Position numbers and translations under genes: made by a program. The notes beneath the pieces are model-generated. The model was given only the letters and a program-made list of their open reading frames with translations, was not told the origin of the DNA and did no database searches. A stretch of 64,000 nt of DNA, taken from NCBI RefSeq assembly GCF_028553805.1, contig NZ_CP067140.1, forward strand, positions 868,001 to 932,000, in the 5' to 3' direction. This document shows positions 1 to 64,000 of this stretch, piece by piece. The first letter of the stretch is position 1. Each line of letters begins with the position of its first letter. Source of the stretch: Paracoccus saliphilus (GTDB lineage Bacteria > Pseudomonadota > Alphaproteobacteria > Rhodobacterales > Rhodobacteraceae).

Positions 1-200
1 TTGAGCTTCTCGAAAAAATTTCCGTCGCCGGCGTCAAGGTTTTGGACATAGGTTCGCTGGAGTCCGGCAAAGTTATCAGCGGTCCAAAGTGACCGACCTG
101 GTGATAGAAGCGAACCATCATTGATCAGGCAATCGGTGCGAAGGCGATCCATCGTTTCATAAAGCGGCGAAAGGTCGGCGCTTGGATTGTATCGAGCCAT
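1..200 (-). CDS. McrB-like restriction ATPase, N-terminal part (cut by window edge)
   Basis: On the minus strand an ATG at 198-200 opens a frame that runs without a stop off the left edge (67 residues visible). The start MARYNPSADLSPLYE, then GSLLSPGRSLWTADN and DAGDGNFFEKLK, resembles from memory the N-terminus of McrB-like AAA+ ATPases of type IV (modification-dependent) restriction systems, which often begin M-x-RYNP and carry an SLWT...FFEKLK stretch. The AAA+ domain would lie outside the window. The frame stays open upstream of this ATG to a stop near 297, so a start further upstream is possible. No clear Shine-Dalgarno is seen. The family call rests on pattern memory, not a search. Confidence 0.5.
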   Translation of the reverse strand, partial: MARYNPSADLSPLYETMDRLRTDCLINDGSLLSPGRSLWTADNFAGLQRTYVQNLDAGDGNFFEKL

Positions 201-458
201 GGTAAATCCCGGTGCAAAAGCGGCCACTGCCTCAGCATACGAGTACCGGGGCGAGGCCGGCAATCCCACTTCTGCACCACCCTCTTGATCTCACAAAAAA
301 ATCTACGCCTTTGAGAAGTGAAGCTAACCGTTACAGCCTCAAGGCTCGTCACCCGTAGCGTTTCGCGATAGGCTGAACAGGGATTAAACTCTTTACAGAA
401 AGTGCGTTTTGTCGAGAGTCGGGGAAAGCGACCCCGGCAATTCCAGGGCAGGTATCAC
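201..458. other. Intergenic region between the McrB-like gene and the recombinase
   Basis: No convincing gene is seen here. It is the 5' region of both divergent neighbours. A short inverted repeat CGGGG...CCCCG lies at about 420-437, just ahead of the recombinase start. One boundary of the mobile island may lie in this stretch, but I could not find terminal repeats that define it. Confidence 0.4.
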
Positions 459-1061
459 ATGAGCGATCCGCGTCCCAACCGGCCTTTTGTCAAGAGTGGC
501 GGCACCGAGCCGGTCGATGCGCATCGGCGCGACCGGGATTACCTGACCCCGGCCGAGATGACGCGGCTGCTGGCGGCGGCGAAATCCGGTCGGCACGGCG
601 CGCGCGATCATCTCATGCTGTTGCTGATGTACCGCCACGGGCTGCGGGTCAGTGAGCTGATTGCGCTGCGGTGCAATGATCTCGACCTCGCATCCGGACA
701 CATCTGGGTCCGGCGGCTGAAACGCGGTCTTGCCACCAACCAGCCCTTGGCCGGAGACGAGCTCCGTGCCCTGCGGCGTGTCTTGTCGGTGCGGCAGGAT
801 GCTATGCTCTGGCTGTTTCTCTCGGAACGTGGCCAGCCGCTGACCCGCCAGGCCGTCAACTATCTCATTGCCGCGATCGCCAGGCGGGCCGGCCTCGGGC
901 CGGTCCATCCGCATATGCTGCGCCATTCCTGCGGCCATGCGCTTGCCCATGCCGGGCGCGACCTGCGCCTGATCCAGGATTATCTCGGCCATCGCGATCC
1001 CCGCCATACCGCCCGCTACACCCGCACCGCGGCCAGTCGCTTCACCGGTCTCTGGGATTGA
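459..1061 (+). CDS. Short tyrosine recombinase/integrase (XerC/FimB-like)
   Basis: A 200-residue tyrosine recombinase. The catalytic set is visible in order: Arg63 (HGLRVSE), a possible Lys88, His152-x-x-Arg155 (HMLRHS), His178 (LGHRD) and the nucleophile Tyr187 (TARYTR). The start is set at ATG 459 because it follows a purine-rich GGCAGG; the frame stays open further upstream to 402. The length is close to the catalytic domain alone, with no SAM-like arm domain, as in FimB/FimE and small transposon-linked integrases. It converges with the helix-turn-helix gene at 1066-1536 and lies upstream of a Tn7-like operon. It may resolve or integrate the element, but nothing in the sequence shows its target. 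Confidence 0.85.
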   Translation: MSDPRPNRPFVKSGGTEPVDAHRRDRDYLTPAEMTRLLAAAKSGRHGARDHLMLLLMYRHGLRVSELIALRCNDLDLASGHIWVRRLKRGLATNQPLAGDELRALRRVLSVRQDAMLWLFLSERGQPLTRQAVNYLIAAIARRAGLGPVHPHMLRHSCGHALAHAGRDLRLIQDYLGHRDPRHTARYTRTAASRFTGLWD

Positions 1062-1065
1062 GCTG

Positions 1066-1536
1066 CTATTGTGCGGGCCTTCGAACCGCGGCGCGATAGC
1101 GCCGGCCAAATGTTCGAGGATCCATCCCAAGCTCACGCGCCGCCCCCGCGTAATTTTTGTGGTTGGCATATGCATCCCGCAAGATTTCATCCGCCACCTG
1201 CCTGCTCGGTCTTCCACGATGTGACGGAATACCCAGTTTCCCGCGTATGTCCGCAATCCATTTCGCATCGACCGCGTGCAGCGCTGCAAGCTCGCTATCG
1301 TTTTTTCCATCGCGTATCTGAGTGCGCAGGAGTTCCATGAAATCAAATCCAAAATGCTCCAGCGCCTGAATCAATTGGCGGCGCGGTGCCGGAAAATGTG
1401 CTTTCAGCGCGGCAAGGGAACTCGTCTCTCGAATGATCTTCAGAAACTCGTCGGGTGCATGGAAATCGGCGTGGTTGTGACCACCCACAGCCAGGCGATC
1501 TTCGATCGGTTTCACCCAGTGTTTTGTCCACGCCAT
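1066..1536 (-). CDS. Helix-turn-helix protein of unknown function
   Basis: A 156-residue protein starting at ATG 1534-1536, preceded by a strong GGAGGG at about 5-nt spacing. The N-terminal half (MAWTKHWVKPIEDR...) is not recognised. The C-terminal third (residues about 105-156) includes ILRDAYANHKNYAGAARELG followed by DPRTFGRRYRAAV, which looks like a Fis/resolvase-type helix-turn-helix. It is divergent from the Ner-like gene and the two share a roughly 170-bp control region with short repeats. It is plausibly the second regulator or a DNA-binding accessory of the Tn7-like module. No family name can be given. Confidence 0.65.
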   Translation of the reverse strand: MAWTKHWVKPIEDRLAVGGHNHADFHAPDEFLKIIRETSSLAALKAHFPAPRRQLIQALEHFGFDFMELLRTQIRDGKNDSELAALHAVDAKWIADIRGKLGIPSHRGRPSRQVADEILRDAYANHKNYAGAARELGMDPRTFGRRYRAAVRRPAQ

Positions 1537-1582
1537 GTGCCCTCCCTCGGAGTGCAAAAATCCGGTGATATCAACATTGCCA

Positions 1583-1623
1583 GTATTTTGCTGACTTTAC
1601 CGTAATTTTGCACGTATTTTCGC
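1583..1623. promoter_or_regulatory. Three short direct repeats in the divergent control region
   Basis: GTATTTTGC (1583-1591), GTAATTTTGC (1602-1611) and GTATTTTCGC (1614-1623) are near copies in the same orientation. They lie between the minus-strand HTH gene and the Ner-like gene. Ner-family repressors bind repeated operators in a shared early promoter region, so these are candidate operators. TnsB-binding sites are an alternative reading. Confidence 0.4.
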
Positions 1624-1706
1624 TATCGCCCCTTCATTGATTGACGTGATTCGCCAAAACGTGATTCTCTTCATGCACCGGCAACTAACTTTGCTAGGAG
1701 GCTCTA

Positions 1707-1943
1707 TTGGAAGCGCCATGCGTACATCCCGATCATGAACGCCTAAAGATGGAATTGCGTATCCGGGGTACGTCATTGAGCAAGATCGCCGCAGAGATGG
1801 GCGTCCTTCCAGGATCCGTGACGACCGTCAGCCAGGGGCTGCGACGCTCCAAGCGCATCGAAGCCGCCTTGGCTAGGGCGGTCGGGAAGCCGGTCGAAGA
1901 GGTTTTTCCCGGCAGGTACAGCAACGAGAAAGGAGCAAGCTAA
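1707..1943 (+). CDS. Ner/Nlp-like DNA-binding regulator
   Basis: A 78-residue protein with the layout of phage Mu Ner and Nlp/SfsB proteins: CVHPDHERLKMELRIRG, a single HTH (TSLSKIAAEMGVLPGSVTTV), then EAALARAVGKPVEEVFPGRY. The start is TTG 1707, because AGGAGG at 1696-1701 is optimally spaced and because the family's HP...L...RG N-terminus is kept only with this start; the first in-frame ATG (1749) would remove it. In Mu, Ner represses the early transposition operon. Here it stands 210 bp upstream of tnsA in the same orientation, so a role as repressor of the tns operon or its own promoter is likely. Confidence 0.75.
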   Translation: MEAPCVHPDHERLKMELRIRGTSLSKIAAEMGVLPGSVTTVSQGLRRSKRIEAALARAVGKPVEEVFPGRYSNEKGAS

Positions 1944-1973
1944 TGTAGCTATTTGCACAAAAAACGACCCCGA

Positions 1974-2037
1974 AAGCTGTCGCTCACGAGGCCGCTAATC
2001 GATTGGTACTCGATAGCTCATCCTCCCGCGACAGCTT
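1974..2037. repeat. 10-bp inverted repeat upstream of tnsA
   Basis: AAGCTGTCGC at 1974-1983 is perfectly repeated in inverted orientation at 2028-2037, with 44 bp between the arms. It lies between the Ner-like gene and tnsA. It could be an operator, a recombinase site or part of a transposon end; the sequence does not decide. Confidence 0.4.
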
Positions 2038-2054
2038 CAGAAAGTCAAGCCTGA

Positions 2055-2085
2055 GTGCCGCCCTTCGCGGCACAGAATCCCTTTT
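2055..2085 (+). terminator. Hairpin with T-run between ner-like gene and tnsA
   Basis: GTGCCGC (2055-2061) pairs with GCGGCAC (2067-2073) over a 5-nt loop, followed after 7 nt by TTTTT (2081-2085). It has the form of an intrinsic terminator or attenuator that would separate the regulator from the tns operon. Confidence 0.5.
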
Positions 2086-2152
2086 TGTTCTGACACAGGA
2101 GAAGTGCCCATGGGCGAATGGCCATGCATGACCGTTCGCCGGGCCAGACAAG

Positions 2153-2842
2153 ATGAGCCATCCATTCAACCCATCGTTCACGCACCCCTTGCCCAGCAAG
2201 GCGACCCGGAAACCGCCGGCCCGGTCACGCGCCAGTTCGCGCGGGCTTCTCCCCGGCCAGACCCCGCACGATCCGCGTCCCCGACTGCGCTATTTCGAGA
2301 GCAAACGCGAACAGGATGTTCTTTACCAACTTCTCGCGCGTCCGGATGTCGTAGACATCTGGGACCAGCCACCCCCGGTAGAATATCGGGCCGCCGAGGG
2401 CCGGCGCAAGCCGCATACATTCGATTTCCTGATCACGCTTGCTGACGGCCGCCGCATCGCGATTGCCGTCAAGCCCGCGGCCATTGTTGAACGCCATGGC
2501 TTTCGTGAAACCCTGAAGCGGATCCGGGCCGCGACCCCGCTCAACTTCGCCGATGAGGTCGTGCTGATAACGGAACAGCGCTACTGCCCTTCCGCCGCAC
2601 GCAACGCCCAAAAGCTGCACGACTTTCGCCGCACTCCGGATCCCGAAGCCGACCGGATCATTGCAGAACTGACCCGTGACATGTCTGGCCCAACTCCGAT
2701 TGCCGATCTTGTTCGGCGATCGGGGCTCGGTGGCCGGGCCTTCCGCGCGGCCTTCCGCGCCATCTTCGCCGGCATTCTGCGCGCAGTGGATAGCGGCGAC
2801 ATTCTTCCTTCCACCCGCATTACGCCGGAGGTTGTCCAATGA
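2153..2842 (+). CDS. tnsA: TnsA-like transposon endonuclease
   Basis: A 229-residue protein matching the Tn7 TnsA layout: an N-terminal restriction-endonuclease fold and a C-terminal helical/winged-helix part (residues about 150-229, IADLVRRSGLGGRAF). The core shows Glu49 (YFESKREQD), the DQPPPVEY strand, Asp91 (HTFDFLI) and Lys107 (IAVKPAA). In TnsA the catalytic set is Glu, Asp, Gln/Glu and Lys, the fourth being two residues before the lysine; here that residue is Ala105. TnsA nicks the transposon 5' ends to allow cut-and-paste. The gene ends inside the tnsB start (ATGA). The start at 2153 has only a weak ribosome site. A better one (AGGAGA) precedes an out-of-frame GTG/ATG at 2104-2110, which may be a leader. 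Confidence 0.8.
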   Translation: MSHPFNPSFTHPLPSKATRKPPARSRASSRGLLPGQTPHDPRPRLRYFESKREQDVLYQLLARPDVVDIWDQPPPVEYRAAEGRRKPHTFDFLITLADGRRIAIAVKPAAIVERHGFRETLKRIRAATPLNFADEVVLITEQRYCPSAARNAQKLHDFRRTPDPEADRIIAELTRDMSGPTPIADLVRRSGLGGRAFRAAFRAIFAGILRAVDSGDILPSTRITPEVVQ

Positions 2843-4998
2843 CCCGCCATTTCCGTCTTTCTGAAATCGACTGCCTCGAAATTGCAGGGGCAGAGCACCG
2901 GCTGCTGACCAGCGATCGCAGCGGCTCGATCTGGTCGCGGCTCGACGATTCGTCCGTCTGCCTGTCGTTTACCAGCGATGATTTCATGCGGCTGCTGTCA
3001 CGCCCCGACGTGCGACTCAAACGCGGGGCCTTCTCGGATCAATCCGCGTTTCGTCGATTGCGCTGCGATATCGACTATGTCCAAACCATGCCTCCGGAAC
3101 AGCGCGCAAAGATATTGTGGCAAGCCACATGTGCCAGAACGTTTCTCGAAGCCGAGGCGCGTGGCGAAACCAATCGCTCCGAACAGGTGGTGGAAAAGAT
3201 TATACCCATCCTGGAACGCCGCGTGAATGACATCGAGGAAAGCGGTCAGGATGTCGGACGCAATCCGCGCGCGGGTCAGCTGTTCGAGCGACGCCGTTTT
3301 CCGTCTACACGCTGGCTGCTGCAATGGGTCAGAATGTATGAGGCTGGCGGTCATAGCCCGTTGGTTTTTCTGCGCAAGCGTCGGCCCGACCTTTCTACCC
3401 GAAAGCTGATAGCGGAGGCCGAAGCCGTCCTTGCCGAATGCGTGGTCGGCTATCTTGATCGCAACGAACCCACGCAGCAACAGATCGTCGAGAATGTCTG
3501 TGATCGCTTTGCCAAAATCAATCGCGGTCGATCGACCGCAGGCATCGCGCCCTTGCCCGTACCATCGGCCCGGACGGTGCGGCGCCGCATCAAGGCTCTT
3601 GATCCGTTTGAGGTCATCGCACAGCGCAAAGGGATCGATGCTGCCCGCCGCAAGTTCGGTTTCTACGAGGACGGACTGAGTGCCGACTATCCATTGCAGC
3701 GTATCGAGATGGACGAGTGGCAGATCGACATTTGTTCCCTTTTGGGTGAAAGTGGTGCGCTGGACGGCTGGCCAGGCGAAGATCGGGCAAAATTTGAGGT
3801 CGGCAGACGCTGGATCTATGTTGCCCTTGATTGCGCGACACGCTGTGTGCTTGGGTTCCGTATTGTGTCGACGCCGAATGCCGATGATGCAATTCGAACT
3901 TTGAACCTGATCATCCAGGACAAAACCCCCATCGCCGAAGCGTCAGGCTGTCAAACATCCTGGGACCAATGCGGCGGTATTGGCGTTCTCGCGACCGACC
4001 AGGGCTCAGCCTTCGCCGCCGAGAAGTTCCGGATGGCGGTCGCCGATCTCGGCGCAACCTATGAGGCACCACCTGCCGGGGTCCCAAAACTCCGCGGCCG
4101 AATTGAGCGTCTATTCCGTACTTTCGGTCAACAGCTCGCGCCGATGCTGATCGGCCGCACCTTCGGTAACCCAGTGGAACGCGGCGATTATCCATCGGAA
4201 CAATGGGCGGCTCTGACTGATGACGAATTGGCACAGATCCTTACGCTGTTCATCGTCGATATCTACCACAATTCACCTCATGCCGGCCTCAAGGGAGAGA
4301 CCCCGGCGAACGCCTGGAAACGGTTGTCGGCCGAGCAGGGGGTAACGCCACCACCCGATGCCAATCATCGCCGTGCCGTGTTTGGTATTCCGCTCAACCG
4401 CAAACTCGATCGACATGGGGTGCGAGCCTTCGGGATCAACTATACCTGCTCGCAACTGCAGGAAGCTTTACTACGCGGGGCAAGTGGCGAGATTCCTATT
4501 CGGGTAGATCCCGAGGATTTGACGTATATTTCCATCTGCCTCGGCCATGAATGGTTCAGCGCCGAGGCCGTTTCGCATGCCGTATGGGGCCTGTGTCTCA
4601 GCGACTGGCTGGAGATGGTGCGCGAGCTGCGGACGCGGTTCCGAGAGGAGGCGGTCCTGTCCGAGCAGATCATTCGGGATACCCGGAAAAAAATCTTTGC
4701 GATCGATGCCCGTGCCCGGCAATTGCGCCGCGTACAACCGCCGCATCTCACGGCCGAAGGATTGGACCGGGAGGAACGGCAGCTCTTTACAGGGCTGCGC
4801 ATTGGTCCCGAGGGTTCGGCCGCGACGGGTGATCTCGAACGGCCAAACGACCGAAACCGGCCCAAACCAGATGATCTTCTTGGCGATGTCATCACCCCGG
4901 ATGCACCACCCCCTCAACCCATGTCTGGCGGCGCTTCGTTCGGAGAAAATATACGCGAGGTTTCCGATGACGGCGACGAATGGACCTTCGATGACTGA
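2839..4998 (+). CDS. tnsB: TnsB/TniA-type DDE transposase
   Basis: A 719-residue transposase that carries out 3'-end cleavage and strand transfer. The retroviral-integrase fold lies at about residues 285-430 with Asp292 (IEMDEWQ), Asp387 (LATDQGSAF) and Glu423 (LRGRIERLF), giving a D-x94-D-x35-E triad. The N-terminal 280 residues should contain the end-binding HTH domains. After the core comes a Mu-type C-terminal beta-barrel region and an acidic tail (SDDGDEWTFDD), as expected for contact with the TnsC-type ATPase. It starts within the last codon of tnsA and overlaps tnsC by 8 nt. It looks full length and intact. Confidence 0.92.
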   Translation: MTRHFRLSEIDCLEIAGAEHRLLTSDRSGSIWSRLDDSSVCLSFTSDDFMRLLSRPDVRLKRGAFSDQSAFRRLRCDIDYVQTMPPEQRAKILWQATCARTFLEAEARGETNRSEQVVEKIIPILERRVNDIEESGQDVGRNPRAGQLFERRRFPSTRWLLQWVRMYEAGGHSPLVFLRKRRPDLSTRKLIAEAEAVLAECVVGYLDRNEPTQQQIVENVCDRFAKINRGRSTAGIAPLPVPSARTVRRRIKALDPFEVIAQRKGIDAARRKFGFYEDGLSADYPLQRIEMDEWQIDICSLLGESGALDGWPGEDRAKFEVGRRWIYVALDCATRCVLGFRIVSTPNADDAIRTLNLIIQDKTPIAEASGCQTSWDQCGGIGVLATDQGSAFAAEKFRMAVADLGATYEAPPAGVPKLRGRIERLFRTFGQQLAPMLIGRTFGNPVERGDYPSEQWAALTDDELAQILTLFIVDIYHNSPHAGLKGETPANAWKRLSAEQGVTPPPDANHRRAVFGIPLNRKLDRHGVRAFGINYTCSQLQEALLRGASGEIPIRVDPEDLTYISICLGHEWFSAEAVSHAVWGLCLSDWLEMVRELRTRFREEAVLSEQIIRDTRKKIFAIDARARQLRRVQPPHLTAEGLDREERQLFTGLRIGPEGSAATGDLERPNDRNRPKPDDLLGDVITPDAPPPQPMSGGASFGENIREVSDDGDEWTFDD

Positions 4999-5953
4999 AT
5001 CTCTGAACATTGGCATCCCGCAGCGCGTTCTCGCGCTGCGATCCATCTTCTCGAGTAATCGGGCCTATCGGCAATTCGAAGAGCGTTTCCGCTACCTGCT
5101 GGAGCGACGGCGGGCAGAGATTGCAGCCGGAGTTGTAGCCGAGGCCCGCTGCATCGCACTGATAGGTGCCTCCGGCAGCGGCAAGACCACTGCGGCGCGA
5201 CACCTGTTCGCGGTGCAGCCGGATCTGGTTCTGGAGGAGCCGGAAACCCCGCGCATGGAGGTCGCGAGCCTGCCGGTGCCAACACCGGCAACCCTGAAAT
5301 TCGTCGGTCAAACCACGCTTACGGCACTCGGTTTCCCGCTTCGCCGCGAAAGAACCGCCCAAACCATCTGGGATATGGTGAAAGATCACCTCGCCGCCCG
5401 CCAAACGCTGTTCTTGCATTACGACGAAGCGCAGGACCTTTCGGCTCATCAGACTCCAAAGGAGCTGACCTCGGTCGTCAACACCCTGAAGTCACTGATG
5501 CAGCACCCGGTCTGGCCGGTTGGTCTGATCCTGACCGGTACGGCGGAGTTGAAAACCATCATTAACCACGACGCCCAGTTGGCACGCCGGGTCTACCCGA
5601 TCGAGTTTCCCCGGCTCGATCTTGTGCTCGATGCCGAGCGCGTCCGGCAATTGCTCTGCCTCTATTCCCGGCGTGCGGATATGACGCCGTGCAATGAAGT
5701 CGGCACAACCGAATTTGCCGCACGGCTCATCCATGCCGGGGCGCGGGAGTTCGGGTTGCTGATCGAACTGGTTATCGCCGCATTGGAAGAGGCGATGCTG
5801 TCCGGTGCCGAGACTTTGGAAATCCTTCATTTCACGCGGATGTTCGGTAAGCGCGCCGGCTGCATCGACGGCCTCAACCCATTCGTAGCGGGCGATTTCG
5901 AACGAATTGACACCCGAAAGTTGCTGAATCACGGAGAGTGCGATGTCCAATAA
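4991..5953 (+). CDS. tnsC: TnsC/TniB-type AAA+ transposition regulator
   Basis: A 320-residue AAA+ ATPase of the TniB/TnsC group. Walker A is GASGSGKTT with Lys65; Walker B is LFLHYDEAQDL with Asp145-Glu146; sensor 1 is LILTGTAEL. It connects TniQ-marked target DNA to the TnsB transposase and carries target immunity in related systems. The start at ATG 4991 (MTESLNIGIP) overlaps the tnsB stop; the frame is open much further upstream but that part is antisense noise over tnsB. It overlaps tniQ by 11 nt. Confidence 0.92.
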   Translation: MTESLNIGIPQRVLALRSIFSSNRAYRQFEERFRYLLERRRAEIAAGVVAEARCIALIGASGSGKTTAARHLFAVQPDLVLEEPETPRMEVASLPVPTPATLKFVGQTTLTALGFPLRRERTAQTIWDMVKDHLAARQTLFLHYDEAQDLSAHQTPKELTSVVNTLKSLMQHPVWPVGLILTGTAELKTIINHDAQLARRVYPIEFPRLDLVLDAERVRQLLCLYSRRADMTPCNEVGTTEFAARLIHAGAREFGLLIELVIAALEEAMLSGAETLEILHFTRMFGKRAGCIDGLNPFVAGDFERIDTRKLLNHGECDVQ

Positions 5954-7808
5954 ATATGCGGCGTCGGAAGGCGGGCTTATGCCCTTGGCATTGACGAGAC
6001 AAATGTTCGAGCGCGAAACGCCCGTCTCCCTTGTTTCCGGGATCGCGCAAAGGAACTTCTATGGATCGGCACGGGATTTCTGCCTTGATCTCGGACTTGA
6101 CTGGTTCGGGATTATCCGGGGAGAGCAGAAAGAAGTTTCGCGGGTCGCTCAAATCGCCGGGGTGGATAACAGCAACCTTCAAAGATGGACATTTAGAAAT
6201 GTCGGAAAGTTACGTGTTCGGATTGGGCGAGAGATGGGGACGATCAGGACCGTCTGCCGATCAATTCCGAGGGTTTGTCCAGCATGCATCAGGGCGTCGG
6301 TCGATCAGCACGGCTTTAGCGGGGCATTTCTTCGGGCGGATTGGCAGATTGTTTCGATCCGAACATGCGACATCCATCATGTCCCGCTCATTCGGCTACC
6401 CTCCAGAAAGCACTCGCAGGAAAACTACGACATTGCGGCAATCATCCGAGAGCGTTTCGATCTGATCACGGGTCATATCGATATACATCGTCAAGAGAGC
6501 TCGCTGGAAACTTATTTGCGGACACGTCTTCGCGGTACGCCCCATGCTGGTTTCTGGCCTGACTGCTTCACCCTGCCTGTGGTGGCACGCGCCGCGGAAT
6601 CTCTCGGTGGCCGCATTCTATATGGTACGCAAGTAAAGTTCACCCATCTGTCCGATGACATGTTGCATGCCGCCGGCGCCAAAGGGTTTGATATATTGTC
6701 TGGCGGTGCGGACGCCCTCAAATCATGTCTTGATGATCTGACACGTGAATCGTCCGACAGCCAGAAGTTTCATCGGCGAGACTATGGAATGTTTCTGACA
6801 TGGCTGTCATCCAGCCGTGCTGCGCCGGAAATGAAACTGCTCAAATCGGTGGTGCGAGATCATATCATCGAGAGTTTTCCGATCAAGTCAGGGGCGATCG
6901 TCCTTGGGACGGTGGTCAAACAACCTCGCTTGCTCAGCGTCACTGATGCCGCCAGGGAACTCAGGATGAAGCCTGACCAATTCCTCAGGTTCCAAATGGC
7001 GAACGGGGAATCAGTCTCAACTGGGGCGGTTGAACGTCAAGGCGTGCGCGTCGATTTGCTTCCGGCACTCAAGGATCAAATAGATGACCAGATTACGATT
7101 AAGGAAGCAATGCGAATCTTGAACTGTTCCTTTGACCTTGTTCAGAAACTTGCCGATTGCCGCATCCTTCCGTTCCACACGCGTGGGGGCAAAGCCCGCT
7201 ACATCAGCAGAAGAGACGCACACGAACTTCTCCGTGCCGTCGAGGACCTTCCAGCTACCAGGCAACACGGAAATTTCCTCACGGCCGCGCAGGTTCGAGA
7301 ACGGATTGCATGCAAAGCATCGGAAATATTGACGCTATTCATGCAGGGTGAACTCTCCCCGACCTATCGCGACAAGCGGATCAAGGGGATCAACGCGCTA
7401 TTGGTGGATCTTGAACAGGTGCGATCCAAAATTACCAACCGGGATCCGAAGTTTATCCTATTCACAGAAGCACTTGGAATCCTTCGGCTTCGAAGTGCGG
7501 AGCTTCATTCCCTGGCTTCGATGGGGTATCTGAGAATGACATCGCGCCGGGATCCCGACAGCGGCTGTATGCGCAAGGTCATTGAAGCCGAAACATTGGA
7601 CAGATTTCGAGCGCGTTTTGCTACGCTTGTTATGCTGGCTGTAGAGCTACATCGACGCTCGCCCCATCTTCGCAAGGACCTTGAAGCGTTGGGCGCACTC
7701 CCAGTGTGTTCAGGGAGCGACCTGCCGCAATTCTATGAGCGATCAAAGCTTCCCAACCTGACATTACTGTTCTCACGTTGGAGTAAGACGTCTGCGTCAC
7801 CTGCGTAG
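5943..7808 (+). CDS. tniQ: TniQ/TnsD-type target-selection protein
   Basis: A 621-residue protein. The TniQ domain is at residues about 12-155, with zinc ligands Cys112-Pro-Ala-Cys115 and Cys142-x-x-His145 (CDIHHVPL). The longer C-terminal part (about 330-600) holds what look like repeated small DNA-binding units (LLSVTDAARELRM, ITIKEAMRILNC, LTAAQVRE, ILFTEALGILRL), typical of TnsD-like proteins that read a specific attachment sequence. It lacks any linked Cas genes. It is the last gene of the tns operon and overlaps tnsC. The target site it recognises cannot be read from this window because the element ends are not resolved. Confidence 0.85.
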   Translation: MSNKYAASEGGLMPLALTRQMFERETPVSLVSGIAQRNFYGSARDFCLDLGLDWFGIIRGEQKEVSRVAQIAGVDNSNLQRWTFRNVGKLRVRIGREMGTIRTVCRSIPRVCPACIRASVDQHGFSGAFLRADWQIVSIRTCDIHHVPLIRLPSRKHSQENYDIAAIIRERFDLITGHIDIHRQESSLETYLRTRLRGTPHAGFWPDCFTLPVVARAAESLGGRILYGTQVKFTHLSDDMLHAAGAKGFDILSGGADALKSCLDDLTRESSDSQKFHRRDYGMFLTWLSSSRAAPEMKLLKSVVRDHIIESFPIKSGAIVLGTVVKQPRLLSVTDAARELRMKPDQFLRFQMANGESVSTGAVERQGVRVDLLPALKDQIDDQITIKEAMRILNCSFDLVQKLADCRILPFHTRGGKARYISRRDAHELLRAVEDLPATRQHGNFLTAAQVRERIACKASEILTLFMQGELSPTYRDKRIKGINALLVDLEQVRSKITNRDPKFILFTEALGILRLRSAELHSLASMGYLRMTSRRDPDSGCMRKVIEAETLDRFRARFATLVMLAVELHRRSPHLRKDLEALGALPVCSGSDLPQFYERSKLPNLTLLFSRWSKTSASPA

Positions 7809-7996
7809 CGAACATCAGCTACGCGACGGGTACAATCGAGGCGCAGAGAGAGAGCTTCACCGTCGGACACGTCGACGGGCAAATAGCGGCAATAGCCGTT
7901 GCAAGTAACACCGCGCCTGCTGCGACACGCGCCTGTGAACCTTTTGCTGCGCTCAGTGTGGAAGTGATCAACCCTTGGGATCTCGACCTTTAGGCG

Positions 7997-8386
7997 TCAG
8001 ACTGGGCGATGCGTAGTGCCGCGTTCTGATCTTTGCCGCCTGAGGGCTTCGAATGCGCCCATAGCTCTTGCGATCGCTACTTCTGCCGCGTGCAAATCGA
8101 AGCCTAATCTCGCTTCCGGATGGCCCGTGAGGTCGAGCATAGCCTCAAATACCGCGTCGCATTCGCGGGCGAGGCACAGGAGATGATAACCGCTAGGGCT
8201 TCCTGAACCGTTCATCCAGGTTCTGGCGCTCCGGTCACTGGCGCCCGTCCAACGCATAATTGTCTTCACGGCCACACCAGTTCCACCCAGTTCGCCGCGC
8301 AAGGCATTGCTGATCTGCACGATATACTCGGTCTCTGATGGTGCACGCTGCATTCTAGGAAGTTTTCTACCGTTATTGGGAAGCAT
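7997..8386 (-). CDS. Putative DNA-binding protein next to the recombinase module
   Basis: A 129-residue protein starting at ATG 8384-8386 behind AGGAG. The middle (VAVKTIMRWTGASDRSARTWMNGSGSP) reads as a helix-turn-helix: helix, turn at GAS, recognition helix. The C-terminal part has YHLLCLARECDAVFEAML, and the protein ends in an arginine-rich tail. It is divergent from the serine recombinase with only 65 bp between the two starts, so it may control that operon. No precise family is recognised. Confidence 0.6.
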   Translation of the reverse strand: MLPNNGRKLPRMQRAPSETEYIVQISNALRGELGGTGVAVKTIMRWTGASDRSARTWMNGSGSPSGYHLLCLARECDAVFEAMLDLTGHPEARLGFDLHAAEVAIARAMGAFEALRRQRSERGTTHRPV

Positions 8387-8451
8387 TCTTCTGCTCCTTT
8401 CGGGTTAATGCTGTTCTGTGAATTACGCAGCGCAAGCCACTAGGGCAGGCA

Positions 8452-10023
8452 ATGATCATTAAGTGGAACAACGGCAGTGACGAACTCCCTGCGACCGAGC
8501 TGCAGGGCATACCGGCTGCTGAGTATGTCCGCATGTCAACCGAACATCAGCGGTATTCGACCGATAACCAGGCTGCAGCTATTCGTAAATATGCTGACGA
8601 ACGCGGTTTCCGCATCGTGCGTACCTACGCTGACGAAGGACGGAGTGGCCTCACCACTGGTGGCCGACCCGCTCTGCAGAAACTCTTCGATGACATCGAC
8701 AACGACCGCGCCGACTATCGCGCCTTGCTTGTCTACGATGTTAGCAGGTTGGGCCGGTGGCAGGATACCGATGAGGCGGCCAGCCACGAGCTCCGTTGCC
8801 GGCGTGCTGGCATCTCGGTTCATTACTGTGCCGAGCAGTTCGAGAATGACGGCAGCGTCGGTTCCTCAATTATCAAAACCGTTAAGCGCGCAATGGCAGG
8901 CGAGTACAGTCGCGAGTTGTCGGTCAAAGTCTTCGCAGGACAATCGAACCTTATTCGTTTGGGTTTTCGTCAGGGCGGTACCGCGGGTTTTGGGTTGCGA
9001 CGCCTTCTCGTAGATCAGCATGGCGTGGCCAAAGAGCAGCTTGAACAGGGGCAACAGAAGAGCATTGCCACCGATCGCGTGATCCTCGTTCCCGGCCCTG
9101 AGGCCGAGGTGAAAATCGTGCGAGAAATTTACCAACTATTCGTGGAGGGCAGCAAAGAATCGGACATCACGAATCTACTGAATTCTCGTCATATCCTCAC
9201 CGATTTAGGCCGACCGTGGACACGCGGAACAGTTCATCAGCTTCTGACAAACGAAAAGTATATCGGTAACAATGTTTGGGCGCGGACCTCGTTCAAATTA
9301 AAGAATCAACATGTGTCCAACCCCCGTGAGTCTTGGGTTCGCGCGGACGGTGTGTTCACGCCGATTGTCGATCAAGAATTGTTCGATAGGGCGCAGGCGA
9401 TCATCACAGCGCGTGCACAGCATATGAGTGATGAAGCCATGCTGGAGATCCTGCGAGAAATCTTCGAACGCAACGGAATGTTGTCCGGACTGATCATCGA
9501 CGAGATCGAGGGAGCGCCTTCAAGCAGCTCTTACCGTACCCGCTTCGGCGGGCTGCTCCGGGCTTACGCTTTGGTCGGGTTCTCACCCGATCGGGATTAT
9601 CGCTATATCGAGATCAACCGGAACCTGCGCGCACTTCATCCGACGGTGGTTGGGGAAGTTCTTGCCGGTTTGCGCCAGGCAGGGGGAACGGTCACCCAGG
9701 ATCCGTTAACAGACATCCTGACGATCAATGACGAATTCACCGCCACGATCGTTATTGCCCGGTGTTTTCATACGTCAGCGGGCTCCTTGCGGTGGAAGCT
9801 GCGGCTCGACACCGCGTTGAAACCTGATCTGACCGTCGCTGTGCGCATGGATGCGGACAATCATGAACCCCATGATTATTATTTACTACCGAGGTTGGAC
9901 ATGAGAACCGCGCTGCTCAGGCTGAGCGAACACAACGGTTTATCGCTCGACGCGTATCGCTTCGATTCATTGGGTTGTTTTTACGCTATGGCCGCGCGGC
10001 AGCCGTTTCCGAGGGCGGCATGA
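8452..10023 (+). CDS. Serine recombinase (resolvase plus recombinase domains)
   Basis: A 523-residue recombinase. The resolvase domain has the catalytic Ser29 in AEYVRMSTEHQ, the conserved arginines in DVSRLGRWQD and the GRPALQKLFDDI helix. The recombinase (PF07508-type) domain follows at about 180-270 (GFGLRRLL, TNEKYIGNNVWAR). The C-terminus lacks an obvious Cys4 zinc ribbon and continues into a domain I do not recognise (residues 330-523). Its stop codon overlaps the start of the next gene (ATGA), and that gene overlaps a third, so this recombinase is co-translated with two ParB-like proteins. This is not the order of a simple phage integrase or a Tn3 resolvase. Confidence 0.88.
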   Translation: MIIKWNNGSDELPATELQGIPAAEYVRMSTEHQRYSTDNQAAAIRKYADERGFRIVRTYADEGRSGLTTGGRPALQKLFDDIDNDRADYRALLVYDVSRLGRWQDTDEAASHELRCRRAGISVHYCAEQFENDGSVGSSIIKTVKRAMAGEYSRELSVKVFAGQSNLIRLGFRQGGTAGFGLRRLLVDQHGVAKEQLEQGQQKSIATDRVILVPGPEAEVKIVREIYQLFVEGSKESDITNLLNSRHILTDLGRPWTRGTVHQLLTNEKYIGNNVWARTSFKLKNQHVSNPRESWVRADGVFTPIVDQELFDRAQAIITARAQHMSDEAMLEILREIFERNGMLSGLIIDEIEGAPSSSSYRTRFGGLLRAYALVGFSPDRDYRYIEINRNLRALHPTVVGEVLAGLRQAGGTVTQDPLTDILTINDEFTATIVIARCFHTSAGSLRWKLRLDTALKPDLTVAVRMDADNHEPHDYYLLPRLDMRTALLRLSEHNGLSLDAYRFDSLGCFYAMAARQPFPRAA

Positions 10024-10916
10024 TGGGAGCCCGGCCTGCACAGCGCGTCGAGTGGATCCCAATTGAGCGCATCAATGTCCTCAACCCTCGCCTCCGGAAT
10101 AAGCGAGTATTCAAGGAAATTGTTGATAATATTTCAAAAATCGGGCTAAAACGGCCAATTACCGTGACCCGTCGGATGGAAGCTGGCGGTCCCTATTATG
10201 ATCTCGTTTGTGGACAAGGACGGCTCGAAGCCTATCAGGCACTTGGCCAGCAGGATGTACCTGCGCTCGTGGTTACTGCGGATGCCGAAGATTGCATGAT
10301 AGCGAGCCTGGTCGAAAACTGTGCCCGCCGTCAGCACAAGGCAATCGACTTGCTGCGAGATATTGGTGCCATGCGCGAGCGCGGTTATTCGTCAGCTGAT
10401 ATTGCCAGAAAAACCGGCTTGTCGACGGAATATGTCAATGGTGTGGCTCATTTGCTCGAGAAAGGAGAGCAACGCCTCCTGAGTTCGGTGGAAGCCCGAA
10501 CGATCCCTATTAGCGTGGCAGTGGAAATCGCGGAGGCTGGCGACCACGATGTCCAGCGAGTGTTGCAGGACGCCTATGACAAGGGGCTTCTGCGAGGCAA
10601 GCGTTTGTTGGCAGCCAAGAAATTGGTCGAGACTCGTCGTCGTCGGGGCAAGGGGCTTACTGCACAAAAATCTTCTGCAACGAAGCGCTTGTCCACCGCT
10701 GCTTTGATGAAGGCTTATCAGGAGGAAGCCGAGCGCAAGCGCGACATGATCCGGCGAGCCAACGCTGCCCGCGACAGGTTGGTTCTGATCATCGAAGCCT
10801 TCAGGCGGCTTTCACATGACGAGACCTTCATAGGAATACTTGAGGATGAAGGGCTTGCGATCATGCCTGAGCGCATCGCCACACGTTTGGCGGAGGCCCG
10901 GGAGACACGGATATGA
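10020..10916 (+). CDS. ParB-like protein coupled to serine recombinase (first)
   Basis: A 298-residue protein with a ParB/Srx-type N-terminal domain (IERINVLNPRLRNKRVFKEIVDNISKIG is the entry; CGQGRLEAYQALGQ is the ligand-loop motif) followed by an HTH (YSSADIARKTGLSTEYVNGV) and a helical C-terminus rich in Lys and Arg. The start is taken at ATG 10020 because it overlaps the recombinase stop and follows GAGGG; an ATG at 10023 is equally possible. There is no ParA. In partition proteins this domain binds CTP and spreads on DNA; here the operon suggests a role in assembling or directing recombination, which is inference. Confidence 0.75.
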   Translation: MMGARPAQRVEWIPIERINVLNPRLRNKRVFKEIVDNISKIGLKRPITVTRRMEAGGPYYDLVCGQGRLEAYQALGQQDVPALVVTADAEDCMIASLVENCARRQHKAIDLLRDIGAMRERGYSSADIARKTGLSTEYVNGVAHLLEKGEQRLLSSVEARTIPISVAVEIAEAGDHDVQRVLQDAYDKGLLRGKRLLAAKKLVETRRRRGKGLTAQKSSATKRLSTAALMKAYQEEAERKRDMIRRANAARDRLVLIIEAFRRLSHDETFIGILEDEGLAIMPERIATRLAEARETRI

Positions 10917-11806
10917 CAAGGAAACAATCCGCACCTCAGGTGAAAATCGGCTTCGAGGAAACCAGCCTGCGGATATCGATTGATGCCATACTCCCGCTGC
11001 ACGAAATCTCTGAGAGAGTTCGAAAGTCGGTCAAATATAGTCAAATCGCCGCGTCGATTGCGGAGGTCGGCATCATCGAGCCCCCAGTTATCGTTCGTGA
11101 CCGTGATGATAGGGATCGGTTCCATCTCCTCGATGGTCATTTACGTATCGACATCCTTAAAAATCGCGGTGAAGCTGAGGTTGTCTGCCTGATTGCACTT
11201 GATGATGAAGCTTTTACTTACAACAAGCGTGTCAGCCGGATCGCGATCATCCAAGAGCATAAGATGATTTTGAACGCGATCCGCAAGGGAGTTTCCGAGG
11301 AACGTCTGGCGCGAGCGCTTAATGTCAATATCGCGAATATCCGCATGAAGCGGAACCTGCTTGTTGGTATTTGTCCCGAAGCAGCCGAGCTTCTACGTGA
11401 TAAACACGTCCCGATTACTGTGTTCACGGAACTGCGCTACCTGAAGCCCATGCGGCAGATAGAGGCGGCGCAATCGATGATTACGATGAATCGCTACTCT
11501 ACAGGCTATGCCCGCTCTCTGGTTGCATCGACACCAGAGGACCAGTTGGTTGAAGGTCGCGAGCGACGCCCGCGCGGTTTGACGGAGGAGCAAATCGCGG
11601 TAATGCAGCGCGAATCGGAAAATCTAGACCGAGAGTTCAAATTGGTCGAGCAGAGCTATGGCGCAGATCAGCTCGACCTGGTTCAGGCTGTTGGTTATGT
11701 GAACCATTTGCTGGGAAACGCTCGCATCGTCAGGCATCTTGCGCAGCATCATGCTGATATCCTCACCGAATTACAGAAGATTGTAGACATGTTGGAGGCC
11801 GCATGA
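10913..11806 (+). CDS. RepB-C-like ParB-family protein coupled to serine recombinase (second)
   Basis: A 297-residue protein starting inside the previous stop (ATGA at 10913). It has a ParB-like N-terminal domain (ISIDAILPLHEISERV, LLDGHLRIDILKNRG) and a helical C-terminal half with PITVFTELRYLKPMRQIEAAQSM, which resembles the C-terminal domain of RepB plasmid partition proteins. It is a divergent partner of the gene before it, not a recent copy. Together the three genes form a closed unit with no repA or repC, so plasmid replication is unlikely. Confidence 0.72.
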   Translation: MTRKQSAPQVKIGFEETSLRISIDAILPLHEISERVRKSVKYSQIAASIAEVGIIEPPVIVRDRDDRDRFHLLDGHLRIDILKNRGEAEVVCLIALDDEAFTYNKRVSRIAIIQEHKMILNAIRKGVSEERLARALNVNIANIRMKRNLLVGICPEAAELLRDKHVPITVFTELRYLKPMRQIEAAQSMITMNRYSTGYARSLVASTPEDQLVEGRERRPRGLTEEQIAVMQRESENLDREFKLVEQSYGADQLDLVQAVGYVNHLLGNARIVRHLAQHHADILTELQKIVDMLEAA

Positions 11807-12388
11807 GGTGGCCAGAAGTGCCATCTTATTCTCTGAATAGGGAAATTACTCTGCACTTTGTTGGCCCGGTTTTCATGTGTCAGGATTACCGGAAACCCCG
11901 CAGCGGCAGCCCATTCCGTGTTTCGCCCTGGCGGTAGCTGACGGCACATAGGCCTCAAGACGGATCAGCTTCTACCACTATATCAGCTCGATACGGGCCA
12001 GAAAAGACAGGCGGCTTAACTCTGCCTTGTCATGCGCTTCGCTATCGGCTTTGCGGGATGGCGAAGGAAACTTTTCTTGGCGAGAAAGGAAGAAATAGTG
12101 CGCAAAGCCTCGGCTAACCATTTGATTTTTCGTGTTTTGTGAGGGCGAATTAGGTGGCAATTCACAATTTGGAAAGAGGCAGATAGTTCTGCCCTTTTTA
12201 TCGGTGATTTTGCCTCAATCGCATCTGCATATGATAGCCAATACATTGATATTTCGACTGTTCTATGTGATTCGCGCTACCTAGGGCCAAGAGGTCGTGC
12301 CTCTTGGGGCGGAAACCGGAAGTTCGCTGCAAGTGCTGCTTTCAAAAGATAGACTTGGCAAAGCGGCCGTTTGGTTCACGGAACCCGT
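11807..12388. other. Non-coding stretch after the recombinase-ParB operon
   Basis: No convincing gene. It starts with an imperfect inverted repeat, GGCCAGAAGTGC (about 11811) against GCACTTTGTTGGCC (about 11855), right after the last ParB-like gene. This could be a recombination site of the module or the end of a mobile unit. Further on it is AT-richer than the flanking operon, and a terminator lies at 12178-12199. Confidence 0.45.
12178..12199 (+). terminator. Intrinsic terminator
   Basis: GGCAGA (12178-12183) pairs with TCTGCC (12188-12193) over a TAGT loop and is followed by CTTTTT. It may end transcription from the recombinase-ParB operon about 370 nt upstream. Confidence 0.55.
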
Positions 12389-13302
12389 TTACATAGTATC
12401 AGACGGTTTCTCGGAGATGTCGCGCGTCACTGCGGCCACCATCTTACCGTCAGCGAGTCCCTCATTTACTGCCGCACACTTCTCTCCCACGCGCGCCACG
12501 AGTTCCTCGAAGTTCACCGCTTTGCCAGCGACGGTCTTACGAAAGGCGCTTCTTTTGACCTTCTTGGTCTTGTCTTTCTCGAGCTTTCTTGGACGAGCTG
12601 CATTTACAAGAACATAGATACCTGTGTGGGACGAAGGCTCAAACAGATACTGCTTCGAAAGCTGTTCACCCGGAGTGTTGACCAGCTCATCCCCAGTCCA
12701 ATGCTTCATATCGGCAAGCTTAATTTCGACCGACACCTTCCCTAAAGCATCAACTCTTGAGTGCATCCTGAGATCAGGCCGCTTCTCACCCGCAACTTCT
12801 TGCTCCCTGACAACGGTGTAGTAGCGTTCCCCCACGTCTCTCAGGCGGGCGGCAAGCCAATTTCTTAAATCGCCTTCTTTCGCTTCGCCCCGCCGGAAGA
12901 AGGCGCTTTCATCATCGTCGGAAGTATGCAGCCGCTCGAGGAGCGTCTCTAGATGCGTTTGGCAGAGCTTCCTGAACTCTTCCACAGTCGATGGTGGCTT
13001 GGACTGATCGTTGAGAAACTGAATTGCTTCATCAGGTAAGATTTCCGGCCTTCTCCCCGCTCCTCGCTTCATCAACTCGATCTGATACAAGAAAGTGTCT
13101 CGGTAGCTCGAAAGTACCTTTGACTTTGCAAGTCTTTCAAATGCACTGACAACATCGGGTGTTTGAATCGCCGCCAACATATTGATGTAGTTTCGCCTGT
13201 TGCTCTCCGCGTGGTCCTCTTTGCCCGGCGAGTAGACAGTCTCGTGCTTCACATCCTTCTCAGGCGGCCATGCCAAGTATGATGCCTGAACCAGCCACTC
13301 TA
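12389..13302 (-). pseudogene. C-terminal fragment of a NACHT/STAND-type defence protein with PD-(D/E)XK nuclease end
   Basis: The minus-strand frame is open from the IS5 boundary; it begins EWLVQASYLAWPPEKDVKHE at the junction, and a TTG at 13276 is only a nominal start. The pattern YLAWPPEKDV...SPGKEDHAES, a helical stretch, then RPDLRM (Asp168 counted from the TTG), VSVEIKLAD (Glu184-x-Lys186) and EQLSKQY is what I associate with the C-terminal ends of large NACHT or NTPase defence proteins carrying a PD-(D/E)XK nuclease. The N-terminal NTPase part is missing: the reading frame is cut exactly at the IS5 target TA, and no continuation was seen beyond the insertion elements. It is therefore most likely a dead remnant. 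Confidence 0.65.
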
Positions 13303-13365
13303 GGCTCAGGACCCATTGATTGACTTTTGGGTTTGTGATTCATCGCCAGAAAAAAGAGCGGTGAC

Positions 13366-13737
13366 ATGAGCAATCTCTTCTGGCTGACTGACGCGCAGAT
13401 GGCGCGCCTCGAACCTTACTTCCCGAAGTCGCATGGTCGCCCCCGGGTGGATGACCGACGTGTTCTGAGCGGGATAATATTCATTAATCGCAACGGCTTG
13501 CGGTGGTGCGATGCACCGAAGGAATATGGCCCGGCGAAGACACTCTACAATCGCTGGAAACGTTGGAGCGACCGCGGGGTCTTTGCGAGGATCATGATGG
13601 GCTTGGCCGCCGAAAGCACGGACCACAAGACGATCATGATCGACGCGACATATCTGAAAGCGCACCGCACGGCCTCGAGCCTGCAGGTTAAAAAGGGGGG
13701 CGAAACCGCCAGATCGGGCGCACAAAAGGCGGCATGA
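13366..13737 (+). CDS. IS5-family transposase, OrfA
   Basis: A 123-residue N-terminal transposase part (DUF4096-like start MSNLFWLTDAQMARLEPYFP, with the first catalytic Asp in MIDATYLKAHR). It overlaps OrfB in the -1 frame. The run AAAAAGGGGGGC at 13690-13701 lies just after the last base where the -1 frame has a stop (TAA at 13689), so a programmed -1 frameshift there would give the full DDE protein. Confidence 0.88.
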   Translation: MSNLFWLTDAQMARLEPYFPKSHGRPRVDDRRVLSGIIFINRNGLRWCDAPKEYGPAKTLYNRWKRWSDRGVFARIMMGLAAESTDHKTIMIDATYLKAHRTASSLQVKKGGETARSGAQKAA

Positions 13738-14123
13738 ACACCAAGCTGCATGCGGTCACAGATGCGAAGGGCCGCCCGATCCGGTTCTTCATGTCGGCGG
13801 GACAGGTGAGCGATTATACCGGCGCGGCGGCCCTGTTGGACGGCTTGCCGAAGGCGGATTGGCTCCTGGGGGACCGGGGATACGATGCCGGCTGGCTGCG
13901 AGAAGCATTGAAAGACAAGGGGATAAAGGTTTGCATCCCGGGTCGAAAGTCCCGCAAGAAGCCGGTGAAATACGACAAGCGGCGATACAAACGCCGCAAT
14001 CGGATTGAGATCATGTTTGGTCGGCTGAAGGATTGGCGGCGAGTCGCAACCCGATATGACCGCTGCCCGGAGACCTTCCTCTCCGCCATCGCACTTGCCG
14101 CGACGATCCTATTTTGGCTCTGA
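13734..14123 (+). CDS. IS5-family transposase, OrfB
   Basis: The 129-residue C-terminal DDE part: the second Asp in LLGDRGYDAGWLR and the Glu in RRNRIEIMFGRLKDWRR, the YREK-like signature of the IS4/IS5 superfamily. The natural product is probably the OrfA-OrfB fusion made by frameshifting; the ATG at 13734 is nominal. Confidence 0.88.
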   Translation: MNTKLHAVTDAKGRPIRFFMSAGQVSDYTGAAALLDGLPKADWLLGDRGYDAGWLREALKDKGIKVCIPGRKSRKKPVKYDKRRYKRRNRIEIMFGRLKDWRRVATRYDRCPETFLSAIALAATILFWL

Positions 14124-14146
14124 AACGCAATGAGTCTGGAGCCTAG

Positions 14147-15588
14147 CACTACTTTGGCAGATTTTTGCTGATACGACAATCTCCGGATTCACGGGAGGTG
14201 TTTTGGGTGATTCATAGGGAGCCAGCTTTGAGGGAGGCTGGCGGATTATGGAGAACTGGCGGGACGATCTGGAGACATGGCTGGCACCGTTTATTGCGGG
14301 GCTTGGGCACAAGACGCGGGGGCGGATGTGTCCGGCCTATGTTGCCGGGTTGATCGGCCCGGGTGATCGCAAGAGCGTGCAGCCGATGGCCGAGCGGGAC
14401 AGGGCGGTCAGCTATGACCAACTGCATCATTTCATCGCCGACGGGGTCTGGGACAGCGCGCCGCTGGAAGCGGCCTTGCTGGCCGAGGCCGACAGGCTGG
14501 TTGGCGGCGCGGAGGCCTTTCTGGTCATCGATGATACCTGTCTGCCGAAGAAGGGCGAACGCTCGGTTGGGGTTGCGCCACAATATGCCTCCTCGCTGGG
14601 CAAGACCGCGAATTGCCAGTCGCTGGTCTCGGTAACACTGGCGTCGCGCGAGGTGCCGGTGGCGGTGGGGTTGCGGCTGTTTCTACCGGAAGTCTGGACC
14701 GACGATCCCGACCGCATGGCCCGAGCCCGGGTGCCGGAATATCGGCGAGCGGCCCTGAGTAAACCTGAGATTGCCATCGAGGAGATTGACCGGGTGAGGG
14801 ATGCGGGCGTCCGCTTCGGCTGTGTGCTGGCCGATGCGGGTTACGGATCGGGCGGGCCTTTCCGCCAGTCTCTGAGCGAGCGCGGCCTTGCATGGGCGGT
14901 CGGCCTGTCGCGGCGCCAGAACGTCTATCCGGCGGATGTCGGGCTGGTCTTTCCCGAGGTGGGACGCGGTCGCCGCCGCAAATATCACCTCCCCGACCGC
15001 GTGGCCGTTTCCGCTGAACAGATGCTGAAGGACGAGAAATGGCGGAAGGTCAGCTGGAGGCGTGGGACCAAAGGCAGGTTGAATTGCCAGTTCGCCGCAA
15101 TCCGTGTCCGCATCGCCGATGGCTATCGGCATCGCATGGCGGATGGCCGTGTGCAGGCTATGCCTGGTGACGAGGAGGTTTGGCTGATCGGTGAACGCCG
15201 TGCGACCGGCGAACGGAAATATTACGCCTCGAACCTGCCAGCCGACACCTGCCTCAAGACGCTCGCCGCTACCGTCAAGGCCCGATGGATCTGCGAACAG
15301 GCGCATCAACAACTCAAGGAAGAGCTTGGTCTCGATCATTTCGAGGGGCGGTCCTGGACGGGTCTTCACCGACACGCACTGATGACGATGATCGCCTACG
15401 CCTTCCTCCAATCCCGCCGCCTCAAGGCTGCGGGACGGGGGAAAAAGAGTCCCGGGACCACCCCCACAACCAACCATGCCAGCCGTCAGGCAAGCAATCC
15501 TCGATATCCTGGAGCGTCCACCGCCTATTCGATGCCCTCATTGCGAAAGGCGTATCGCAGCGGGTGAGAAAAATCTGCCAAAGTAGTG
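14147..15588 (+). mobile_element. IS701-family insertion sequence
   Basis: The 1,442-bp element has perfect 20-bp ends, CACTACTTTGGCAGATTTTT at the left and its reverse complement at the right (15569-15588). CTAG is duplicated at 14143-14146 and 15589-15592, the usual IS701 target duplication. The left CTAG is the junction of the IS5 element, so IS701 came after IS5. Confidence 0.88.
14248..15567 (+). CDS. IS701-family transposase, frameshifted near the C-terminus
   Basis: A 439-residue DDE transposase (FLVIDDTCLPKKG, LADAGYGSGGPFR, KARWICEQAHQQLKEELGLDHFEGRSW hold the acidic residues). After about residue 400 the frame turns into TTPTTNHASRQASNPRY. The neighbouring frame reads PPPQPTMPAVRQAILD, then ERPPPIRCPHCERRI, a sensible C-terminus with a Cys-x-x-Cys pair, and stops at TAG 15584-15586 inside the right inverted repeat. 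A one-base indel near 15437-15460 (G5A5 and CCCGGG runs) is therefore likely, either a real mutation or a sequencing error. The catalytic part is complete. Confidence 0.82.
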   Translation: MENWRDDLETWLAPFIAGLGHKTRGRMCPAYVAGLIGPGDRKSVQPMAERDRAVSYDQLHHFIADGVWDSAPLEAALLAEADRLVGGAEAFLVIDDTCLPKKGERSVGVAPQYASSLGKTANCQSLVSVTLASREVPVAVGLRLFLPEVWTDDPDRMARARVPEYRRAALSKPEIAIEEIDRVRDAGVRFGCVLADAGYGSGGPFRQSLSERGLAWAVGLSRRQNVYPADVGLVFPEVGRGRRRKYHLPDRVAVSAEQMLKDEKWRKVSWRRGTKGRLNCQFAAIRVRIADGYRHRMADGRVQAMPGDEEVWLIGERRATGERKYYASNLPADTCLKTLAATVKARWICEQAHQQLKEELGLDHFEGRSWTGLHRHALMTMIAYAFLQSRRLKAAGRGKKSPGTTPTTNHASRQASNPRYPGASTAYSMPSLRKAYRSG

Positions 15589-15805
15589 CTAGGAAAACGG
15601 AGGATCAGAAATGGCGAACAAGCGTCACAAACCCGAAGAAATTGTCACGAAGTTGCGGCAAGTTGAGGTCTTGGTCGGCCAAGGAATGTCGCGTGTCGAT
15701 GCGATCCGTGAAGTTCGCGTTACCGAACAGACCTATTACCGTTGGCGCAAGCAATATGGCGGTATGGGAAGCGACCAACTGAAAGAACTCAAGCGACTTC
15801 AGAAT

Positions 15806-15844
15806 TGAGCCTGTGAACGCCACCGGTTCGAGAGAGCAGGCGAA
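15806..15844. repeat. Hairpin insertion 1 in IS3 transposase (TGAG...CGAA, 39 nt)
   Basis: Starts TGAG and ends CGAA, with CCTG (15810-15813) pairing CAGG (15837-15840) and an inner GAAC...GTTC. It introduces the TGA stop that ends OrfA. It agrees with insertion 2 at 27 of 39 positions with no gaps. Confidence 0.55.
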
Positions 15845-15905
15845 CAATGAACGGCTGAGAAGGGCTGTGTCGGAGCTGACGTTGGACAAGCTGATCTTGG
15901 GGGAA

Positions 15906-15944
15906 TGAGGCATGGAATGCCACTGGTTCGAATGACATGCCGAA
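15906..15944. repeat. Hairpin insertion 2 in IS3 transposase (TGAG...CGAA, 39 nt)
   Basis: Starts TGAG and ends CGAA, with GCATG (15910-15914) pairing CATGC (15936-15940) and an inner GAA...TTC around TGCCACTGG. It interrupts the OrfA end, between LILGE and the KGNF/LLSPARRR overlap region. Exactly the same length as insertion 1. Confidence 0.55.
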
Positions 15945-16230
15945 TGCCAAGGGAAACTTCTGAGCCCCGCTCGCCGTCGCGCCTGCATCGATCATGTGCG
16001 CAGCCAGATGAAGGTTTCCGAGCGTCGTGTGTGTCGTGTGCTGGGCCAACATCGCTCCACCCAAAGATATCCACCGCAAGGACGTGCCGACGAAGAGCGG
16101 CTGGTCGCAGACATGATCGAACTGGCCCGTCAATATGGCAGCTCAGGCTATCGTCGGATCGCAGCTCTGCTGAGAGAAGCTGGATGGCAGGTGAACGATA
16201 AACGCGTCGAAAGGCTGTGGCGGCGAGACT

Positions 16231-16275
16231 GAGGAGGATCAGGAAACAGTCCGGGGGACTGTTTGCCCGACGAAG
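16231..16275. repeat. Hairpin insertion 3 in IS3 transposase (TGAG...CGAA, 45 nt)
   Basis: Starts TGAG and ends ACGAA. The core AAACAGTCC (16245-16253), GGG, GGACTGTTT (16257-16265) is a perfect 9-bp inverted repeat, with an outer TCAGG/CCCGA pair one mismatch from perfect. It supplies the TGA that ends the OrfB N-terminal part after RLWRRD. Confidence 0.55.
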
Positions 16276-16888
16276 CTTAAAGTGCCAATGAAACAACCGA
16301 AGAAAGGCCGGCTCTGGCTGAACGACGGATCATGCATCCGGCTCCGGCCGGAATATCGTGATCATGTCTGGTCCTATGATTTCGTTCATGGCCGCACCGA
16401 TGATGGCAAGGTGTTCCGGACATTGAACATCCTGGATGAACACAGCCGGGAATGCCTGGCGATCAGGGTCAAGCGCAAGCTGAGTTCGAATGACGTGATC
16501 GATGCCTTGAGCGACCTGTTCATCATGCGGGGCGTGCCGGGGTTCATTCGCTCCGACAACGGCCCCGAGTTCGTGGCCCAGGCTGTTCAGGACTGGATCA
16601 AGGCTGTCGGTGCCAGAACGGCCTATATCGAGCCAGGTTCACCTTGGGAGAACGGCTATTGCGAGAGCTTCAATGCCCGGTTCAGGGATGAACTGCTCGA
16701 CGGCGAGATCTTTTACAGCTTGCGAGAAGCACAAATCCTGATCGAACAATGGAGAAAACACTACAACACGAAACGACCGCATAGTGCTCTGGGCTATCGC
16801 CCGCCGGCACCGGAAACCATCGTATCGATAGACCCGAGCCTGCTCATGCACTAACAATCAAACCGGACCAATCAGATGGGGCGGGCCA

Positions 16889-17442
16889 GTCCGTACCGTG
16901 CACAGTCTCATTGCTGCCGGCATTCTTCGTTCGGTCCTGGTGTGGGAATACTGGAGCAATAGGGAACGAACCTACGTTTGCACTCAATCTCTGAAGAATG
17001 TCCGTTCGAAGTATATTGCCCTTGTAACACTTGCCAATCAATCTGGGCGATCTCAGTCAGAAGAGGCTGCCTTTCAGCGAAAACACGGCGCTCAGCCATT
17101 AGTTCTCGGCAAGCGACGAAACGTGGTGTTTCCGCGAAACCAAGTCGCTTAATGCCGATGAAAACGAAGTATGCTGGCGCCAGATCGGCATATTTCTCCC
17201 CCGTCATTTGATTTCAATGTATTATTCGTGCGTTGAGGACAAGTCTTGTGAGCGTCCGGCGATTAGGTGTTTCAAGCCTCCAATGGTCTGCTCTCAATCC
17301 GCCACCCCATGCTATGCGCTCAATATGTTCTCGCTTCGTTTCCATTCTTGTTTTGTCAGGACATTTCCTTGAAGGTTGATAGCAAAAAAGGCCCGCTGCC
17401 TAATGGCAACGAGCCTTCTAACTCTTTTGACCATGAGGGAAG
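16889..17442. other. Decayed AT-richer stretch between IS3 remnant and TniQ-like remnant
   Basis: No confident gene. On the minus strand 16908-17207 is open for 99 residues (MTGEKYADLAPAYFVFIG, later RFVACRELMAERR and LQGQYTSNGH); it looks protein-like but I recognise no family and see no good ribosome site. It may be a remnant or chance. Copy 1 of an imperfect direct repeat lies at 17208-17254. Confidence 0.35.
17208..17254 (+). repeat. Imperfect direct repeat, copy 1
   Basis: Begins TTGATTTCAATGTATTATT and continues CGTGCGTTGAGGACAAGTC. Copy 2 lies about 690 bp downstream in the same orientation. The two flank the TniQ-like remnant and may be old transposase-binding sites. Confidence 0.4.
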
Positions 17443-17784
17443 GTGCAAGCACCCGCGAACCTCAAAGCCTTGTGCATCCTATCTGCGTCGCTTTGCTCGG
17501 TCTGTCAAGATTTCCTTAGCAGACCGACAGTGTATCGTTTGCGTGAAGCAGGTTTCTTGAAACCACCCACGAAGCGCAAGAGTCCGAGGATTCGCTATGG
17601 AAAATACAGCTGCAGGACATCTTTTGAGGAATTTCAGGCCTCGCACATTTCCCCGAACGAATTGGCTGAACTGTCCGGGCGATCGAGCGACGATGAATTC
17701 AATCATCAACTGAGCAATGGTGCGATACCACTTCCGTTAGGTTTGCGGAACATCATGATGCTTCGGCGTTCCAACGTCGTCTGA
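17443..17784 (+). pseudogene. TniQ-like C-terminal remnant
   Basis: A 113-residue open frame from a GTG with no ribosome site. FLSRPTVYRLREAGFL, then RIRYGKYSCRTSFEEFQA and SPNELAELSGRSSDDE, reads as the winged-helix/HTH repeat found in C-terminal parts of TniQ/TnsD-like proteins, similar in layout to the HTH units of the intact tniQ at 5943-7808 but not a copy. It has neither the zinc-binding N-terminus nor neighbouring tnsABC genes. It is probably debris of an older Tn7-like element; the assignment is tentative. Confidence 0.4.
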
Positions 17785-18191
17785 TCTGACCTTGATATCT
17801 GATAGAGCCGGCGTAATGTCAGCTTTTGTCATGCTCGGAAGGAGGCAAGGCTTTTTGATAAAAAAGGCAGAACCAACGCTCGATGTGACAAAGCCGCAAT
17901 TGATTTCATTGTGTTATTTCGTGTGCCGAGGGCAAATCTTTGTGGTGCTTCCAAATATTATCCAGATATATCAATGAATTACGGGTTGACGGTTTTTGAG
18001 TCCGGAACACTTTTCCTGACCATTTGTCCGGCCCAGCTGAGACTCCACGACTCACTCTTAGCCCTCGATTGATCGGCATCAAGCACCTAGTTCACGAAGT
18101 TTGGTTCTCAGCAATTTTTCTCTCACACCATCACCCGAAATCTTATTGGACGATCCTGATCCGTTGGAATCCAGACGGGCGTTGCGTCTTA
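17785..18191. other. Non-coding stretch before the MITE
   Basis: No convincing coding frame on either strand. It contains copy 2 of the direct repeat (17900-17947) and ends at the TA target of the MITE. Confidence 0.45.
17900..17947 (+). repeat. Imperfect direct repeat, copy 2
   Basis: Begins TTGATTTCATTGTGTTATT and continues TCGTGTGCCGAGGGCAAATC. It matches copy 1 at roughly four of five positions, with two single-base gaps. Confidence 0.4.
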
Positions 18192-18317
18192 GGCTCCAGA
18201 CCCATTGATTTTGGTTGTTCGACGTGATTCAGGTTCTGCAAGGAGATTGCTCATGTCACCGCTCATTTGTCTGGCGATGAATCGCAAACCCAAAAGCCAA
18301 TCAATGGGTCCTGAGCC
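18192..18317. mobile_element. 126-bp MITE derived from an IS5-family element
   Basis: The ends are GGCTCCAGACCCATTG and (right, inverted) GGCTCAGGACCCATTG, with TA on both sides (18190-18191, 18318-18319). Read from the right end on the minus strand, its first 75 or so bases match the left end of the IS5 element at 13303 with only a few changes and include the transposase ATGAGCAATCTC start. The coding body is deleted and the opposite end follows directly. It could be moved in trans by an IS5 transposase. Confidence 0.8.
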
Positions 18318-18820
18318 TAGAACCGCATGCCGATGCTGAACTCGGCGCCTTCGCCGCCGATTCCGAAACTTGCGGCACCAAAACTGAAGCCGATCAGAGC
18401 ACCGGTCATGGCTTGTTGTGCCGTATGCTCTCCGGCATGAACCCGACTTGCTGCGGCCAGTCCGGCTGCGCCATAGGCGGCTGCGCCTGCTAGGGGCTCG
18501 TCATCGAAGCATTTTCCGGCCAAATCCGCTGCGCCGAAACTCGCGGACGAGGCATGGCCCGAGGGAAAGCCGCTGCCTTCGCCCGACGGTCGTCGCGAAA
18601 TCGGGCTGCCATCCGTCCATGATTTCAGCGCTACCACCACCGCCACATGCAAGAGCCCGCGAACCGCGAAATCTTCCAGCCGGTCGTCGCGCGCTGCGCA
18701 GACCGCCGCCACGGCAGGCAAGCCGTATTTCATCGCGGTGCCGAAATCCTCGAAGGGATCGGCTGCGGCGGGCAGGGCCGCCGTGCCGCAAAGCCCGGCC
18801 AGAACCATCGCCTTCATCAT
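18317..18820 (-). CDS. PAP2-family phosphatase, exported
   Basis: A 167-residue protein with a signal peptide (MMKAMVLAGLCGTAALPAAA) and the PAP2 signature: a Lys...RRP segment (KSWTDGSPISRRPSG), FPSGHAS and SRVHAGEH (SRx5H). These are the phosphate-binding and catalytic His residues of acid phosphatase/vanadium haloperoxidase-type enzymes in the periplasm. The spacing of the first motif is slightly longer than KX6RP. The stop TAG is made from the TA target duplication and the first base of the MITE end, so the MITE may have trimmed the natural C-terminus (now ...SIGMRF). It is the first chromosomal gene after the island. Confidence 0.8.
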   Translation of the reverse strand: MMKAMVLAGLCGTAALPAAADPFEDFGTAMKYGLPAVAAVCAARDDRLEDFAVRGLLHVAVVVALKSWTDGSPISRRPSGEGSGFPSGHASSASFGAADLAGKCFDDEPLAGAAAYGAAGLAAASRVHAGEHTAQQAMTGALIGFSFGAASFGIGGEGAEFSIGMRF

Positions 18821-18843
18821 TGTGCCCCTTGCCTCTCCACCGG

Positions 18844-19515
18844 TCAGGAGCCCGTTCCGGTGAGCCCGATCACCCGGTCCATCCGCTCGGCCAGCGCGTG
18901 GTTATGCGTGGCGATCAGGGCCGACAGCCCGGTTTCGCGCACCAGCGTCATCAGCACCTCGAAGACGCGGTCAGAGGTCTCGGGATCGAGATTGCCGGTG
19001 GGTTCATCCGCCAGCAGCAGGGCAGGGGTATTCGCCAACGCCCGGCAAAAGGCCACCCGCTGCTGTTCGCCGCCCGACAATTGCGCGGGCCGGTGATCGG
19101 CGCGATGGGCCAGCCCGACCCGATCCAGCAAATCCGTGGTCCGTTCCGCTGCTGCCCGCTGGCTGGTGGCATTGGCAAGCTGCGGCAGGATGATGTTCTC
19201 GGCGGCGCTGAACTCGGGCAGAAGATGATGAAACTGATAGATGAATCCCAGTTCCTGCCGTCGCGCTTCCGTTCGGGCACGGTCGCCCAGCCCGGTGAGG
19301 TCACGGCCGTTCAACAACACTCGTCCGGAATCCGGTGTGTCCAACAGCCCGGCGATATGCAGCAGCGTCGATTTGCCCGCACCTGAAGGGGCGACAAGGG
19401 CGACCACCTCGCCACGGGCAACGCTCAGATCCAGCCCGTGCAGCACCTCGACCGGAGCGGGGCCGTCCTTGCCGTAGGTTTTCGAGACGCCTTCCAGCCG
19501 CAGGACTTCACTCAT
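18844..19515 (-). CDS. lolD: LolD, lipoprotein-releasing ABC transporter ATPase
   Basis: A 223-residue ABC ATPase. Walker A is APSGAGKST (Lys48), the signature is LSGGEQQRV, Walker B is [12 protein letters not shown] and the H-loop is IATHNHAL. With LolC/E it extracts outer-membrane lipoproteins from the inner membrane and hands them to LolA. The order permease then ATPase, with an 8-nt overlap, is that of lolCD operons. MacB-type or FtsE ATPases are similar, but the pairing with a LolC/E permease decides. Confidence 0.92.
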
Positions 19516-20809
19516 AACGCAATGCCTCCACCGGGTTCATCCGCGCCGCCCTGCGCGCCGGGAAAATCGTGACGATGAAGGACAGTGTCAACGACAGGGC
19601 CACGGCGCGGAAAATATCCCATGCCCGTAATTCGGCCGGCAGGCGATAGATGCCCCGGACTTCCGGCTGCCACGCCCCGCCATTGGTCAGGGCGTTCAGC
19701 CCCGCCATGATGCTATCCACGTTGAGCGCCAGGGCTACGCCAAGGATCACACCGGCAAATGTCCCGATGATTCCCGTGAAGGCCCCGCAGAGGAAGAAGA
19801 CACGCAACACCGATCCCTCGGTCAGGCCCATGGTCCGCAGGATTCCGATATCGCCGCCCTTGTTCTTGACCAGCATGATCAGGCCAGAGGTGATGTTCAT
19901 CGAAGCGATCAGCACAAGGACCGAAAGGATCACGAACATCACGTCGTCCTCCATGTCCAGCGCCGACAGGAAACTGCCCGAGGCATCGCGCCAGTTCCAA
20001 ACCTGCGTGCCGTCCCCCGCTGCTTGCAACAGCGGCAGCGTCCAGTCATCCACCTTTTCGGGATCGCTGACGAAAACCTCTATCTCGTCGGCCACGTTCT
20101 CTCGGTTGAAATAATCCTGCGCCTCGGCTAGCGGCATGTAGATCCGCGTGCGGTCTATGTCATAGCGTCCGGCACTGAAGACATAGGTCACCTCGTAGGA
20201 TTTCACCCGAGGGGTCGTGCCGACCGGGGTCTTGGCCCCTTCCGGTGCGATCAGCTTGATCTTGTCGCCGATATTAAGGTTAAGTTCGCGCTGGATTCCG
20301 GCGCCAATGGCAACGCCCTTGTCGAAATCCTCGACATTGCCCTGCGAGGTCTGGGGATCGACGATCCTCGGCATCGCCTTGAGCGCATCCAGCGACACCC
20401 CGAAGACCTCGGCCACGTTCGAGGAATCGTTTGCCGTCGCCATGACCTGCCCACGCACGATCGGGGCGGTCCGCTCGACCCCCGGCAATTCGGCCAGCTT
20501 CGTGGCCATGGCGTCGTAATCCTGGATTCGGCCGGGGACGACATAGACATCCTCGGTCAACTCGTTCTCGACCCGCTGCGGCGCCATGTAGACGGTGGTA
20601 TGCGCGTTCGCCCCAAGAATAGTGTCCACGAATTCGGCCCGGAACCCGGCCCGCACCGAGAGCGTCGCGATCAGCGCCATGACGCCAAGGGCGATGCCAA
20701 TCAGGCTGATCCATGTCATGACGCTGACACCGCCCTCTGCGCGGCGTGCGCGCAGGTATCGCCAGGCGATCATGAATTCGTACCGGGAAAAGGGCGCGGG
20801 GCTGGACAT
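19508..20809 (-). CDS. lolC: LolC/LolE-type lipoprotein-releasing permease
   Basis: A 433-residue inner-membrane protein with the N-terminal [18 protein letters not shown] start ([16 protein letters not shown]), one TM helix at about 28-50, a large periplasmic MacB_PCD-type domain, and three C-terminal TM helices ending in the FtsX domain ([18 protein letters not shown], the typical permease end). Many alphaproteobacteria have a single hybrid LolC/E. It is encoded upstream of and overlapping lolD. Confidence 0.9.
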
Positions 20810-20883
20810 GCGTGAAGCCTCTGAAATTGCGCGCAGACCCTGACCGCACCGCCGGGAAAGATCAAGCCGACAATGCCGTGAGG

Positions 20884-20906
20884 TCTTCTTCTTTGCTCAA
20901 ATACCT
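20884..20906 (-). repeat. Dispersed intergenic repeat (AGGTATTTGnnCAAAGAAGAAGA), copy 1
   Basis: Read on the minus strand it is AGGTATTTGAGCAAAGAAGA plus AGA, differing from the copy at 24644 at only two positions. It lies in the gap between the divergent lolC and radA genes. Confidence 0.6.
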
Positions 20907-20944
20907 ATATTGCGGCACCCGACATCTGGTGCGACAAGCGGTGC

Positions 20945-22309
20945 ATGGCAAAACCCGTCTCCAGCTTCACCTGCACCGCCTGCGGCACCGCCCACAAGAA
21001 ATGGGCCGGGCGCTGCGATGCCTGTGGTGCGTGGAACACCATCGCCGAGGAGGCGCCGTTGTCGCAAGGGCCGGGCCGAAGTCTCGGGGCCGCCAAGGGG
21101 CGTGCCGTTCCCCTGTCGGGGCTTGCCACGGAGGAGGCGCCTCCGCCGCGCGGTCATTCGGGGCTGGCCGAACTGGACCGCGTGTTGGGCGGCGGGCTGG
21201 TGCCGGGATCGGCGGTTCTGGTCGGTGGCGATCCGGGGATCGGCAAATCGACATTGCTTCTGCAAGGCGCCGCGGCCTTTGCGCGGGCCGGGCTTAATGC
21301 CGTCTATATAAGTGGCGAAGAGGCCAGCGCGCAGGTGCGGATGCGTGCCGGTCGCCTTGGCCTGACTGACTCGCCGGTGCGCTTGGGTGCCGAGACCAAT
21401 CTGCGCAATATTCTCACCACGCTGGATCGCGAGAAACCCGACCTGGCGATCATCGATTCGGTTCAGACGCTCTGGGCCGACCATGTCGAGGCGGCGCCCG
21501 GTAGCGTGGCGCAGGTCCGCGCCGCCGCACATGAGCTGGTCACCTTTGCAAAGCGGAGTGGCGTGGCCATCGTCATCGTCGGCCATGTCACCAAGGATGG
21601 CCAGATCGCCGGTCCCCGCGTTGTCGAGCATATGGTCGATACCGTCCTGTATTTCGAAGGCGAGCGCGGTCACCAGTTCCGCATCCTGCGCAGCGTCAAG
21701 AACCGTTTCGGTCCCGCGGACGAGATCGGCGTGTTCGAGATGACCGGGGCGGGGCTGGCCGAGGTCGCCAACCCTTCGGCGCTGTTCCTGTCCGAACGCG
21801 GCCAGCCGGTGCCCGGCAGCGCCGTTTTCGCCGGGATCGAGGGCACCCGCCCGGTGCTGACCGAGGTGCAAGCATTGGTGGCCCCCTCGACGCTGGCCTC
21901 GCCGCGCCGCACCGTGGTCGGGCTCGATTCGGGGCGCGTTTCGACCATCATTGCCGTGCTCGAGGCGCGCTGCGGCATCCCCTTCACGGGGTTGGACGTT
22001 TTCCTGAATGTCGCGGGCGGAATGCGCGTCAACGAACCCGCCGCCGATCTTGCCATCGCGGGGGCGCTGTTGTCCGCGAGAGAGGACAGCGCTCTTCCAC
22101 CGGAGGCAGTGCTTTTCGGTGAAATCAGCCTGTCCGGGGCGCTTCGACCGGTCGCTCAGGCGGAAAACAGGTTGAAAGAGGCGCAAAAACTTGGTTTTTC
22201 ACAAGCGATTTTACCCGAAGGCCAGAAGGTCGAGGGCTTGGGCGGCATGGGCCTCAGGCGTATTGCCGATTTGACAGGATTTGTGGGCGAGGTTTTCGGC
22301 GCCGGCTGA
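20945..22309 (+). CDS. radA: RadA/Sms, DNA repair ATPase
   Basis: A 454-residue protein. The Cys4 zinc finger is Cys10-x2-Cys13 and Cys24-x2-Cys27. The RecA-like core has Walker A GGDPGIGKST (Lys101). The RadA-specific motif KNRFGPADEIG follows at about residue 255, and a Lon-like C-terminal domain (GLDVFLNVAGGMRV, FGEISLSGALRPV) completes it. RadA promotes branch migration in recombination repair. It is followed at 41 bp by cvpA and then purF, an order common in Rhodobacterales. Confidence 0.96.
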   Translation: MAKPVSSFTCTACGTAHKKWAGRCDACGAWNTIAEEAPLSQGPGRSLGAAKGRAVPLSGLATEEAPPPRGHSGLAELDRVLGGGLVPGSAVLVGGDPGIGKSTLLLQGAAAFARAGLNAVYISGEEASAQVRMRAGRLGLTDSPVRLGAETNLRNILTTLDREKPDLAIIDSVQTLWADHVEAAPGSVAQVRAAAHELVTFAKRSGVAIVIVGHVTKDGQIAGPRVVEHMVDTVLYFEGERGHQFRILRSVKNRFGPADEIGVFEMTGAGLAEVANPSALFLSERGQPVPGSAVFAGIEGTRPVLTEVQALVAPSTLASPRRTVVGLDSGRVSTIIAVLEARCGIPFTGLDVFLNVAGGMRVNEPAADLAIAGALLSAREDSALPPEAVLFGEISLSGALRPVAQAENRLKEAQKLGFSQAILPEGQKVEGLGGMGLRRIADLTGFVGEVFGAG

Positions 22310-22350
22310 ACCGCCTGAAATGCAACGATATCCGGCGCAGGGGCAATGCT

Positions 22351-22950
22351 ATGGACGGTTTCACGATAATCGATGCGGTGGTGGCCGTGGTCATCATCCT
22401 CTCTGCGATTCTGGCATGGTCGCGGGGATTCGTGCGCGAATCGCTTGCCATCCTCGGCTGGATCGCCGCAGCGGTGCTGGCCTTCATTTTCGCCGCGACC
22501 GTGCGCCCGATGATCGCACAGCTTCCGGTGCTAGAACGTTTTCTCGGCGATAGTTGCGAACTGGCAACGATCGCCGGATTCGCGGTGGTGTTCGCGCTTG
22601 CACTGGTGGTTTTCTCGATTGTCACGCCGCTGTTTTCCTCGGTTGTGCAGCGATCGGCCCTTGGCGGCATCGACCAAGGCATGGGCTTCCTGTTCGGCGC
22701 GGCTCGCGGCATCCTGATCGTCGCAATCGCGTTCATCGTTTATGACCGCGTTATGACAAGTTCGCAGGTCGCCATGGTCGACAATTCCCGCTCGGCCCAG
22801 GTGTTCGAGCGGTTGCGTGGAGAGATGGACGAGCAGATCCCCGACGACGCGCCCGGCTGGATCGTTCGCCGCTACGAGCAGCTGGTCGATGGCTGCACTT
22901 CGACCGGCGAAGCGGTCGATGCGGAACAGACGCCGCCTGCCGCGAACTGA
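22351..22950 (+). CDS. cvpA: CvpA-family membrane protein
   Basis: A 199-residue inner-membrane protein with four hydrophobic helices (about 5-25, 33-50, 66-90 and 112-132) and the CvpA pattern near the start (WSRGFVRESLAILGWIAAAV). It is named for colicin V production in E. coli, where it precedes purF as here. The polar tail (residues 140-199) is variable. The start at ATG 22351 has a purine-rich AGGGGC upstream. Confidence 0.9.
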   Translation: MDGFTIIDAVVAVVIILSAILAWSRGFVRESLAILGWIAAAVLAFIFAATVRPMIAQLPVLERFLGDSCELATIAGFAVVFALALVVFSIVTPLFSSVVQRSALGGIDQGMGFLFGAARGILIVAIAFIVYDRVMTSSQVAMVDNSRSAQVFERLRGEMDEQIPDDAPGWIVRRYEQLVDGCTSTGEAVDAEQTPPAAN

Positions 22951-23084
22951 TCCGGGTATCGATTCGGTGACATTCATGACGAAATGATGAAGGAAATCCG
23001 CCCTCGCAGCCACGCGGGGGCGTGACTTTTGATGTCCGCCGCACTACATACCCAATGACAGCCAGACGCTATTCAGGATCGCCA

Positions 23085-24575
23085 ATGCAACCATTTCTGG
23101 CCCATCCGTTCGATTCGGACCGTCTTCACGAGGAATGCGGAATTTTCGGGGCGATCGGTGTGGCCGACGCTTCCAGCTTCGTCGCATTGGGGCTCCATGC
23201 CCTTCAGCACAGGGGGCAAGAGGCGGGCGGCATCGTTACCCACGACGCGGATCAGGGGTTCAACAGCGCGCATCGCTTTGGCTATGTGCGCGACAATTTC
23301 ACCAAGGCCGATGTGATGGCGACGCTGCCGGGCCCCCTGGCCATCGGGCATGTGCGCTATTCCACCGCGGGATCGAAGGCCAATACCGCCATCCGCGATG
23401 TGCAGCCGTTCTTTGGCGAGTTTCACATGGGCGGATGCGCCATCGCCCATAACGGCAATATCACCAATGCCGCCGCCCTGCGCCGGGAACTGATCGAACG
23501 CGGTTCGATCTTTCAGTCCTCCTCGGACAGCGAATGCATCATTCACCTGATGGCCCGTTCGATCCAGCGCAACATTCCCGAGCGGATGAAGGATGCGCTG
23601 CGGCGGATCGAGGGCGCGTTCTCGGTTATCGCGATGACCCGGACCAAGCTGATCGGTGTGCGCGACCCGCTTGGCGTCCGCCCGCTGGTGCTGGGCCGGG
23701 TCGGGGATGACGGCTTCGTGCTGGCCTCAGAAACCTGTGCGCTGGACATCATCGGCGCGGAGTTCGTGCGCGAGGTGGAGCCGGGCGAAATGGTCGTCAT
23801 TTCCAAGGGCAAGGTCCAGACATCGCGCCCCTTCGGCCCCTCTCAGGGGCGTTTCTGCATTTTCGAGCATGTCTATTTCTCACGCCCCGATTCGATCATC
23901 GGTGGCCGTTCTGTCTATGAGACCCGCCGCCAGATCGGGGTGGAACTGGCCCGCGAGGCTCCGATCGAGGCCGATCTGGTCTGCCCAGTGCCCGATAGCG
24001 GCACCCCCGCCGCAATTGGTTTCGCGCAGGAATCGGGGATTCCCTATGGGATGGGGATCATCCGCAACCAGTATATGGGCCGCACCTTCATCGAGCCGAC
24101 CGACCAGATCCGCAATATGGGTGTACGGTTGAAACTGAACGTCAATCGCGCCCTGATCCGTGGCAAGCGGGTCGTGCTGGTCGATGACAGCGTGGTGCGA
24201 GGCACCACCAGCCGCAAGATCAAGGACATGATCATCGATGCCGGTGCCGCCGAGGTGCATTTCCGCATCGCCAGCCCGCCGACTGCCTGGCCGTGTTTTT
24301 ACGGCGTCGACACGCCCGATCGCGACAAGCTGCTGGCCGCACAGATGACGCCCGATGAGATGCGCGAATATATCGGTGTCGATTCGCTGTCTTTCGTGTC
24401 GTTGGACGGGCTTTATCGCGCCGTGGGTGAGGCGAGCGGGCGCAACGCCAAATGCCCGCAATATTGCGATGCCTGCTTCTCGGGCGATTACCCTGTCGCG
24501 CCCTTCGATCAACTGGAGCGTGGGTTCCGCATGAAACCCGGTTCTGAAACGGCGCATAACGAGGCTGCGGAATAG
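23085..24575 (+). CDS. purF: Amidophosphoribosyltransferase (PurF)
   Basis: Catalyses the first step of purine synthesis (PRPP plus glutamine to phosphoribosylamine). The N-terminal nucleophile is Cys18 in HEECGIFGA, exposed after propeptide removal. The PRPP loop is VVLVDDSVVRGTTSRK. Four Cys positions match the iron-sulfur ligands of the Bacillus-type enzyme: GRFCIFEH, WPCFYGVD, and the two in QYCDACF. The start is ATG 23085 (AGGA seven bases ahead); an open extension to 23022 lacks family similarity. 496 residues. A strong hairpin lies downstream. Confidence 0.95.
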   Translation: MQPFLAHPFDSDRLHEECGIFGAIGVADASSFVALGLHALQHRGQEAGGIVTHDADQGFNSAHRFGYVRDNFTKADVMATLPGPLAIGHVRYSTAGSKANTAIRDVQPFFGEFHMGGCAIAHNGNITNAAALRRELIERGSIFQSSSDSECIIHLMARSIQRNIPERMKDALRRIEGAFSVIAMTRTKLIGVRDPLGVRPLVLGRVGDDGFVLASETCALDIIGAEFVREVEPGEMVVISKGKVQTSRPFGPSQGRFCIFEHVYFSRPDSIIGGRSVYETRRQIGVELAREAPIEADLVCPVPDSGTPAAIGFAQESGIPYGMGIIRNQYMGRTFIEPTDQIRNMGVRLKLNVNRALIRGKRVVLVDDSVVRGTTSRKIKDMIIDAGAAEVHFRIASPPTAWPCFYGVDTPDRDKLLAAQMTPDEMREYIGVDSLSFVSLDGLYRAVGEASGRNAKCPQYCDACFSGDYPVAPFDQLERGFRMKPGSETAHNEAAE

Positions 24576-24610
24576 CGCTCTTTACCCTGCCGGATTGCAT
24601 CCCGCGACAA

Positions 24611-24633
24611 CTGGGGGATTTTGCATCCCCCAG
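24611..24633 (+). terminator. Hairpin downstream of purF
   Basis: CTGGGGGAT (24611-24619) pairs perfectly with ATCCCCCAG (24625-24633) over a 5-nt loop. There is no long T-run after it, so it may be a weak or Rho-assisted terminator, or an mRNA-stabilising stem. Confidence 0.5.
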
Positions 24634-24643
24634 ACCCCCTGCA

Positions 24644-24666
24644 AGGTATTTGCACAAAGAAGAAGA
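24644..24666 (+). repeat. Dispersed intergenic repeat, copy 2
   Basis: Reads AGGTATTTGCACAAAGAAGA followed by AGA. It lies between the purF hairpin and prfC and matches copy 1 at 20884-20906 at 21 of 23 positions. Confidence 0.6.
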
Positions 24667-24749
24667 GAATGGCCCCATAGAGACCGGGGCGTCTTGATAT
24701 GGATGAAGGGTGATTGCACCGCGCGGTCCTGCAGGCTACATGCCGGAGC

Positions 24750-26345
24750 ATGAGCAACCGCCCCGAACTCCCGCCCGAAATCGCCCGCCGCCGGACCTTT
24801 GCGATCATCTCGCATCCGGATGCGGGCAAGACCACGCTGACCGAGAAATTCCTGCTTTATGGCGGCGCCATCCAGATGGCCGGGCAGGTACGGGCCAAGG
24901 GCGAGGCGCGGCGGACGCGGTCGGACTTCATGAAGATGGAGCAGGATCGCGGCATTTCAGTCTCTGCTTCGGCGATGTCGTTCGATTTCGACGGTCATCG
25001 CTTCAATCTTGTCGATACGCCGGGGCACAGCGATTTTTCCGAGGATACCTATCGCACCCTGACTGCCGTGGATGCGGCGATCATGGTAATCGACGGGGCC
25101 AAGGGGGTAGAGAGCCAGACCCGCAAACTGTTCGAAGTCTGCCGATTGCGCGATCTGCCGATCCTGACCTTCTGCAACAAGATGGACCGCGAAAGCCGGG
25201 ATACGTTCGAGATCATCGACGAGATTCAGGAAAACCTGGCCATCGATGTCGTTCCTGCGAGCTGGCCCATCGGGGTGGGGCGCGAGTTCGTCGGCTGTTA
25301 CGATATGTTGAACGACCGCTTGGAGCTCATGGACCGGGCCGACCGAAATCGGGTGGCGGAATCGGTGAAGATAGACGGGCTGGACGACCCCAAACTGGCC
25401 GATCATGTGCCGGAGCACCTGCTTGGAAAGTTTCGAGAAGAGATCGAGATGGCGCGCGAGCTTCTGCCGGAGTTCGATCGCCAATCCTTCCTTGAAGGTC
25501 ATCTGACACCGATCTGGTTCGGCAGCGCGATCAACAGTTTCGGCGTGCGTGAATTGATGACGGGGATCAGCGAATACGGCCCGGCACCACAGCCACAGAA
25601 CTCTGCCAGCCGCGAGATCGCGCCAGAGGAGAAGTCCGTGAGCGGTTTCGTCTTCAAGGTGCAGGCCAACATGGATCCCAAGCATCGCGACCGGGTGGCC
25701 TTTTTGCGCATGGCCTCGGGACATTTCCAACGCGGGATGAAGCTGACTCATGTGCGCACGAAAAAGCCGATGGCGGTGTCGAACCCGGTGCTGTTTCTTG
25801 CCGCCGACCGGGAGCTGGCCGAAGAGGCCTGGGCGGGCGATATCATCGGCATTCCGAACCACGGGCAGTTGCGTATCGGCGATGCGCTGACCGAGGGCGA
25901 GCCGTTGCGTTTTACCGGCATTCCGTCATTTGCACCGGAACTGCTGCAATCGGTGCGCGCCACGGACCCGATGAAGGCGAAGCATCTGGAAAAGGCGCTG
26001 ATGCAATTCGCCGAAGAGGGAGCGGCGAAGGTCTTCAAGCCTGCCATCGGGTCGGGCTTCATCGTCGGCGTGGTCGGCGCGCTGCAATTCGAGGTCCTGG
26101 CGAGCCGGATCGAGTTGGAATACGGCATCCCGGTGCGCTTCGAGGGTTCGCAATTCACATCTGCCCGGTGGGTGCAGGGGGCGAAGGACAAGGTCGATAT
26201 CTTCGCCAACGCCAACAAGGGACATATGGCTTATGATCATGACGGCGACCTAGTCTATCTGACGCGGCTGCAATGGGATATCGACCGCATTGAGCGCGAC
26301 CATCCTGACCTGAAGCTGACCGCGACGAAAGAGATGATGGTCTGA
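24750..26345 (+). CDS. prfC: Peptide chain release factor 3 (RF3)
   Basis: A 531-residue translational GTPase that releases RF1/RF2 after termination. G1 is SHPDAGKTT, switch I has DRGISVSASAM, G3 is DTPGHSDFSEDTYR and G4 is NKMDR, followed by the RF3 C-terminal domain (FKPAIGSGFIVGVVGALQFEV). The start is set at ATG 24750 (MSNRPELPPEIARRR), the usual family start. A TTG at 24714 with a GAAGGG ahead of it is a possible longer start. Confidence 0.94.
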   Translation: MSNRPELPPEIARRRTFAIISHPDAGKTTLTEKFLLYGGAIQMAGQVRAKGEARRTRSDFMKMEQDRGISVSASAMSFDFDGHRFNLVDTPGHSDFSEDTYRTLTAVDAAIMVIDGAKGVESQTRKLFEVCRLRDLPILTFCNKMDRESRDTFEIIDEIQENLAIDVVPASWPIGVGREFVGCYDMLNDRLELMDRADRNRVAESVKIDGLDDPKLADHVPEHLLGKFREEIEMARELLPEFDRQSFLEGHLTPIWFGSAINSFGVRELMTGISEYGPAPQPQNSASREIAPEEKSVSGFVFKVQANMDPKHRDRVAFLRMASGHFQRGMKLTHVRTKKPMAVSNPVLFLAADRELAEEAWAGDIIGIPNHGQLRIGDALTEGEPLRFTGIPSFAPELLQSVRATDPMKAKHLEKALMQFAEEGAAKVFKPAIGSGFIVGVVGALQFEVLASRIELEYGIPVRFEGSQFTSARWVQGAKDKVDIFANANKGHMAYDHDGDLVYLTRLQWDIDRIERDHPDLKLTATKEMMV

Positions 26346-26407
26346 ACATCATGCCCGTAACAGCTTGGTGTCATGCGCGGGGCTGGTTGTGAGCGGGGCT
26401 TCCGGGA

Positions 26408-26429
26408 GGAGGCGGTTTTCGCCGCCTCC
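26408..26429. terminator. Bidirectional terminator between prfC and ectR
   Basis: GGAGGCGG (26408-26415) pairs with CCGCCTCC (26422-26429) over TTTTCG. It sits between two convergent genes and can serve both. Confidence 0.6.
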
Positions 26430-26443
26430 GGAACCGCCCGATG

Positions 26444-26950
26444 TCACAGGCGGCCGCGATCCTTACGGATATCGCCGATGGTCAGCACGGGGGATGCCTC
26501 GATTTCCCCGGCGTTGAGCATCCCTGCAACGCGGTCCAGAACGGCAAGAACCATCTGCTGTTCCCAGTTTTCGAGCTTCTCGAAATTCTTGACGAAATGC
26601 TGCTGCAAGGCGTTCGGGGCATTTTTCAATGCCTCGGTTCCCGCTTCTGCGATGACCACATTGGTCTGCCTGCGATCCATGCTGGAGCGCTGGCGGTTGA
26701 CCATCTCGCGCTTTTGCAGCTGATCGACCAGCGCGGTTACCGTCGCCTGACTGACACCCATTTGATTGGCCAGTGCCGTAGGCGTGGCGCTGCCGCCCTC
26801 GCGGCTGGCCAGGATTTGCAGCACGCGCAATTTGGCCGGGGTCAGCCTGGCTGCTTGTGCCAGTTCACGCTCATAAAGCTCGGTTGCGCGCAGAATGCGG
26901 CGCAACGCGATAAGGGCTTCATCCAGGCGATTGTCTGCGGCTTTGCTCAT
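26444..26950 (-). CDS. ectR: MarR-family regulator of ectoine synthesis (EctR-like)
   Basis: A 168-residue MarR-type winged-helix protein (ALANQMGVSQATVTALVDQLQKREMV is the HTH; RSSMDRRQTNVVI is the wing). It is divergent from ectA across a 224-bp control region, the position of EctR, the repressor known in halotolerant methylotrophs and other ectoine producers. The start ATG 26948-26950 (MSKAADNRLDEAL) is preferred; an upstream TTG would add 12 residues. Its likely operators are the palindromes at 27075-27100. Confidence 0.85.
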   Translation of the reverse strand: MSKAADNRLDEALIALRRILRATELYERELAQAARLTPAKLRVLQILASREGGSATPTALANQMGVSQATVTALVDQLQKREMVNRQRSSMDRRQTNVVIAEAGTEALKNAPNALQQHFVKNFEKLENWEQQMVLAVLDRVAGMLNAGEIEASPVLTIGDIRKDRGRL

Positions 26951-27174
26951 GATGCGATCATCACATGAAATACAGGAATCGTTCAATTGATAAACTATTC
27001 GAGAAAATATTTTGCTTGACTAAGGTGTTTTTTGCAGGGTTTCGGCGATGATATCGCTAAAACCCCCGTTATACCAGCTATTTAGCTGATATTGGCTAAA
27101 TTTTGCCGTATCGGTTGCAACCAGAGGGCGGGTTCATTAGTTAGTAAGGCGAAGCAAAACAGAGATCAGATTCT
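26951..27174. promoter_or_regulatory. Control region between ectR and ectA
   Basis: Contains TTGACT (about 27015) and several T/A-rich stretches suited to promoters, a TCAATTGA palindrome close to ectR (about 26985), and the overlapping palindromes at 27075-27100. Osmotically controlled ect promoters are expected here; no transcription start can be fixed from sequence alone. Confidence 0.5.
27075..27100. promoter_or_regulatory. Two overlapping palindromes, candidate EctR operator
   Basis: CAGCTA-TT-TAGCTG (27075-27088) overlaps TTTAGC-N8-GCTAAA (27081-27100). Arms of 6 bp separated by 2 and 8 bp suit a MarR dimer. A third GCTAAA half-site is nearby at about 27055. Confidence 0.45.
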
Positions 27175-27720
27175 ATGCCCAAAGACGTGAACGAGATCGA
27201 AAAGCACCGTAATCGGACGCTCATCCTGCGCAAACCGCGCAGCACCGATGGCTCCGCCATCTGGGAGCTTGTGCGCGAGTGCAAGCCGCTGGATGAGAAT
27301 TCGATGTACTGCAATATCGTTCAGGCCGAGCATTTCCGTGACACCTGCGTGGTGGCGGAAATGAATGGCGATATCGTCGGCTGGATCTCCGGTCACATGA
27401 TCCCGAACGAGGATGCGCTGTTTGTCTGGCAGGTGGCTGTTAGCCCGCGCGCGCGCGGGCTCGGTCTTGGCGGCAAGATGCTGGAGCATCTGATCGGCCG
27501 CGATGCCTGTGCCGAGGCACAGCAGCTCAACACGACCATTACCAAGGATAACGAGGCCTCCTGGGCGCTGTTCCGCAGCTTTGCCCGCGGGGTCGGTGGG
27601 GAGCTTTCCGACAAGGCGCATTACAAGCGCGATGCCCATTTCGATGGCCAGCACGCCACCGAACATATGGTGACGATCACCCTGCCGGAAGAAGAAGGCG
27701 CGTCCTCGGTCGCCGCCTGA
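27175..27720 (+). CDS. ectA: Diaminobutyrate acetyltransferase (EctA)
   Basis: A 181-residue GNAT enzyme that acetylates L-2,4-diaminobutyrate at N4, the second dedicated step of ectoine synthesis. The acetyl-CoA loop is VSPRARGLGLGGKML, and the family blocks ECKPLDENSMYCN and TTITKDNEASWALF are clear. First gene of ectABC-ask. Confidence 0.97.
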   Translation: MPKDVNEIEKHRNRTLILRKPRSTDGSAIWELVRECKPLDENSMYCNIVQAEHFRDTCVVAEMNGDIVGWISGHMIPNEDALFVWQVAVSPRARGLGLGGKMLEHLIGRDACAEAQQLNTTITKDNEASWALFRSFARGVGGELSDKAHYKRDAHFDGQHATEHMVTITLPEEEGASSVAA

Positions 27721-27775
27721 CCGCGACCGGATCGCCTGACCCCATAAAAACGCACAAGGTGCGAAAGGACTTCTT

Positions 27776-29068
27776 ATGCCCAAGGATATGACCAACGGTA
27801 TCGATACCGATATTTTCACGCGTCGCGAAAGCGAGGCGCGTTCCTATTGCCGGGGTATTCCGGCAGTCTTCACCGCCGCGCGCGGCTCGATTCTGAGTGC
27901 GCAGGACGGCACCGACTACATCGACTTCCTGGCCGGCTGCTCTTCGCTGAATTACGGTCACAACGATCCGGATATGAAGGCCGCGCTGGTCGAGCATATC
28001 ACTGCCGACGGGCTGGCCCATGGACTGGACCTGCATACCGATACGAAGGCCGGTTTCCTGACCGCTTTCGATCGACACATTCTTGCCCCGCGCGGGATGG
28101 ATCACCGGGTGATGTTCACCGGTCCGACCGGTGCGAATGCCGTCGAGGCGGCAATGAAGATCGCGCGCAAATCGACCGGCCGCACGAACATCGTCGCCTT
28201 CACCAACGGTTTTCATGGCGTTACCATGGGGGCATTGGCGGCGACAGGTAACGGCTATCACCGTGGCGGTGCGGGCATGGACAAGCAGGGCGTTACCCGG
28301 ATGCCCTATGACGGCTATGCCGATGGTGTCGACGGGGCCGCACTGCTGGATCAGATGCTGTCCGACGCTTCGGGCGGAATCGACGCGCCCGCCGCCATCA
28401 TGCTGGAGACCGTGCAGGGCGAGGGCGGGCTGAATGCTGCCTCGGGCGATTTCGTCCGGAACATTGCTGCCGTCGCCAAGAAGCACGGCGCTCTGCTGAT
28501 CGTCGATGATATCCAGGCTGGCTGCGGCCGGACCGGCACCTTCTTCTCGTTCGAGGAGATGGGCGTCACACCCGATATCGTCACCATGGCGAAATCCATC
28601 TCGGGCTTCGGTCTGCCACTGGCACTGGTCCTGGTGCGGCCCGAACATGACATATTCGGCCCGGCCGAGCATAACGGCACCTTCCGGGGTAATACCCATG
28701 CCTTCGTCACCGCCCGTGTCGCGATCGAGAAATTCTGGGCCGACAAGGGTTTCGAGGCCGAACTGGCTGAGAAGGCCGCGCTGATCGAAAAGCGGCTGAC
28801 CGAGCTTGCAGATCTGGTTCCCGGCGCCTTCCTGAAAGGCCGCGGGCTGATGCGCGGCGTCGATGTCGGTTCGGGAGAGCTGGCAGAGAAGATTTGCGGA
28901 CGCGCCTATGAAAAAGGGCTTATCATCGAAACTTCGGGCAGCGAAGATCAGGTCGTGAAGGTTCTGGCCCCGCTGACCACCCCGGTCGAGACATTCGAAA
29001 AGGGCTTTGACATCCTGCTGGATGCGGCCCAGGAAATTCTCGACACGACCAAGATTGCTGCGGAGTAA
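27776..29068 (+). CDS. ectB: Diaminobutyrate-2-oxoglutarate transaminase (EctB)
   Basis: A 430-residue class III PLP aminotransferase converting aspartate semialdehyde to diaminobutyrate. The PLP lysine is Lys273 (MAKSISGFG) and the cofactor Asp244 is in [12 protein letters not shown]. It follows ectA after 55 bp with an AAGGAC ribosome site. Confidence 0.97.
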
Positions 29069-29075
29069 GACAGAG

Positions 29076-29471
29076 ATGATCATTCGCGATTTCAACAAAT
29101 TGAAAGACACTGACCGTTCGGTGTCGGATGCGCGCTGGAACTCGGTGCGGATGCTGCTGGCCGATGACGGAATGGGGTTCTCGTTCCACATCACCACACT
29201 TGAGGCGGGATCCGAACATACCTTCCACTACAAGCATCATTTCGAAAGCGTCTATTGCATGTCGGGCAAGGGCTCGATCACTGATCTGGCGACCGGCGAG
29301 ACGCATGAAATCAAGCCCGGTGTCATGTATGCGCTGAACCTGCATGACAAGCATACCCTGCGGGCCGAGGAAGAGCTGGTCATGGCCTGCTGCTTCAACC
29401 CGCCGGTAACGGGCAAGGAAGTCCACCGTGAAGACGGCTCGTATGCCCCGGTGGATGAACTGACGGATTGA
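29076..29471 (+). CDS. ectC: Ectoine synthase (EctC)
   Basis: A 131-residue cupin that closes N-acetyl-diaminobutyrate into ectoine. The start [16 protein letters not shown] and the blocks [14 protein letters not shown] and [16 protein letters not shown] (metal and substrate residues) are diagnostic. It starts 7 bp after ectB at ATG 29076; the longer upstream frame is antisense to no known feature and overlaps ectB. No ectD (hydroxylase) follows, so hydroxyectoine synthesis is not encoded here. Confidence 0.97.
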
Positions 29472-29473
29472 AC

Positions 29474-30898
29474 ATGACCCATACTGTCGAGAAAATCGGC
29501 GGCACGTCCATGTCACGTGTGCATGAATTGCGCGACACGCTGATCATCGGTGACCGCAAAGAGGCTGATCTTTACGGACGTATCTTTGTCGTCTCGGCCT
29601 TTGGCGGGATCACCGATCTGCTGCTGGAACACAAGAAATCCGGCAAGGCGGGGGTCTATGCGGCATTCGCCAATTCGGATTCTGATCATGGCTGGCACGA
29701 GGCGCTGGACCGCGTCTCGGATGCGATGGTCGCGGCGCATAAGGCTGTGCTGGATCATCCCGGCGATATCGAGCGCGCGGATGCTTTCGTGCATGACCGC
29801 CTCCTTGGCGCCCGCAATTGCCTGATCGATCTGCAGCGCCTGTGCACTTACGGCCATTTCCGCCTGTCCGAGCACATGCTGCAGACCCGCGAGTTGCTGT
29901 CGGGCTTGGGCGAGGCGCATTCGGCCTTTGTCACCACGCTGATGCTGCAACGTGCCGGCGTGAATGCCCGCTTTGTCGACCTGTCGGGTTGGCGTGACGA
30001 GGGCGATGTCAGCCTCGACGAGCGTATCAAGGGCGCAATGAAGGATATCGATCCGGCAGCCGAGATGCCCATCGTTACCGGCTATGCGCAATGTGCCGAG
30101 GGGCTGATGCGCGAATTCGACCGTGGTTATTCCGAGGTGACCTTCTCGCGGCTGGCATCGCTGACCGGCGCGCGCGAGGCGATCATCCACAAGGAATTTC
30201 ATCTGTCCTCGGCCGATCCCAAGCTCGTCGGGCAGGATGCCGTGCGCAAGCTGGGCCGGACGAATTACGATGTCGCGGATCAGCTTTCCAACCTGGGCAT
30301 GGAAGCGATCCATCCCAAGGCAGCCAAGACGCTGCGTCAATCGGGTGTACCGCTGCGCGTGACCAACGCATTCGAACCCGAAGACCCTGGCACGCTGATC
30401 GACGATCAGCCCGCCGATGGCCCGAATGTCGAGATCGTGACTGGCCTCGACCTGTTCGCGCTGGAACTGTTCGAGCAGGACATGGTCGGCGCAAAGGGCT
30501 ATGACAGCGCCGTTCTGGATATCCTGACGCGGCACAATGTCCGCATCGTGTCCAAGGTCTCGAATGCCAACACGGTCACGCATTACGTCGACAGCTCGCT
30601 GAAGGTGCTTCGCCGGGTCGAGAAGGACCTGATGGAACGCTATCCTTCGGCGCGGGTGACATCGCGCGCGATCTCGATGGTTGCCGCGGTGGGGCGCGAT
30701 CTGAATAGCTTGGCGGTCCTGAGCCGCGGATTGAACGCGCTGGCCGATAATGGGCTGGAGGCGATCGGCGCGACGCAGGGACCACGTCCTGTGGATGTGC
30801 AATTCATTGTCGAGCGCGAGGTGATGAAGCCGGCGATCAAGGCGCTGCACCACGCTTTGATCGAAAGCTCTGAGCGCGAGATGCTGAAAGCGGCGTAA
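29474..30898 (+). CDS. ask_ect: Ectoine-operon aspartate kinase (Ask_Ect)
   Basis: A 474-residue aspartokinase. It starts THTVEKIGGTSM in place of the usual KFGGTS, with the kinase domain to about residue 290 (SLASLTGAREAIIHKEFHLSSADPKLV gives the aspartate site) and ACT-type segments to the end. Its place two bases after ectC marks it as the specialised enzyme that feeds ectoine synthesis free of normal lysine/threonine feedback, a known arrangement in many Proteobacteria. Confidence 0.95.
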   Translation: MTHTVEKIGGTSMSRVHELRDTLIIGDRKEADLYGRIFVVSAFGGITDLLLEHKKSGKAGVYAAFANSDSDHGWHEALDRVSDAMVAAHKAVLDHPGDIERADAFVHDRLLGARNCLIDLQRLCTYGHFRLSEHMLQTRELLSGLGEAHSAFVTTLMLQRAGVNARFVDLSGWRDEGDVSLDERIKGAMKDIDPAAEMPIVTGYAQCAEGLMREFDRGYSEVTFSRLASLTGAREAIIHKEFHLSSADPKLVGQDAVRKLGRTNYDVADQLSNLGMEAIHPKAAKTLRQSGVPLRVTNAFEPEDPGTLIDDQPADGPNVEIVTGLDLFALELFEQDMVGAKGYDSAVLDILTRHNVRIVSKVSNANTVTHYVDSSLKVLRRVEKDLMERYPSARVTSRAISMVAAVGRDLNSLAVLSRGLNALADNGLEAIGATQGPRPVDVQFIVEREVMKPAIKALHHALIESSEREMLKAA

Positions 30899-31279
30899 GG
30901 CGTCGCCTTTTACCAGTCGTCGATCAAGGCGGCGGGTGGATTTGAATGCAACGCTCCGGCATCTCATCGAAGTGCCGGGGCGTTTTATGTTCTGGGACCA
31001 GGGAATGGTTGGTGCGAGGGCCGGAGGCCATCTGTGGTTCACAGTTGTTATTTCTGACGATAGCGGCGAGGCGGATTGTGCTTACCTGCTTGGTCCGAAA
31101 GTTGTACGAAATATAGTATACCAAAATTACATCGAATGATGCTATATTCGAAGAGTGAGTTGCAAGATCGGGAGCTTGACTCACTTTCAGGGGCTGATGG
31201 CTGCTCTTCCTTTCGTTTATGGGCGGACCCTTCGCCTATGCGCTAATCAGAGCCTGTTCAGCCCGGTTTGGTGGAATGC
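30899..31279. promoter_or_regulatory. Intergenic region between ect operon and sugar-acid operon
   Basis: Holds the ect terminator (30950-30986), a GTATAC-centred site (31116-31121) in ATAGTATACCA, and a long hairpin with GTGAGT (31155-31160) and ACTCAC (31179-31184). GntR/FCD regulators often bind GTATAC-type palindromes, so 31112-31124 is a candidate operator for the regulator at 38394. A 67-residue frame at 30936-31139 has no gene character. Confidence 0.4.
30950..30986 (+). terminator. Terminator of the ectoine operon
   Basis: AACGCTCCGGCA (30950-30961) pairs with TGCCGGGGCGTT (30973-30984) with one mismatch, followed by TTTATG. Confidence 0.7.
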
Positions 31280-32347
31280 ATGGCGGATGACATACAGAAT
31301 ATGACCGTCGGGGCGGTGGGCCGGGTTCAGACCGCCATGAGAAAGCCCGTTATTGCAATCTTGCAGGGGGATCCGGCGGGCATCGGGCCTGAACTTCTGG
31401 TCAAGCTGCTGAACGATGATATCCGCGAGATAACCAATATCGTGGTTCTCGGCGATCCCGAGATTTTCCAGCGAGGGGAGCGGATCGTGGGCCGCAGGGT
31501 GGCGGGGATGCGCTCGATCGCAAAGACTGAGGAGATCGAGTTTTCAGAGACCGGATTGCTACATCTCGATATACATATTCCTGGTATCGCCGAAACAGCT
31601 CTGGGCCAGGTTTCGGCAGAGGGTGGGCGGTCCTCGCTCGAAGAGATGCGCATGGCGCTGGAACTATCCCAAACGACTGCGGTGCATGGCATCCTGTTCA
31701 TGCCGTTCAACAAGGCATCCATGTATCTTGGCGGTAATCCTTTTGCCGATGAGATCGGCTTTGCCCGGCATTTCCTGGGGACGACCGGAGCGGTGAGTGA
31801 GTTCAACGTCGCGCATGACATGTGGAACGGACGGATTACCTCGCATGTTGCGATGAAGGATGTGCCGGGGATGCTGACCCAGTCCAAGATCATGGACGGC
31901 ATCGCATTGGCGGATCGCACCCTGCGCCTTGCAGGCTATGTCCACCCACGGATCGCGGTAGCCGCATATAATCCTCATGCCGGGGAGGGAGGATTGCTGG
32001 GGCGCGAAGAGATCGACATCATCGCCCCTGCCGTGAAATCCATGCAAGAGCGCCGGGTGAATGTGGCCGGGCCCTTTCCGGCCGATACCCTGTGGCTGAA
32101 AATGCGAGACAGGGAATATGACGTAGTCGTGAGCATGTATCACGATCAGGGACAGATCGCGATCAAGTTGCTGGGCTTTGACCAGGGGGTGTCGGTGCTG
32201 GCGGGTCTGCCGATTCCGATTGCCACACCCGCGCATGGAACCGCCTTCGACATTGCCGGGCAGAACAAGGCCAAGATGACGCCCACGCGAAACGCCTTTA
32301 ACATGGTGGTCGGGATGGCCCGTCACCATCTGGCGGCGGCGGAATAA
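31280..32347 (+). CDS. PdxA-family 4-phospho-hydroxyacid dehydrogenase
   Basis: A 355-residue NAD-dependent dehydrogenase of the PdxA family. Core motifs: LQGDPAGIGPELLVKLL, TSHVAMKDVP (metal His), AAYNPHAGEGGLLGREE and VVSMYHDQGQIAIKLLGF. Its place in a sugar-acid transport operon, not with ksgA/surA, argues for the PdxA2 group, which oxidises 4-phosphorylated erythronate or threonate rather than acting in vitamin B6 synthesis. No matching sugar-acid kinase lies in the operon. The start ATG 31280 follows GGTGGA; an ATG at 31337 would give the shortest family-like start. Confidence 0.82.
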   Translation: MADDIQNMTVGAVGRVQTAMRKPVIAILQGDPAGIGPELLVKLLNDDIREITNIVVLGDPEIFQRGERIVGRRVAGMRSIAKTEEIEFSETGLLHLDIHIPGIAETALGQVSAEGGRSSLEEMRMALELSQTTAVHGILFMPFNKASMYLGGNPFADEIGFARHFLGTTGAVSEFNVAHDMWNGRITSHVAMKDVPGMLTQSKIMDGIALADRTLRLAGYVHPRIAVAAYNPHAGEGGLLGREEIDIIAPAVKSMQERRVNVAGPFPADTLWLKMRDREYDVVVSMYHDQGQIAIKLLGFDQGVSVLAGLPIPIATPAHGTAFDIAGQNKAKMTPTRNAFNMVVGMARHHLAAAE

Positions 32348-32498
32348 GAGACGTCGATTCGATGCGACAAGAATCAGGCGATGCATCCTCTCGTCAAGGG
32401 CGAGGAGGCGATGTTATGGATCCCGTGTGACGTACCCGCTGCGTGCCCATGGATGGCGCGCCGGTTCCGATGGCCCGCAAATCAGGGAGCTGAACTCG

Positions 32499-33476
32499 AT
32501 GGCTCGCCAAATCCTGCTCTTGATCGAAAAGAGTGCGCATTGCCTATCCTATTACGACGCTGATAGCGGCACGAGGCTGCATAGCGTGCCATTGCCGGAT
32601 TTCCCGCATGAGTTCACGTTGAATGCAGGGCGTGCGATGGCATGGATAGGCCATTACGGTGTGGCGAACTCGGGCAGCGCCGACGCCGGCGGGCATGAAG
32701 TCATGGCGCTGGATGTCGCGCGAGGGCGGATCATCGACCGGCTGAGCCTCGGGGACGGAATGACCCGACCGCATGGTGTCGGCCTGGACGGGCAAGGCAG
32801 GCTTTACGCACTGTCCGAAGGGGCGGGACGGATCGCGGTCTGGGACGATCCGGCCAGGGGCGGGGCACCGGATCGCACAGTCCCGGTCGGGGGGCTCAAG
32901 CCGCATCTCTTTGCTGTGACGAGCGATGGGCGGCGCTGCTATTCGATGAATCTTGGAAGCAATGACGTAACGGTTTTCGATCCGCGGGATTCCTCGGTGA
33001 CGCCGGTGCCGATCTCGACCGGCGAAAAGCCCGAGGGCCGGCTTTTGCGGGCAGATGAAAGGATGCTGTTCGTCACCAACAGGATCAGCGAGACCGTGGT
33101 CGCCATCGATACCGCGACACTCGAGATCGTGGCCCACGAGCACGTGTCCGGAGACCCTGTGCGGATTTTTCATGATCCCGAGCGTGAGCGGCTGATGACA
33201 ATCGACTATCTTGGACAGACGATATCGCTTCTGGATGATAGAAGCCTGAAGATAACCAGGCGGGTGGCACTCGATTCCCGCCCCATCTCGATGAGCTTCG
33301 ATCGTGGGATGAAACGGGCTTTCGTCAGTATGGATAGCGATGAGATCCATGTTCTGGACCTGGGCGAGCTGACGGTGACGCAGAAATTCTCGACTTTCCG
33401 GGAACCCGATGTTTCGGCCATCGTCACGCTGGATGAACAGGCAGAGGCGATTGCCGGGTCACTTCCCACATCCTGA
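32499..33476 (+). CDS. YVTN/YncE-like seven-bladed beta-propeller protein
   Basis: A 325-residue protein made of repeated blades (GMTRPHGVGLDGQGRLYAL, RLLRADERMLFVTNRISETVVAIDTAT, DPERERLMTIDYLGQTISLLD, ISMSFDRGMKRAFVSMDSDEIHVLDL). It has no signal peptide with the chosen start (ATG 32499 behind AGGGAG), so it may be cytoplasmic. It could be a lactonase-type sugar-acid enzyme (3-carboxy-cis,cis-muconate lactonizing/6-phosphogluconolactonase fold) or a binding protein; the sequence does not decide. Confidence 0.7.
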   Translation: MARQILLLIEKSAHCLSYYDADSGTRLHSVPLPDFPHEFTLNAGRAMAWIGHYGVANSGSADAGGHEVMALDVARGRIIDRLSLGDGMTRPHGVGLDGQGRLYALSEGAGRIAVWDDPARGGAPDRTVPVGGLKPHLFAVTSDGRRCYSMNLGSNDVTVFDPRDSSVTPVPISTGEKPEGRLLRADERMLFVTNRISETVVAIDTATLEIVAHEHVSGDPVRIFHDPERERLMTIDYLGQTISLLDDRSLKITRRVALDSRPISMSFDRGMKRAFVSMDSDEIHVLDLGELTVTQKFSTFREPDVSAIVTLDEQAEAIAGSLPTS

Positions 33477-33697
33477 ATTTGCACTTTTGGGGATCGCAGG
33501 GGCCAGCGATACGGCCCACTGCTGTGAATGGTTGTTGCCGGGTCTGCCACCTCTACTTTGGATTATTTTTCTATATATACAGTGAGAAAGGCAACGAACT
33601 TTCCCGCTATGCGTTAAAAGGAAAGCCCAGGGCCGAGACCGCACCTGGGCCGGCACTGAAACGAGTAGTGTTTAGTTGATTTCGAGGTGATCGACAA

Positions 33698-34621
33698 ATG
33701 ACGGAATGGCATCAATCCTTTGATCGGCGCTTTGACCGCTTTGTGATGCATAACGCGCCGCTGGAACGGCTGGCGGGCGGGTTTCGCTGGCTCGAAGGTC
33801 CGGCCTGGTGCGGCGATGCCGGATGCCTGTTGTTTTCCGACATTCCCGCCAATGCAATCATGCGCTACACCCCGCCACTTGGACCGGGAGAGGGACAGGT
33901 CTCAGTCTATCGTTGCCCATCGAATTTCGCCAACGGTCATACGCGCGACTTGCAGGGGCGGCTGATCAGCTGCGAACATGGCTCGCGCAGCGTCACCCGG
34001 ACCGAACATGACGGAAGCATCACCACATTGGCTTCGCATTATCAGGACAAGCGGCTGAATTCGCCCAATGACGTGGTGGTGAAATCCGACGGTTCGGTCT
34101 GGTTCACCGATCCGCATTACGGGATCATGACGAATTACGAGGGCTATCAGGCACCGCAGGAACTGCCTTGCCTTGTGTATCGTATCGATCCGGTCAGCGG
34201 CGAGCTTCAGGCCGTCTGCGACGATTTCGCCTGTCCCAACGGGTTGGCCTTCTCGCCCGATGGAAGCCGTCTCTATATCGCCGAAACCGGCCTGATGTTC
34301 GATGCGGACGCGGCACGGCATATTCGCGTCTTCGATATCGGTGCCGACGAACGCAGCCTGACGGGCGGAGAGGTTTTTCATAGCGTCAGCCCTGGCGCAG
34401 CCGATGGCTTCCGGCTCGACAGCGATGGTAACCTGTGGAGCTCGGCCGGAGACGGGGTGCATTGCCTGTCGCCCGAGGGAGAGCTTCTGGGTAAAATCCT
34501 GGTACCCGAAACCGTCGCCAATATCTGCTTCGGCGGACGGGGCAAGTCGAGGCTTTATATCTGTGCCACAACATCGCTTTATGCCGTCACGCTCAATTGC
34601 ATGGGCGTGCAGCGGCCGTAG
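33698..34621 (+). CDS. SMP-30/gluconolactonase-family lactonase
   Basis: A 307-residue six-bladed propeller hydrolase. Motifs: GFRWLEGPAWCGDAGCLLFSDI (Glu metal ligand), RLNSPNDVVVKSDGSVWFTDPHYG (Asn and Asp) and ADGFRLDSDGNLW (Asp). It probably opens an aldonolactone made by a dehydrogenase. It is separated from the propeller gene by 221 bp containing an AT-rich CTATATATAC stretch that may be a second promoter, and is followed by the transporter ATPase. Confidence 0.85.
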   Translation: MTEWHQSFDRRFDRFVMHNAPLERLAGGFRWLEGPAWCGDAGCLLFSDIPANAIMRYTPPLGPGEGQVSVYRCPSNFANGHTRDLQGRLISCEHGSRSVTRTEHDGSITTLASHYQDKRLNSPNDVVVKSDGSVWFTDPHYGIMTNYEGYQAPQELPCLVYRIDPVSGELQAVCDDFACPNGLAFSPDGSRLYIAETGLMFDADAARHIRVFDIGADERSLTGGEVFHSVSPGAADGFRLDSDGNLWSSAGDGVHCLSPEGELLGKILVPETVANICFGGRGKSRLYICATTSLYAVTLNCMGVQRP

Positions 34622-34641
34622 GCTGGGGGTTCGGAGAACGC

Positions 34642-36192
34642 ATGGAGGAAACCGCCCATCTACAAGCAAATGCCGACTGGTCGAGGGAGGCGGGACTGGG
34701 GTTGCATTTTCACCGCATCGTCAAGAGTTTCGACGGCACACAGGCGCTTGACGATGTTTCGATGGAGGTCCGCGAGGGTGAGATCGTCGCGCTTCTGGGT
34801 GAGAACGGTGCCGGGAAATCGACGCTGATCAAGATCCTCGGTGGAATCCATCATGCCGATTCCGGCAGGATCACCCTCGATGGTGCGCCCTATCATCATC
34901 ACGCTCCGCGCTTTGGTCAGACGCAGCCTGTCGCCTTCATCCATCAGGATCTGGGCTTGATCGACTGGATGAGTGTGGCCGAGAATATGGCACTCGCTCC
35001 GGGTTTCGCCCGGCGGGCGGGGTTGATCCATTGGAGCAGGGTCAGGAAACTGGCCGCCGATGCCTTGGCCCGGCTGAATTGCGATATCGATCCCGACAGC
35101 CGGGTCCAGGACCTTGGCCGTGCGGAGAAATCCCTGGTCGCCATCGCCCGTGCGCTGGCCGTCGATTGCCGCTTTCTGGTGCTGGACGAGCCGACGGCAT
35201 CCTTGCCCGCAGAAGAGGTCGGGCAATTGCTGGCGATGCTACGACAGCTGAAAGGGCAGGGGGTGGGAATGATCTATATTTCGCATCGCTTGTCTGATGT
35301 GTTCGAGATCGCCGATCGGGCCGTAGTCTTGCGTGATGGCCGGTTGGTTGCCGACCGTCCGATTGGCGAGACCGATTCCGGGCAATTGATGCGGGATATC
35401 GTGGGCCGCACCGCGCAAAAGACGAGCAAAAGACCGGTGTCGGAAAAAGGGCGTGCCCTTGCCACGATACGTAATTTGCGCTGCGCGAAGGCCGGTCCGC
35501 TTTCGTTCGATATAGCTGCGGGCGAGGTGCTGGGCCTGGTCGGACTTCGCGGTGCCGGGCATGAAGGCGTGGCGCGGACGATATTCGGGGTGGAGCCTCG
35601 TTCGGGGGAGATCGCGATTGATGATGTCAGGTATGATCTTTCTCACCTGCGGCGAGCCATAGAGGCAGGCATCGGGCTGGTCGCACGCGACCGGCTGAGG
35701 GAAGCCGTCGCGCCGGGCTTGAATATACGTGAGAATATCTTTCTCAACCCCCAGATTTATGGGCACGACTGGTGGGGACCCATGGCGCGGTCGGGTGAAA
35801 CCGTCAGGGCGAGAGCCGTTGGCCAGCTTGTCACGCTGCTTCCCAACGATCCCGATTTGCCGGTCGAGGCCTTGTCAGGGGGAAACCAGCAGAAACTGGC
35901 CTTGGGGCGCTGGCTGGAAAGTGATCGCCGCCTGCTTCTCTGCGAGGATCCGACCGCCGGAATCGATATCGGTGCCAAGGCCGAGATCCATAAACTGTTG
36001 AACGAGACCGCAGCCAAGGGGAACAGCATCCTGATCGTTTCGAACGATTTCGAGGAAGTTGCCAGTATCTGTCATCGGGCATTGGTTTTCACCGCAGGCC
36101 GGATCACCGAGGAGATCGAGGGAGACGCCCTGACTGTCGAGACGCTGATCGCTGCCGCCTCTGCCCACCAGCCCGCGATGCGAGGAGCCTGA
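34642..36192 (+). CDS. RbsA-like sugar ABC transporter ATPase
   Basis: A 516-residue double ABC protein of the CUT2 (ribose-type) class. The first domain has LLGENGAGKSTLIKIL and a Walker B LVLDEPTASLPAEEV. The second has a degenerate Walker A (GLRGAGHEGVARTIFG) but a good signature LSGGNQQKLALGRWL, as in RbsA. The start is ATG 34642 behind GGAG. It is followed after 2 bp by the permease. Confidence 0.9.
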   Translation: MEETAHLQANADWSREAGLGLHFHRIVKSFDGTQALDDVSMEVREGEIVALLGENGAGKSTLIKILGGIHHADSGRITLDGAPYHHHAPRFGQTQPVAFIHQDLGLIDWMSVAENMALAPGFARRAGLIHWSRVRKLAADALARLNCDIDPDSRVQDLGRAEKSLVAIARALAVDCRFLVLDEPTASLPAEEVGQLLAMLRQLKGQGVGMIYISHRLSDVFEIADRAVVLRDGRLVADRPIGETDSGQLMRDIVGRTAQKTSKRPVSEKGRALATIRNLRCAKAGPLSFDIAAGEVLGLVGLRGAGHEGVARTIFGVEPRSGEIAIDDVRYDLSHLRRAIEAGIGLVARDRLREAVAPGLNIRENIFLNPQIYGHDWWGPMARSGETVRARAVGQLVTLLPNDPDLPVEALSGGNQQKLALGRWLESDRRLLLCEDPTAGIDIGAKAEIHKLLNETAAKGNSILIVSNDFEEVASICHRALVFTAGRITEEIEGDALTVETLIAAASAHQPAMRGA

Positions 36193-36194
36193 CA

Positions 36195-37259
36195 ATGCAG
36201 TCTCTGAAATCCGACGCATTGGAGCCGACGCGTCCCGAGCTGGCGCGGATGTCCGCGCGGGCAAGGCTGGTGAGCCGATTACCGGTTTACGGCCTGCCGG
36301 TCCTGACAGTGCTGCTTATCCTGCTGTTCAGCCTATTGTTGCCGCAGACATTTCCGACCATGCTCAACCTGCGCTCGATACTTGGGGACAAGTCGATCAT
36401 CGCCATTCTCTCCCTGGCGGCGATGATGCCCATGGTGACCGGCAAGCTCGATCTGACCGTGGGCTACGGCATCGTGCTGTGGCATATTCTGGTCATCAGC
36501 CTGCAGGAGGCCGGGTTGCCCTGGCCGGCGGCCTGTCTGCTGGTGGTCATCATGGGCGGTCTGGTCGGTCTGCTCAACGGGGCGCTGATCGAGATCGCCA
36601 AGATCGACAGCTTCATCGCCACACTTGGAACGGGAACCGTGATTTATGCCGTGGCGCTATGGCATACCGGAGGGCGGCAAGTCGTGGCAGAGCTCCCTTC
36701 TGGTTTCCATGCGATCAATTCCACATTCGTCCTTGGACTGCCTGTCACTGCCTATTACGTGCTGGCATTGGCCGTCCTACTGTGGATCATGCTGGAATAT
36801 ACACCGGCCGGGCGCTTCCTTTACGCCATCGGTGCCAATCCCCGCGCCGCGATGCTCAACGGTATTCCGGTGGCACGCTACACGATTGCCGCTTTCGTCA
36901 TTTCGGGCGTTCTGTCCGGCTTCGCGGGTATCCTGCTGGCAGCCAAGCTGCGCATAGGTCAGGCCAGTGTCGGGCTGGAATACCTCCTGCCCGCGCTGGT
37001 CGGAGCCTTCCTTGGTTCGACAACGATCAAGCCGGGGCGAGTGAATGTCTGGGGCACGATGATCGGTGTCACGATCCTGGCCGTCGGGATCTCTGGGATT
37101 CAGCAATTCGGCGGTTCATTCTGGGTCGAGCCGATGTTCAACGGTATGACGCTGCTGGCCGCGATCGGGATCGCGGGATACGCACAGCGAAGACGCGGAA
37201 CAAGACGCGGAACAATAAGCAAGCCGACCGTATCAGATTGTCCGGAGAGGAGAGGTTAA
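36195..37259 (+). CDS. RbsC-like sugar ABC transporter permease
   Basis: A 354-residue CUT2 permease with about ten TM helices. Family blocks are PTMLNLRSILGDKSIIAILSLA, GLLNGALIEIAKIDSFIATLGT, and near the end LPALVGAFLGSTTIKPGRVNVWGT. Its stop abuts the start of the binding protein. Confidence 0.9.
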   Translation: MQSLKSDALEPTRPELARMSARARLVSRLPVYGLPVLTVLLILLFSLLLPQTFPTMLNLRSILGDKSIIAILSLAAMMPMVTGKLDLTVGYGIVLWHILVISLQEAGLPWPAACLLVVIMGGLVGLLNGALIEIAKIDSFIATLGTGTVIYAVALWHTGGRQVVAELPSGFHAINSTFVLGLPVTAYYVLALAVLLWIMLEYTPAGRFLYAIGANPRAAMLNGIPVARYTIAAFVISGVLSGFAGILLAAKLRIGQASVGLEYLLPALVGAFLGSTTIKPGRVNVWGTMIGVTILAVGISGIQQFGGSFWVEPMFNGMTLLAAIGIAGYAQRRRGTRRGTISKPTVSDCPERRG

Positions 37260-38360
37260 ATGAAACATCTTGCAGCATGCCTTGTGTTAGGTTCGGGTTT
37301 GGGGCTGTCCGCGGTCCAGCACGTGCAGGCGCAATCCGCTGATGAAGCCAAGGCCTTCATCGAAAAATACGCATCCCCGGTCAGTGAATGGACCGGCCCG
37401 ACCGAAGGACCCGAAGCGGCCAGCGACAAGACCATCGTCATGCTGGCAGCAGATATGACCAATGGCGGGGTGCTGGGTGCGGCGAATGGCGTCGAAGAGG
37501 CCGCCGAGGCCATCGGATGGGATGTCACCATCATCGAGGGCGGCGGCACGGTCTCTGGGCGCAGCTCGACATTCGGGCAGGCGCTTACGCTGAAACCTGA
37601 CGGGGTGATCATCCTCGGATATAATCCGACCGAGCAGCAGGCCGGGATGGCGCAATTGCGCGACGCCGGTATTCCGATGGTGACATGGCATTCGGTATCC
37701 GGGAACGGCCCCAGTGAAGAGCATGGGATTTTCGCCAATATCACCACCGATGCGCAAGATGTTGCGCGCGCGGCCGCCTATTGGGCTTATCTCGATGCCG
37801 AGGAAGAGCCCGCCGTGGTGATCTTTACCGACTCGACCTACCAGATCGCCATCGACAAGGCCGACTGGATGAAGGAGGCCATCAAGGAATTGGGGGGCGA
37901 GGTGCTGGAATATGTCGATACGCCGCTGGACGAGACATCGACCCGTATGCCGCAACTGACCACGACACTGCTACAACGCCATGGCGAGAAATGGACCCAT
38001 TCACTTGCGATCAACGATCTTTACTTCGACTTCATGGGGCCGTCGCTGGAAGCCGCGGGAATCGCCGGGAGCGCGGCTCCACGGAATGTCGCCGCCGGTG
38101 ACGGCTCCGAGGCGGCATATCAGCGTATCCGCAACGCGCAGTTTCAGGCCGTGACTGTGGCCGAACCGCTGAATCTGCAGGGCTGGCAGCTTGTGGACGA
38201 GATGAACCGTGCCTTGGCGGGTGAGGAATGGTCCGGCTACACTTCGCCGCTGCATATCGTGACTGCCGAGAATATAGACCGCGATGGCGGAACCGAGAAC
38301 CGTTTCGACCCGGAGAACGGATATCGCGAAGCCTATAAACAGATCTGGGACGGGAACTGA
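37260..38360 (+). CDS. Periplasmic sugar-binding protein (Peripla_BP_4 type)
   Basis: A 366-residue protein with a signal peptide (MKHLAACLVLGSGLGLSAVQ, cleavage likely after HVQA). The LacI-type fold shows VMLAADMTNGGVLGAANGVEEAAE and KPDGVIILGYNPTEQQAGMAQL. It delivers the unknown sugar or sugar acid to the RbsA/RbsC-like transporter. Last gene of the operon, convergent with the GntR regulator. Confidence 0.88.
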   Translation: MKHLAACLVLGSGLGLSAVQHVQAQSADEAKAFIEKYASPVSEWTGPTEGPEAASDKTIVMLAADMTNGGVLGAANGVEEAAEAIGWDVTIIEGGGTVSGRSSTFGQALTLKPDGVIILGYNPTEQQAGMAQLRDAGIPMVTWHSVSGNGPSEEHGIFANITTDAQDVARAAAYWAYLDAEEEPAVVIFTDSTYQIAIDKADWMKEAIKELGGEVLEYVDTPLDETSTRMPQLTTTLLQRHGEKWTHSLAINDLYFDFMGPSLEAAGIAGSAAPRNVAAGDGSEAAYQRIRNAQFQAVTVAEPLNLQGWQLVDEMNRALAGEEWSGYTSPLHIVTAENIDRDGGTENRFDPENGYREAYKQIWDGN

Positions 38361-38393
38361 CCCGGCTTCGTCACCCGTTCCCCCGCGGCGGTG

Positions 38394-39083
38394 TCAGCTT
38401 TCGGATTTCGTTTCTTTCTCTATGGCATGGAGATTGTGGATCGTTGTCGTCAGATGATGGGTCATGGCACTCCGCGCCTCGTCGCTGTCTCGAGCGAGCA
38501 GGGCGGCGGCAATCCGGCCATGCTCCTCGATCGCGATCTCTCGTCGGCCCTGCTTGCGCGAAGAGCGGAAACGCGCTTGATAAAGCTGGTCGTCGATGAA
38601 CTTATGCGCTTGCACCAGCGCCGGGTTGTGGCTGGCGGCGACGATGGCGCGATGGAAGGCGATATTGGCGTCGAAATACTTGAAATCACTGGAGTCGGCG
38701 ACCGCATCGGCCATCTTGATGTGGCTTTGTTCGATACTGTTCAATTCGGAATCGCTGGCATTTTTCGCAGCCAGTTCGCTTGCCAGCCCTTCGAGGACAC
38801 GTAACACCTGAACGAGATTGATGATCGCCTCCAGATCCGGGTTGGCGATAGTCAGGCGCCCGGTATCGCTGACGACGATCAGGCCCTCGCCCACCAGTGT
38901 CCGGATAGCCTCGCGCGCCGGAGTGCGCGAGATGCCAAGTTGATCCGAGATCTCGCGTTCGGTCACTGGGCTGCCCGGCGGGAGGGTATTGCGCAAGATC
39001 AATTTGCGCAGCGAGACAGCGGCACGCTCGGAGAGCGATGACCTGGTCAGACGGGCGGAACGAGGGATGTGATTCGTGCTCAT
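38394..39083 (-). CDS. GntR-family regulator with FCD domain
   Basis: A 229-residue regulator. The winged helix is at about 18-80 (SERAAVSLRKLILRNTLPPG, TEREISDQLGISRTPAREAI). The FCD ligand domain holds metal-binding positions Asp/His (FDANIAFHRAIVAASHN, EHGRIAAALLARD, MTHHL). It converges with the sugar-acid operon and most likely controls it in response to a sugar acid or keto acid. The start is ATG 39083 (MSTNHIPRSARLT); a longer open frame upstream is not family-like. Confidence 0.88.
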   Translation of the reverse strand: MSTNHIPRSARLTRSSLSERAAVSLRKLILRNTLPPGSPVTEREISDQLGISRTPAREAIRTLVGEGLIVVSDTGRLTIANPDLEAIINLVQVLRVLEGLASELAAKNASDSELNSIEQSHIKMADAVADSSDFKYFDANIAFHRAIVAASHNPALVQAHKFIDDQLYQARFRSSRKQGRREIAIEEHGRIAAALLARDSDEARSAMTHHLTTTIHNLHAIEKETKSES

Positions 39084-39289
39084 GCGTGTCCGTTTTCTAG
39101 TACCTCGCCAGCATAGCAACCAGGTATCGGGTCGCAAACAGCCGGACCGTTTCAATTGCACATAGTTACACGACAAGTTGGATGACTAACCTCTGTGATG
39201 GCGCTTGTCGATCACTTGATCGCATTCGATGACGATTCTCCGGTGATATCACTTGCTTAACGCAGGGCATGGATTGCTTCGCGTCCGCC

Positions 39290-39390
39290 TTTGTTCCGAG
39301 AATGTTGTCCGGTGAAAAGGGGCTGAGGGGAACCGTGCCTGCCCCGCAGCTATGAACTTGGCATGAAAATGCCACTGTCCGTTTTCACAT
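39290..39390 (+). ncRNA. Cobalamin-riboswitch-like RNA without a downstream gene
   Basis: The plus strand reads GGTGAAAAGGGGCTGAGGGG, then AACCGTGCCTGCCCCGCAGC, TATGAACTTGGCATGAAAAT and GCCACTG. The elements GGGAA, CTGCCCC-GCA-CT-TGAA and GCCACTG match the conserved core of B12 riboswitches in the right order, with a shortened P5 region. Supporting stems are GTGAAAA (39314) with TTTTCAC (39383), GGGGC with GCCCC, and TGGCAT-GAAA-ATGCCA. The RNA is followed only by the terminator at 39414 and then lies antisense to mmsA, so it has no obvious gene to control. The left limit is approximate. Confidence 0.45.
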
Positions 39391-39413
39391 CGATACGGGG
39401 ATCTTTACGTGAA

Positions 39414-39435
39414 AAGGCCCGCTATCGCGGGCCTT
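39414..39435. terminator. Terminator of mmsA, also ends plus-strand RNA
   Basis: AAGGCCCGC (39414-39422) pairs perfectly with GCGGGCCTT (39427-39435). On the minus strand it is followed by TTTTC (mmsA side), on the plus strand by CCTTTG. Confidence 0.75.
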
Positions 39436-39461
39436 CCTTTGTTCGGATCGATAGCTGGAAG

Positions 39462-40961
39462 TCAGTCCATGGCCTTGAAGTTGAATTCTCCGCCTTCCTT
39501 GATGCCCGAGGGCCAGCGTGCTGTGACCGTCTTGGTGCGGGTATAGAAGCGGAAGGCGTCCGGCCCGTGCTGGTTCAGATCGCCGAAGCCCGATTTCTTC
39601 CAGCCGCCAAAGGTATGATAGGCCAGCGGCACCGGGATCGGCACGTTGATGCCGACCATGCCGATATTGATCCGGTTGGCGAAATCGCGGGCGGCATCGC
39701 CGTCGCGGGTGAAGATCGCCGTGCCGTTGCCGTATTCGTGGTTCATGGCCAGGCCGATCGCCTCTTCATAGTTACCCGCGCGGATGGTGGAGAGGACCGG
39801 GCCGAAGATCTCGGTCTTGTAGATATCCATGTCGGGGGTCACCCGGTCGAAGAGATGTGGACCGACGAAGAACCCGTCCTCGTAGCCTTGCAGGCTGAAG
39901 TCACGGCCATCGACGACCAGTTCGGCACCTTGATCGACGCCGGACTGCACGAGGCGGTGGATGTTTTCCTTGGCCGCCTTGGTCACGACCGGGCCGTAAT
40001 CGACATCGTCGCCAGCCGTCCATGGGCCGACTTTCAGTTTCTCGATACGCGGCACCAGCTTTTCGATCAGCGCATCGGCGGTCTTTTCACCCACCGGCAC
40101 GGCAACCGAGATGGCCATGCAGCGCTCTCCCGCCGCGCCGTAACCCGCGCCCACCAGGGCATCCGCGGCCTGGTCCAGATCGGCGTCGGGCATGATGATC
40201 ATGTGGTTCTTGGCACCACCGAAACATTGTGCGCGTTTGCCTGTCGCCGCTGCGCGTTCATAGATATATTGCGCGATCGGGGTCGAGCCGACAAAACCGA
40301 CCGCCTGGATCACCGGGCTGTCGAGGATCGCATCGACGCTTTCCTTGTCGCCGTTGACGACTTGCAGGATGCCATTGGGCAGGCCGGCCTCTTGCAGCAG
40401 CTTTGCCAGCATCATTGGCACCGAGGGATCGCGCTCGGAGGGTTTCAGGATCATCGCGTTTCCGGCGGCCAGCGCGGGGCCCATTTTCCACAGCGGGATC
40501 ATGGCGGGAAAGTTGAACGGCGTGATGCCCGCCACGACGCCCAGAGGCTGACGCATCGAATACATGTCGATACCTGTTCCGGCGCTGTCGGTATATTCGC
40601 CCTTCAGCAGATGCGGGGCACCGATGCAGAATTCGATCACCTCAAGCCCGCGCTGCACGTCGCCCTTGGCATCGGGAAAGGTCTTGCCATGCTCGGATGA
40701 CAGCGCCTCGGCCAGCTTGTCCATGTCGCGGTTCAACAGGTCGACGAATTTCATCATCACCCGGGCGCGTTTCTGCGGGTTGGTGCTCCCCCATGCGATC
40801 TGTGCCTTGGCCGCACTGTCCACGGCGGCGTCAAGTTCTGCCTTGGTGGCGAGTGCCAGCTTGGCCTGAACCTCGCCCGTGGCGGGGTTGTAGACATCGG
40901 CAAAACGGCCGGATGTGCCTTTGACTTCCTTGCCGTCGATCCAGTGGTGAATCTCTTTCAT
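39462..40961 (-). CDS. mmsA: Methylmalonate-semialdehyde dehydrogenase (acylating)
   Basis: A 499-residue CoA-dependent aldehyde dehydrogenase of valine and thymine breakdown, giving propionyl-CoA. The catalytic Cys281 is in GERCMAISV. The segment FGGAKNH has Asn252 in place of the general-base Glu of other ALDHs, as in MmsA. The start ATG 40959-40961 follows a perfect AGGAGG. It is divergent from a LysR gene, its likely regulator. Confidence 0.94.
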   Translation of the reverse strand: MKEIHHWIDGKEVKGTSGRFADVYNPATGEVQAKLALATKAELDAAVDSAAKAQIAWGSTNPQKRARVMMKFVDLLNRDMDKLAEALSSEHGKTFPDAKGDVQRGLEVIEFCIGAPHLLKGEYTDSAGTGIDMYSMRQPLGVVAGITPFNFPAMIPLWKMGPALAAGNAMILKPSERDPSVPMMLAKLLQEAGLPNGILQVVNGDKESVDAILDSPVIQAVGFVGSTPIAQYIYERAAATGKRAQCFGGAKNHMIIMPDADLDQAADALVGAGYGAAGERCMAISVAVPVGEKTADALIEKLVPRIEKLKVGPWTAGDDVDYGPVVTKAAKENIHRLVQSGVDQGAELVVDGRDFSLQGYEDGFFVGPHLFDRVTPDMDIYKTEIFGPVLSTIRAGNYEEAIGLAMNHEYGNGTAIFTRDGDAARDFANRINIGMVGINVPIPVPLAYHTFGGWKKSGFGDLNQHGPDAFRFYTRTKTVTARWPSGIKEGGEFNFKAMD

Positions 40962-41062
40962 CGCATCCTCCTGAGCTTGTTGAGACCAGCATAGCCTTGC
41001 GGAAATACCCGTGAAAGAGGCAGGGTGACAAAAGCGTTTTGCAAATTCGCAAAGGTGGGGTG

Positions 41063-41956
41063 ATGGATTGGGATGATTTGCGCATCTTTCTGGCCGTGGC
41101 GCGGATGGAGAGCCTGTCGGGCGCAGGGCGGAGACTGGGGCTGGATGCTTCAACCGTGGGCCGTCGGATTACCCGGCTGGAGCAGGCGGTGGGGGCCACA
41201 CTGTTTGCCAAGACCCCGCAGGGATATGTGCTGACCGCCGAAGGCGGGCGGCTGGTCGCACCTGCCGAAGCGGCGGAGAAGGCCGCCGTGGCTGCGGGAG
41301 AGGCGACAAGGCGCGAGACGGGAATCAGCGGGCAGTTGCGGATAGGGGCGCCGGACGGCTGCGCTAATTACCTGCTTCCGCAGGTGGCGCGACGGCTGTG
41401 CGAGGCGCATCCGGGGCTGGAGGTCCAGATCGTCGCGCTTCCCCGCGTGGTCAACCTGTCGAAACGCGAGGCCGATATGGCGATCACCGTCTCGCCACCG
41501 GAAACCGGGCGGCTGACGGTGCAGCGGCTGACAGAATATCACCTGCATCTGGCCGCGCATGAGGATTATCTGTACGCATATCCGCAGATCGCTGGATTGG
41601 CCGATCTGCATGGCCATCGGATGATCGGCTATATCCCTGACATGATCTTTGACCGCGAGCTGGATTACCTGTCGGAAACCGGGGTCGAGACGGCGGCGAT
41701 CACCTCGAATTCCGTCTCGGTCCAGATGCAGGCGATCCGGGCAGGGGCCGGGTTGGGGATCGTGCATGATTTCGCTATCCCGTTTGCCCCTGGTGTTCGG
41801 AAGGTGCTGCCCGATGAGATCTCGCTCACACGAAGTTTCTGGCTTTTGCGTCACGCGGATGATCGCGCTTCCAGGCGGCTGACGCTGTTGGCAGAGGAGT
41901 TGGGGCAGGGGGTCAGGCAAGAGGTGGCGCGGCTGGAAAAGGCGGCACGGGTCTAA
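41063..41956 (+). CDS. LysR-family transcriptional regulator
   Basis: A 297-residue LTTR. The HTH is MDWDDLRIFLAVARMESLSGAGRRLGLDASTVGRRI; the C-terminal effector domain follows (GQLRIGAPDGCANYLLP onward). Divergent from mmsA with 101 bp between the starts, so it probably regulates mmsA and itself. The start is ATG 41063 behind AAAGGTGGGG. Confidence 0.9.
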   Translation: MDWDDLRIFLAVARMESLSGAGRRLGLDASTVGRRITRLEQAVGATLFAKTPQGYVLTAEGGRLVAPAEAAEKAAVAAGEATRRETGISGQLRIGAPDGCANYLLPQVARRLCEAHPGLEVQIVALPRVVNLSKREADMAITVSPPETGRLTVQRLTEYHLHLAAHEDYLYAYPQIAGLADLHGHRMIGYIPDMIFDRELDYLSETGVETAAITSNSVSVQMQAIRAGAGLGIVHDFAIPFAPGVRKVLPDEISLTRSFWLLRHADDRASRRLTLLAEELGQGVRQEVARLEKAARV

Positions 41957-42054
41957 GACCAAAGCGCTATAATCCGCGCGCAGAACATGTCGGGCTTGAC
42001 GCGGGACGATTGTGGGAAAATGATGAAGGTGATGACCCGGACGGAGGAATATCC

Positions 42055-42516
42055 ATGCTTGTCAATCAACTGTTGTCGATGAAGGGCCTGTCCGGCAAGC
42101 CGGGGGTCGAAGCCGCAACCATTGTCACGATCAAGCCGGACGCAACACTGGAAGACGCCGCGAAGATGCTGTCTGAGCGGCGGATCGGTGCGATTGTCGT
42201 ATCCTCGGACGGACGCAAGCCCGAAGGTATCCTGTCCGAGCGCGATGTCGTTCGCCAGCTTGGCGAAAAAGGTGCCGGAGCCCTGAATACAGTTATCCAG
42301 GATGTCATGACGACATCCGTTCAGACATGCACCACCGGCGAAGATGCGCTGACGATTCTTGAACGGATGACGCAGGGGCGTTTTCGCCACCTGCCGGTCG
42401 TCGATGGCGACGGGAACATGCTGGGCGTGATCTCTATCGGGGACGCGGTCAGCGGGCGGCTGAAGGAATTGGCCGACGAGAAGGACGCGCTGACCGGTAT
42501 GATCATGGGCAGCTGA
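42055..42516 (+). CDS. CBS-domain protein
   Basis: A 153-residue protein with two CBS motifs (about 15-75, VTIKPDATLEDAAKMLSERR; and 85-140, TCTTGEDALTILERMTQGR...LPVVDGDG), probably a nucleotide-sensing Bateman module with no attached enzyme. The start is ATG 42055 behind GGAGG. Confidence 0.9.
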   Translation: MLVNQLLSMKGLSGKPGVEAATIVTIKPDATLEDAAKMLSERRIGAIVVSSDGRKPEGILSERDVVRQLGEKGAGALNTVIQDVMTTSVQTCTTGEDALTILERMTQGRFRHLPVVDGDGNMLGVISIGDAVSGRLKELADEKDALTGMIMGS

Positions 42517-42601
42517 ACCATCGAAATTCCGCCAAAACCTTGCAGATCGCGAATAAATCGGGTTTTCCTAGGGGCGCAAAAACGCACAAGGATATCTGAC
42601 C

Positions 42602-43093
42602 ATGCGCATTGGCCTCTACCCCGGAACCTTTGATCCGATCACCTTGGGGCATACCGATATCATTCAGCGCGCCATGGCGCTGGTAGATCGGTTGGTGATC
42701 GGGGTGGCCATCAATCGTGACAAGGGTCCACTTTTCGATCTCGAGGAACGGGTGGCGATGGTGCGCGCGGAATGTGACGAGATCGCGGCCAAGACCGGGG
42801 GCGAGATCCTTGTCCATCCGTTCGAGAACCTGCTGATCGATTGCGCACGCGATGTGGGGGCGACGGTCATCGTGCGCGGACTGCGCGCCGTGGCCGATTT
42901 CGAATATGAATTCCAGATGGTTGGCATGAACCGGGCGCTGGATGCCAGTATCGAGACCGTATTCCTGATGGCCGATGCCCGACGGCAGGCGATTGCCTCG
43001 AAATTGGTCAAGGAGATTGCCCGGCTCGGCGGTGACGTGTCGAAATTTGTCACCCCGGATGTGCGGATCGCGTTGACGGGCAAGTTGAGCTGA
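42602..43093 (+). CDS. coaD: Phosphopantetheine adenylyltransferase (CoaD)
   Basis: A 163-residue enzyme making dephospho-CoA from phosphopantetheine and ATP. The nucleotidyltransferase motif is YPGTFDPITLGHTDII (TxGH, His17). The second motif IASKLVKEIARLGGDVSKFV corresponds to ISSTxVR. Size and motifs are typical. Confidence 0.97.
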   Translation: MRIGLYPGTFDPITLGHTDIIQRAMALVDRLVIGVAINRDKGPLFDLEERVAMVRAECDEIAAKTGGEILVHPFENLLIDCARDVGATVIVRGLRAVADFEYEFQMVGMNRALDASIETVFLMADARRQAIASKLVKEIARLGGDVSKFVTPDVRIALTGKLS

Positions 43094-43106
43094 TCGCGCC
43101 GCGAGT

Positions 43107-43832
43107 TCAGCCCCGCCCGATATAGGGCATGTTCGTGGCCATCACCGTCATGAACTGGATATTCGCACCCGCTGGCAGGCTGGCCATGTGCAGTACGGCA
43201 TCGGCAACGACCTCGACATCCATGGTGGGCTCCGGATCGGCACTGACGCTCGGAGAGTTCCTTTGCAGTTCAGTCGCGGCATTGCCGATATCGATCTGAC
43301 CGCAGGCGATGTTGAAGGGTCTGCCATCCAGCGACAAGCTGCGTGTCATGCCGGTCACCGCATGTTTCGAGACGGTATAAGCGATAGAGCCGGGGCGCGG
43401 CACATGCGCCGATATCGATCCGTTATTGATGATCCGCCCACCCTGCGGATCCTGTTTCCGCATCAAGGCAAAGGCGGTTCGGGCGCAATGGAACATACCA
43501 TTCACATTGACATCGATCACATCGCCGAAATCCTTGGCCGAGACTTGGTCCGGGGTATTGCCGGGCAGGGTGCGCCCCGCATTGTTGAAGAGCGCATCCA
43601 GGCGGCCCCAATGCGAGAAGGCAGCGCTGAAGGCCGTGTCCACGGCGGAGGGATCGGTCACATCGCATGGTAGGACCATCGCGGCCGGATGATTGGCGGC
43701 CGTTTCGCGCAAGCTCTGTTCGTGCCTGCCGATCAGGCCGACGCGCCAGTTCGCGCGCAAGAAGCGAAGCGCGGTTGCCCGGCCGATACCGCTGCCGGCA
43801 CCGGTAATGATGATATTCGCTCCGTCCGCCAT
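43107..43832 (-). CDS. Short-chain dehydrogenase/reductase
   Basis: A 241-residue SDR. The NAD(P) loop is TGAGSGIGRATA, with NNAG, the catalytic Ser (NNGSISAHV) and Tyr-x3-Lys (YTVSKHA). The substrate is unknown. It starts at ATG 43832 behind AGGAGA and converges with coaD. Confidence 0.9.
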   Translation of the reverse strand: MADGANIIITGAGSGIGRATALRFLRANWRVGLIGRHEQSLRETAANHPAAMVLPCDVTDPSAVDTAFSAAFSHWGRLDALFNNAGRTLPGNTPDQVSAKDFGDVIDVNVNGMFHCARTAFALMRKQDPQGGRIINNGSISAHVPRPGSIAYTVSKHAVTGMTRSLSLDGRPFNIACGQIDIGNAATELQRNSPSVSADPEPTMDVEVVADAVLHMASLPAGANIQFMTVMATNMPYIGRG

Positions 43833-43949
43833 CCTGGTTCTCCTGCAATTCACTGGAGACATGATTAACCCAACCGTCGAACGCATCAATGAAGATGACA
43901 GGTGAGCGGCGCAGATTGCAGGATCGCGTGACTGCAGGCCTGAAATGGC

Positions 43950-43972
43950 AAGGCCCGCCAGTGGCGGGCCTT
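43950..43972. terminator. Terminator downstream of the bactofilin gene
   Basis: AAGGCCCGCC (43950-43959) pairs perfectly with GGCGGGCCTT (43963-43972) over a 3-nt loop. Confidence 0.7.
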
Positions 43973-44010
43973 TATCGTCTCATGCTGCGGGTCCCAGACG
44001 GGCGGGAGCC

Positions 44011-44511
44011 TTATGCCCCCGTGGGTGGCGCCAGTTTCTTGGTTCCGCCGCCATTTGCAAGCGGATCGTCCTGCCGCTGAACCGAGCCCTCGAAATGAGC
44101 GCCGGATTCGATGGCGATGGTCTTGTGGATAATGTCGCCTTCGACTCGCGCACTGGCCGACAGACGGACACGCAAGCCCCGGACGCGGCCGATGACGCGA
44201 CCATTCACGATGACGTCGTCGCCGACGATCTCGCCCTTGATCACTGCCGAATCGCCGATGGTCAGTTGATGAGCGCGGACATCGCCCTCGATATTTCCCT
44301 CGATCTGGATATCGCCTTCGGTCTTGATATTGCCGACGACGGTCAGGTCCGCCGATAGCACCGAAGGAGTCGCCCGCTGCCGAGGTGCGGCAGGGGTATT
44401 CTCTCCCGAACGCTCTGGTTTGGGGGGCGTATTTCCTACCGCCTCGGCTTGCTGTGGCGAGGCAGGGGTTTGCTGGGGGGGATTTTCGGTCACGCGGGTT
44501 TTAGAAAACAT
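44011..44511 (-). CDS. Bactofilin
   Basis: A 166-residue cytoskeletal protein. A Pro/Gln-rich N-terminal tail (1-50) leads to the right-handed beta-helix core (about 50-145: LTVVGNIKTEGDIQIEGNIEGDV, GRVRGLRVRLSASARVEGDI) and a short tail. It overlaps the M23 peptidase gene by 11 nt; bactofilins are often encoded beside such peptidases and help place them for cell-shape control. Confidence 0.93.
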   Translation of the reverse strand: MFSKTRVTENPPQQTPASPQQAEAVGNTPPKPERSGENTPAAPRQRATPSVLSADLTVVGNIKTEGDIQIEGNIEGDVRAHQLTIGDSAVIKGEIVGDDVIVNGRVIGRVRGLRVRLSASARVEGDIIHKTIAIESGAHFEGSVQRQDDPLANGGGTKKLAPPTGA

Positions 44512-45805
44512 TGCTTGCTGCCTTGATGAATCGCATCGGATCTACGGCCCGGCCGTTCATATGCACCTCATAGTGAAGATGCGGCCCGGTCGAGCGTCCG
44601 GTATTTCCCATATCACCGATCAATTCGCCTTGCGACACCCTTTGCCCTTGTTTCACGCGAATTCTGGACAGATGTGCATAGCGGGTTTCGGTGCCGAGCT
44701 CATGAGTGACCTTGATTAGGTTGCCATAGCCGCTTTGCCGCCCGGCAAATGAAATAACCCCGTCGCCGGTGGCGTAAACGGGGGTGCCTGTGGGGCCGGC
44801 CATGTCGACTCCTTCATGCATCCGGCCCCAACGGCGGCCAAAGCCCGAAGTGTAGCGGAACGAGGATTTGACGGGCATCGCCAATGGAAGCTTCTCGATA
44901 GCGATACGATAGGTGTTCATCTCGTCCAAAGTAACGACGATCTGCTTGGCCTTGGTCTCGCCCTTGCTCAAGGAGGCATCGCCACTGGTCGAGTAAGAGA
45001 TCGGGTTCAGCGGCCCTCCCTGGCCGGAGTAACCCTTGCGGATCGTGTTGAGCACATCCTCGGGGTCCATTCCGACAGAGCGGAAGACCTTGTCCAGCGG
45101 TTGGACCGAGATGGAGACCGCATCTTCCAACTGGTTCAGGATTTCATCGTTGCGTGCAACGATCTGATCGCGCTCTACGCGTAGCTCTTCTGCCGCAAGC
45201 TGGGCTTCTTCGGCTTGGCGCTGTGCCTCGCTGCGGGCATCGGCGGTGTTGCGCAATTCGCCGGACAGGATGTCCAGCGCGACAGAGATCTCACCCGTGC
45301 GCTCCTGACCGTCCGCCTCATCGCCATTTGCGACCTGGACCTGCTCTTTCGCATCGTTACGTTCGCTGATCGCGTTGCGTAGGTTAGACTGGACGACCTT
45401 GAGGCCGGTTTCCAGTTCGCGCCGTTTTTCTTCGGATTCCAGAAGTTGCGACTGCATCTCGGAAACCTGCTCGAGCGCGACGGCAAAGCGGTTCTGAGCA
45501 GCCACGGCCTCGGTCGCACGGGCATCGCGTTCGGCAGAGAGCTGTTCCAGCCGTTCCTCGAATGCCGCTTGTGTCCGACCCATCTGTTCGTCGGAGGATC
45601 CCGAGCTTACGGCGTCGATCACCAGAATGGAACTCGCAACCAGCGTCCAGCCAAGGATCAGGGCACCGCTGCCCAGTCCCATCAGCTGCGTCACAGGTCG
45701 CAGCCGAAGGAAACGGGTCGCATCATCTGAACGCAAGAACAGACGTTTTTCGGGCAACCAGCGTTCCAAGGAAGAGTTCAAGCTGGTTATAAGGCGCTTT
45801 GACAA
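44501..45805 (-). CDS. Membrane-anchored M23 (LytM-type) peptidase
   Basis: About 434 residues: an N-terminal TM helix (LGSGALILGWTLVASSILVI), a long coiled coil (about 75-240) and a C-terminal M23 domain with HEGVDMAGPTGTPV (zinc His/Asp) and GPHLHYEVHMNG (HxH). It acts on peptidoglycan or activates amidases in the periplasm. The start is put at TTG 45805 because GAGGGA stands 6 nt before it; an ATG at 45865 has no ribosome site and adds a low-complexity 20 residues. It is co-transcribed with bactofilin. Confidence 0.88.
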   Translation of the reverse strand: MSKRLITSLNSSLERWLPEKRLFLRSDDATRFLRLRPVTQLMGLGSGALILGWTLVASSILVIDAVSSGSSDEQMGRTQAAFEERLEQLSAERDARATEAVAAQNRFAVALEQVSEMQSQLLESEEKRRELETGLKVVQSNLRNAISERNDAKEQVQVANGDEADGQERTGEISVALDILSGELRNTADARSEAQRQAEEAQLAAEELRVERDQIVARNDEILNQLEDAVSISVQPLDKVFRSVGMDPEDVLNTIRKGYSGQGGPLNPISYSTSGDASLSKGETKAKQIVVTLDEMNTYRIAIEKLPLAMPVKSSFRYTSGFGRRWGRMHEGVDMAGPTGTPVYATGDGVISFAGRQSGYGNLIKVTHELGTETRYAHLSRIRVKQGQRVSQGELIGDMGNTGRSTGPHLHYEVHMNGRAVDPMRFIKAASNVF

Positions 45806-45985
45806 TGTGTGTCCCTCGACGTCGCATCCCTGTTTTGGCCGAGATGCTGTGGTTCCGTTTCCCATGGGGTAATAAGGCCCTGTGCTCTTAAGGCAACATC
45901 GCTGACGTCTTCGAGACCCATATAGGCAAATATGCGCCTTGACTGGCGAAAAACCGCCGAAATCGCGTCATGCCTTACAGGAATG

Positions 45986-47383
45986 TTACGCGATCTCATA
46001 TGGCAGTGGGCCATTTCGGTTGGTGGGGATGCTGAGCGGCCGGTCGATCGGGGGGACTGAACGCTGGTGACAATCGGGGCGTGGACAGATTCGACAGGAA
46101 ATTCCGATCGGCTCGAATGCCGGTGGCTTCGTCAAATCCAGGCCATCGGCATATACCATACCTTCTGCATGGGCAATTTCGCAGCCCAAGCCAATGGCGA
46201 ATCGGCGGACCGGGGCGTTGAAGGCGCCCGCATGTTTCGACACATCGCGCGACAACAGCAAATACCGCACCCCATCCGGCGTCTCCGCCAGTTGGCGCAG
46301 AAAGCGGCCCGGCTGCTCGAATGCCTGGTGGACGTTCCATAGCGGGCAGGCCCCGCCGAACCGGGCGAATTGCAGCCGGGTGGCAGAGTGGCGCTTGGTG
46401 ATCGTTCCGGCCTGGTCGACGCGGACGAAGAAGAATGGCACGCCCTTCGAGCCGGGGCGCTGCATGGTGGAGAGCCGGTGGGCTACCTGCTCCAGCGAGG
46501 CGCCGAACAGATGCGACAGGCGCTCCAGGTCGTGGCATTCTTCCTGCGCGGCGGTCAGGAAGGGGCGATAGGGCATCAGTGCCGCCCCGGCGAAGTAATT
46601 GGCCATGCCGACGCGGGCGATCTCGCGCGCGACAGGGGTGCGGAAGCGGGCGAGGTCGAGCGTCGCTTCCAGCAGATCGGTGCGCAGTTCCAATGCAACC
46701 AGGTGCAATAGTTGAAAGATGCGAGTCGGGGCCTCTGCCGCTGCGTTGACCAGCAGTTCGGAACCCTCACGGCGGAAGACGGAATTCGCGGGCATCTCGA
46801 CCAGTGATACCCGGATGCCGCGGCTCGCCAGCGCCTCGACCGCAAGTTGCCAGGGATCGCCCCGCCGACCCTGGGGGCAGGTGAAACGTTCGGCCGCGTG
46901 GTCCACCGCGTCGATATAGTTGTCGCAATAGTGAAAGAAGTCTCGCACTTCTTCCCATGGCGTGACGATGGCGTTCTGGCCCGCGGTTCCGATGGCTTCA
47001 TCCAGCGCGGCCAGCCGTTCCTGTCCCTGGCGATGGGCGCGATAAAGATCCAGGAACGCGCGGGCCAGAACTGGCGCATTGGTTGCGGCAAGGCGCAGAT
47101 CGGCCAGGGGAGGGGTGGTATCGAAGAGTGGATCGGCCAGCGCTTCCTGCATGTCGATGACCATGCGCTCGGCATCGCCTGCCGCCAGCGTGGTCAGATC
47201 GACACCGAACTCCTGCGCCAGCCGCAACAGGACGCCAGCGGAAATTGGGCGGTGGTTGTTTTCCATCTGCGACAGGTAGGGGAGCGAGATCCCCAATGTC
47301 TCGGCAAAGCGCCGTTGTGTAAGCCCCGCCCGTGCGCGTGTTTCCCGTAGCGATGTTCCGGCATAGATTTTCTGGGTTGTCAT
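45986..47383 (-). CDS. XRE-family short-chain fatty acyl regulator (ScfR/RamB-like)
   Basis: A 465-residue regulator: Xre HTH (SLRETRARAGLTQRRFAETLGISLPYLSQME), an IrrE/DUF955-like middle (LVNAAAEAPTRIFQLLHLVALEL) and the C-terminal Cys-rich end (ISCRICPRPDCHQR) typical of ScfR and RamB, which sense short-chain acyl-CoA and control acetate/propionate pathways. The start is ATG 47383 behind a G-rich site. Confidence 0.88.
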   Translation of the reverse strand: MTTQKIYAGTSLRETRARAGLTQRRFAETLGISLPYLSQMENNHRPISAGVLLRLAQEFGVDLTTLAAGDAERMVIDMQEALADPLFDTTPPLADLRLAATNAPVLARAFLDLYRAHRQGQERLAALDEAIGTAGQNAIVTPWEEVRDFFHYCDNYIDAVDHAAERFTCPQGRRGDPWQLAVEALASRGIRVSLVEMPANSVFRREGSELLVNAAAEAPTRIFQLLHLVALELRTDLLEATLDLARFRTPVAREIARVGMANYFAGAALMPYRPFLTAAQEECHDLERLSHLFGASLEQVAHRLSTMQRPGSKGVPFFFVRVDQAGTITKRHSATRLQFARFGGACPLWNVHQAFEQPGRFLRQLAETPDGVRYLLLSRDVSKHAGAFNAPVRRFAIGLGCEIAHAEGMVYADGLDLTKPPAFEPIGISCRICPRPDCHQRSVPPIDRPLSIPTNRNGPLPYEIA

Positions 47384-47544
47384 CACTACCCCCTTACTTT
47401 GCAAAACATGCTCTAACCTTTGCAAAGCGGTCTCGGCAAGGGCCAGGACAAGCGTGGCGACCAGGGCAAACCAGAGATGCGTGCGCCAATATGGCTGAAA
47501 AGCGGACATGACGCCGCTATTGCCTCAAGAGAGCTAATAAAATG

Positions 47545-48756
47545 TCAGCAGGACGTCATTCTGGCCGAGCGGGCCAGTTGAGCTTCGCGCCGTAAGACCC
47601 ACAGGATTGCAGCCAGTCCACCCGCCGCCGAAAGTGTCATGATGACCAGGAGTGGCGTGGCCCCCGAGCCGGGTTGCAGCAACGCCCCCGCCACTGCTGA
47701 AAGTATTGCGCCACCCGCGATGGCCATTGCTCCGCCCAATCCGCTGGCGGTGCCGGCGAGTTCGGGGCGGACGCTCATCATCCCGGCATTCGCGTTGGGC
47801 ATGACAAGGCCGTTGCCCAGGCCCATCGCCGCGATGGACCCGAAAAAGATGAAGGGGTTCACGATTCCGGACAATATAGCCGTCAGGGAGAATGCCAGCG
47901 CGGCAAAACAGACGCAGGCACCTATCAGGATCAGCCGGTTCAACCCGAGATGTATGGCAAACCGCGCCGAGAGGAAATTACCGGTCAGATAGCCGACCGA
48001 AGGCGCGGCGAAGAAGTAGCCCACTTCGGCGGGGGTCAGTCCGAAAACATGCTCGCCGACGAAGGGAGCGCCGCCCAGATAGGCGAAGAAGCACCCCGCC
48101 GAGAGAGTGGCGCTGAGGCAATATCCCCAGAAACGGACGGACCGTGCCAGGATCGGATAGTTTTGGACCTGCTGGCGCATCGGCAAGCCGCCATCGCGCA
48201 CCGTCTCGCCCAGATCGCGCCATGCGGCGATGCCGACGACCAAACCCAATAGTCCCATGACGGCGAAATTCGCACGCCAGCCATAGGCCTCGTCCAGCAA
48301 GCCGCCGATGATTGGGGCGATCATCGGCACGACGGCCATTCCCATGGTGACATAGCCGATCATCGAGGCTGCCTGCGCACCGTCATACATGTCGCGCACC
48401 ACTGCACGGGGCACCAGCATGCAGACGGCCACGATTGCCTGGATCATCCGGAATATCAGGAAGGAGCCCGCATCGGGGGCGAGCAGGGTGCCGATCGTGG
48501 CCACTATGAAGATCGCCAGCGATGCCAGAACCACCGGCCGCCGCCCCCATCTGTCGCTGATCGGACCGCCCAGAAGCTGCAGCACCGCGCTCGCCCCGAT
48601 ATAGGCCGAGACCGAAAGCTGCATCACGGCATAATCGACGCCGAAATCCCGGGCCATGCCGGGAAGCGATGGCAGGAACACGTTCATCGACAACGCCGAA
48701 ACCCCGGATAGCGCAACCAGCGTGACAAGACGTGGAGGAGTTCTGGCTTCGGTCAT
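47545..48756 (-). CDS. Bcr/CflA-family multidrug MFS exporter
   Basis: A 403-residue MFS protein with 12 predicted TM helices, the motif-A loop GGPISDRWGRRPVVLASL, and the drug:H+ antiporter motif region MLVPRAVVRDMYDG characteristic of Bcr/CflA. Substrates are not predictable. Confidence 0.9.
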   Translation of the reverse strand: MTEARTPPRLVTLVALSGVSALSMNVFLPSLPGMARDFGVDYAVMQLSVSAYIGASAVLQLLGGPISDRWGRRPVVLASLAIFIVATIGTLLAPDAGSFLIFRMIQAIVAVCMLVPRAVVRDMYDGAQAASMIGYVTMGMAVVPMIAPIIGGLLDEAYGWRANFAVMGLLGLVVGIAAWRDLGETVRDGGLPMRQQVQNYPILARSVRFWGYCLSATLSAGCFFAYLGGAPFVGEHVFGLTPAEVGYFFAAPSVGYLTGNFLSARFAIHLGLNRLILIGACVCFAALAFSLTAILSGIVNPFIFFGSIAAMGLGNGLVMPNANAGMMSVRPELAGTASGLGGAMAIAGGAILSAVAGALLQPGSGATPLLVIMTLSAAGGLAAILWVLRREAQLARSARMTSC

Positions 48757-48799
48757 GGACGACAGGCCGTATCGATCGCCTTGGCCGTAACCGGCAGGC

Positions 48800-50287
48800 C
48801 TAGTCCCATGAGCTTTGCCGGTCCTTTGCCAGGTTGCCGAAGCGGGTGAACTGCCCCTCGAAGGACAGTTCCACGGTGCCGATCGGGCCGTGCCGCTGCT
48901 TGCCGAGGATCACCTCGGCCTTGCCATGCACGTTCTCCATGATCTGTTGCCACTTGGCCATCGCGTCCAGATCGCTATCCGAAGGCTTTTCGCGTTCGCG
49001 GTAATATTCCTCGCGGAAGACGAACATCACGATATCGGCGTCCTGCTCGATACTGCCCGATTCACGCAGATCGGAAAGCTGCGGGCGCTTGTCCTCGCGG
49101 TTTTCGACCTGGCGAGACAACTGCGACAGGGCGATGACCGGGATGTTCAGCTCTTTGGCGACGGCCTTGAGACCCTGGGTGATCTCGGACACCTCGTTGA
49201 CCCGGCTGTCCTTGGCCGTGGCGGGGCGCAAAAGCTGCAGGTAGTCCACCATCAGCACGTCCAGCCCATGCGTCCGTTTCAGCTTGCGGGCACGGGCGGC
49301 AAGCTGGTTGATCGGCAAGGCCGGGGTGTCGTCGATATAGAGCGGACAGTTTTGCAAAGCATGTGCGGCCTCGACGAACCTGCGGAACTCGGGTTCGTCC
49401 ATGTTGCCGCTGCGGATTCGTTCACTGGGAACCTCTGCCGCCTCGGACAGGATACGGGCTGCGAGCTGCTCGGCCGACATCTCGAGGCTGAAGAAGCCCA
49501 CCACGCCGCCTTCGACGGAGCCATGCGTGCCATCGGCCCGGTCGCCCAGCTTGTGGGTCTTGGCGATGTTGAAGGCGATATTCGTCGCCAGCGAGGTTTT
49601 CCCCATCGAAGGCCGTCCTGCCAGGATGATCAGGTCGGAATTGTTCAACCCGCCCATCTTGCCGTCCAGATCGACCAGCCCGGTCGAGATTCCCGACAGC
49701 TTGCCATCGCGCTGATATGCTGCGTTCGCTGTCTGGACCGCGCCGGTCACCGCCTTGAGGAAGCTTTGAAAGCCGCGCTCGGCCACGCCTTGCTCGCCCA
49801 GCTTGTAAAGCGTCTGCTCGGCGGTCTTGATCTGCTCTTCGGCGTCGTCATCCACTTCGACGGTCGAGGCGCGCGCCGAGATGTCCTGTCCGAGGGTGAT
49901 CAATTCGCGACGCAAGGCGAATTCCCGGATCATCTGTGCGTAATCCCGCGCCGCGTAGGCCGAGATCGCCGCCCCGGCCAGCCGTGCCAGATAGGGAGCG
50001 CCGCCGAGTTCCTTCAGGCCCTCGTCATTCTCCATGAAGGCCTTGATCGTGACCGGACTGGCCAGCGCGTTCTTGCGAATCCGCTCGGCGCAGATCTCGA
50101 AGATTCGGGCATGGACGGGATGATAGAAATGTTCGGGCTTGATGACCTGGCTGACGCGGTCGAACACGTCATTATTGGTCAGAAGCGCGCCCAGAAGCTG
50201 CTGCTCGGCCTCCAGCGAAAATGGCACCGCCTGCGTGGCGCCCTCTTCACCCTCTTGTCCCGGAATGATCGCGTGCAAGCTGCTCAT
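48800..50287 (-). CDS. dnaB: Replicative DNA helicase DnaB
   Basis: A 495-residue helicase. N-terminal domain LEAEQQLLGALLTNNDVFDRV; RecA-like core with Walker A AGRPSMGKTS, Walker B VLMVDYLQLL and the DnaB motif IPVIALSQLSRQVENREDKRPQLSDLRESG. No intein. The start is ATG 50287 behind AGAGGCGG. Confidence 0.97.
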   Translation of the reverse strand: MSSLHAIIPGQEGEEGATQAVPFSLEAEQQLLGALLTNNDVFDRVSQVIKPEHFYHPVHARIFEICAERIRKNALASPVTIKAFMENDEGLKELGGAPYLARLAGAAISAYAARDYAQMIREFALRRELITLGQDISARASTVEVDDDAEEQIKTAEQTLYKLGEQGVAERGFQSFLKAVTGAVQTANAAYQRDGKLSGISTGLVDLDGKMGGLNNSDLIILAGRPSMGKTSLATNIAFNIAKTHKLGDRADGTHGSVEGGVVGFFSLEMSAEQLAARILSEAAEVPSERIRSGNMDEPEFRRFVEAAHALQNCPLYIDDTPALPINQLAARARKLKRTHGLDVLMVDYLQLLRPATAKDSRVNEVSEITQGLKAVAKELNIPVIALSQLSRQVENREDKRPQLSDLRESGSIEQDADIVMFVFREEYYREREKPSDSDLDAMAKWQQIMENVHGKAEVILGKQRHGPIGTVELSFEGQFTRFGNLAKDRQSSWD

Positions 50288-50410
50288 CCGCCTCTGGCCC
50301 CCAATATTATGGTTATTCGGGCGATAATACCGCAAGTTCTGGCCGCATGAAATCCCAAGGCGGCGAAATCTGGTGGGCCGATCGGGGGATAAGCTGTGGA
50401 TAACCGCCGG

Positions 50411-51082
50411 TCAGCTATTCGCCGCCTGCCATTCACGCGGGTTGGTCAGGAAGGTCTGGACCTCGTTCAGCGTGGCGGTATCGAAGGCCTCGCTTTCACG
50501 TGCCTCGGCCAACACGTCCCACCATGTGCACAGGTGATGCAGGCTGACGCCGTGATCGGCCAGCCGCTGTGTCGTCTCGGGGAAGATGCCGTAATAGAAG
50601 ATCACCGCGGTATGGGCGCAACTTGCCCCCGTATCGCGGATGGCATCGACGAAGGACAGCTTGCTGCCGCCATCGGTGGTCAGATCCTCGACCAGCAACA
50701 CGCGCTGACCCTCGGTCATCACGCCCTCGATCCGGGCGTTGCGGCCGTATCCCTTGGGCTTCTTGCGCACATAGGTCATCGGCAGGCCAAGCCGTTCCGC
50801 GACCATGGCGGCAAAGGGGATACCCGCCGTTTCGCCACCCGCGACATTGTCGAATGCCTCGAAGCCCGCGTCCCGCATGACCGTGGCCGCCAGGAAATCC
50901 AGCAAGGTCTTGCGCACGCGCGGAAAGCTGATGATCCGGCGGCAATCGACATAGGTCGGCCCCTTGAGGCCGGACGCATAGGTGAAGGGCTGCTCGGCGT
51001 TGAAATCCACTGCCTTGATCTCCAGCAGCATGCGGGCCGAAAGGCGGGCGATTTCCTCGGGCGTGGGGTAGGGCAGGCTCAT
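50411..51082 (-). CDS. pyrE: Orotate phosphoribosyltransferase
   Basis: A 223-residue PRTase of pyrimidine synthesis (orotate plus PRPP to OMP). The PRPP loop is [20 protein letters not shown]. The start overlaps the pyrC stop (ATGA), so the two are translationally coupled. Confidence 0.96.
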
Positions 51083-52122
51083 GCGTCCTCCAGATGCCAG
51101 TAAAGGGGGAAGCCGGGGTCGAAGACGGTCACGGTCTCGTCGCCCACGGCGATGGTGGCGGGATAATCCGCAGGGACGTCACGCCGGGTCAGGCGGATGC
51201 GGTCCTCGTTCGAGGGCAGGCCGTAGAATGCCGCGCCGTTGAGACTGGCAAAGGCTTCCAGCCGGTCGAGCGCAGCATCTTCCTCGAACACATGGGCGAG
51301 GATCGACATGGTGTTCGGCGCGGTAAAACAGCCGGCGCAGCCACAGGGCTGCAGCTTGGCCCGGTCGGGATGCGGTGCGCTGTCGGTGCCCAGGAAGAAC
51401 CGTCCCTCGACGCTGGTCGCAGCCTCTCGCAATGCAAGGCGGTGAGTTTCACGCTTGGCCACTGGCAGGCAGTAGTTATGCGGGCGGATGCCGCCGGCGA
51501 GGATGTCATTGCGGTTGATGACCAGGTGATGCGTCGTGATCGTCGCGCCCAAGTCATCGCCGCCCGAGCGCGCGTAATCCACGCCGTCCGATGTGGTGAT
51601 ATGCTCCATCACGACGCGCAGGCCGGGTGTGTTACTGCGGATCGGGTCCAGAACACGGTCGATGAACACCGCCTCGCGGTCGAAGATATCCACCGTCGGG
51701 TCGGTCACCTCGCCATGCACGCAAAGCGGTATGCCCGCCTCGGCCATCGCCTCCAGCACCGGGCGGACGCGGTCGAAATCGGTCACGCCGCTGGCGGAAT
51801 TCGTGGTCGCCCCGGCTGGATACAGCTTGACCGCGCGGATGATGCCATCGCGATGCGCGGCCACGACATCCGCCGGATCGGTCGTGTCGGTCAGGTAAAG
51901 CGTCATTTGCGGCTGCAAGGCTGCACCTTCGGGCAGGGCTGCCAGAATCCGGTCGCGATAGGCGGCGGCCTGATCGCCGGTGACGACCGGCGGTATCAGA
52001 TTCGGCATGATGATCGCACGGCCGAAGCTTGCGGAATGAGGGGTCACGGCGGTCAGCATGGCGCCATCGCGCAGATGCAGATGCCAATCGTCGGGGCGGC
52101 GGAGGGTGATGCTGTCGGTCAT
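51079..52122 (-). CDS. pyrC: Dihydroorotase
   Basis: A 347-residue class II (E. coli-type) dihydroorotase. Zinc ligands His14 and His16 (DWHLHLRDG), the carboxylated Lys99 (AVKLYPAG), the His ligands in CVHGE and HHLVIN, and the catalytic Asp in LGTDSAPH are visible. Confidence 0.96.
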
Positions 52123-52269
52123 GATCTGCCTCTATACATTGCGCGACGGGCTTGCCAAGCGGGCGGATCGTATTTGTCACGGCCTGCCGGAAAAAGCCAC
52201 TTGTTACGCCTGTTCAATTAACCCACGATGCCCCGATATGCCGCTTCCGGCGGCGAAAGGAATAAAAAC

Positions 52270-52584
52270 ATGTTTCGAGACAAGAACATATATGAGGCGG
52301 TCGAGGGTCCCTATCGGTTGTGGGAGCAAATGACACGATTGGCGATGGAATCGCAGGTGGTGATCGGGATGCGGGTCGCGGGAATGCTGGGAATGGTGGC
52401 GCAGGCACCCGGCGAACCCTTCCTCATGGTGGCCGAGAAACAGGCCGCTGCGTCCGAATCGCTGTTCGCCATGGCGCAGGCAGCCAGCCGAGGCGCAAGC
52501 CCGGATAACGTGATGTCGGCGGCGCTGAAGCCTTACAGCGAGCGCGCCCACGAGAATTCGTATCGCCTGACGCACGGAGAGTGA
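52270..52584 (+). CDS. Small conserved helical protein, function unknown
   Basis: A 104-residue protein (MFRDKNIYEAVEGPYRLWEQMTRLAM...) starting at ATG 52270 behind AAAGGA. It is amphipathic and Ala/Met-rich, predicted all-helical, and resembles phasin-like helical proteins in composition only. No catalytic motif. It stands alone between pyrC and xylB. Confidence 0.7.
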   Translation: MFRDKNIYEAVEGPYRLWEQMTRLAMESQVVIGMRVAGMLGMVAQAPGEPFLMVAEKQAAASESLFAMAQAASRGASPDNVMSAALKPYSERAHENSYRLTHGE

Positions 52585-52776
52585 GCCGTCGTCCGGATGA
52601 TCGTTTGCACTTGATCCGGCTTTGTTGAAATCTGCTCTCTGATCTGGGCGCTGGTTCGATTCCACTGCATCGCGGGGTAATGGCGGAACCTGTCCGGTTG
52701 GCCGGGGCGAATGTTCCGGACTGGCGCAACGACGGCAAATCGGCGAAAACCGCGCGTGAACAAGGGGAGAAGAGCG

Positions 52777-54195
52777 ATGTATCTGGGGATCGATCTTGGC
52801 ACATCCGGTGTGAAAATCGTGTTGATCGACGATGCGCAGCGGGTGATCGGCACCGGACATGCCGGGCTGAAGGTCTCGACTCCGCAGCCGGGTTGGTCCG
52901 AGCAGGCGCCGCAGGACTGGATCGACGCGACCCGCGCAGCGATTGCCGATCTGGGGGAGCCGCTGGACCGGGTCGAGGGGATCGGCCTCTCGGGGCAGAT
53001 GCATGGCGCCGTCTGCCTGGACGAAAGCGACCGGGTGCTGCGTCCCGCGATCCTGTGGAATGACGGCCGCGCCTCGGAGGAGGCAACCGAACTGGACGGG
53101 CAGCAGCGGTTCCGCGATGTGACCGGAAACCTCGTCTTTGCCGGGTTCACCGCGCCCAAGCTGGTCTGGATGCAACGGCACGAACCGCAACTGTTCGAGC
53201 GGCTGCGTCGAGTGTTGCTGCCCAAGGATTACCTGCGGCTCTGGCTGACAGGTGAGGCGATCAGCGATATGTCCGACGCTTCGGGCACGGCCTGGTTCGA
53301 TCCGGCCGCGCGAGACTGGTCGGATGCGTTGCTGTCGGCGACCGGGATGGAGCGAGGGATGATGCCCTCCCTGGCCGAGGGCAGTGCCGTAGCGGGGCAT
53401 TTGCGCACCGAGATTGCCAGCGAATTGGGGCTGCCTGCCGGTATTCCTGTCGCGGGCGGGGCGGGCGACAACGCGGCGACGGCAATCGGCGCCGGGATCA
53501 CCGGGCCGGGGCCGGGGCTGGTCTCGCTTGGTACATCGGGTGTGATCTTTGCGGCGACCGACCGCTTCCTGCCTGCGCCCGAGACGGCGATCCACGCCTT
53601 TTGCCACGCTTTGCCCGGACAATGGCATCAGATGGGGGTTATCCTGTCCGCCGCCGCCTGCCTGGAATGGTGGGCCGGGATCGTCGACCAGCCCGTCGCG
53701 GATCTGTTGGCGGAACTGGATCCGCAGCCCGGCCAGCCCTCACGCATCGCCTTTTGGCCCTATCTGACCGGTGAGCGGACGCCGCTGAACGATCCTGCGC
53801 AGCGGGCGGGCTTTACCGGGATGTCGGCACGCAGTACCCGCCCGCAGATGACCCGCGCGGTGCTGGAAGGCGTGGTGCTGGCGCTGGCTGAGAATATGTC
53901 CGCCTTGAGCGAGGCGGGCGGCGGAGCGGATTCACTGATTGCGATGGGTGGGGGCGCGCGCTCGGATCTGTGGCTGGCGATGCTGGCGCAGGCGACTGGC
54001 GTGCCGGTGCTGCGCCCGGCAGGATCCGAGACTGGGGCAGGTTTCGGTGCTGCTCGGCTTGGGTTGATGGCGGCGACCGGGGCGGGGACCGACGCGATGA
54101 CCCGGCCCGAGATCGCTGCGCGTTTCGATCCCGACCCGGCGCTGCTGCCCAGTTGGTCCGAGGCGCTGTCGCGGTTGCAGGCACAGCGAGCTTGA
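52777..54195 (+). CDS. xylB: Xylulokinase
   Basis: A 472-residue FGGY carbohydrate kinase. Phosphate-1 motif LGIDLGTSGVKIVLID; SGQMHGAV and ILWNDGRA of xylulokinases; VSLGTSGVIFAA; and the adenosine motif MGGGARSDLWLAMLAQATGVPV. It phosphorylates D-xylulose. No xylA or transport genes are next to it, so its substrate comes from elsewhere. The start is ATG 52777 behind AAGGGGAG. Confidence 0.92.
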   Translation: MYLGIDLGTSGVKIVLIDDAQRVIGTGHAGLKVSTPQPGWSEQAPQDWIDATRAAIADLGEPLDRVEGIGLSGQMHGAVCLDESDRVLRPAILWNDGRASEEATELDGQQRFRDVTGNLVFAGFTAPKLVWMQRHEPQLFERLRRVLLPKDYLRLWLTGEAISDMSDASGTAWFDPAARDWSDALLSATGMERGMMPSLAEGSAVAGHLRTEIASELGLPAGIPVAGGAGDNAATAIGAGITGPGPGLVSLGTSGVIFAATDRFLPAPETAIHAFCHALPGQWHQMGVILSAAACLEWWAGIVDQPVADLLAELDPQPGQPSRIAFWPYLTGERTPLNDPAQRAGFTGMSARSTRPQMTRAVLEGVVLALAENMSALSEAGGGADSLIAMGGGARSDLWLAMLAQATGVPVLRPAGSETGAGFGAARLGLMAATGAGTDAMTRPEIAARFDPDPALLPSWSEALSRLQAQRA

Positions 54196-54318
54196 CACCG
54201 GCTGAAAGGGGACTATAAGCGCGCACTTCATTGGTGTTGGTGGCCCCCGCGAGGGGATGCCTGTCGGGCCTCGGCCAAAGGACAACGCCCTTCGAAACCA
54301 TATTGAAGGAGTTCAGCG

Positions 54319-54939
54319 ATGAGCAAGCGCACCGCTGCCAAGTACAAGATCGACCGCCGCATGGGCGAAAACATCTGGGGCCGCGCCAAGTCCCCGGTCA
54401 ACCGCCGCGAATACGGCCCCGGCCAGCACGGCCAGCGCCGCAAGGGCAAAATGTCCGACTTCGGCACCCAGCTTCGCGCCAAGCAGAAGCTCAAGGGCTA
54501 TTACGGCGACCTGACCGAAAAGCAGTTCCGCCGCATCTATGCCGAGGCCGAGCGGGTCCGCGGCGATACCGGCGAGAACCTGATCGGCCTGCTGGAGCGC
54601 CGTCTGGATGCCGTCGTTTACCGTGCGAAATTCGTGCCGACCATCTTCGCGGCCCGTCAATTCGTGAACCACGGCCATGTCGAGGTCAACGGCCAGCGTG
54701 TCAACATCCCGTCCTATCGCGTCCGCGAAGGCGACGTGATCTCGATCCGCGAGCGTTCGCGCCAGCTGGCCATCGTGCTGGAAGCCGTGGGTCTGCCCGA
54801 GCGTGACGTGCCGGATTACCTGGAAGCCGACCACAACAAGATGACCGCGACCTTCGTTCGCACACCCGCCCTGGGCGACGTGCCCTATGCGGTGCATATG
54901 GAACCGAACCTCGTGGTCGAATTCTACGCGAAGAACTGA
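54319..54939 (+). CDS. rpsD: 30S ribosomal protein S4
   Basis: A 206-residue primary 16S rRNA-binding protein. It starts [20 protein letters not shown], with the S4 RNA-binding domain at about 95-160 ([33 protein letters not shown]). It stands alone with its own strong terminator, as usual in alphaproteobacteria. No zinc-binding Cys residues at the N-terminus (C- form). Confidence 0.97.
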
Positions 54940-54965
54940 TCCTCGCCAAAGGGCGCAGATTTGCT

Positions 54966-54995
54966 GGCCGCATCCTTTCGGGTGCGGCCTTTTTC
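54966..54995 (+). terminator. Terminator of rpsD
   Basis: GGCCGCA (54966-54972) pairs with TGCGGCC (54983-54989) and is followed by TTTTTC. Confidence 0.85.
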
Positions 54996-55100
54996 TTTGT
55001 GCCGCGCGCTCATACCGGTGATTCGCGTTCCGCGATGGCTGAGGCTCTGCCCCGTCGCCGGCCGGTTCTCGAACCAGTGGCGCCCCAACCGGCGACCCCG

Positions 55101-55122
55101 GGATATTTTCATGAAGAAGAAG
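55101..55122 (+). repeat. Dispersed intergenic repeat, divergent copy 3
   Basis: GGATATTTTCATGAAGAAGA plus AG resembles the AGGTATTTGnnCAAAGAAGAAG repeats at 20884 and 24644. It lies between rpsD and hisC. Confidence 0.4.
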
Positions 55123-55198
55123 GGGCGGGAGACTGATCCGGCCCTTTCAATGGGCGGATACGGCGCATAAACCGGGCTTGGAAAAGGAAAGCGGTCAC

Positions 55199-56293
55199 AT
55201 GACAGAGATCATCCCGAAACCCGGCATCATGGATATCGCGCTTTATGTCAGCGGCGAAAGCAGGCTGGCAGGGCATGACGACGTGCTGAAACTGTCGTCG
55301 AACGAGAATCCGCTTGGAAGCAGCGAAGCCGCGAAGGCCGCCTTTGCGGCGGCGGCGGACGCGCTGAACCGATATCCCTCGACCGATCATGCCGATCTGC
55401 GCCGGGCCATCGGAGAGGTGCATGGGCTGGATCCGGCGCGGATCATCTGCGGGGTCGGCTCGGACGAGGTGCTGCAATTCGTCACCCATGCCTATGCCGG
55501 GCAGGGCGACGAGGTCATCACCACCGAACATGGTTTTTCGATGTATCCCATTCTCGCCCGGATGGTGGGGGCGGTGCCGGTCACGGTGTCCGAGGCCGAA
55601 AGGCGCATCGATGTGGATGCGATCCTCGCGGCCGTGACCGGGCGAACGCGAATCGTCTTTATCGCCAATCCCGCCAATCCGACCGGCACGATGCTGGATG
55701 AGGAGGAGCTGCAGCGGCTGGTTGATGGACTGCCCCGGCATGTCATCCTGGTGCAAGATGGTGCCTATGTGGAATTCGCGGGCGGTTTCGATGGCGGCGT
55801 GTCGCTGGTCGATCGGCATCCGAACGTGATCATGACGCGGACATTCTCGAAGATCCACGGATTGGGCGGATTGCGGATCGGTTGGGGTTACGCGCAGCGT
55901 CAGGTCATCGATGTGCTGAACCGGATCCGGCAGCCATTCAACCTGTCATCGGCACAGCTTGCCGCAGCCGAGGCGGCCATTCGCGATACGGGTTTCACTG
56001 CTCATTGTGCGGCCGAGAACGCCCGCTGGCGCGACTGGATGCGCAATGCGCTCGTGCAGATGGGGATCGGTTGCGACGAGAGTTTCGCGAATTTCCTGCT
56101 GGCACGTTTCGCCGGCTCCGAGGAGGCCGAGGCCGCCGATGCCGCCCTGCGCGAGGATGGCATTCTCGTGCGGCGCGTGGGTGGCTATGGCTTGCCTGAC
56201 GCTCTGCGAATCACCGTGGGCGACGAGACCGGCTGCCGCCGGGTGATCGATTGCCTCAGCCGCTTCATGCACGGGAAAAGGGGGGCGGAATGA
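55199..56293 (+). CDS. hisC: Histidinol-phosphate (aromatic) aminotransferase
   Basis: A 364-residue class I/II PLP aminotransferase. [15 protein letters not shown] at the start, [11 protein letters not shown] for PLP contact, and the PLP lysine in [18 protein letters not shown]. Its coupling to a prephenate dehydrogenase (ATGA overlap at 56290) suggests that it serves tyrosine/phenylalanine transamination as well as histidine synthesis. The start is ATG 55199 behind AAAGGA. Confidence 0.94.
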
Positions 56294-57213
56294 CTGTTAT
56301 CTATAACCGTGTCGCGCTGATCGGGCTGGGGCTGATCGCTGGATCGATGGCCCACGCCATGCGCGAATCCGGCCTTGCCGGAGAGATCACCGGCTATGCC
56401 CGCAGCGAGGCCACCCGCGATACCGCACGCGAGATTGGGCTATGCGATTGCATCTGCGACAGCGCCACCGAGGCTGTTACGGGGGCGGATCTCGTTGTCC
56501 TGGCCGTACCGGTGGGAGCGATGGGTGATGTCGCCGCCGAAATCGCGCCGCATCTGGCTCCGGGGGCTACGGTCACCGATGTCGGCTCGGTCAAGCAGGC
56601 GGTGATCGACGCGGTCGGTCCGCATATTCCCGAGGGCGTGCATTTCATTCCCGGCCACCCGCTTGCCGGGACCGAGCATTCCGGCCCGCGCTCGGGCTTT
56701 GCCACCTTGTTCCGCAATCGCTGGTGGTTGCTGACCCCGCTACCCGGAAGCGATGTACAGGCCACTGACCGGCTCTCTCGCCTGGTTGCGGCGATGGGAG
56801 CCAAGACTGACAGGATGGAGCCTGGCCATCACGACCTCGTGCTGGCCGTCACCAGCCATGCGCCGCATCTGATCGCCTATACCATGGTCGGCGTGGCAGA
56901 TCACCTGAGCCGGGTGACGGATGAGGAGGTGATCCAGTATTCTGCCGCCGGGTTCCGTGATTTCACCCGGATCGCAGCCAGCGACCCGACCATGTGGCGC
57001 GACGTGTTCCTGCACAACAAGGAGGCCACGCTGGACATCCTTGGCCGCTTTACCGAAGAGCTCTTCGTGCTGCAGAGGGCGATCCGCATGGGCGATGGCG
57101 ATCAGCTTTTTGACTATTTTTCCCGCACCCGTGCCATTCGGCGTGGCATCATCGAGGCAGGGCAGGACACCGAGGCGCCGGATTTCGGGCGCATACCCGG
57201 AGCGAAACCATAG
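56290..57213 (+). CDS. tyrC: Prephenate/arogenate dehydrogenase
   Basis: A 307-residue NAD(P)-dependent enzyme of tyrosine synthesis. Rossmann start [32 protein letters not shown] (catalytic His) and [17 protein letters not shown] are typical. The start ATG 56290 lies in the hisC stop. Confidence 0.92.
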
Positions 57214-57284
57214 AGCCGCGCCCGGGGGCTTTCAATCATGCCGGTCCTCACCTAGTTTCCTGACGGATGAGAGGCATGTCAGGC

Positions 57285-57830
57285 ATGGACAAGGTTTTCT
57301 GGGTCTTCGGCTATGGCTCCCTGATGTGGGATCCCGGCTTTACCCCTGTCGAGACGGTCAAGGCGCGGTTGAGTGATTACTCCCGCAGTTTCTGCCTGCG
57401 CTCGATCACCTATCGCGGCACCGAGGAGGTCCCGGGCCTCGTGCTTGGCCTCGACAAGGAACCCGGGGCCGAATGCAGCGGAATGGCGCTGCGTATCGCC
57501 GAAGACGAACATGATCAGGTGATGGAATATCTGCGCGGGCGGGAAATGGTCACCGGCGCTTATCGCGAAGCCGTGCTGCCTCTTGCTCTGGCGGATGGGC
57601 GCGAGGTTCAGGCCATTGCCTATGTGATGCGCCGTGATCACTGGCAATATGCGGGCCATCTTTGCACGCAGGAGCAAGCAGGCATCATTGCGAAGGCGCA
57701 TGGCGGGCGCGGACCGAACGCGGAATATTTGTTCAATACCGTGCGCCACCTGGCAGAGATCGGAATGAACGACAGCATGCTGGAGCAGCTTTCCGAGGAA
57801 GTGCATCGCCTGATGAAGAATCAGGCTTAA
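57285..57830 (+). CDS. ChaC-type gamma-glutamylcyclotransferase
   Basis: A 181-residue enzyme that splits glutathione to 5-oxoproline and Cys-Gly. Substrate loop WVFGYGSLMWDPGF, the family block RSFCLRSITYRGTEEVPGLVLGL, and GAYREAVLPL with the probable catalytic Glu. Starts at 57267 or 57276 are also possible; 57285 is preferred from the GAGAGG position. Confidence 0.9.
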   Translation: MDKVFWVFGYGSLMWDPGFTPVETVKARLSDYSRSFCLRSITYRGTEEVPGLVLGLDKEPGAECSGMALRIAEDEHDQVMEYLRGREMVTGAYREAVLPLALADGREVQAIAYVMRRDHWQYAGHLCTQEQAGIIAKAHGGRGPNAEYLFNTVRHLAEIGMNDSMLEQLSEEVHRLMKNQA

Positions 57831-57921
57831 GCATTGTTTTCGATCGGGATCGCTTGGCAAGTCACCTGCAGGGCCCTACACTTCGCGCAAATGACCGCAT
57901 CCTGATTGGGAAGGCGAGCCC

Positions 57922-59280
57922 TTGAGCGATCCGACTACTGGCCAGCCGCCGGATGAGCCTAAGCAAAAATTGACGGCGCCTCCGCGGCGTATCACGGCCA
58001 CGCGTGGCGGGCAGCAGACCGCCGAACAACCGCATTTCTCGCAGCCGGTCAGGCAGATCCTGCTGATGTTGACGGTGCTGATCCTGGTACTGTTGGGCGG
58101 CTGGTTCGCCTATGGGCGCATCCTGCCGATCTTCATGGCCAATCGCTGGCTGAACGGTCTGATCTTCGCGGTCTTCGCGCTTGGGGTCCTGGCCTGTTTC
58201 TGGCAGGTCGCGCAGTTGATCAGGTCGGTCCACTGGATCGAGCGTTTTGCCGCCCGCCGTCGCAATGCCGTGGAAAAGGGACTTGCGGCACGGACTGCGG
58301 ATGATGGCGATCAGCCGCCTCGATTGCTGACACCGCTGGCGGCTCTTCTGGGCGCGCGCGGGCCCGTAGGGGGCGTGATCTCGACAAGTTCCGCCCGGTC
58401 AATCCTCGAATCTGTCGCGACCAGGATCGAAGAGATCCGCGACATTACCAAATACATCGCCAACCTGCTGATATTCCTTGGCCTGCTTGGAACCTTCTAT
58501 GGCCTCGCGACAACCGTTCCCGCCGTGATCGAGACTATAAGGGCGCTGGCCCCGCAGGAAGGCGAGACCGGCGTGCAGGTGTTTGACAAGCTATTGAGCG
58601 GGTTGGAGGCTCAGCTTGGCGGGATGGCGACGGCGTTCTCGTCCTCGCTGTTGGGCTTGGCCGGGTCGTTGGTGGTCGGACTGCTGGAGCTGTTCGTCAC
58701 CCATGGCCAGAACCGCTTCTACCGCGAGCTCGAAGAATGGATGTCGGGTTTCACCCGGATCAGCCTTGCCTCGGACGGGGACGAGGCCGGGTCTGCGGCG
58801 GGAACCGGTCTGCTGGACCAGATCGCTTCTCAAATCGATTGGTTGCAGCAATTCCATGCCGAGCGGGACGTGGTGCGGGACGAAGCAGCGGCGATGGCCG
58901 ACGAGCGGGTTCTGGCGATGGTCGAGGCCGTGGAGGCACTGGTTCAACGGGATGACGCCGCAGGAGAGGCGACGGTCTCTCAGGCGGCGGCGCTGACCTC
59001 TGCGATGAACCGGATGACGGACGGTCAGGATCGGCTGGTCGAATTGATGCAAAGTCAACGGAACGACCAGCCGGAGACCACCATGGACATGGACCGGCTT
59101 GAGGCGGCCCTGTCACGTTTCGCCAGGCAGTTGAACGAAGGCCGCGACGAGATGGTGGCAGAGCTGCGGCTGGATCTTCTGGTGCTGACCCGTGCGGTCA
59201 GGGCGGCGCGTTTTGGCGATCCATTCCGGGACGATCAAATGCCCGATTCACCGGTGTCGCCGCAGCACCGGGGCGAATGA
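57922..59280 (+). CDS. MotA/TolQ/ExbB-type proton-channel protein
   Basis: A 452-residue inner-membrane protein with four TM helices (about 45-64, 78-97, 179-198, 236-258). The channel signature is GLEAQLGGMATAFSSSLLGLAGSLVVGL, at the last pair. A long cytoplasmic, partly coiled-coil tail (290-440) is unlike ExbB/TolQ. The start TTG 57922 follows GGAAGG. It is paired with the MotB-like gene one base downstream. No other flagellar stator or Tol genes are near. Confidence 0.82.
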   Translation: MSDPTTGQPPDEPKQKLTAPPRRITATRGGQQTAEQPHFSQPVRQILLMLTVLILVLLGGWFAYGRILPIFMANRWLNGLIFAVFALGVLACFWQVAQLIRSVHWIERFAARRRNAVEKGLAARTADDGDQPPRLLTPLAALLGARGPVGGVISTSSARSILESVATRIEEIRDITKYIANLLIFLGLLGTFYGLATTVPAVIETIRALAPQEGETGVQVFDKLLSGLEAQLGGMATAFSSSLLGLAGSLVVGLLELFVTHGQNRFYRELEEWMSGFTRISLASDGDEAGSAAGTGLLDQIASQIDWLQQFHAERDVVRDEAAAMADERVLAMVEAVEALVQRDDAAGEATVSQAAALTSAMNRMTDGQDRLVELMQSQRNDQPETTMDMDRLEAALSRFARQLNEGRDEMVAELRLDLLVLTRAVRAARFGDPFRDDQMPDSPVSPQHRGE

Positions 59281-59281
59281 T

Positions 59282-61000
59282 ATGGCGCTGAACCGCGCTT
59301 CGACCAATCGTTTTTCGGCTTCGATCTGGCCGGGTTTCGTGGACGCGATGACCGCGCTTCTGATGGTGATGATGTTCGTCCTGACGATCTTCGTGATCGT
59401 CCAGTTCGTTTTACGCGAGCAGGTCACCGACCAGGGCAGCAGGATTACCGAGCAGGATCAGGTGATCTCGCGGCAGGAACAGCGCCTGAACGACTTGGGA
59501 GAACAGGTTTCGGCCCTGGGTCAGGCTTTGACGGCATCCGAAGGGCGCGAGGCCAGTCTGGAAGGGCAACTGGCCGAGCAAATCGATGCACGTGAGACGC
59601 TGGAAAACCAGCTTGCCGATGCCGAGGCACAGGCCCGTGACCGCGCGGCGCATATCACGCGCCTTGCCAATCAGTTGGAAAACAGCAGGTCCGAGTTGAA
59701 AGAGGCAAAAACCCGGCTGACGGATTTTGAAGCCGAGGTGGCGGCGCTGATCGCGGCACGTAACCAGGATCAGCAGCAGGCCGAGGCGGCGCAGCAGGCA
59801 TTGCAGGAGCAGTTGACCGAACAGCGAGAGCGGGCTTCGGCGGCGGAACTGGCAGTGGCTGCCGCGCGCGACGAGGTCGATGCACAGGCCGAGCAGGCCC
59901 GGCTGGCTGCGGCCCGCCGCGATGCGCTCGAGGCGCTGATGGCGGATCTGCGCCGCCGGAACGCCGGGGCGAATGAGGAAACCGCACAATTGCGATCTGA
60001 TCTGACCGCCGCCCAATCCCGGCTTAGTGAGGCCGAGGCGGCGCGTCTGGCCGAGGCCGAGGCGGCCAAGGCCCTGCGCGCACGGTTGGAGGAGGCCGAC
60101 AGCGAATTGACGGCGATGACCCTGTCGCTGGAGGAGAGCCGCAAGGAGGCGGAAGAGACACTGACCCTTCTCGCCGCAGCCCAATCCGCCCGTGACCGGT
60201 TGTCCGAAGAGGCCGAGGCAAACCAGACCGAGGCGGATCGACAAGCGGCCTTGCTGGCGACTGCAAGGGCGGAACTGGCCAAGCAGGACGAAATCTCCAG
60301 CGAGGATCAGCGGCGGCTCGCGCTCCTGAACGAGCAGGTCGCGTCGCTGACCGCGGAACTGGGTTCGTTGCAGGCGCTTCTGGACACCGCCGGAGACGAA
60401 CAGGAACAGGCCGAGTTACGGGTGGAGGAGCTGGGACAACAGCTCAACGCCGCTCTTCTTCGTGCGGCCGAGGAAAAGGAGCGGCGCCTCGAACTGGAAG
60501 AGGAAGCCCGCAAACGGGCGGAGGAAGAGGCGCGCGATCTTGCCCGCTATCGCTCGGAATTCTTTGGCAGGATGTCTGAAATCCTCTCGGGACGCGAGGG
60601 CGTGCGGATCGTGGGCGATCGCTTCGTGTTCCAGTCAGAGGTCCTGTTCGCACCGGGCGAGGCGACCCTGTCTTCATCCGGGCGCGAACAGATCGCCGGG
60701 GTGGCCCGGATGCTGTCGGACATCTCGGATGAGGTCCCGTCCGAGATCGACTGGATCATCCGGGTGGATGGTCATACCGACAGCACGCCCTTGTCGGGGA
60801 CCGGTCGCTATCGGGACAATTGGGAACTTAGCCAGGCTCGTGCCTTGGCGGTGGTGCGATACATGATCGACGATCTGGGCTTCCCCTCCGACCGGCTGGC
60901 TGCGACCGGCTTTTCCGACACGCGCCCAGTCAATGACGGGGATACGGCCGAGGCGCGCGCCCAGAACCGCCGGATCGAGCTGAAACTGACCGAGCGTTAA
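59282..61000 (+). CDS. MotB/OmpA-like stator partner with long coiled coil
   Basis: A 572-residue protein. One TM helix near the start with the stator-type acidic residue Asp21 (WPGFVDAMTALLMVMMFVL, compare YADFMTAMM of MotB). Then about 400 residues of Gln/Glu/Ala-rich coiled coil, and a C-terminal OmpA peptidoglycan-binding domain (IRVDGHTDSTPL, NWELSQARALAVVRYM, TGFSDTRPV, AQNRRIELKL). With the preceding gene it should form a wall-anchored proton-driven complex. Its TAA stop overlaps the stop of the convergent SMR gene. Confidence 0.85.
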   Translation: MALNRASTNRFSASIWPGFVDAMTALLMVMMFVLTIFVIVQFVLREQVTDQGSRITEQDQVISRQEQRLNDLGEQVSALGQALTASEGREASLEGQLAEQIDARETLENQLADAEAQARDRAAHITRLANQLENSRSELKEAKTRLTDFEAEVAALIAARNQDQQQAEAAQQALQEQLTEQRERASAAELAVAAARDEVDAQAEQARLAAARRDALEALMADLRRRNAGANEETAQLRSDLTAAQSRLSEAEAARLAEAEAAKALRARLEEADSELTAMTLSLEESRKEAEETLTLLAAAQSARDRLSEEAEANQTEADRQAALLATARAELAKQDEISSEDQRRLALLNEQVASLTAELGSLQALLDTAGDEQEQAELRVEELGQQLNAALLRAAEEKERRLELEEEARKRAEEEARDLARYRSEFFGRMSEILSGREGVRIVGDRFVFQSEVLFAPGEATLSSSGREQIAGVARMLSDISDEVPSEIDWIIRVDGHTDSTPLSGTGRYRDNWELSQARALAVVRYMIDDLGFPSDRLAATGFSDTRPVNDGDTAEARAQNRRIELKLTER

Positions 61001-61335
61001 TGCCCGACCGTCTTGGAAAACAGGTTGACCACCAGCACACCGGCAACGATCAGCGATAATCCGATGATCGCGGGCAAATCCAGCCGTTGCCCGAATATCA
61101 CCAGCCCGATCAGTGCAACCAGCACGATGCCCACCGCGCTCCATACCGCATAGGCGATGCCGAGCGGCAGCACCTTGAGGCTGATCGACAGCAGGTAAAA
61201 GCTGAGTAGATAGCACAATGCCATGCCGATTGTCGGCCATAGCCGGGTGAACTGGGCCGAGAGCTGCAGGAGCGACGTTCCCACCACTTCGAGAGCGATC
61301 GCCAGTAGTAGCGCGAGGTAGGGAAGGGACATCAT
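60997..61335 (-). CDS. Small multidrug resistance (EmrE-type) exporter
   Basis: A 112-residue protein with four TM helices. The essential Glu is Glu16 (LAIALEVVGTSLL), with the SMR helix-4 pattern YAVWSAVGIVLVALIGLVIFGQ. The frame continues far upstream, antisense to purB, but the MMSLPYLALL start is the family start. The TTAA at 60997-61000 holds the stops of both convergent genes. Confidence 0.9.
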   Translation of the reverse strand: MMSLPYLALLLAIALEVVGTSLLQLSAQFTRLWPTIGMALCYLLSFYLLSISLKVLPLGIAYAVWSAVGIVLVALIGLVIFGQRLDLPAIIGLSLIVAGVLVVNLFSKTVGH

Positions 61336-61500
61336 GGCGAATCTCACTGGCTGGCGGAAATTGACGACCGAAGGAACTTGGACCAGCCAACAGCGCTGTT
61401 CAACCTCGGAAAGCCTTCCGGCGACCGTATGTGCGATGACATGCAACTTGCCCCCGCGGCAGCAGAAGGCTATGCCCGCGCCAACGACAAGGAGCCTGCC

Positions 61501-62814
61501 ATGATCCCTCGCTATGCCCGCCCCGAAATGACCGCGATCTGGTCGCCGGAAACCAAGTTCCGCATCTGGTACGAGATCGAGGCCCATGCCTGTGACGCCC
61601 AGGCCGAGCTTGGGGTGATCCCCAAGGCGAATGCCGAAGCGGTCTGGCGTGCCAAGGATGTGGAATTCGACGTGGCGCGCATCGATGAGATCGAGGCGGT
61701 GACCAAGCATGACGTGATCGCCTTCCTGACCCACCTGGCCGAGCATATCGGATCCGAAGATGCCCGCTTCGTCCATCAAGGCATGACCTCGTCCGATGTT
61801 CTGGACACCACGCTGAATGTCCAGCTTGTCCGTGCCGCCGATATCCTGCTGGCCGATATGGACAAGCTGCTGGCCGCGCTGAAACGCCGCGCCTTGGAGC
61901 ACAAGGACACCGTCCGCATCGGGCGCAGCCACGGAATCCATGCCGAACCGACCACGATGGGCCTGACCTTCGCCCGTTTCTATGCAGAGATGGCGCGCGG
62001 GCGGGAGCGGCTGGAACGGGCCCGCGAAGAGGTTGCCACGGGTGCGATCTCGGGCGCGGTCGGAACCTTCGCCAATATCGATCCGCATGTCGAGGAACAT
62101 GTTTGCGCGCAACTGGGCCTGCGGCCCGAGCCGATCAGCACACAGGTCATCCCGCGCGACCGCCACGCGATGTTCTTTGCCACGCTCGGGGTGATCGCGT
62201 CGTCCATGGAAAATATCGCCATCGAGATTCGCCATATGCAGCGGACCGAGGTGCTTGAAGCCGAGGAATTCTTCAGCCCTGGCCAAAAGGGTTCTTCCGC
62301 CATGCCGCACAAGCGCAACCCGGTGCTGACCGAGAACCTGACCGGCCTCGCCCGACTGGTCCGCATGGCGGTGATCCCGGCTATGGAGAATGTGGCGCTT
62401 TGGCATGAGCGCGACATCAGTCATTCCTCGGTCGAGCGCGGCATCGCTCCGGACGCGACGATCACGCTTGATTTCGCGCTGAACCGGCTGGCGGGTGTGG
62501 TCGACAAGCTGGTCGTCTATCCCGAGACCATGCTGGCCAATATGAACAAGTTCAAAGGCCTGGTGATGAGCCAGCGGGTCCTGCTGGCACTGACCCAAGC
62601 GGGTGTTTCGCGCGAGGACGCCTATCGCCTGGTGCAGCGCAACGCCATGAAGGTCTGGGAGGAAGGCAAGGATTTCAAAGAGGAATTGCTGGCCGATGCG
62701 GAAGTGACCGCGGCCTTGTCCCGCGAGGAGATCGAGGAGAAATTCGATCTCGGATATCATACCAAGCATGTCGATACGATTTTCGCGCGGGTCTTCGGAG
62801 AAAAACCGGCCTGA
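61501..62814 (+). CDS. purB: Adenylosuccinate lyase
   Basis: A 437-residue lyase acting twice in purine synthesis (SAICAR and adenylosuccinate). The catalytic Ser loop is GQKGSSAMPHKRNPVLTENL; THQGMTSSDV-type motif VHQGMTSSDVLDT and GRSHGIHAEPTTMG (His) are present. The start is ATG 61501 behind AAGGAG. Confidence 0.97.
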   Translation: MIPRYARPEMTAIWSPETKFRIWYEIEAHACDAQAELGVIPKANAEAVWRAKDVEFDVARIDEIEAVTKHDVIAFLTHLAEHIGSEDARFVHQGMTSSDVLDTTLNVQLVRAADILLADMDKLLAALKRRALEHKDTVRIGRSHGIHAEPTTMGLTFARFYAEMARGRERLERAREEVATGAISGAVGTFANIDPHVEEHVCAQLGLRPEPISTQVIPRDRHAMFFATLGVIASSMENIAIEIRHMQRTEVLEAEEFFSPGQKGSSAMPHKRNPVLTENLTGLARLVRMAVIPAMENVALWHERDISHSSVERGIAPDATITLDFALNRLAGVVDKLVVYPETMLANMNKFKGLVMSQRVLLALTQAGVSREDAYRLVQRNAMKVWEEGKDFKEELLADAEVTAALSREEIEEKFDLGYHTKHVDTIFARVFGEKPA

Positions 62815-62898
62815 AAAACCGCTCCGGGTAAATTCGGGTTAGGATCTTCGTGCCAGTTTAACCGTCAGCATGTGATCGATGGCTGACGAGGGCGGATA

Positions 62899-63909
62899 AT
62901 GAATGCGCAAACCGGGCTGAATCCACGGCAAAAGGCGGCGATCATCGTCCGGCTTTTGCTGGATGACGAGGCAGAGGTGAATCTGGAAGGGTTCGACAAC
63001 GACAGGCAGACATTGCTGGCCGAGGAAATGGCGAATATGGACCTGATCGATCGCCAGACCCGCGACGATGTGATCTCGGAATTCTGTGATAATCTCGAAG
63101 CAGTGGGGGTGACCTTTCCCGGCGATCTGGACGGAACGCTGGAGATCCTCGCGGACAGGTTGTCGAAGGATGCGACAGACCGTCTGAGGCGATTGGTCAT
63201 GATGTCGGGGCGTGGTGATCCATGGCCGCGTGTCACCGGGTTACCGCAGGAAGACATCCAGGTCTTGGCTGAGAACGAGGCGGTCGAACTGGTCGCCGTG
63301 ATGCTGTCCAAACTGTCCGTTGCACAGGCCTCCAAGACCTTCTCCGCGCTGGATCGCGAAAGGGCGCAGATGGTGGCTCAGGCGATGGCGATGACACGGG
63401 ATATCGGCCCGCAGGCATTGCAACGGATCGGCCTGGTCCTGGCCCAGGCGGCTGATGCCTTGCCGCATCCGGGCATGGAAGCACCGGCCAGCGGTCGGAT
63501 GGGCGACATATTGAATTTCGCGAGTTCCGATCTTCGTGACGATGTTCTTGATTTGCTGGATCGCGAGGACGCAGTTTTTGCCGAGGACGTTCGCCGGGCA
63601 ATTTTCACCTTCGCGCATATTCCGGAACGGATAGACCCGCGCGATATTCCGCGGATCGTTCGGGCGGTGGATCAGCAGGTCCTGGTCCGCGCTTTGGCGC
63701 AGAAAACCGAGAAGGAAGCTGCCGCTGCAGCCTTCATCCTGACGAATCTGTCGCAACGCATGGCCGACGGATTGCGAGAAGAGGCAGCGGCTCTTGGCAC
63801 TCTCCGTCCCAAGGATGCTGACGAGGCCGCGAACGAAGTCGTCGCTGCGATTCGCAGGTTGCAGATGGAGGAAGGTTTGACTTTGATACAGCCTGAAGAT
63901 GACCGGTAA
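62899..63909 (+). CDS. fliG: Divergent FliG-like flagellar motor switch protein
   Basis: A 336-residue protein with FliG layout: FliG_N (LNPRQKAAIIVRLLLDDEAEVN), middle domain (ENEAVELVAVMLSKLSVAQASKTFSAL) and FliG_C (AIFTFAHIPERIDPRDIPRIVRAV, REEAAALGTLRPKDADEAANEVV). The middle-domain EHPQ motif, which contacts FliM in motile bacteria, is replaced by ENEA. There are no other flagellar genes in the window. It may be a decaying gene of a non-motile lineage or have another partner. Confidence 0.85.
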   Translation: MNAQTGLNPRQKAAIIVRLLLDDEAEVNLEGFDNDRQTLLAEEMANMDLIDRQTRDDVISEFCDNLEAVGVTFPGDLDGTLEILADRLSKDATDRLRRLVMMSGRGDPWPRVTGLPQEDIQVLAENEAVELVAVMLSKLSVAQASKTFSALDRERAQMVAQAMAMTRDIGPQALQRIGLVLAQAADALPHPGMEAPASGRMGDILNFASSDLRDDVLDLLDREDAVFAEDVRRAIFTFAHIPERIDPRDIPRIVRAVDQQVLVRALAQKTEKEAAAAAFILTNLSQRMADGLREEAAALGTLRPKDADEAANEVVAAIRRLQMEEGLTLIQPEDDR

Positions 63910-64000
63910 ACAAAGGCGGAATCGCCTTCACCAGCAGGCTGGCGGAATTTCGTCCGATATGACCATGATATCTTGCCGCCAGTCGAAAGAAGCGCAATAA
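63910..64000. terminator. Hairpin after the FliG-like gene
   Basis: AAGGCG (63913-63918) pairs with CGCCTT (63923-63928) over GAAT, a short possible terminator without a T-run. Nothing else is recognisable to the window end. Confidence 0.4.

Follow-up and report, generated by a model that had tools for sequence, protein, structure and literature searches.

Large serine recombinases and integrases carry a zinc ribbon with a coiled coil as a C-terminal feature, and to our knowledge the large integrases work with no more than a small directionality factor. The SCC elements encode the cassette chromosome recombinases CcrA, CcrB and CcrC, and we know of no ParB pair there. ParB-family proteins are represented by ParABS, repABC, Noc and KorB. 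In TIGR-TasA loci, the ParB-like protein TasParB is reported to share an operon with a DNA-binding protein that uses RNA (PMC12045711), and resolvases are reported in Tn7/Tn5053-like elements (PMC8649781). Here we present a gene set that joins a serine recombinase to two different ParB-family DNA-binding proteins and that is real and widespread in bacteria. Full-text searches returned no description of this set among the matches listed, as judged by title and start of the abstract.

The window, i.e. the whole 64,000-nucleotide stretch of Paracoccus saliphilus DNA that was analysed, contains the following features:
2153..2842, plus strand: TnsA-like gene, a neighbour outside the conserved unit (Pfam PF08722, E 1e-7)
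2839..4998, plus strand: TnsB-like transposase gene, a neighbour (Pfam rve, E 4e-5, below the cut-off; Mu-transpos_C, E 6.8e-5)
4994..5953, plus strand: TnsC/TniB-like ATPase gene, a neighbour with an uncertain start and an open frame from 4547 (Pfam TniB, E 1.8e-15)
5943..7808, plus strand: TniQ gene, a neighbour (Pfam TniQ, E 1.4e-12)
7993..12018, no strand: block in common with the Paracoccus locus L004 at 93.9% DNA identity, its left border lying where the HTH-type gene ends
7997..8386, minus strand: divergent protein of 129 aa, assigned to the HTH type by eye alone, matched by neither Pfam nor NCBIfam, tblastn homologue in tabulated loci
8452..10023, plus strand: Rec, serine recombinase of 523 aa, with a catalytic domain at about 22-160, a Recombinase/RD domain at about 218-320 and a C-terminal part without family match
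10020..10916, plus strand: ParB1, 298 aa from the ATG at 10020, with ParB_N and RepB domains (Pfam PF02195 and PF07506; alignment; PDB sequence matches Spo0J, Noc and KorB)
10913..11806, plus strand: ParB2, RepB-family protein of 297 aa that does not retain the ENxxR motif
11811..11868, no strand: inverted repeat, kept only in Paracoccus copies among the compared loci and incompletely paired there

An earlier note on this DNA had described three genes linked by two ATGA overlaps; the reading frames and the overlaps at 10020 (Rec/ParB1) and 10913 (ParB1/ParB2) were confirmed. The co-directional overlapping genes are those of Rec, ParB1 and ParB2, the operon containing no cognate ParA (RepA), and reading of the open reading frames and family matches near the module revealed no ParA, RepA or RepC. 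In three annotated plasmid stretches (L124, L125 and L131) a ParA gene lies some 8-22 kb from the module and does not adjoin the pair.

Rec matches the Pfam families Resolvase (PF00239) and Recombinase (PF07508, E 1.3e-23). The active site is intact, as had been claimed: in an alignment of 41 homologues Ser29, Arg99 and Arg102 are invariant and the other catalytic residues invariant or nearly so. An N-terminal resolvase catalytic domain bearing the conserved Ser and Arg and an RD domain, also matched by the model, are two features of large serine recombinases that Rec has. It has the catalytic and RD domains, the catalytic residues and the predicted model of residues 18-322 in common with SPbeta YokA, Bxb1, PhiC31 and TP901-1; the integrase chains listed align to Rec only up to about residue 325, and a Pfam search gave no zinc-ribbon match in its C-terminal part. 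CcrB is the top NCBIfam match (residues 23-316), but at 90 bits against an equivalog cut-off of 900 bits Rec is not assigned to that family.

In ParB1 the motifs GxxRxxA and ENxxR are invariant among 17 aligned sequences, and CTPase-type motifs are retained. Pfam assigns RepB to ParB2, with ParB_N added by the precomputed Pfam line, and the predicted model is ParB/Noc-like; a ParB-type protein with ParB_N and HTH domains is present at the locus. The two proteins are not copies of each other, in agreement with the earlier reading: their best phage-family matches differ, and weaker ParB matches are common to both. The locus thus has ParB_N/RepB domains, CTPase-type motifs (ParB1) and a Noc/ParB-like model (ParB2) in common with ParABS, repABC and Noc/KorB, but differs from ParABS and repABC in that ParA, RepA and RepC are absent from the operon and the ParB pair follows a recombinase. 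The likeness to TIGR-TasA loci with TasParB is a ParB-like protein in an operon with a DNA-acting partner, which there is a Tas protein and not a serine recombinase. ParB2 relatives are abundant: of 8,000 scored candidates, 5,487 reach E 1e-10 or better, some of these possibly being other RepB proteins. Within the window's family, 35 of the 295 genomes, the window's own among them, have a relative with an E value of 1e-60 or better.

A survey of 385 alphaproteobacterial genomes found the ParB pair beside all 20 recombinases of at least 55% identity, which shows that the association is not due to chance. Among seven recombinases of 35-42% identity in the same survey, two had both ParBs, one a piece of ParB1 at a contig end and four none, so that the ParBs are dispensable for the enzyme class. 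The earlier note had named a recombinase commonly found without the ParBs as an argument against its proposal; this applies to four of the seven distant enzymes and to none of the close ones. It had proposed to test whether the genes always travel together and share flanking repeats: around the 20 close recombinases the genes do travel together, and the inverted repeat is not a conserved part. All 69 tabulated loci carry the three genes in order on a single strand; these loci were chosen, mostly by way of their ParB2 or Rec, and the set excludes any that lack the pair. The table omits L091-L094, L113, L118, L127, L128 and L132 (mostly copies of, or from the same genome as, kept loci), L105, L107, L114, L115 and L116 (ParBs partial or absent), the contig-end locus L017, and L164 and further family loci not fetched at length. 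Of 39 ParB2 matches in the family 29 further loci were examined, the other ten being the window's and nine not fetched; the one exception among the 29 was L164, in which Rec is cut after about residue 232 and ParB1 is absent.

The divergent HTH-type gene, earlier suggested to complete the unit, does belong to it, since tblastn found a homologue in 58 of the 69 tabulated loci, with divergent orientation in 57 of them. The hth-rec interval contains palindromes that by eye seemed convincing operators, but these were rejected: the best inverted repeat outscored its shuffles in none of ten regions, where 16.7-100% of the 300 shuffles did equally well. The inverted repeat after parB2, likewise suggested to complete the unit, exists but was rejected as a unit end: it is shared by only two Paracoccus loci among those compared, and 11807-11990 folds no better than shuffles. 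The feature that relatives conserve at this position is another one, an RNA-like element of about 130-220 nt with strong RNA-type covariation, present after parB2 in 27 of 29 fetched loci of the window's family and in 12 of 20 loci of the class survey.

Near-identical modules lie between different flanks with sharp junctions, which fits the new recombination or integration system suggested previously. The block in common with the Paracoccus locus L005 reaches 12172 (93.3% DNA identity). In L100 and L113 only the right side has changed, since the other genome has the 1.7 kb left of the L113 module in identical form, at a contig end; both contigs are short. In other pairs the common DNA stops inside the RNA-like element, near its base 103 or 138-147, and rapid sequence change may be all that lies behind these early ends. 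Common promoter or operator DNA could account for the 166-bp repeats. Left and right junctions have no single defined sequence in common, and comparison delivered no attL/attR pair, att core or clean empty site. The Roseomonas plasmids were discarded as a border test, because the left break falls at an IS3-type gene (by eye) and the right break inside an integrase gene.

The unit probably rearranges or inserts mobile DNA. We give roughly even odds (a probability of about 0.5) to a module that serves mobile islands and plasmids in site-specific recombination and in which the ParBs are accessory DNA-organising factors. Its direct support consists of the conserved unit, the catalytic residues, the ParB-type motifs and fold, and the sharp junctions with changing flanks. 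We infer from these that Rec, as an enzyme of large-serine-integrase type, would cut and rejoin DNA near the module at the observed junctions, left of the HTH-type gene and/or at the downstream RNA-like element. The overlapping genes would allow ParB1 and ParB2 to be made in fixed order; both would load near the same sites and gather or gate the recombining DNA, ParB1 possibly as a CTP-dependent clamp, and the HTH-type protein would probably control expression. On the earlier suggestion the ParBs might bridge the sites or serve as directionality factors. If the parts cooperate, CTP-dependent DNA clamps would be linked to site-specific recombination, and new genome-engineering enzymes are possible.

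Alternatively, the operon could be a stability module of plasmids or islands, Rec resolving multimers at a res-like site and the ParBs marking or clustering copies, with no movement between sites. The ParB/RepB-family proteins and the presence of the unit on plasmids of several genera agree with this, as do five Sphingobium plasmids that conserve about 4.7 kb on the module's right side, which is not an insertion point there. We regard it as unlikely, as the unit has no ParA, two of the Sphingobium plasmids carry an annotated ParA-ParB pair elsewhere, the flanks of near-identical modules change sharply, and several copies (L011, G532, G656, G570, G636, G523 and the window's) reside on contigs of at least 2.5 Mb, which are probably chromosomes.

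Quite improbable is a serine-recombinase transposon of about 4 kb that begins with the HTH-type gene, ends with the RNA-like element and moves alone. L189 and L191 do share a 4,094-bp block at 93.6% between largely different flanks, and in the surroundings of the first 31 loci the only further reading frame present at more than four of them is an antisense one, at six. However, a 152-bp stretch of the left flank is still common to L189 and L191, the left ends of the two groups compared have no obvious terminal sequence in common, and L197 and L200 have besides one common left junction also 5.9 kb on the right in common, indicating that a larger unit moved.

There is little to recommend a regulatory or defence-linked operon in which Rec merely binds DNA and does not recombine it in practice. 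PADLOC defence models, some of them for candidate systems only, match open reading frames on both sides of the module, but no PADLOC model matches the HTH-type protein, Rec, ParB1 or ParB2, and the catalytic residues are conserved in the 41 homologues. The frames considered encode 220-1300 aa and lie no more than 7 kb from one of 49 chosen loci. On the right, 73 and 75 frames gave tallies of 115 and 337 families, and on the left 119 frames gave 98; as these are families without member counts, no enrichment by side is claimed.

Very doubtful is also that the structured RNA is a working partner that directs Rec and the ParBs to DNA or is needed for synapsis. The case for an RNA rests on strong RNA-type covariation, with G-U far above A-C (45 versus 7 cells), since the L103 element alone folds no better than shuffles (z -0.39). 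The element is spread over the Rec tree, where change counts are approximate because L124-L126 are mislabelled (these plasmids do carry it), the contig-end locus L017 is absent and the contig-end locus L018 is scored as lacking it. Some junctions fall at or inside the element. On the other hand, the putative RNA may be a 3' regulatory element, and it is absent from two Paracoccus relatives, some other loci and the window, where model R1 scores at best 7.5 bits (16.3 bits, E 1.1, in the whole genome) and local alignment does not exceed shuffles (49 of the 200 score equally well). For five loci classed as without the element, local alignment beat or nearly beat 200 shuffles; the aligned stretch is at the right place in L009 and L010 (equalled by 5 and 2 shuffles) and elsewhere in L007, L008 and L031 (0, 2 and 0). 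The element occurs once per module and never at two ends (10 plasmid records; 4 genomes). Rfam gave no match in L020, L025 and L027, and at 4780-5110 of L089 only one of 12.5 bits against a gathering score of 40.

Least probable of all is a serine recombinase ribonucleoprotein system of Rec, both ParB-family proteins and the structured RNA, in which the RNA or its gene sets the joining place, even though one observed junction falls inside the gene of the element. Were it true, target choice would be set or gated by RNA and a CTP-type clamp, and the RNA-less copy of the window would be a derived form; participation of RNA in recombination would be categorically new. As it stands, there is an abundant family in which the recombinase is accompanied by two ParB-family proteins and in many cases also by a structured RNA-like element.

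The position of the module after tniQ in the window resembles Tn7/Tn5053-like elements with a serine resolvase (tnsR/tniR), but those are reported with resolvases, whereas here a larger two-domain recombinase occurs with ParBs. Of the 69 tabulated modules, 8 have Tni/Tns genes in their fetched flanks and the other 61 show none there, and the window's TniQ shares only about 25% identity with its counterpart at this position in L004/L005. Located beside TnsABC-TniQ and without the RNA-like element, the window's copy may be reduced or re-housed.

An Rfam Moco-II match inside rec (8603-8653, opposite strand) was taken as chance, at 23.2 of the 35 bits of the threshold. One scan of viral contigs gave no relative; a short, unannotated phage record (MT837206) matches Rec and ParB2 over most of the length of each.

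The module lies in a 4.62-Mb genome of two contigs, the window covering C1:868001-932000. ATGA overlaps join the co-directional genes of the serine recombinase (Rec), ParB1 and ParB2, with TnsA-, TnsB-, TnsC/TniB- and TniQ-like genes upstream. The features of the window module and its surroundings are as follows.

5943-7808: TniQ-like gene
7997-8386, minus strand: divergent HTH-type gene, HTH recognized by eye, without family match
8452-10023, plus strand: Rec, with Resolvase and Recombinase domains
10020-10916, plus strand: ParB1, with ParB_N and RepB domains
10913-11806, plus strand: ParB2, with RepB domain
12389-13276, minus strand: open frame of 295 aa downstream of the module, without Pfam or PADLOC match
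13366-14123, plus strand: two short frames adjoining the 295-aa frame, by eye a split IS5-type transposase

Rec matches at E 1e-80 or better were found in 21 of 385 alphaproteobacterial genomes, the window's own included, and number 27 in total. ParB1 and ParB2 follow Rec in all 20 matches of at least 55% identity (window counted in). Among the seven matches at 35-42% identity, both ParB proteins are present in L106 and L117 and a piece of ParB1 stands at a contig end in L115, whereas L105, L107, L114 and L116 have no ParB. The earlier note suggested that the recombinase and the ParB pair could form a new type of recombination or integration system, a suggestion that common occurrence of the recombinase without the pair would refute; in this survey such occurrence is confined to distant recombinases (4/7), while the close ones are all paired. 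The order Rec-ParB1-ParB2 is kept in 69/69 loci chosen for the presence of the pair and mostly fetched via ParB2 or Rec; 58 of them carry the HTH-type gene, divergent in 57. Retrieval via ParB2 gave 29 loci from the window's family, out of 39 ParB2 matches of which the window's own is one of the other ten. Rec is present in 28 of these loci and ParB1 is clear in 27; L187 is interrupted by a contig end, and L164 (G387) is a broken copy in which the Rec match stops at about residue 232 and ParB1 is missing, with ParB2 and the RNA-like element described below retained. Around the first 31 loci, ORF families other than the four module genes recur in at most four loci, except for an antisense frame in six.

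Rec probably serves islands or plasmids as a recombinase of the integrase or resolvase type, and ParB1 and ParB2 are probably its DNA-organizing partners; active recombination, the sites it would use and the parts that the ParB proteins and the RNA would play in it are inferred. Defence-model matches occur on both sides of the module, as presence only and not as a measure of enrichment. No description of the unit was found among the matches listed in the full-text literature searched, which mostly excludes subscription journals, so that a description elsewhere is possible.

Downstream of parB2, a GC-rich, RNA-like element is present in many relatives (e.g. L025:8889-9059); its length is about 130-220 nt, extra hairpins taking many copies to about 190-220 nt. 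In its alignment (28 sequences, 30 pairs) 97.4% of the cells are paired, compared with 31-45% in slid controls. Covariation is strong: two-sided changes occur in 17 pairs and 83 cells (shuffle mean 23.1; 0/500 shuffles reach 83), the sequences being related and not independent. The alignment has 45 G-U cells versus seven A-C plus C-A cells, the pattern expected of an RNA read in operon direction and not of a DNA palindrome. The single copy in L103 folds no better than shuffles, and four scanned loci gave no Rfam family match.

The search model built for the element matches 12/20 close modules of the class survey (L092, one of the eight misses, ends soon after parB2), 9/22 loci in another set of fetched relatives (two pairs of loci are common to both sets; L017 and L018 end early) and 27/29 family loci; of the remaining two, one matches partially and the other is cut by a contig end. 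It detected no element in the window, elsewhere in its genome, or in the Paracoccus loci L004 and L005. In L108-L112 the element stands behind C-terminal parB2 pieces with no Rec in the fetched stretch, and these are probably decayed modules; in L120 and L121 it is present without parB2 piece or Rec in the fetched stretch. Its occurrence is scattered over the Rec tree (some rows of which are mislabelled), which fits an old part of the module that may have been lost several times.

Near-identical modules occur in different surroundings. L189 and L191 have 4,094 bp in common at 93.6% identity with largely different flanks; one left flank is common to L189, L190 and L193, another to L191 and L192, and on the right about 1.2 kb is common to L191 and L193. 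Five family-locus pairs share DNA up to about 191-202 bases into the element, i.e. its last hairpin, and other pairs up to about 103 or 138-147 bases. The left junction falls at exactly the same place in L195, L197 and L200, some 620 bp upstream of rec, and the DNA beyond it differs; L197 and L200 are alike for a further 5.9 kb rightward. Downstream of the element, L195 and L211 (G449) contain a 3.7-kb insert with a McrBC pair between direct repeats of about 166 bp, the first of which in G449 begins at the last hairpin; in G590 the insert is missing at this place and a WYL-type gene comes next, and G453 shows the same alignment. L100 and L113, from two genomes of one genus, show no mismatch over the first 4.2 kb compared; they are identical over about 4.37 kb, as far as roughly base 47 within the element, and diverge abruptly in mid-element. 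Each right flank is present in one of the two genomes only, while the left 1.7 kb of L113 recurs at a contig end in the second genome. Together these comparisons fit recombination at the unit's ends. Homologous exchange could also have produced the junctions, assembly error could account for those on short contigs, and the 166-bp repeats may represent common regulatory sequence.

Among the 22 fetched relatives' loci the two from Paracoccus are closest to the window copy: 7993-12018 is 93.9% identical to L004, and the match with L005 reaches 12172. TnsB and TnsC of both loci share 75-93% identity with the window's proteins, whereas TniQ (L004, 2351-4186; L005, 3111-4943) shares only about 25%; the target-choosing gene thus seems, from these identities, to have been swapped while the module stayed. 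Tn5053-type transposons are reportedly attracted to resolvase sites, according to the title of a cited work. Tni/Tns genes occur in the fetched flanks of 8/69 modules, and sequence coding for the final 80 residues of another TniQ (80% identical) lies behind the module in L004.
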